A stretch of DNA of 21,251 bases from a virus. The translations under genes and the position numbers were made by a program. The notes below the pieces were generated by a model. The model saw only the letters and a list, made by a program, of their open reading frames with translations. It did not search any database and was not told where the DNA came from. Shown piece after piece: positions 1 through 21,251 of this stretch; position 1 is the stretch's first letter; every line of letters starts with the position of its first letter. The DNA lies in the IMG/VR virus record IMGVR_UViG_3300027847_000385, positions 1 to 21,251 of that record. One strand, written 5' to 3'.

Positions 1-553
1 CTGCAAGTGCAGATATGTCAGCTTCTAGTCCTGTAAAAGAAGTTGCGGACAGTGAAAGATCCCCAGTTGTTGAATGGAAGATTAAGGCTTTTCCAAGACG
101 AGCTGCTTTGTTTGCAGTAATGGTTCCTGCGGTTTCTGCGGTAGAATCAAATGCTGTAGCTCCACTTAGAGAGTCTGCAAATTTGATTGTCCCGTCAGTC
201 TTTGTGTCCAACTGTTGAGTCTGCATCGTAAGCTGATCGAGCCCACGCTCCAAAGACTCAATGTCAAAGACAGAGTTGTTTATAAAATCTTGCTCTTGGT
301 TATAGGGGACATTGCGAATTAAGAGGATAACGTCAGATGCTGTTTGTCCAGAAGAGAAGACACATTCTGCAACTTTCCCATGAGTTGCATGCGCTGCAAT
401 CGTTATCGTGATTCCAGACTCTACTTTAACGCCATTCTTATAGACATCTATATGGGTTGCATCAAAGACTGTGTAAGTCGTCGTGTACTTGGTTGCTGCA
501 TCAGTGTTCCCCGCAAGTGTCGTTTTAGAGGGAGTGTTAATAGGGACCGTCAT
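1..553 (-). CDS. Tail fibre protein, N-terminal part (runs off the window)
   Basis: Reading the minus strand from ATG at 553 gives 184 codons without a stop up to the window edge, so the 3' end is missing. The protein starts MTVPINTPSKTTLAGN. It has a beta-rich segment around residues 23-80 (YTVFDATHIDVYKNGVKVE), then VPYNQEQDFINNSVFDIESL and a helical LERGLDQLTMQTQQLD at about 101-116. This arrangement, a short beta domain followed by a sentence like 'D-F-x-N...E-x-L-D-x-L' and a helix, is typical of the virion-attachment domain of podovirus tail fibres. The host-binding part would lie beyond position 1. The ATG directly follows the stop of the gp16-like gene (TAAATG), and GAGG stands five bases upstream within that gene. 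Role as a fibre is inferred from the N-terminal pattern and the position at the end of the structural operon. Confidence 0.75.
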   Translation of the reverse strand, partial: MTVPINTPSKTTLAGNTDAATKYTTTYTVFDATHIDVYKNGVKVESGITITIAAHATHGKVAECVFSSGQTASDVILLIRNVPYNQEQDFINNSVFDIESLERGLDQLTMQTQQLDTKTDGTIKFADSLSGATAFDSTAETAGTITANKAARLGKALIFHSTTGDLSLSATSFTGLEADISALA

Positions 554-2896
554 TTATACCTCATCTGGTTGATAACCAAAGAACTTCTTTTGCCCTTTGC
601 TGGCAAGAAAAGCATTCTGTTGTTGTGAAAAGCCCGGATTCCATAATTCTCTAAAGCGATCATGCACAAAATAGTTCATTGCTGCTTCTCCATACCAGAC
701 GTTGCCAAATGGCGTTATGGACTTAAGGAAGTTATAGGCTTTAAAAGCCGTCTTGTCTCCTGTAAGCATTCCCCCAGAGACTTCTGAAAAGTCTTTAAAC
801 ATTGTATAGTTTGTTCCACCAACCAACTCATCCAAGTTCACCGCTCCATGACTATTGATCCTTGCAACGATGTCTGACATCCCGAAGAAGAATCCTGTCT
901 GACCTACTGAGAGCAAAAAGGTTTGAGGATCTGTAGGATCTCTTGGAGTCCTTCCTCGGAAGAAGTCTTTTGCTGTCAATGACGCATACCCAATCCCGGT
1001 TAGAGGTAGCGTGTGCATAAGAGCAGTTGGTCCCATGGTTCTCATCCTCGGAAACATGGTCTGCATCATGTGAACAGTAGGAGTCCTGAATTGCCAGAAC
1101 AGTCTGAGTGCCAGCCCTGCGGCAGACCCCTCATACTGTTTGAGCATCATCAACTCTTTTGCTTTGAGTCCTGCTTCTGGAATTGCTGTTCGTGCTTCGT
1201 TGTAATAAAGACGCGAGAGTTTCTGAGAGACAGACTTCAGATGAACAGAAGTTCCTCCTCGGAGGACTGACTCCGGCACCACATAATGTTCTCTAGGAAT
1301 CCGTTCTACCTTCTTCCCTTGTAACATTTCAGGAAGGTGTTCGTCCATAGAGACAAGACCTTTTTCTCGGATAACCTTCCAGTCATTCCCATCAATGCCA
1401 TAGACTCCAAGAAACTCCTTGTATCTGGAGGGAAGACTTGTCCAAGAATGCTGGGATGCCATGTCTGCCATGTGCATCGAGGTAATCTTGGAGTATGCTG
1501 TTCTCATGCGATTGGTCAATTGGACTAGACCAGTTGCATTAACAAAGGTGTCGACCATGTTTGTGAATGCCCCCGGCTGGGAATCTCCGATCTGGTAGCG
1601 TCCCATTCCGAAAGAGAAAACCCCATCTGTTCCAGAGTGAAGATAGCGGAATATGTCCTCCTTCATCTCCTTGGACTGCCCTTTGACAGTCTCCTTAATC
1701 ATGCGACTGTATGATTTAAGTAGAGGGACTCCTTGATAACTTAGATGGACTGCAGAGACTCCAATGTCATTCATTGCAGTGAGTGGAGCAAATCCTAGCT
1801 TAGAGATAATGTTCAGATTGAGGATGGAGTTTACAAGACTCTGGAGCTTTGGAAAAGAGGATTCAGGGAGATCTCCAATTAAATGATTAAAGACCCAGTC
1901 CATCTTTTCTGTATCTCCTTTCGCTTTAACCACATCATGAGAATCCTCCAGAACTGACTTCTTTATTGCAGCATGAGTCTTGTAGGGATCAGGCCCCATG
2001 CGCTCTGTAATTGCCGTAAGACGAGTTTGCCAACGCAAAGAATACACAGATGCCTGTAGTGGAGATTCATGTCCAAACTTCTGGTTGTATTCTATCCATT
2101 CTTTAGCACCCTTAAACTTGATTGGAGCAAAACTCCGATTTGTCAGCTTTCCTGAAGCAGATCCTTTGGGTTTAGGCCCATCAAGGACTCCCTCAAAGTT
2201 AAACAAGAGATCTTCATCAGTAGAACCATGACTCACAAAGCGGTCATAGATTCTACCAAGTTCGCTCATAGTAATTGCACCATCTTCTTTCTGTAATCCA
2301 TAGACATATTCAGCCCACTCTTCTCTGGAGACTCTGAGCATCCTTGTCGCGTCATGCCACTGCAGTGCTGCAACAGGATCGTCAAAGGGTAAGACTGCTG
2401 CCCCTTGATTATTTGCACGCTGGACTACTACCAACTGTTCTTCACGGAAAGTATCTGCAAATCGTTTTGCTTCAGGAGATCCACTACTTCCCGGCTTCAC
2501 CATTTCATTGACAAAATCCTCATTGAAGTTCTTGTCTCGGATCAAACGGTGCATCTGGGAACGTGTAAGTCCTCGATTCGCCTCTAGCAACCGTTCCTCA
2601 ACCTCACTCCAAGAGGTGTTGATATAAATCTCGTCAGAATCTTTTGAGCCAAACTTTCCTTCATTATTCCCTCTCATCTTGGTAAGATAATCCTCTTCAG
2701 TACGGAGAGTCTCAACACGATCCTGAACAGCTTGTGCTTGCTTTCTTGGAAAGACTCTGTCTGCCTGATGCTGCTCAAAATCCATCCTTGCTTGTATATC
2801 ATCAGAGCCTAAACGATAAAACTGTGCATAGCGTGTTGCCTCATCACGATTCATTCCTAGTCGCGTCACCAACAAGTCAATGCACTGCTCACTCAT
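554..2896 (-). CDS. Internal virion protein, C-terminal half of a gp16-like protein
   Basis: This 780-residue protein looks like the C-terminal part of the large ejected internal protein of T7-like podoviruses (T7 gp16, about 1,300 residues). Family-like stretches are the hydrophobic LGFAPLTAMNDIGVSAVHL near residues 365-385, GLALRLFWQFRTPTVHMM near 595-615, and the end with FGNVWYGEAAMNYFVHDRF and the following ELWNPG near 730-755. In T7 this protein forms part of the internal core and enters the host envelope ahead of the DNA. The start overlaps the stop of the preceding gene as ATGA, and a strong AAGGAGG at 2900-2906 serves it, so it is a separately initiated gene. No lytic transglycosylase domain is visible. 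It is most likely one half of a naturally split gp16-like protein with the upstream gene. A single polypeptide broken by sequencing error is unlikely because of the dedicated ribosome binding site. Confidence 0.75.
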   Translation of the reverse strand: MSEQCIDLLVTRLGMNRDEATRYAQFYRLGSDDIQARMDFEQHQADRVFPRKQAQAVQDRVETLRTEEDYLTKMRGNNEGKFGSKDSDEIYINTSWSEVEERLLEANRGLTRSQMHRLIRDKNFNEDFVNEMVKPGSSGSPEAKRFADTFREEQLVVVQRANNQGAAVLPFDDPVAALQWHDATRMLRVSREEWAEYVYGLQKEDGAITMSELGRIYDRFVSHGSTDEDLLFNFEGVLDGPKPKGSASGKLTNRSFAPIKFKGAKEWIEYNQKFGHESPLQASVYSLRWQTRLTAITERMGPDPYKTHAAIKKSVLEDSHDVVKAKGDTEKMDWVFNHLIGDLPESSFPKLQSLVNSILNLNIISKLGFAPLTAMNDIGVSAVHLSYQGVPLLKSYSRMIKETVKGQSKEMKEDIFRYLHSGTDGVFSFGMGRYQIGDSQPGAFTNMVDTFVNATGLVQLTNRMRTAYSKITSMHMADMASQHSWTSLPSRYKEFLGVYGIDGNDWKVIREKGLVSMDEHLPEMLQGKKVERIPREHYVVPESVLRGGTSVHLKSVSQKLSRLYYNEARTAIPEAGLKAKELMMLKQYEGSAAGLALRLFWQFRTPTVHMMQTMFPRMRTMGPTALMHTLPLTGIGYASLTAKDFFRGRTPRDPTDPQTFLLSVGQTGFFFGMSDIVARINSHGAVNLDELVGGTNYTMFKDFSEVSGGMLTGDKTAFKAYNFLKSITPFGNVWYGEAAMNYFVHDRFRELWNPGFSQQQNAFLASKGQKKFFGYQPDEV

Positions 2897-3813
2897 TTTC
2901 CTCCTTTAAGTCGTGCCATACATCCTCTTACTAGAGCAATTGCTCTTGGCCCAAAACTCTGAAGTGCTGCGTAACGCTCCTTTGCCTCTGGGGATAATTC
3001 TGTATCTGAGAGAACCGCATCATCTGCTGCTTTTTGAGTATTAAGATCATCAAGGACTTCACTTGTTTTAGGAGATTCTGGAATGATTGCTTCAGGAAAC
3101 TCTGCATCTGGTCCTAGCTTTACTGCTTTCTTTCCTTGGACAATCAACTGATCCCATGCGTTACCAAGATGTCCTAGCCCTGTTCTGAGAGATGACCCTT
3201 GATCTAACATCATTCCATATCCAGAACCAATTCCTATTCCCATGCCTATGCTTAACATTGCTCCACTTAAGTCAAATTCCTTTCCTAGAGCTTGGTCTCG
3301 TCCATAGAATACCCCTTGTCTTGCTGACTCAATCACTGCTCCCTCTGTCCCCAAAGCTTTTGCCTTTGAGATCTTAGCCCCCCATCTGGAAACTTTTCCT
3401 AAGAACCCTACAAGAGGTAGATAATTAACAGGATCAAGAAATTGTGGAGCAAGACTTCCCCCTGCTTGTGCAAGCATCGCAGACCAGTCGCGGCTTGCAT
3501 GAGAAGTCACCAGTTGATACCTGTAATCTCTATCTGAGAGTTCTGCCCCAATTTGTGCTTGAGTTACTGTCATTCTTTCATGCCAGTCAAGTCCCGGACG
3601 AGAGTAAGACCTGTCAAAGTCTTCTTCAGGAATAAGGAGCCCGTCGTCTTCTGGAGCATTGAACCAGTCATAAGTTGCAGTATAGGAAACCTCATCAAAA
3701 CCTCTAGCGACAGAAGCTCTAAAGACTGTGGAATCTGCTGGCTGCAACACTTTGGCTGCCTCTAACAAAGAATATGGTCTTCCATGCTGTGCGACACCTC
3801 CAGGCATTCTCAT
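2893..3813 (-). CDS. Internal virion protein, N-terminal half of a gp16-like protein
   Basis: The 306-residue protein resembles a middle section of gp16-like internal virion proteins. It has an acidic stretch around 55-75, a segment of charged residues ending in LSDRDYRYQL near 92-101, then AQFLDPVN-type sequence (FLDPVNYLP, residues 125-133), which is a recurring motif of these large proteins. A glycine-rich hydrophobic segment at about 183-203 (LSIGMGIGIGSGYGMML) could insert in a membrane during ejection. The start at 3813 has AGGA seven bases upstream and sits 18 bases after the stop of the gp15-like gene. It overlaps the following 780-residue gene by four bases, suggesting translational coupling and equal dosage. 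The transglycosylase domain that opens T7 gp16 is not present. Assignment rests on pattern and gene order. Confidence 0.65.
   Translation of the reverse strand: MRMPGGVAQHGRPYSLLEAAKVLQPADSTVFRASVARGFDEVSYTATYDWFNAPEDDGLLIPEEDFDRSYSRPGLDWHERMTVTQAQIGAELSDRDYRYQLVTSHASRDWSAMLAQAGGSLAPQFLDPVNYLPLVGFLGKVSRWGAKISKAKALGTEGAVIESARQGVFYGRDQALGKEFDLSGAMLSIGMGIGIGSGYGMMLDQGSSLRTGLGHLGNAWDQLIVQGKKAVKLGPDAEFPEAIIPESPKTSEVLDDLNTQKAADDAVLSDTELSPEAKERYAALQSFGPRAIALVRGCMARLKGGK
2900..2906 (-). promoter_or_regulatory. Strong ribosome binding site of the second gp16-like gene
   Basis: AAGGAGG lies three bases before the ATG at 2896, inside the last codons of the preceding gene. It shows that the 780-residue protein has its own initiation signal and is not a frameshift product of the 306-residue gene. 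Confidence 0.7.
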
Positions 3814-3831
3814 ATACTAATCCTGTTTTGG

Positions 3832-6800
3832 CTAGTCAAACGCATCTGGGGATCCCTGTGTATTTTCATCAAGGACTTCCTTATCTGTTTTTTTATTATA
3901 CTTATAAAATTGGACAGGCAGCACCTTGAGCTTGCCAATAGTCTTTGTGGGATTTTTAAACAGTTCCATAAACAGCTTTGCTGCTTCGGGATCTTTTTCT
4001 GCAACAGCTTTTCTGTGATGATATTTAACCATGTGGGAAACATTGTCAAATCCTAGATCCTTTGCAATACGCTTCCATTGTTCTGCTATTGGAGCTGATC
4101 TAGTATCGTTTTTCTTTAGCGACACATTATAAAGATTAAGAGTCATCATATCTGCCTCTTCAGGAGGTGTCCTTTTAAGAACTTCCGCACCAACCATATT
4201 CTTCATTGCCGCCCACAAGCTCATCGTCTGCTGCGGTTCGGTTTCTTTTGCGATCCTCTGGAGATGTCCAATCATTTCAGAATAAGTTACTGGATCTGAG
4301 GGGCTGGCAAGAGTCTTGGTGATTCTTTCTCCCAAACGTGTCAACGTAAAAATTTGTTTCTTCTCCAGCGAATCGCCCCCCAAAGACTGACGCCCAACCT
4401 CCATCCATTCAGAAACACTTTGCTTTTCTTTAGTGGTGCCATAGGACATAGAAGATGCTAAAAAAGTTCCAAGTGAATCTGCCATCTTCCAGTCCCTTGT
4501 CATCAGAGTCTGTTCGTCAAGATCCTGTTGGGAAAATGACAGAGTATTGCCATCTCTCCCTGCAACCGGGAAGCTCGCAACAATCGCCCCTTTGGAGACA
4601 ACATACACATCATATCTACCGTCCCCGGATTTAACAGGGATCATAGTTGTGTCCTCGCTCAACATTGCAAAGTTTTTAGCAAAGAAATTCTTCCAGTCCT
4701 TTGTTTGTTGGTCATTGAGGTCATCCCATTTAATATTTACAGGGACCGTGTCTTCATCAACAGAGAGTTCCTTACTAGCAATCATGTTTAAGATTATCTG
4801 ATTTATGGCAGATGCCCTTTCAACGACAGGAGATTTTATTACTTGGTCGTGCAAATCTGATGTTTGTCTATCAGCATCACTTATTAAAACAGAATGCTGT
4901 CCACTCATTGTAGGGACAATCTCGACTGCTGAAACTAACTTAGCATGAGTTGAATGAACCACTTGCGTCTGTAGCTCCTGTGAGTTAGATCCTGTTTTAA
5001 GTATATCTGCCATAACAAGGCGATGGATGGCATCAACTGCAGTCTTACTACTCCCTCCAGAGCTATGCCGCATCCCCGTTAAAAGCCCCGGCAGTTTATC
5101 ATTTCCAAAGACAGAGGCATAATACTCTAGCGGAGTTGCAACCCCTTCGTTTTGGAAACGCATAAGGATTTCCTCTAAATCGTGTTCCACCAAGTCAAAA
5201 AAGCTCGTTGTCTTAAACTCTTTTAATCCTACAGCGATAATCTTTTCCTTGAGTTCTTTTGACGTATAACCACTATCATTTGACGAAGTGTAAATATCAT
5301 ATTTTTTTTTCAGATCGTTTCCTTGAGACATTGCATAAGCCGCAGTATTTAACAGCTCCTCATTTTTGCTAAATGCTGCCCACACAGCTACTGGAGGAAA
5401 AACGCCAGGAGTAAAATTCCCTGTTTCCGGATCAACATATCCATGAATGATCCCGTCTGCTATAGGGACATCATCATCATTCTTATAATCATTTTCTATC
5501 TTTTCAATAAGAGCAGTTGTTTTTAAAATCAGGTCATCTCCTTGTTTCCAGAATGAATCAAATTCTGTTTTAACAGCTTCCAAATATGCTTTTGAGACAT
5601 AGACACCTGAACTCTGCCCTGAAAGGATTTCTGTCATTGCATTGACTGCAATGGCTTTTTCATAAGGGGAGGTGTCTTCAGTTATTAGCTCCTGCCTCTG
5701 AAGGACATTTTCTGCGTATAACCCCTGATCTTTTTGGAACGATTCTATCTCCTGTCTAATCTGAGTTGTTACTCCAGCATGCGTTTTCATCAACCCAGAG
5801 GGGCTCGCATTCCCATATTCTTTTGATGCAAAGTTTTGATAGTTTAATTTCTCCAGTTGTGAAGCCAGACTCGTCAGCGAACTCTTTGGATCCTTTAGTC
5901 TTTTTATAATTGTGTCATGTAAAACTGCCTGATAGTTTAACAAGGATTGGACTTGTTTGCTCCTTGTGTCCGTGATTAGCCCCGCTCTATGTTTTTTGTA
6001 GTCCTTATCTTCCTCTATTAGTTCTGCCAGTTCTTTACCTGTTATCTCTTCTCCTCTCAGTAATTTGGTTACTAGCAGTTCCAGATCCTGAGAAAAACGG
6101 TCTTTGATGTTTTTGGGAACCGTTTTGCTTTCTGACGCCAAACGATTCTCAAACCTTCTCGCCTCCAGCATCAAACTTTTATAGTCTGTTTCTGTCAAAG
6201 AACTGAATTTAGCATAGGGGGAGTCTACTCCCAACTGAGAAAGCATATTATGCTGATTTGCCCAATCCTGAAATTCTTTATAAGTCTTGTGTTTAAGCAT
6301 GTATTGAGGATCCGAATATGTTTTTTCGCTTATGCTTATCTTTGCAAGTCCTCTCACATCGTTAAGAGTTGCATTCTGATAAGTCTGAAAAACTCCGAAC
6401 AGATCACTAGACTCATGTTCAGCAGCAAAAGAGTATTTCTTTTGGAGCTCATCAAAGGTTTTTGGTAATTTCTTACGATCCCCTGGACTTAGGATAAGTG
6501 CCTTCAGATGGGCAACTTCTGCCTTTGCCGATTCTTTATTGAAGAGAAGTTCAATCCTAGACTCAGGAATGTTAAACCCATCCAACTGTTCCTTAAACAG
6601 TCTAAAGACAGCCGCTCTTGCAGTTTGTCGATTAGAGGGGCCAGCGTCGCCTGTCATTGGCACTTTCTGCAACTCTCTGAGAGCTACTCCAACTTCAGCT
6701 ACAGATTTTTGTTCCATCAACGCAACACGATCTGCAATTTCTCTCTGGTAACTGTTAGAGAGATAGTCTCCTGCCGCTTTCATATACCGAGATTTAATAG

Positions 6801-7239
6801 CTACCCATCGTTCAGCAACATAAGGATTTTTAAGTGTGTTTGCATACTTAGTCTCAAACTTTGTGAGAGTGTCATCACGCATGCCTGCAATTAACGTCTG
6901 CGATTTATCAAAAAGGAGATCTTCATCTGAAGCCTCCATAAACTCTTGCTGGCGCACCTGTGCCTCTTCCATAAAAAAAGACTCAGCATCATTCTGGAAC
7001 TTTGTGAATACTAAGTTGTTTGTCTCTTTCCTTGCCGCTTTGACATTTTTCCCAACTGCATTAAACGCATCCGACATGGATTTATTTAAATCCTTTTGGG
7101 AGGAGATCCCCACAGATTCATAAGAAAGTGTGTCTGGCGCTCCAGCAGGAGTATAGAGGGGGGGCCCCGTTCCTCCTTTAGTAGTACCGGCAGCTAACCC
7201 TGATGTCATACCAGCAAAGTCTTGGATCGTGATTTTCAT
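3832..7239 (-). CDS. Large internal virion (core/ejection) protein, gp15-like by position
   Basis: This 1,135-residue protein is long, polar and mostly helical in composition. A short Gly/Pro/Thr-rich N-terminus (residues 12-40) precedes many charged heptad-like stretches, and no signal peptide or clear enzymatic motif is visible. It sits between a small gp14-like protein and the gp16-like pair, exactly where T7-type phages encode gp15 (about 750 residues), the middle part of the internal core that forms a conduit across the periplasm. Sequence recognition is weak, so the function rests mainly on position, size and composition. The start has AAGG ten bases upstream, 12 bases after the gp14-like stop. 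A run of nine A residues on the coding strand (codons for Lys644-646) is a possible slippage site. It is longer than T7 gp15 and may carry extra domains. Confidence 0.6.
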   Translation of the reverse strand: MKITIQDFAGMTSGLAAGTTKGGTGPPLYTPAGAPDTLSYESVGISSQKDLNKSMSDAFNAVGKNVKAARKETNNLVFTKFQNDAESFFMEEAQVRQQEFMEASDEDLLFDKSQTLIAGMRDDTLTKFETKYANTLKNPYVAERWVAIKSRYMKAAGDYLSNSYQREIADRVALMEQKSVAEVGVALRELQKVPMTGDAGPSNRQTARAAVFRLFKEQLDGFNIPESRIELLFNKESAKAEVAHLKALILSPGDRKKLPKTFDELQKKYSFAAEHESSDLFGVFQTYQNATLNDVRGLAKISISEKTYSDPQYMLKHKTYKEFQDWANQHNMLSQLGVDSPYAKFSSLTETDYKSLMLEARRFENRLASESKTVPKNIKDRFSQDLELLVTKLLRGEEITGKELAELIEEDKDYKKHRAGLITDTRSKQVQSLLNYQAVLHDTIIKRLKDPKSSLTSLASQLEKLNYQNFASKEYGNASPSGLMKTHAGVTTQIRQEIESFQKDQGLYAENVLQRQELITEDTSPYEKAIAVNAMTEILSGQSSGVYVSKAYLEAVKTEFDSFWKQGDDLILKTTALIEKIENDYKNDDDVPIADGIIHGYVDPETGNFTPGVFPPVAVWAAFSKNEELLNTAAYAMSQGNDLKKKYDIYTSSNDSGYTSKELKEKIIAVGLKEFKTTSFFDLVEHDLEEILMRFQNEGVATPLEYYASVFGNDKLPGLLTGMRHSSGGSSKTAVDAIHRLVMADILKTGSNSQELQTQVVHSTHAKLVSAVEIVPTMSGQHSVLISDADRQTSDLHDQVIKSPVVERASAINQIILNMIASKELSVDEDTVPVNIKWDDLNDQQTKDWKNFFAKNFAMLSEDTTMIPVKSGDGRYDVYVVSKGAIVASFPVAGRDGNTLSFSQQDLDEQTLMTRDWKMADSLGTFLASSMSYGTTKEKQSVSEWMEVGRQSLGGDSLEKKQIFTLTRLGERITKTLASPSDPVTYSEMIGHLQRIAKETEPQQTMSLWAAMKNMVGAEVLKRTPPEEADMMTLNLYNVSLKKNDTRSAPIAEQWKRIAKDLGFDNVSHMVKYHHRKAVAEKDPEAAKLFMELFKNPTKTIGKLKVLPVQFYKYNKKTDKEVLDENTQGSPDAFD
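5302..5310 (-). other. A9 homopolymer inside the gp15-like gene
   Basis: Nine consecutive A residues on the coding strand encode Lys644-Lys646. One extra A, or a -1 shift, gives a stop almost at once (the next codons read ATA TGA), so slippage would yield a truncated product of about 648 residues. Function as a slippage site is only a possibility. Confidence 0.3.
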
Positions 7240-7251
7240 TAGTTAGTTACC

Positions 7252-7950
7252 TTAGCCATGTGTTTTCATCCAAGAAGGATTACTAAACCATCCTGCTGTT
7301 CCTGCTGTTCCTGCGGTCGCTGCTGTTGTGCTAGTTGCTGCTGTCCCTGCTGTTCCTGCCGTACTAAACCATGAAACGCCTCCAGCCGCTCCCAAAGATG
7401 CTGCAGTTGTAACAAAATTAAAGAGAGCCCCTCTTTGCGCATTGTGCATCATATCAGTGGATGCCGTGCGAAGAGCATCTCGTTCTACTTCTACCTTTTT
7501 AATTTGCTCATCGACATTGGATTTCATTGTGTCTCGTCCAGTGGTATAATCAGATTTCTGTCGAGCAAGATCTTCTTGTCTGCCTGAAAGCATATTTGCT
7601 ATTCCTTGTAATCCAGACTGTTGCTGTGTGCGTTGAATGTTTGTCAGCGTTCCCGGACCTCCCAGCTTTGCACCAGAACCTGCACCTTGTGCAACAGAGG
7701 ATCCAACTGCCTTATCAACTGATCCTGCAAGCGAACTTTGCTTTAGCCCATACGACTCCTCAAGTTGCCTGCGATCCTGCCCATAAGAGGCACTACGCTG
7801 CAGGAGATTCTTTTTGAGTGCTGCTCTCATTCTGTCCGTCAAGGCCCCCATCTCGTTGGCCTGCTTCTGCATTGCCTCATACTTGCTAAACGAGGTTTGA
7901 TAGTCTGATGCAGTTTTAATTAAAGATGCTGCTAATACTACTCCACCCAT
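7252..7950 (-). CDS. Internal virion protein, gp14-like
   Basis: The 232-residue protein begins with a short hydrophobic stretch (MGGVVLAASLI), followed by a long charged helical region rich in Gln, Lys and Arg (about 20-165). A hydrophobic Ala/Gly segment follows (LFNFVTTAASLGAAGGVSWF, about 176-195), then a Gly-Thr-Ala repeat region (197-220) and the tail WFSNPSWMKTHG. Size, composition and position directly after the nozzle gene and before two very large internal proteins match T7 gp14, an ejected protein that forms a pore in the outer membrane. AAGGG lies just upstream of the ATG, and the gap to the nozzle gene is six bases. It could be a different small internal protein, since only the general pattern is recognisable. 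Confidence 0.65.
   Translation of the reverse strand: MGGVVLAASLIKTASDYQTSFSKYEAMQKQANEMGALTDRMRAALKKNLLQRSASYGQDRRQLEESYGLKQSSLAGSVDKAVGSSVAQGAGSGAKLGGPGTLTNIQRTQQQSGLQGIANMLSGRQEDLARQKSDYTTGRDTMKSNVDEQIKKVEVERDALRTASTDMMHNAQRGALFNFVTTAASLGAAGGVSWFSTAGTAGTAATSTTAATAGTAGTAGWFSNPSWMKTHG
7281..7372 (-). repeat. Imperfect 9-base tandem repeat coding for Gly-Thr-Ala units
   Basis: On the coding strand, units of GCAGGAACA and close variants repeat within the C-terminal part of the gp14-like gene and give the (Ala-Gly-Thr)n stretch at residues 197-220. The block is bounded on both sides by an 11-base direct repeat (plus strand TACTAAACCAT at 7281-7291 and 7362-7372), which also duplicates the Trp-Phe-Ser tripeptide. 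The pattern suggests expansion by slippage or by recombination between the repeats. Confidence 0.7.
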
Positions 7951-7956
7951 ATTCCC

Positions 7957-10488
7957 TTATTGGATATTAACTTCATGTTCTGTAATTAAATTCAGCAGAG
8001 TCAGTGGAAGCGGACCACTGCTGATGATTCTGAGAGATTCGTCTTCTTCTGTGCGTCCTACCAGAGACATGATCTTGGTCCCTGTAAAAAGAGGAGACAC
8101 AGACCCAACAAGATCCTGAGTTGTCCGGAAGAGAACCTCCTCCAAGTTAAGAGTTTCCAAACCAACTTGGACCGCAAGTGTTTCAGAAAACCTCAAATGT
8201 GCTTTAACCATCCGCACTCGTCCAAGAGGAAAGACAGAGTCGTCATCTGCACTTCTGACTGGAAGGGTGTGGAGCTTAGAGATGTACGGAAGACCTGTAA
8301 CAATTTTTGTTGCTGCCGTTCCTCCTGTAATTGGAGCAGAAAAGGTTATTACTCCACTAGCAACTGTCTTCTGAGAAGACACTCCTCCATTGATAAGGAC
8401 ATCTAACGTTTCTCCTTCCAGATGTGCTAATCCAGTAATGGAAGAAATCGTTGTCCCCGATTCAGTGTAGATCCCAGAGTCAACAAAATGGGCCTTCTGT
8501 TGGGAGTCTCTTGAGCCAACAAAGAAGTTCTGCATGAACTCAACATGCCTTACTGTGCTCCCATTGACCGTTCGTTTCACAACCATCCAAATCCGGTCAT
8601 CAGGAGTCCTTGGAATAATTGCAAGACTTTCTACCTTTGCATGATTCCCATGAGTTGCATCAGTATGTGATCCTCCAATAGTATGGATTGCAAATCCTGC
8701 AAACTCGTCTCTTTCGTCAAAAGACATAGAGACCAAGCGCCCATCATCTCTAATCATCCAGATTAACGAATGCGGTTGTTTCTGGTGAGACACCGTTGTA
8801 ATTGAGTTTGCCTGAAAATAATCAGAGGTTGAGGAAAGATCTGCAGCAACATAAGTTCCTCCTTGATCCCTTCCCATTGCTCTGATCTTGCGCTTTCCTA
8901 ATTGGACATAGACCAAAGCATTACCGACTCTCACAGGAGGAATATCTGCACATTCCCATGCAGATGCCTTCTGGATTGTAAAGTTTGTTGGAGTGATGGT
9001 TCTGCTAGTCTCTGATCCATAGAGATGGAATGGCCCCCCAGAAGTCCCAATCTCAAGACGGTCCTTCTCTGCAAGCCAGTAGATGCGATCAACCGTGTCA
9101 GAGTCAATTGTTAGATTAAGAGAATTATCATCTAAGATTTGTTCTGAAACTATCGACTGACCTGCACTATCCGACTCTCCTGTGTTTACTCCAATTGCAG
9201 TATCTGGTGAAAAGTTCTCAAAGCTGCCAGAGTTAGAGACCCAAAGAGTCGTAGGTCTTTCTTCTGATGCTGCAAGAATAAGTCGTTGTTGATGAATTGC
9301 ACATTTCCTTGCATATCCAAAGCGACCTCCCAATGCTCCAAACTGAAACTCTCTAGTGTTGCGTCCAAACAGAGTAACTTCAGACTGAGAAACTGCAGTG
9401 ACATGCGTCGTATCGGTCCAGCCAGTGATCTTAAACCAAACCCATTTTACTCCTTTGGTTTTCTCTGCTTCATTTCCACAATAGAGGTTCACCCGAAGCA
9501 GAGCATTTGGGAACACCGAGCCAGCATAGTCTTCAGCCTGAAAGACAGCAGAGGATGCCGTAATCGTGCAACTTGTGCCCTTCGCAATCACCTCTTTCTC
9601 TATGGTAAGATTCCCTGTCCACTCTACCTCAGTACCTGTAGTGTCTAGCTTAAAGGCTTTGGGAGTTCCCTCAAATATGGTAGCAAGGGAAAACGAGGAA
9701 GATCCAGCATTTACAACATAATAAGTGGATGTGCCGACAACAAACGGGTCTCCTGCTCCGTCGGCTTCCACCAAGTTTCCGATGTCTCCTCCAGCCTTAA
9801 AACGAACTTGCATTCCGTTCCTAAGACCATGTCCAAACAGTGCAAACTTGTTGTTTATCGTGTCTAATCCTGCTCCTCCTATCTCCTTCCATTCCGTAGC
9901 TGACCCGCCTACAACTGCAATTGAGAGCAACTTTGCATTATCCACATTCATTGAATCCCATGGCCCATCAGTAAGCTCGACATTGGATAATGCCCAGTAA
10001 GTGCCATCTGCTGCACGCGCTGAATATCCGGTTTCTCCTGATGATGGGATGGTGCGCTCCAGTTTCTTCAGAGGAACATTCTTGTGTGTGATGTAGAGAA
10101 CATCTGCAGACTGGACAACATCAATCTCATGGATCTTTGTTGCATCATATCCTGTAGAGGCAATCACAAAGGGATTTGTCGTACTACCGATGTACAACAA
10201 TCCGTCTCCAGTCAGGATCCTGATAGTGTCTGCATAGAACTCAAAGACATACGCTTGTCCTTCTCCAAAATAAAAAGGAATCAGTCTTGATCCATTTGCA
10301 GTATTACTTGCAGCAGCCGTCGCAAAATAGGTTCCGGGTCTTTTGATTGCAGGACCGTCAGGCACTGGAATAAAGTTCTCCATCTCCTTGACTGCAGCAG
10401 CATAGACCTTCGTGTCATGCCGCCCCTGTTGGAGCTTTGAGAGAGAGCCAGCAGAAAAAACAGTTTGTGAACGGAATTTATACGCCAT
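7957..10488 (-). CDS. Tail nozzle protein (tail tubular protein B, gp12-like)
   Basis: The 843-residue protein carries the N-terminal signature of podovirus nozzle proteins: FSAGSLSKLQQGRHDTKVYA, then a conserved block with MENFIPVPDGPAIKRPGTYF at about residues 36-55. In relatives this region reads roughly 'Y-x-x-G-x-x-x-x-x-N-F-x-x-x-P-x-G-x-x-x-R-P-G-T'. The rest is beta-rich with many Gly, Thr and Ser residues, as expected for the hexameric tail tube tip (T7 gp12 is about 790 residues). It starts with TAATG, sharing one base with the stop of the gp11-like gene, so translation is probably coupled; no strong independent Shine-Dalgarno is visible. It would dock onto the adaptor ring and hold the tail fibres. 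Confidence 0.85.
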   Translation of the reverse strand: MAYKFRSQTVFSAGSLSKLQQGRHDTKVYAAAVKEMENFIPVPDGPAIKRPGTYFATAAASNTANGSRLIPFYFGEGQAYVFEFYADTIRILTGDGLLYIGSTTNPFVIASTGYDATKIHEIDVVQSADVLYITHKNVPLKKLERTIPSSGETGYSARAADGTYWALSNVELTDGPWDSMNVDNAKLLSIAVVGGSATEWKEIGGAGLDTINNKFALFGHGLRNGMQVRFKAGGDIGNLVEADGAGDPFVVGTSTYYVVNAGSSSFSLATIFEGTPKAFKLDTTGTEVEWTGNLTIEKEVIAKGTSCTITASSAVFQAEDYAGSVFPNALLRVNLYCGNEAEKTKGVKWVWFKITGWTDTTHVTAVSQSEVTLFGRNTREFQFGALGGRFGYARKCAIHQQRLILAASEERPTTLWVSNSGSFENFSPDTAIGVNTGESDSAGQSIVSEQILDDNSLNLTIDSDTVDRIYWLAEKDRLEIGTSGGPFHLYGSETSRTITPTNFTIQKASAWECADIPPVRVGNALVYVQLGKRKIRAMGRDQGGTYVAADLSSTSDYFQANSITTVSHQKQPHSLIWMIRDDGRLVSMSFDERDEFAGFAIHTIGGSHTDATHGNHAKVESLAIIPRTPDDRIWMVVKRTVNGSTVRHVEFMQNFFVGSRDSQQKAHFVDSGIYTESGTTISSITGLAHLEGETLDVLINGGVSSQKTVASGVITFSAPITGGTAATKIVTGLPYISKLHTLPVRSADDDSVFPLGRVRMVKAHLRFSETLAVQVGLETLNLEEVLFRTTQDLVGSVSPLFTGTKIMSLVGRTEEDESLRIISSGPLPLTLLNLITEHEVNIQ

Positions 10489-11156
10489 TAGGGAACATTC
10501 CAGTTAGGAACAGGATTCAATCCAGATGCGTCTGTAGATGGTATGTCAAAGACTACCGCTGACACATTCTGGTCAGAACGGGCATTCAGCCATGAATAGT
10601 TGTCAACCACCTCTGGAGTTCCTTGCATGGAATCTACAGATCTTGCTGCTGCAAGTTCTATCAGATACCTCTGTGTTAGTGTCTGCTTTAGAGTAACATT
10701 AGAGGTTAGGGGTTCTGCTAGTTCAGAGGCTAGGCGTATTCCTACCAGATTTGCGACATCATACGAGAGAGTTTGATGGTTTTGAGGAAGATGGATATAA
10801 CGGATTTTTGCAGTAGATGAGCTTGTCACAAGCACTAGCTCTGTATCCATCTCAATCCGATAAGGCTGTGTGTGATCCTGCATTTGGAGGATCCTGAGAA
10901 AATCAGCAGGAAGCTGAAACATATAGTCAAAACCCCAAACTGGCTTATTGTCGCCTGCATCTGTGGTCAACTTTGTCAGAGTTGCTCTTTTGACTGCACA
11001 TGTCCAAGGATGAGACTTGAGGACAAGAACAAGGACATCCTCAAAGCGCATTTTGCACAACCGTGCTCTCTGATTATCCTCTTCTACAGAGTCAATCTTG
11101 AGCTCACCTAGATGAGTTAGTGCGATATTACAGATGCTAGTCTTGGATATTGCCAT
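10488..11156 (-). CDS. Tail adaptor protein (tail tubular protein A, gp11-like)
   Basis: The 222-residue protein starts MAISKTSICNIALTHLGE, a family hallmark of gp11-like adaptors ('C-N-x-A-L-x-x-L-G'). It continues with ARLCKMRFEDVLVLVLKSHPW near residues 31-51, where an arginine/phenylalanine-rich helix and a 'HPW' turn are typical. FDYMFQLPADFLRIL at about 75-89 is the usual 'Y-x-L-P-x-D-x-x-R' motif. A C-terminal helical segment (LASELAEPLTSN and LKQTLTQRYL) completes the fold. T7 gp11 forms the 12-membered ring joining portal and nozzle. A strong GGAGGAG five bases upstream serves the ATG at 11156. The gene overlaps a small upstream ORF by 20 bases and the nozzle gene by one base. Confidence 0.88.
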   Translation of the reverse strand: MAISKTSICNIALTHLGELKIDSVEEDNQRARLCKMRFEDVLVLVLKSHPWTCAVKRATLTKLTTDAGDNKPVWGFDYMFQLPADFLRILQMQDHTQPYRIEMDTELVLVTSSSTAKIRYIHLPQNHQTLSYDVANLVGIRLASELAEPLTSNVTLKQTLTQRYLIELAAARSVDSMQGTPEVVDNYSWLNARSDQNVSAVVFDIPSTDASGLNPVPNWNVP

Positions 11157-11292
11157 TGGAACTCCTCCGTCCGGGTTTTCTTCTCTTCAGGATTTTCCAT
11201 CCCTCAGTTATGAGTCTGTCTTGCTCCAAGGAGGCGATCTTTACTTCCTTGCGGTCCTGTCCATTGGACATTACAATCGTGTCACTTGACAT
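11137..11292 (-). CDS. Small basic protein of 51 residues, function unknown
   Basis: An open frame of 51 codons fills most of the gap between the decoration protein and the tail adaptor. It starts MSSDTIVMSNGQDRKEVKIA, continues with SLEQDRLITEGWKILKRRKP and ends GRRSSNGNIQD. The C-terminal half is strongly basic. The ATG at 11290-11292 has GAGAGGA two bases upstream, a rather short spacing; an in-frame ATG at 11307 has no ribosome binding site. The stop lies 20 bases inside the adaptor gene, and the adaptor's own ribosome binding site lies within this ORF, so coupled translation is plausible. I do not recognise the family. Similar short 'ITEGWKIL-K' proteins occur beside tail genes in other phages, which is a faint memory and not evidence. 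Confidence 0.55.
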   Translation of the reverse strand: MSSDTIVMSNGQDRKEVKIASLEQDRLITEGWKILKRRKPGRRSSNGNIQD

Positions 11293-11314
11293 ATTCCTCT
11301 CAAGCATTTGGAGA

Positions 11315-11336
11315 TGCCGGGGCCGAAACCCCGGCA
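11315..11336 (-). other. Perfect GC-rich hairpin after the decoration protein gene
   Basis: TGCCGGGG and CCCCGGCA form a perfect 8-base-pair stem with a six-base loop (TTTCGG). It begins six bases after the TGA of the decoration protein gene. No T-run follows on either strand, so it is not a classical intrinsic terminator. It may protect the 3' end of the highly expressed head transcripts, act as a processing site, or weakly attenuate transcription into the tail genes. Confidence 0.6.
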
Positions 11337-11342
11337 GTTAAA

Positions 11343-11837
11343 TCAGTCAATGGTGTAGAGCACCTTGACTTTTACAACACAATCATCCGCAACTGTCCCA
11401 GCCTTAAAGAAGAATTGGACAACGCCCTCTCCCTCAATCGTTATTGGAACTTGGGCAATTGTGGCACTAATCCCAGATGCTGCTGCGCCCAATCCGAGGC
11501 CGCCTAGCATTCCTTTGTTAGTAACCGCATTAACCGTTGTTGCGGCAATAAACAGGTCAGGATCATCTGTAATAGCGGCATCATCATAAAGAAAGCCAAT
11601 ATCCACAGTTGCTCCACTTCCTGCAAATGCAATACTAGTGGTAAATTGGACATCCCAAACACGGGCATCTTTTGGAAGCCGCCCGATATTAAGATATTTA
11701 CCTGCACTAGTAGCTGTCGTATAGGAATCATACAACACCCGCATTTGCCCTCCAACCTCTGAAACTGGAACCAATTTCCAGTTGCCATCGGAAGGAGCGT
11801 GAGTCTGAGCGTAATTAACGCCATTCACAGTAGCCAT
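11343..11837 (-). CDS. Probable capsid cement/decoration protein
   Basis: The 164-residue protein is rich in beta-prone residues, Gly, Ala, Thr and Val, with no cysteine. It includes GGQMRVLYDSYTTATSAGKY (29-48), then LNIGRLPKDARVWDVQFTTS (49-68) and a TVDIGFLYDDAAITDD stretch. The 'I-G-R-L-P-K-x-A-R' pattern recurs in small proteins encoded directly after capsid genes in several podovirus and myovirus groups. Position immediately after the capsid gene (24-base gap) and the beta-rich composition fit a jelly-roll cement protein such as that of Bordetella phage BPP-1. AAAGGA lies nine bases before the ATG. It is followed at once by a perfect hairpin. A head-completion role is possible instead. 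Confidence 0.6.
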   Translation of the reverse strand: MATVNGVNYAQTHAPSDGNWKLVPVSEVGGQMRVLYDSYTTATSAGKYLNIGRLPKDARVWDVQFTTSIAFAGSGATVDIGFLYDDAAITDDPDLFIAATTVNAVTNKGMLGGLGLGAAASGISATIAQVPITIEGEGVVQFFFKAGTVADDCVVKVKVLYTID

Positions 11838-11861
11838 AATAGCTTTTCCTTTCGTTGGAGG

Positions 11862-12854
11862 TTATTGTATGCAGTTGATTTGGATCATGAGCTTCTCATC
11901 CAAACGAGTTGCACCCATATCCATCTTGTAATAGATGTATGGGATAAACCGTTTGTTTGGAAGTTCGTCAATCCGAGCAACCACATCAGCCCAGATGCAC
12001 AAACCTAGTGCATTGGGATGGAACGCCAGCACCTTCTCAGCCGTGACTGAGCCAGAAGTGGGAGAAGCATCTGCCTCAGTTGGCAAAGACTCATAGCGGA
12101 TAAAACGGAATCCTGCAAAATAATCGACTTTGCCGTCAACTAATGCGCGGATACTGTTGTAATCCACTGATTGAACCTTGGTTTCCTGAAGCAACGACTC
12201 AATCTGCCTAGCAGAACAGACGATGATGAACAGGGGAACCCCATTCTGGTCGTACTGATCTACTTCTTGCTCAGAAAGCAGTCTACGCGCACGAAGCAAC
12301 TTGTCCACTGTCAAAGCTGAACCTGCCGCTACATCTGCGGTATAGCCAAAGTCTGCAGGGATCTTCTGACTGGATGCGTTAAACCCCGTTTCCGAGAGAG
12401 CACCGCCAACCATTCCAGTCCAAGTGTGAGCTGCAGCTGCCGTCATGTCGCTATCAGCAGACCCGTAATGGGTACCGTAAGCAGCATCAACAATGATTGA
12501 ATCCATCTTCCGATTCATTGACATTGCTGCTGCACGCGCATAAGGCTGGATCACATCGTAGTTCATCCTACGCTGGTCCCATTCCTCCACTGCCGTACCA
12601 AACTGGTAAGGCTGTGAACTAACCTTTCTGCGGGAGTGCTTGATAGGCATGATCGGAGAATCTGCAAAGCGAGAGGTGATTGCCTCTGCCTCAACAGTCC
12701 CGACTTTATCCATAAACTCTACTAAACCAGAACAGTCAGGTTTTACCTGAACTACTGGCCGCAGACGCGAGTTCGTCTGCTGGATCTCCATTGCTACATC
12801 CTGCGCATAACGCTGGACGTAGGAAGTCTCGATCCCACTAAAATTAACTGCCAT
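11862..12854 (-). CDS. Major capsid protein
   Basis: The 330-residue protein matches the pattern of the podovirus capsid family to which BPP-1 coat protein belongs. An N-terminal helix with VQRYAQDVAMEIQQTNSRLR (13-32) is followed by VEFMDKVGTVEAEAITSRFA (45-64), where 'D-x-x-G-x-x-x-A-x-x-x-x-x-R' is typical. SPIMPIKHSRRKV and VEEWDQRRMNYDVIQPYARA (the E-loop and spine-helix region) come next, then AMSMNRKMDSIIVDAAYGTH. The remainder has alternating beta strands and ends KLMIQINCIQ. It would assemble the icosahedral shell. GGAG six bases upstream serves the ATG. It is preceded by a 150-base leader with several stem-loops, the longest non-coding gap in the window, consistent with special control of this most abundant product. 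Confidence 0.85.
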   Translation of the reverse strand: MAVNFSGIETSYVQRYAQDVAMEIQQTNSRLRPVVQVKPDCSGLVEFMDKVGTVEAEAITSRFADSPIMPIKHSRRKVSSQPYQFGTAVEEWDQRRMNYDVIQPYARAAAMSMNRKMDSIIVDAAYGTHYGSADSDMTAAAAHTWTGMVGGALSETGFNASSQKIPADFGYTADVAAGSALTVDKLLRARRLLSEQEVDQYDQNGVPLFIIVCSARQIESLLQETKVQSVDYNSIRALVDGKVDYFAGFRFIRYESLPTEADASPTSGSVTAEKVLAFHPNALGLCIWADVVARIDELPNKRFIPYIYYKMDMGATRLDEKLMIQINCIQ

Positions 12855-12865
12855 GGGTTACTCCA

Positions 12866-12892
12866 TGAAGTGATTAAAAAAATCAGGCTTCA
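12866..12892 (-). other. Stem-loop next to the capsid ribosome binding site
   Basis: TGAAG pairs with CTTCA and TGATT with AATCA, giving a 10-base-pair stem with a two-base CC bulge and a loop of five T. It ends on the base before the TGGAG that contains the ribosome binding site, so its opening or closing could influence capsid translation. Confidence 0.55.
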
Positions 12893-12920
12893 GGAATTAC
12901 CCACAACTAGAGTGGATTCC
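12893..12920 (-). other. Stem-loop abutting the previous one
   Basis: GGAAT pairs with ATTCC and CCAC with GTGG, giving nine base pairs with a three-base bulge (GTA) and a seven-base loop. It touches the neighbouring hairpin without a gap, so the two could stack end to end. Confidence 0.5.
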
Positions 12921-12932
12921 TATTCAGGGGGA

Positions 12933-12959
12933 AATCCGGGTCTCTCGATTATCCGGATT
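12933..12959 (-). other. Inverted repeat AATCCGG / CCGGATT in the capsid leader
   Basis: Perfect 7-base arms at 12933-12939 and 12953-12959 are separated by 13 bases. The arm at 12951-12958 is itself the palindrome ATCCGGAT, so it could also be a protein-binding site in DNA. Hairpin or operator cannot be decided from sequence alone. Confidence 0.45.
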
Positions 12960-12977
12960 CAATGCTGATACTTACCT

Positions 12978-12996
12978 GCTCCCCACTATGGGGTGC
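12978..12996 (-). other. Stem-loop CCCCA / TGGGG after the scaffold gene
   Basis: A five-base-pair GC-rich stem with a three-base loop is extended by two further pairs beyond one mismatch. It lies 8 bases after the scaffold stop. No T-run follows, so it is not a standard terminator; it may protect the upstream mRNA end. Confidence 0.45.
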
Positions 12997-13004
12997 CTAC
13001 TCTC

Positions 13005-13823
13005 TTATTGATTGGGGTAGGCAATCTTAAAGAGTCGATCCATTCGTTTGGTCGCCTCTTTATGACTAGGGTTTTGATTATCCCTATACTGATCTAAAAA
13101 GTCCTTTTGATTATAAAGCTCGTTGATCTTCTCTTGTGCTGATGATGGCGTGAGATCTCCAACTCCTGCAGATTGCCCCATTACCAAATTGGCTTCGCCC
13201 ATCATCTTGCCCATCTTGTGAAATATCTTTACTACTTCCGGATGGTCAGAAAGACCAGAATCCTCTAACAATGCTACCGATTCTTTGGTTGCAAGCTGAG
13301 AGAATGCACGCCTCGCAAGATCCATGTTCTCGTCAAACGCATCTCCGGGCCATTCTCTTTGCAGAGACTCCATGCCCTGATCGTACACGATCTGACGCTC
13401 CTGCATCTGTTGTTCCTTGCCCTGAACAACAATATCATTAAGCTCTCCCAAGATGTTCTGTGCTTGATCCTGAGTGAATCCTTGTTTGTGTGACCATCCT
13501 TTAAAATAATCTAGTCCTTCATCTTCATCATTATTGAACTCATCAAAAGTGTAATCCTCTGGTGCTTCAGGACGACCAAGTGCTCGATGAATCTGATCCC
13601 AAGATTCTCCTTCTTGTGGAATCTTGAGAAAACTCTCTGGAGGGGCTCCCATCTTTCTGACGGCATGGACATAGCTGTTTGCGAGCTTATCCACAGAATC
13701 AAAATTCTTCAGAGATGGTTCATGTGCTAATTCCCCTGGAAGCGTTGTCGCATCAAAGGGAGTCGGCATGAATTGGTCTTCCGAGGATTCATCCCCGGAT
13801 TCAGTAACTTGTGCTTCCGTCAT
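13005..13823 (-). CDS. Capsid scaffolding protein
   Basis: This 272-residue acidic protein has a low-complexity N-terminus (residues 1-30). A conserved opening follows: EPSLKNFDSVDKLANSYVHA (35-54) corresponds to the 'L-K-x-F-x-x-V-x-x-L-A-x-S-Y' motif of phage scaffold proteins. LGRPEAPEDYTFDEF (82-96) is the equally typical 'L-G-x-P-x-x-P-x-x-Y'. Charged helices rich in Gln and Glu follow, then a basic C-terminal end (KEATKRMDRLFKIAYPNQ) of the kind that contacts the coat protein. It sits directly before the capsid gene, the usual place. Its first 23 bases overlap the Bbp19-like gene in another frame. The protein would guide procapsid assembly and then leave or be degraded; no protease gene is seen nearby. 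Confidence 0.85.
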   Translation of the reverse strand: MTEAQVTESGDESSEDQFMPTPFDATTLPGELAHEPSLKNFDSVDKLANSYVHAVRKMGAPPESFLKIPQEGESWDQIHRALGRPEAPEDYTFDEFNNDEDEGLDYFKGWSHKQGFTQDQAQNILGELNDIVVQGKEQQMQERQIVYDQGMESLQREWPGDAFDENMDLARRAFSQLATKESVALLEDSGLSDHPEVVKIFHKMGKMMGEANLVMGQSAGVGDLTPSSAQEKINELYNQKDFLDQYRDNQNPSHKEATKRMDRLFKIAYPNQ

Positions 13824-14073
13824 TAGATTCCATTTGTTCCAGCTTGGCGAGGACTTCCTCTGGAGATGTCCTTGCTCTCTTAAATAAGTCCAGGACTACG
13901 TTGCGCGCTCCTTCATTGAAGGCACTGACCCGCTCAGAATGTGGGTCAAACGTAGGACTAAACGCATTGTACCGAGAAGCAAGATCCGCAAGGATTTCCT
14001 TGCCTTCCGGTGTGTTAAAGAGGCTATGATAGACCTCCAACAAACGAGCCTGCTTACGACTCATAAGATTCAT
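13801..14073 (-). CDS. Bbp19-like small phage protein
   Basis: The 90-residue protein has YHSLFNTPEGKEILADLASR (15-34), then YNAFSPTFDPHSERVSAFNE (35-54) and GARNVVLDLF. This matches the pattern of the Bbp19-like family ('F-x-T-P-E-G-x-x-x-L...F-x-x-S-F-x-x-x-x...F-x-x-G-x-R-x-V-x-L-x-L'), usually found between portal and scaffold genes in phages such as BPP-1. Its biochemical role is not known to me. The start overlaps the portal stop as ATGA; a second in-frame ATG three codons later (14064) is an alternative. Its end overlaps the scaffold gene by 23 bases. The tight overlaps with both neighbours suggest coupled expression with head assembly proteins. Confidence 0.8.
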   Translation of the reverse strand: MNLMSRKQARLLEVYHSLFNTPEGKEILADLASRYNAFSPTFDPHSERVSAFNEGARNVVLDLFKRARTSPEEVLAKLEQMESNDGSTSY

Positions 14074-15746
14074 GCGGCTTCAGCCCTTGCTACATTGAGT
14101 TGTGCCGAAGACCGTTTCTCTTCTGTATCTGCCATCTGCGATTCAGCCTGCATCTGCTGCTGTGCTTGCTGTGCTTGCTGTTCTTGTTCCTGTATTTTTG
14201 CCATCTCTTCATCAGAAAATACAGAAGATGGAGGGACATTGAGTATTTCTGCACTCAGTTCCGAAATGCGAGAGACATTGAGCCTTTTGATCGTTGTAGG
14301 ATCAATCTGTGCCAGTGGCATGTGAAACTGGATCAACTGTCCAATTGCATTAAGCTCCAAAGTCCTCTGTGCTACTGAGACAGGATTAACATAAGACACC
14401 TGAACATCCATGTCTTCCATGACAGGAGGAGGAGGTGGCAACATCCCTGCCCGTGCCATGACTCGGAAGGTGCGTTCAATCAGTGGACTAAGAAATTCTG
14501 CTTCTTGACGCGCCACAATTGGGCCAATGATCGCAAGACGATCTCTCTGACGGGTTGCAATCTCTGTTGCAGTGAACCGAAGAACATCTCCATCAGGAGC
14601 AACTGGTCCCGGAAGCTCAATCAGATCCAGATAGAATGATTTATTGATTGCATCTCTTACCTGAGACATCTTTCCTTCTGCATAGCGAGGATCTCCCATC
14701 GGTAGCTGACCGATGATCTCCTTCTGGCTATATCCCACTCTGTGGATATTGATTGCACCGGGATATGTCTTTATTTGACCAAGGAATCCGTCATCAGGAA
14801 GAGTCAATGGAGGATCAACCTGTTTCTGAAGTGCTTTCAGATAGGTTTTTTCCATCTCATTGGACATGAGAACATCAGGAAGAGCATCTCCTCCCGGTCC
14901 ACGACCATAGATCTCATCCTCGTTTTTCGCCCATCTTGAGACGACATACGGAAACTCGTCATGTCCACCAATTCCTAAGATCTCATTCTTTTCTTTGAGA
15001 ATATGAATAGAAATAAAGGGTTTTGGAATCAACTGAAGCGGACCTCCTAACTTCAGTGCATGCCAAGGTTTTATCACATGGACGCAATCAAACTTCTCAA
15101 AGGGTTTTCCATTCTCCAGCTTCTTTAAAACTGATTCTGGGATCCTCTGTGTATCAAAATTCTCAACCAATGCCTTTGCAGTATAGGTGTATTCTCGATA
15201 TGCAGAGTCTATCCGTCCTCGCTTGTTGACTGAATAGCATGTCTTTGCAAGTGGAAAACTTCTGAAGTAGGGACCGATCCCCGGAGCATCCTCGATGTAC
15301 ATACTCCCTGTCCCAAAGGCGCCAAGATCAGTAAAATACTCATAGGCCGCAGGATGAAAATTAGACTTTGGAGACGAAAAGTGAACTTGTAATGCTCTTG
15401 TGACTTCCTCCAACCACAACTGAACCTGACGATCCTGCTCCAGTTGTTTGATAGATGGTTTCAGAATGAACCAAGGTGCTGCGGCAGGAGTCAAAAGGTT
15501 ATGGAGCCCTGCACTGAAGCGTGTAAGTGCTCTTACTGCAGTTGAGTCAAAGATTTTTGCACGCCTTGCAAGTCCAGACGAATACTTAGTCTCAAAATCT
15601 GCACGACGAGGACACATCAGATCAGCAATCTGCTGCCACTGACGCTCCCATGATGCTCTGTCGGTCTTCAGGGCATCAAGATCCTGAAGCACCTCAGATG
15701 CGGGGTTGCTGTCGTCTCCTGCATTGACAGGGGTAGAGAAAGCCAT
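14070..15746 (-). CDS. Portal protein (head-to-tail connector, T7 gp8-like)
   Basis: The 558-residue protein has the classic N-terminal signature of podovirus portals: a helix with ALKTDRASWERQWQQIADLM (25-44), then CPRRADFETKYSSG (45-58) and IFDSTAVRALTRFSAGLHNL (65-84) followed by LTPAAAPWF. The middle carries the clip and wing regions, with LPMGDPRYAEGKMSQVRDAI as the usual segment before the crown. The last 46 residues (from about 513) are Gln/Glu-rich and probably a coiled or disordered barrel extension. T7 gp8 has a similar length (536). It forms the dodecameric channel through which terminase packs DNA and onto which the gp11-like adaptor assembles. The ATG lies one base after the stop of the 93-residue gene. 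Confidence 0.9.
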   Translation of the reverse strand: MAFSTPVNAGDDSNPASEVLQDLDALKTDRASWERQWQQIADLMCPRRADFETKYSSGLARRAKIFDSTAVRALTRFSAGLHNLLTPAAAPWFILKPSIKQLEQDRQVQLWLEEVTRALQVHFSSPKSNFHPAAYEYFTDLGAFGTGSMYIEDAPGIGPYFRSFPLAKTCYSVNKRGRIDSAYREYTYTAKALVENFDTQRIPESVLKKLENGKPFEKFDCVHVIKPWHALKLGGPLQLIPKPFISIHILKEKNEILGIGGHDEFPYVVSRWAKNEDEIYGRGPGGDALPDVLMSNEMEKTYLKALQKQVDPPLTLPDDGFLGQIKTYPGAINIHRVGYSQKEIIGQLPMGDPRYAEGKMSQVRDAINKSFYLDLIELPGPVAPDGDVLRFTATEIATRQRDRLAIIGPIVARQEAEFLSPLIERTFRVMARAGMLPPPPPVMEDMDVQVSYVNPVSVAQRTLELNAIGQLIQFHMPLAQIDPTTIKRLNVSRISELSAEILNVPPSSVFSDEEMAKIQEQEQQAQQAQQQMQAESQMADTEEKRSSAQLNVARAEAA

Positions 15747-15747
15747 C

Positions 15748-16029
15748 TTAGTTTGCTACTCCGTATGCCTTGTTCTGCACCTTTGTCGTCTTCTTCTTTG
15801 TTGTCAGATTTGTCCGCACCCCTTCTGTCTTCCTCCGTAGGTATGGCTCTGAAGACATTGGGACGCTAACGTCCCCATAGGTGGAGGTTTCAGCAGCACC
15901 AGTATCATCTTGACTCTCGTCATTCATCCCCGGAGAGAAAATGTCGTCTAACGGTTTCTTGATCTGTTGCCCCCAATGGGAAACCATATTGTGAAAACCC
16001 ATCATGTTAGTAGCTATCGTGTCGGACAT
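15748..16029 (-). CDS. Hypothetical protein of 93 residues before the portal gene
   Basis: The start at 16029 (MSDTIATNMMGFHNMVSHWG) is preferred over the longer frame from 16053 because AGGAG stands five bases before it. The N-terminal third is amphipathic, the middle acidic and polar (DESQDDTGAAETSTYGD), and the C-terminal third strongly basic (RRKTEGVRTNLTTKKKTTKV). The composition suggests a flexible, possibly nucleic-acid-contacting protein. It lies between the gp13-like and portal genes and may be a minor head component. I do not recognise a family. Confidence 0.65.
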   Translation of the reverse strand: MSDTIATNMMGFHNMVSHWGQQIKKPLDDIFSPGMNDESQDDTGAAETSTYGDVSVPMSSEPYLRRKTEGVRTNLTTKKKTTKVQNKAYGVAN

Positions 16030-16034
16030 ATTGT

Positions 16035-16039
16035 CTCCT
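16035..16039 (-). promoter_or_regulatory. Ribosome binding site that fixes the start of the 93-residue gene
   Basis: AGGAG, within AAAGGAG, ends five bases before the ATG at 16027-16029. It supports this start over the in-frame ATG eight codons upstream at 16053. Confidence 0.65.
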
Positions 16040-16054
16040 TTAGATTTACGCATA

Positions 16055-16068
16055 GGGCATAAGTGCCC
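16055..16068 (-). other. Small hairpin between the gp13-like and 93-residue genes
   Basis: GGGCA and TGCCC form a perfect five-base-pair stem with a four-base loop, in the 51-base gap before the next gene. There is no T-run. It could be an mRNA end or processing signal, or chance. Confidence 0.3.
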
Positions 16069-16080
16069 CCTTTGCTTGTT

Positions 16081-16497
16081 TCAGAACCCATTTGGGATTT
16101 TCCTTACAAAAATATGATGATTTGCGCTGTTTCCATTCCCAATCACTTTGGGAAGACGCTTATCCAACACCTTATGATACTCTGATGTGTCTTCGCAGAC
16201 AATCAAGTATGTGTCTCTTCCAGACTGTGCCATCAATGTTTCCAAACAACCCCATGCAGACATTGAGTTCCTCATTGTGTTCTTCTCAGGGAGCATCCAC
16301 CAATAAACAGTTGGCGATTCCAGACAAAAACCTCCTGCAATCTGATTATCAACAACAATCATGTGCGTTGTTGCTACAGGAAAACCTTCTTCAGAATCAG
16401 GACGTATTCTCTGGAATGTCTTGATTAGCCCTTTCTCGTCTTCTTCATTCCGGATCGGCATCACCCGAACCCGTGCAAGATCTAACTCTCTCTTCAC
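16081..16497 (-). CDS. T7 gp13-like protein with a GNAT-like pattern
   Basis: From a GTG at 16497 the gene encodes 138 residues, which from memory is also the length of T7 gp13. The pattern fits as well: an N-terminal region with VRVMPIRNEEDEKG, a central strand-turn IVVDNQIAGGFCLES (47-61), an aromatic YWWML, then helix and TYLIVCEDTSEYHKVLDKRL (96-115), resembling the 'V-x-x-x-N-x-x-H-x-x-x-L' segment of acetyltransferase-fold proteins. Catalytic activity is doubtful. T7 gp13 is a small head-associated protein needed for proper virion maturation. The GTG start is chosen because AAGGAG lies six bases upstream; an ATG at 16566, overlapping the terminase gene, has only a poorly spaced AAAGGA. 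The gene follows large terminase by 28 bases. Confidence 0.6.
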   Translation of the reverse strand: MKRELDLARVRVMPIRNEEDEKGLIKTFQRIRPDSEEGFPVATTHMIVVDNQIAGGFCLESPTVYWWMLPEKNTMRNSMSAWGCLETLMAQSGRDTYLIVCEDTSEYHKVLDKRLPKVIGNGNSANHHIFVRKIPNGF

Positions 16498-16503
16498 CAA
16501 GGT

Positions 16504-16509
16504 CTCCTT
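16504..16509 (-). promoter_or_regulatory. Ribosome binding site supporting the GTG start of the gp13-like gene
   Basis: AAGGAG ends six bases before GTG at 16495-16497. It lies after the large terminase stop, so this choice removes a 41-base overlap that the ATG at 16566 would need. Confidence 0.5.
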
Positions 16510-16525
16510 CCCAGTTTCAGACACT

Positions 16526-17971
16526 TCATGCTGCAACTCCCCAATCCTCAAAGGCTTCCCACTCATGTTCCTTTGTTCCGATGGCATGACTCTGTGGACG
16601 CTTGACCTCTGAAGTCTTTGCAAAACGTAAAGACTGAGCAGCGTAGCGGGTTGCACTCATCAAATCATCATTGATCTTAATGACCTTCCCATCCTTGCGG
16701 TGGTACATCCTGAACTCCTCAAACCAATCAAAACAGTAATCAAAGACAAAGAATCTTGAGGTTCTCATCTTGTCTAGCATGTTCATCAATCCTGCTTCCA
16801 CAGATTGTCCTCCTTCTGGATTCTCAAAATGCTTTACTCCCATGTTTAAGCCCTGCTGACGATAGATCTGTGCAAGTGGAATCCCTGATCCTTTATCATG
16901 CTGTGATCCGTCGTGAGGCCAAACAACAGGAATCCAATGTCCACGGGTCTTCATTGCTGCTGCATGAAACACTGGAGTCTCTGCACTTTTCCTGTATGTG
17001 TCATAGACATATATTGCATCCGAGTCTCGATCATGTGCAAGCCAGACTGCTGCAGTTGGATGATCCCAGCCAAAATCCATTCCACAAATCTTGCTCCAGT
17101 GTTCTGGAATAGAAAACGATGGACGCTTGATGTCTTCTTCCTTTACTGGAAAGACCAAGCCTGATCCAAGAACTGGGATTCCCTTTGAGCGCATCTCCCT
17201 CTCATGCTCTGGAAGTGCAGCTAATATCTCCTGCTTGACTTCATCATCCAAATGGGGAGCATCATCCCATGTTGCATTGAAAATCTGCTGATGGGGTTGG
17301 AGATTGTTCATGAACTGTGCAATCACCTGAGTCATTCCAGATTCAGGAGTAAAGGTCATGTAGATCAATCCTCCTGATTTCAGAGATGCTCTCAATGCTT
17401 GTGAGTAAATGTCTTGTGGAGGTTCCTCATCCAACCATGTGACATCTACTGCTTTTCCCATCCATGCTTGTTTTCCTTGTTCATAACTCTTAAAAAAGAG
17501 TTTAGAGTTGCGTCCAGAAGTATGCTTCACCAACACACTCTGATACGCATTCGGAATCCCCGGCTGACGCTCTGTCTTTCCTATTGCATCCTTTGGAATT
17601 GCTCCATGACCAAAATCCTCTTCATCTCCGGGTGCTCCTAACAACTCTGCTTGTACAATGTCCCGAGTGTTGACTGTCGTGTTTCCTGCAGCCCATGCCT
17701 GTATTGGAGTGTTGAACCGTGCCCCCTTCCACCACTTTGGATACCGTCCTGTTAGATGAGTTGCTAACTCTGCTGCACCACAATATGTCTTTCCTGTCTT
17801 GTTTGCTGCCATCAAAAGACGTTGCCGTGCAAGTCGTCCCTTGGAGTCTCGACCTTCATGGAACCGGATCTGATACTCATAGGGATCATAGAAGCTGAGA
17901 CGATTAGTATCTTCTGCCTCTGCAATACTCTCTGCAACTGTAATTGCTCGTCCTATGTTCCCTGATTCCAT
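16526..17971 (-). CDS. terL: Terminase large subunit
   Basis: The 481-residue protein carries both terminase domains. In the ATPase domain the Walker A-type loop is LMAANKTGKT (53-62), Walker B is VDVTWLDEE (175-183) with the catalytic glutamate after Asp181, and TFTPESG (206-212) is the coupling motif. In the RNase H-like nuclease domain the metal-binding acidic residues are Asp299 in GMDFGWDHP, Asp354 in VVWPHDG and Asp435/436 in INDDLMSATRY. The protein would cut concatemeric DNA and pump it through the portal with the small subunit. The ATG lies six bases after the stop of the 930-residue gene, with no good Shine-Dalgarno, so it may rely on translational coupling. A 930-residue gene separates it from the small terminase gene, which is unusual. 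Confidence 0.93.
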   Translation of the reverse strand: MESGNIGRAITVAESIAEAEDTNRLSFYDPYEYQIRFHEGRDSKGRLARQRLLMAANKTGKTYCGAAELATHLTGRYPKWWKGARFNTPIQAWAAGNTTVNTRDIVQAELLGAPGDEEDFGHGAIPKDAIGKTERQPGIPNAYQSVLVKHTSGRNSKLFFKSYEQGKQAWMGKAVDVTWLDEEPPQDIYSQALRASLKSGGLIYMTFTPESGMTQVIAQFMNNLQPHQQIFNATWDDAPHLDDEVKQEILAALPEHEREMRSKGIPVLGSGLVFPVKEEDIKRPSFSIPEHWSKICGMDFGWDHPTAAVWLAHDRDSDAIYVYDTYRKSAETPVFHAAAMKTRGHWIPVVWPHDGSQHDKGSGIPLAQIYRQQGLNMGVKHFENPEGGQSVEAGLMNMLDKMRTSRFFVFDYCFDWFEEFRMYHRKDGKVIKINDDLMSATRYAAQSLRFAKTSEVKRPQSHAIGTKEHEWEAFEDWGVAA

Positions 17972-17977
17972 ATCGTT

Positions 17978-20770
17978 TTATCTACGTCTGCGCCTTTGTC
18001 CTAATCTCGGAGATAGAATACTCTCATCATCTCCTGTGTTAAAACTCTTAAACCAGTTAATCCATGACTGATATGGAGTCACTCCACCTCGCTGTTTCTT
18101 TTCTTCTGAAAACTGTGCTGGGGTCGCAGAACCTGCACGATACTTTGGTGTAAATGGTTTTACTGTCGCAGAAATCTGTCCATACTTCCTTTGAGCAGCA
18201 GTTACAGCTTTAGGTATTCCACCACCAAATACCTTCTGTGTTGCTCTTGGCCCAAGTGCCTGTTTACCTGCTGTCATTACTATATCCGCAGGTTTAATGA
18301 CTGGGTTCTTAGATGCTGCTTCTGTTATTGCCGCACCAAGTGTGAGTCCCACGCCAGCGATCCCTAATCCCTTTGACCCTCCCACAAACCATTTGCGGAC
18401 TGAAGGATCTATCTTCATCTTATCTACATTTATAAGATCTGCAACCTTACGCATACGCTCTGTTTTTCCCTTTGCCTCAACAGACCCGCCTTGTGAATAC
18501 TTCCGTTCAGATGGACGCTCAACAGAACGATACTGTTCTTCTGACATTCCAGCAAACTGCTCTGTTAAATTTGTGCTCTTTCCGGGGGGTTTCTTAGTCA
18601 GTCTGCGATTTCTCTGCTGGCTGGGATCTGCTCCCTCTGCTGGATTTGGATCTCTCTTAAGACCAACATTCTGCTTCTGGACTGTCAAAGCATAATCTGG
18701 AATTGATGTCTTTCCTGTCTGCTGGGCATAGCCAGCAACTGCCTGAGATACTGATCCCGGCAACTGAGCTTTCACAGGAGCATTCCTCATCTTCTCCCAA
18801 TCCCGTGTGATGTTTGTCTCCATCTTGTCAGTCTCTGGAGAGTAACTCACTTCTTTCTTGAGTTGAATCTTGTTTGATTCTGCTCCTGCTTCTGCCGTCT
18901 GATCTGATACATCATAAGGAAGATTCTCTATGTCAATGCCTTCTGTTAAAAGTCCTTGTCCTGAAATGTATCCAACGAGATTCTTTTTTTGTTGTCTTAA
19001 TGTCTTAACTGTTTCTCTCAACTCACCAGAAGTTTTCTTGCTTCCCTTTTTACGGTTGGGAGTCCCATGGACATACGCTTTAATCAGTGCCCTTGCATTC
19101 TTCTCCCTTTTTCGGACATTCCCCATTCCTGTCTCTATCCTCTCCTCAACTCCAAGCCTCAACTTTTGCTTGCTTGCCTCCATCTTGGGATCTAGTTGCT
19201 CTGGAGCATCATAAGAGACTCCTTGGATCTCCTCCTGTACAACTCCACGGATCTGTTGAACCTTAGCATCTGCATCGTATGGAACGTCAGAAGATAAATC
19301 TTCTCCATCATCCAAAGACTCCAAAATGTTTATATCGACTCCAGAAGGATTGACTGTTGACACTTGGTCAAGACGAAGATTGCCCAACTCCTCTGCATGT
19401 TTAAGTCCAGATTGAGGAAGTCCTTCAGTGATTGCACGCTCATAATCCTGTGCAGCAACATTCTCTAATGCAAGTTTTCTGACTGAAGAAGGAAGACTCT
19501 TATTCATCATCTTCTTTGACAACTGTATTGCCCGTGGATCGTTGCTTTCTGCAAATCTAGCAATTAAACTCCCCGGTCGTTTAACATTGACTTGTCCAGG
19601 ATTAACGATCTGCTTTGCTAGTGAAGACTTGCCTCCTCCTCCTCGTCCCAAGAGGACTTCCTCACGACCCTTTGTCCCTCCTTGTGTGTGTCTTGTCTCT
19701 TCCTTAAACTGTTCTCCTGACTGAGTTAATACATCATACTCAAATGGTCTTCCCTTTGTGTCTGGAACCTGCACAACAGAACGTGCGCGCCCAGACTCAA
19801 TCTCTCCACCCGGACCTCCTAAAGAACTAATCTTCTGTCTGAGAGGAGTCCCTGTTTCTCCATACTCAGGATCTACATGAGATTCTGTCTGTATTCCTTG
19901 TCTTGCATTTCTCTGGAATTGTGCATACTCTCCTTCTGACATCTGTGTAGTATCATACTCCGAGACATTCTCAAAACCCGGACCAAAATCACTTCCCAAA
20001 CTCTCAAAATTAACACCCTTCCGATAACCCTTAAACATCTTTGATGTTCTGTCATCAGGATCTGGAACTGATCTTGGACTGTCATGATCCTCATGGATCT
20101 CTTTTAACAAATCCCGTGATACTTGGCTAATGACTTCTGGAGAAACTCCATACTTTCCTGCAAGTTTCTGGTGTCCTTTTGGATTCTGTGCAAGTTTCAA
20201 TATCTGTGATCTTGCATTTGCTTGGGCACTCTTTCTTGCATCTCCATATCCTGCTGCATCCTTTGGAGGAAGCTGGGAGGTTGCATCTCTGTAGATCTTG
20301 GAGAATTGTCGTTCATACAATCTCTGAATCTCGTTTGCCTTATTCCCCGGCTGCAACTGCTTGCGAGCCTTTCCCTTCATGTCAGGATTGGAAAGTGTGT
20401 TCTGTAAACTGGAATACTCTTGGTCAAGCTGACTTCCCTTGCCCTCCAGAACATTCTCTGCACGGGCTCCTACAGACTCAGATGGACGAATCTCACGATA
20501 AGTAGTAGTCTCCTTTCCTGTCTCTAAATCATATCTCGCTCGGGGCTCTCTCCGTGCTGCTGCCTGTTCTCCTGCAGTTGCACCTTCGTTGCGTATATCC
20601 CTCCTCCGACTTCCTAAGACATTCTCCAATGGCCCACTAGACTGTGTAGTCCGCTTACCTGTCAAGATATGCTTGGTTGCTGGAACCTTGATCTTGGGGT
20701 TGGCTTGGACCCATTTTCCATTAACCAACATCTCTATTGTCCCTGCGTTTGCTTTTCTTAACTGTGCCAT
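17978..20770 (-). CDS. Large basic, probably disordered protein between terminase subunits, function unknown
   Basis: The start at 20770 (MAQLRKANAGTIEMLVNGKW) is chosen because GGAGG stands nine bases upstream; the longer frame from 20821 would overlap the small terminase gene by 50 bases. The 930 residues are rich in Gly, Lys, Arg, Gln, Ser and Glu with few aromatic residues, suggesting long disordered or helical stretches. A P-loop-like GRGGGGKS lies at 375-382 (19625-19648) behind the short strand EEVLL, but no matching Walker B is evident. Residues 797-817 form a hydrophobic Gly/Ala segment (GLGIAGVGLTLGAA). The protein ends in five arginines (LGQRRRRR). An ejected internal protein, a packaging accessory or a head component are all possible. 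I do not recognise the family. Confidence 0.8.
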   Translation of the reverse strand: MAQLRKANAGTIEMLVNGKWVQANPKIKVPATKHILTGKRTTQSSGPLENVLGSRRRDIRNEGATAGEQAAARREPRARYDLETGKETTTYREIRPSESVGARAENVLEGKGSQLDQEYSSLQNTLSNPDMKGKARKQLQPGNKANEIQRLYERQFSKIYRDATSQLPPKDAAGYGDARKSAQANARSQILKLAQNPKGHQKLAGKYGVSPEVISQVSRDLLKEIHEDHDSPRSVPDPDDRTSKMFKGYRKGVNFESLGSDFGPGFENVSEYDTTQMSEGEYAQFQRNARQGIQTESHVDPEYGETGTPLRQKISSLGGPGGEIESGRARSVVQVPDTKGRPFEYDVLTQSGEQFKEETRHTQGGTKGREEVLLGRGGGGKSSLAKQIVNPGQVNVKRPGSLIARFAESNDPRAIQLSKKMMNKSLPSSVRKLALENVAAQDYERAITEGLPQSGLKHAEELGNLRLDQVSTVNPSGVDINILESLDDGEDLSSDVPYDADAKVQQIRGVVQEEIQGVSYDAPEQLDPKMEASKQKLRLGVEERIETGMGNVRKREKNARALIKAYVHGTPNRKKGSKKTSGELRETVKTLRQQKKNLVGYISGQGLLTEGIDIENLPYDVSDQTAEAGAESNKIQLKKEVSYSPETDKMETNITRDWEKMRNAPVKAQLPGSVSQAVAGYAQQTGKTSIPDYALTVQKQNVGLKRDPNPAEGADPSQQRNRRLTKKPPGKSTNLTEQFAGMSEEQYRSVERPSERKYSQGGSVEAKGKTERMRKVADLINVDKMKIDPSVRKWFVGGSKGLGIAGVGLTLGAAITEAASKNPVIKPADIVMTAGKQALGPRATQKVFGGGIPKAVTAAQRKYGQISATVKPFTPKYRAGSATPAQFSEEKKQRGGVTPYQSWINWFKSFNTGDDESILSPRLGQRRRRR

Positions 20771-20771
20771 A

Positions 20772-21224
20772 CTATGCCGCCTCCAAACTCGGCCCCGATC
20801 CGTTACGACGCATCCTGACACGCGCTAACATTAGCTTCGCACCATCTGCTCCGACCAAAGAAATTAACTCTGCCTCTAGTTGTTCTGAACTCTTATGTAT
20901 TCCATGATCTCCCTCCAATATCCTGCTGCGCTCCAATAACTCCTTTGCAGCATTTAACTGAACAACCTCACTCTCGCTGCGGTCCATTAACCACTCCATC
21001 TTTGCTAATGCCTTTGGACCGACTCCCTTCAGACGCTCTCGCATCAATGAAGAAATCTCGTCTCGTAACTCATACTTTAATCCGTTTGCTGCAACCCTCA
21101 GCTTCTTCTCGCATCCCTTAAAATATCCTGCCTCCCGTGCACTCTCTAACGCATCTCCACTCTCTATAAACTCCTCCACAAACTTGCGGCGACGATGACT
21201 CCTTAAATGTGATAGCTGCTCCAT
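20772..21224 (-). CDS. terS: Terminase small subunit
   Basis: The 150-residue protein has RKFVEEFIESGDALESAREA (13-32) followed by GY, the helix-turn-helix pattern with which small terminases start ('F-V-x-x-x-x-x-x-x-N-A-x-x-A-A-x-x-A-G-Y'). A central helical region follows (ISSLMRERLKGVGPKALAKM, 57-76, and VVQLNAAKELLERS), typical of the oligomerisation core, and a basic C-terminus (LARVRMRRNGSG). It would recognise the packaging site and recruit large terminase. AGGAG lies one base before the ATG, too close to be ideal, although AGG seven bases upstream is better placed. The frame stays open for nine codons up to the window edge, so a start further upstream cannot be excluded. It ends one base before the next ATG. 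Confidence 0.8.
   Translation of the reverse strand: MEQLSHLRSHRRRKFVEEFIESGDALESAREAGYFKGCEKKLRVAANGLKYELRDEISSLMRERLKGVGPKALAKMEWLMDRSESEVVQLNAAKELLERSRILEGDHGIHKSSEQLEAELISLVGADGAKLMLARVRMRRNGSGPSLEAA
20780..20784 (-). promoter_or_regulatory. Ribosome binding site that fixes the start of the 930-residue gene
   Basis: GGAGG lies nine bases before the ATG at 20768-20770, within the last codons of the small terminase gene. The two genes are therefore probably translated in a coupled way. Confidence 0.6.
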
Positions 21225-21251
21225 ACTCCTGCCTATATCTTCCGTTTTTTC

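What the first reader, a model, noticed from the sequence alone, without database searches (positions are those of the whole stretch)
12855..13004. Chain of four stem-loops in the capsid gene leader
In an operon where most gaps are under 30 bases, the capsid gene is preceded by 150 non-coding bases that can form four consecutive hairpins (12866-12892, 12893-12920, 12933-12959, 12978-12996). The two nearest the gene abut without a spare base, and the last ends directly before the ribosome binding site. This looks like a regulatory or stabilising RNA leader: capsid autoregulation, RNase processing, or a site for a phage polymerase. The hairpins are seen in the sequence; the function is inference.
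Basis: partly seen in the sequence, partly recalled or inferred. Interest (0 to 1): 0.6.

Follow-up and report, generated by a model that had tools for sequence, protein, structure and literature searches.

The report
Structured RNA switch before capsid gene
The stretch in front of this marine phage's capsid gene is a conserved, folded RNA carrying two copies of a small recurring RNA module that relatives also place at the start of their scaffold gene, so it is probably a translational control element that balances the proteins of the phage head.

Summary
The four stem-loops exist on the transcribed (minus) strand, but the gene-proximal one is the inner part of a longer hairpin that pairs the Shine-Dalgarno sequence and the AUG. 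That hairpin and stem-loop 12893-12920 share a strand, so they are mutually exclusive. The leader belongs to a conserved structured-RNA family: in 33 related leaders an independent consensus fold gives the same architecture with strong covariation. A covariance model built without the window finds it at the right place and strand (weak score). The core is a small module, helix / (RNAR facing one Y) / helix, where the first R and the Y are A·C or G·U and almost never A-U or G-C: 45 and 20 observed against about 1 each in shuffles. The window leader has two such modules in opposite orientations; 0 of 5000 shuffles had both. At least six relative lineages, including cultivated pelagiphages HTVC010P and HTVC024P, also carry the module 8-25 nt after the scaffold start; the window does not. 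Nothing in Rfam 15 matches. Best explanation: a translational control element for head-protein synthesis, read by a protein (scaffold, capsid or host) binding the module. The structure is well supported; the regulator and the switching are inferred.

The parts
12855..13004 (-). capsid-gene leader (transcribed 13004 to 12855), whole element
   Evidence: 150-nt gap between scaffold stop and capsid start; matches covariance model R1 at 12876-13001, 14.7 bits, E=0.0018 for 501 nt, filters off
12995..13004 (-). P1 5' strand (GAGAGUAGGC), directly after the scaffold stop codon; pairs with 12888-12878 in the constrained ON fold
   Evidence: constrained fold; corresponds to P1 UCAC/GUGA of relatives
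12978..12996 (-). H1 stem-loop (CCCCA-UAG-UGGGG core)
   Evidence: corresponds to CCUCCAUAGUGGAGG of relatives, with both-side changes
12932..12960 (-). module 1, orientation 1: GAAUCCGG-AUAA-UC(GAGA)GA-C-CCGGAUUU
   Evidence: descriptor hit; same-register match in R1
12891..12922 (-). module 2, orientation 2: UAGGAA-U-CCAC(UCUAGUU)GUGG-GUAA-UUCCUG
   Evidence: descriptor hit; core strands GGAAUCCAC and GUGGGYAAUUCC conserved in L096 and L097
12876..12888 (-). P1 3' strand GCCU-G-AUUUUUUU
   Evidence: constrained fold
12850..12907 (-). RBS-sequestering hairpin (OFF state): 12907-12899 with 12858-12850, 12897-12893 with 12864-12860, 12892-12888 with 12870-12866, 12885-12881 with 12875-12871
   Evidence: region 12845-12910 z=-5.5
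12861..12864 (-). Shine-Dalgarno GGAG of the capsid gene
   Evidence: sequence; SD-to-AUG accessibility 0.14, lowest of 15 genes checked in the window
11862..12854 (-). major capsid protein gene
   Evidence: Pfam PF19821 Phage_capsid_2 E=3.5e-65; PHROG 3437 major head protein
13005..13823 (-). scaffold / capsid-assembly gene; its stop codon abuts the RNA element
   Evidence: PHROG 3742/458; position matches annotated capsid assembly proteins of pelagiphages

Best explanation
The leader is a conserved structured RNA that controls translation of the capsid gene. As it leaves the polymerase it can fold into a closed domain (P1 around H1, a P4 stem carrying module 1, and module 2). When module 2 is formed, its 3' strand (12904-12893) is not free to pair with the SD and start codon, and the capsid can be translated. 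When module 2 is not held, the same strand pairs with the SD and AUG and shuts initiation down; this is the lower-energy state in isolation (-53.9 against -46.1 kcal/mol). The recurring module (helix, RNAR facing one Y with an A·C or G·U wobble, helix) is most likely the binding site of a protein, probably the scaffold or capsid protein, less likely a host protein, whose binding sets the choice. In many relatives the same module lies 8-25 nt inside the scaffold gene, where a bound protein would block scaffold initiation, so one protein could keep scaffold and capsid synthesis in proportion. Shown: the conserved structure, the module, its A·C/G·U rule, its placement, and low predicted RBS accessibility. 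Inferred: protein binding, the identity of the protein, and switching in the cell.
For: RNAalifold on 33 relatives gives the architecture with 9 pairs changed on both sides. For the named structure 94.8% of cells pair, 13 pairs change on both sides, covariation 0.243 against 0.128 shuffled (0/500) and at most 0.079 when slid. R1 finds further leaders at E 7.5e-7 to 2e-12, one copy per contig, and the window in the same register. First-R/Y table over 68 leader representatives: A/C 45 against 1.3, G/U 20 against 0.9, all else near background. Both modules in the window leader against 0/5000 shuffles. Sense-strand density 4.8 per kb in leaders against 0.34 elsewhere. Capsid RBS least accessible of 15 window genes; 18/30 leaders at or below the 10th percentile of shuffles. 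RBS pairing with module 2 exceeds module-shuffled controls in the window type and most close relatives. Modules at scaffold +8 to +25 in at least six lineages. In HTVC010P and HTVC024P whole genomes the only AYAA/C hits on the sense strand are the scaffold start and the pre-capsid site, apart from one weak hit in HTVC010P.
Against: No experiment; no regulator identified. The window score to R1 is low (14.7 bits), and a reverse-strand false positive reached 16.7 bits elsewhere, so membership rests on register plus the module, not on the score. The RBS-sequestering alternative is not universal: absent in Baldr, L018, L053 and L088, and weak in HTVC010P types; its own covariation is no better than shuffled in A3. 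The window and L097 lack a recognisable module at the scaffold start. The coupled synonymous A·C to G·U change in the scaffold gene reflects only one or two independent switches. The descriptor was refined while looking at these sequences.
Confidence: 0.58

Rival explanations
1. No trans factor: a folding and ribosome-coupled device. P1 begins right at the scaffold stop codon, so ribosomes finishing scaffold disturb P1 and the choice between module 2 and the RBS hairpin, coupling capsid translation to scaffold translation.
For: P1 5' strand starts immediately after the scaffold stop in the window and a few nt after it in relatives; the ON domain is transcribed before the RBS; OFF state favoured at equilibrium.
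Against: Does not explain why the module keeps an A·C/G·U wobble and RNAR strand, nor why it recurs inside the scaffold start.
Confidence: 0.2
2. An mRNA processing or stability element that separates or protects the capsid message.
For: Capsid is usually the most abundant late protein, and structured 5' ends can stabilise mRNA (general knowledge).
Against: Stems are short and interrupted; conservation extends into SD and AUG pairing; the same module lies inside scaffold coding sequence.
Confidence: 0.1
3. A small-molecule riboswitch with two aptamer-like modules.
For: Junction architecture and a strand shared with an RBS hairpin resemble riboswitch expression platforms.
Against: The module is a tiny helix-loop in two orientations and also sits alone inside coding sequence; controlled genes are structural; no Rfam riboswitch matches.
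Confidence: 0.06
4. A transcription element: terminator, promoter or put-like antiterminator.
For: A U-tract (12882-12876) follows the GCCU strand of P1.
Against: No terminator-like or promoter-like excess; part of the U-tract pairs in P1 and it is not conserved; position is mid-operon.
Confidence: 0.04
5. Chance folding with no function.
For: Plain MFE is only moderately unusual.
Against: Covariation, module statistics and conserved position.
Confidence: 0.02

Closest known systems
Phage P22 scaffolding protein (gp8) post-transcriptional autoregulation (from own knowledge; no primary paper found in the held library)
   Same: head-assembly operon; synthesis of a head protein tuned to assembly after transcription
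   Different: there the scaffold gene regulates itself; here the visible RNA element leads the capsid gene and, in relatives, also the scaffold start; the regulator here is unknown
Coat-protein translational operators of RNA phages MS2/R17 and Qbeta (own knowledge)
   Same: short hairpin with an unpaired defect placed at a translation start
   Different: MS2 uses a single-nucleotide bulge and a specific tetraloop; here an RNAR/Y asymmetric loop in dsDNA tailed phages, usually twice per leader and in both orientations
Ribosomal-protein autoregulatory mRNA leaders
   Same: structured leader controlling translation of an operon for a macromolecular assembly; RBS occlusion
   Different: no Rfam match to any of them
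T7 gene 10 leader (own knowledge)
   Same: non-coding leader before the capsid gene in a head operon of T7-like order
   Different: in T7 it carries a phage promoter and a translation enhancer; no such promoter signal was found here

Membership tests
Capsid-leader RNA family defined here (model R1, built from relatives of about 45-50% capsid identity) | same place: directly before the major capsid gene, after the scaffold stop | tested here: met
Capsid-leader RNA family defined here (model R1, built from relatives of about 45-50% capsid identity) | covariance-model match on the transcribed strand, correct register | tested here: met
   12876-13001 minus, 14.7 bits, E=0.0018/501 nt; next best in that stretch 4.2 bits; the score alone is weak
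Capsid-leader RNA family defined here (model R1, built from relatives of about 45-50% capsid identity) | module 1 (orientation 1) and module 2 (orientation 2) obeying the A·C/G·U rule | tested here: met
   AUAA/C and GUAA/U
Capsid-leader RNA family defined here (model R1, built from relatives of about 45-50% capsid identity) | strand shared between module 2 and an RBS-sequestering helix | tested here: met
   window type, L096 and L097 0/60 module shuffles; not met in distant relatives such as Baldr
Any Rfam 15 family | match at gathering score | tested here: not met
   no gathering match in the window or six related loci; no meaningful match at loose E-values
Phage-protein autoregulatory operator (P22 scaffold-like or MS2 coat-like) | specific binding of a phage protein to the RNA | not testable with these tools
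   needs binding assays
Phage-protein autoregulatory operator (P22 scaffold-like or MS2 coat-like) | site overlaps or occludes a translation start | tested here: met
   window RBS hairpin; scaffold +8 to +25 in relatives
Intrinsic terminator | GC-rich hairpin followed directly by a U-run | tested here: not met
   one weak 6-bp site overlapping the capsid start, no excess over shuffles
RNase III processing site | about 20 bp of near-continuous helix | tested here: not met
   module stems are 4-8 bp interrupted by a loop; the 24-bp RBS hairpin is interrupted and not universal

The most novel reading that the evidence does not exclude
A head-assembly RNA regulon: one protein reads the same small RNA module (wobble A·C or G·U plus a three-nucleotide bulge) in the capsid leader and, in many lineages, inside the scaffold start, in abundant ocean podoviruses including HTVC010P. 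It would be an undescribed RNA-recognition module that times and balances capsid and scaffold synthesis.
Probability: 0.4. Interest if true: 0.85.

Novelty: new variant of a known kind. Interest (0 to 1): 0.72.

Why it matters
How tailed phages keep scaffold and capsid in proportion is known in outline for only a few model phages. This gives a concrete, conserved RNA element with a sharp sequence rule, present in cultivated phages of SAR11 (HTVC010P group), so the question becomes directly testable. It also adds an RNA family not in Rfam 15 and a recurring internal-loop module whose partner is unknown.

Tried and rejected
Plus-strand fold: more stable but not transcribed. Rfam: nothing useful. 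Exact DNA pattern TAGTTGTGGGNAATTCC in viral contigs: only window-type relatives plus unrelated hits. The broader pattern gave one further capsid locus, which was L097's contig again. Host-genome scan: only a distant capsid in Tistrella. A universal RBS switch was rejected: the module is family-wide, the RBS lock is not. A scaffold-start module in the window itself was sought; only a plain hairpin CCGGGGA-UGAA-UCCUCGG at about +27 was seen. Counting the scaffold synonymous covariation as 13 against 13 independent events was rejected after a tree.

Full report
WHAT IS THERE. The window is a 21,251-base virus record with a T7-like late operon on the minus strand: small terminase (weak match), large terminase, portal, scaffold, capsid, tail tubes. 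The capsid (Pfam PF19821) is closest among named phages to Pelagibacter phage HTVC010P and relatives, at about 36% identity. Between the scaffold stop and the capsid start lie 150 nt. That hairpin is unusually stable (z = -5.5, 0/1000 shuffles), and the capsid RBS is the least accessible of the 15 genes checked in the window. The stem-loop 12893-12920 uses the same strand and cannot coexist with it. In isolation the RBS-closed form wins by about 8 kcal/mol.

RELATIVES. Two near-identical contigs (L002, L003), L004/L096 (66% capsid identity) and L097 form the window's own clade; about 60 more contigs have roughly 45-52% capsid identity to L096. Most have capsid leaders of about 130-180 nt. An alignment of 33 of them (A3) folds by RNAalifold into P1 (UCAC/GUGA) enclosing H1 (CCUCC..GGAGG), then P3 (ACC/GGU) enclosing two hairpins, with 9 of 25 pairs changed on both sides. 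Counting the structure that I had drawn by hand gave 94.8% paired cells, 13 pairs with both-side changes and covariation 0.243, against 0.128 in shuffles and at most 0.079 when slid. A covariance model from these (R1) finds other leaders at E 7.5e-7 to 2e-12, once per contig and, in the loci checked, before the capsid. With filters off it finds the window leader at 12876-13001, correct strand and register, as the best hit by 10 bits in that stretch. I count this as support, not proof, because a reverse-strand false positive elsewhere scored 16.7 bits.

THE MODULE. Both internal hairpins of the domain are the same thing: helix, then a four-nucleotide strand RNAR facing a single Y, then helix, with a G-C pair on the RNAR side. 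One hairpin has the four-base strand on its 5' side, the other on its 3' side. In 68 leader representatives clustered to reduce redundancy, with the first base and the opposite base left free, the pair was A/C 45 times and G/U 20 times (1.3 and 0.9 expected from dinucleotide shuffles). Watson-Crick combinations were near background: A/U 2, G/C 3. A·C and G·U wobbles can be isosteric, so this is covariation at a non-canonical pair, which points to RNA. The window leader has one of each orientation, AUAA/C and GUAA/U; single modules occur in 0.5-0.6% of shuffles and both in 0 of 5000. Modules are 14 times denser in capsid leaders than elsewhere on the sense strand of the same loci. Caveats: the descriptor was refined on these data, and the leader representatives are still related.

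A SECOND PLACE. Scanning whole loci showed a second cluster near the start of the scaffold gene. In at least six lineages with unrelated sequences a module begins 8-25 nt after the scaffold start codon. The HTVC010P group carries ACAGAUAACACAGGAAACUGUGCCUGU with compensatory changes in the inner stem. Others carry GUAG/U versions or the opposite orientation. In the 45-52% group it lies in codons for APE..SGQ, and the silent third bases of Ala and Gly are A·C in 13 and G·U in 13 of 29 distinct sequences, with two exceptions and one unrelated pattern hit; on a tree this is only one or two independent switches. In the complete HTVC010P and HTVC024P genomes the AYAA/C hits on the sense strand are the scaffold start and the site before the capsid, plus one weak hit in HTVC010P. 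The window and L097 show no such scaffold-start module.

MECHANISM. Shown: a conserved RNA with a repeated module; low predicted RBS accessibility in the capsid leader (18 of 30 leaders at or below the 10th percentile of shuffles); pairing of the RBS with module 2 in the window type and most close relatives beyond module-shuffled controls. Not universal: Baldr, L018, L053 and L088 lack that pairing, and HTVC010P types show it weakly. Inferred: a protein binds the module. The likeliest candidates are scaffold or capsid, by analogy with P22 scaffold autoregulation and RNA-phage coat operators (own knowledge). In the window, binding would hold module 2 and keep the RBS open; at a scaffold start, binding would block initiation. 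A ribosome-coupled version without a trans factor is the main rival, since P1 begins at the scaffold stop codon.

NOVELTY AND VERDICT. Rfam 15 has no match and literature searches found no description, within the limits of that library. As a kind it is a cis-acting translational leader; as a family and as a module it appears new.

Noticed in passing
scaffold gene starts of L014, L023, L029, L046, L075, L100, L117 and others: The same RNA module lies 8-25 nt after the scaffold start codon in at least six lineages, in both orientations.
   Followed up: yes
L110, L112, L117, L126, L129, L100, about 380-445 nt before the capsid ATG: A third module-like site inside scaffold coding sequence (codons for GNHPEV), with an outer stem of up to 8 bp that appears to covary; may instead reflect the protein motif.
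   Followed up: no
about 805-880 nt before the capsid ATG in the same group: Module-like hit in codons for VDKLAKSY; broken in the window; probably a conserved protein motif counted many times.
   Followed up: partly
capsid leaders of most lineages: The end of module 2 lies about 33-46 nt before the capsid AUG in most lineages, or 60-80 nt where an extra hairpin or a longer spacer is present.
   Followed up: partly
window 13977-14005 (-): Module-like hairpin (GAAA/U, 7-bp outer stem) inside the small gene before scaffold; may be chance.
   Followed up: no
L172 (Skadi-11, OP131298.1): The annotated portal ORF (4263-6695) runs on through the scaffold region, suggesting a fused portal-scaffold gene.
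   Followed up: no
L170 (MW202898.1, 25459-26031): An ORF at the tail-tube position is annotated 'major capsid protein', although the capsid lies upstream; probably a mislabel.
   Followed up: no
window 17978-20821 (-): A 947-aa protein between the two terminase genes, unusual for this operon order; not searched.
   Followed up: no
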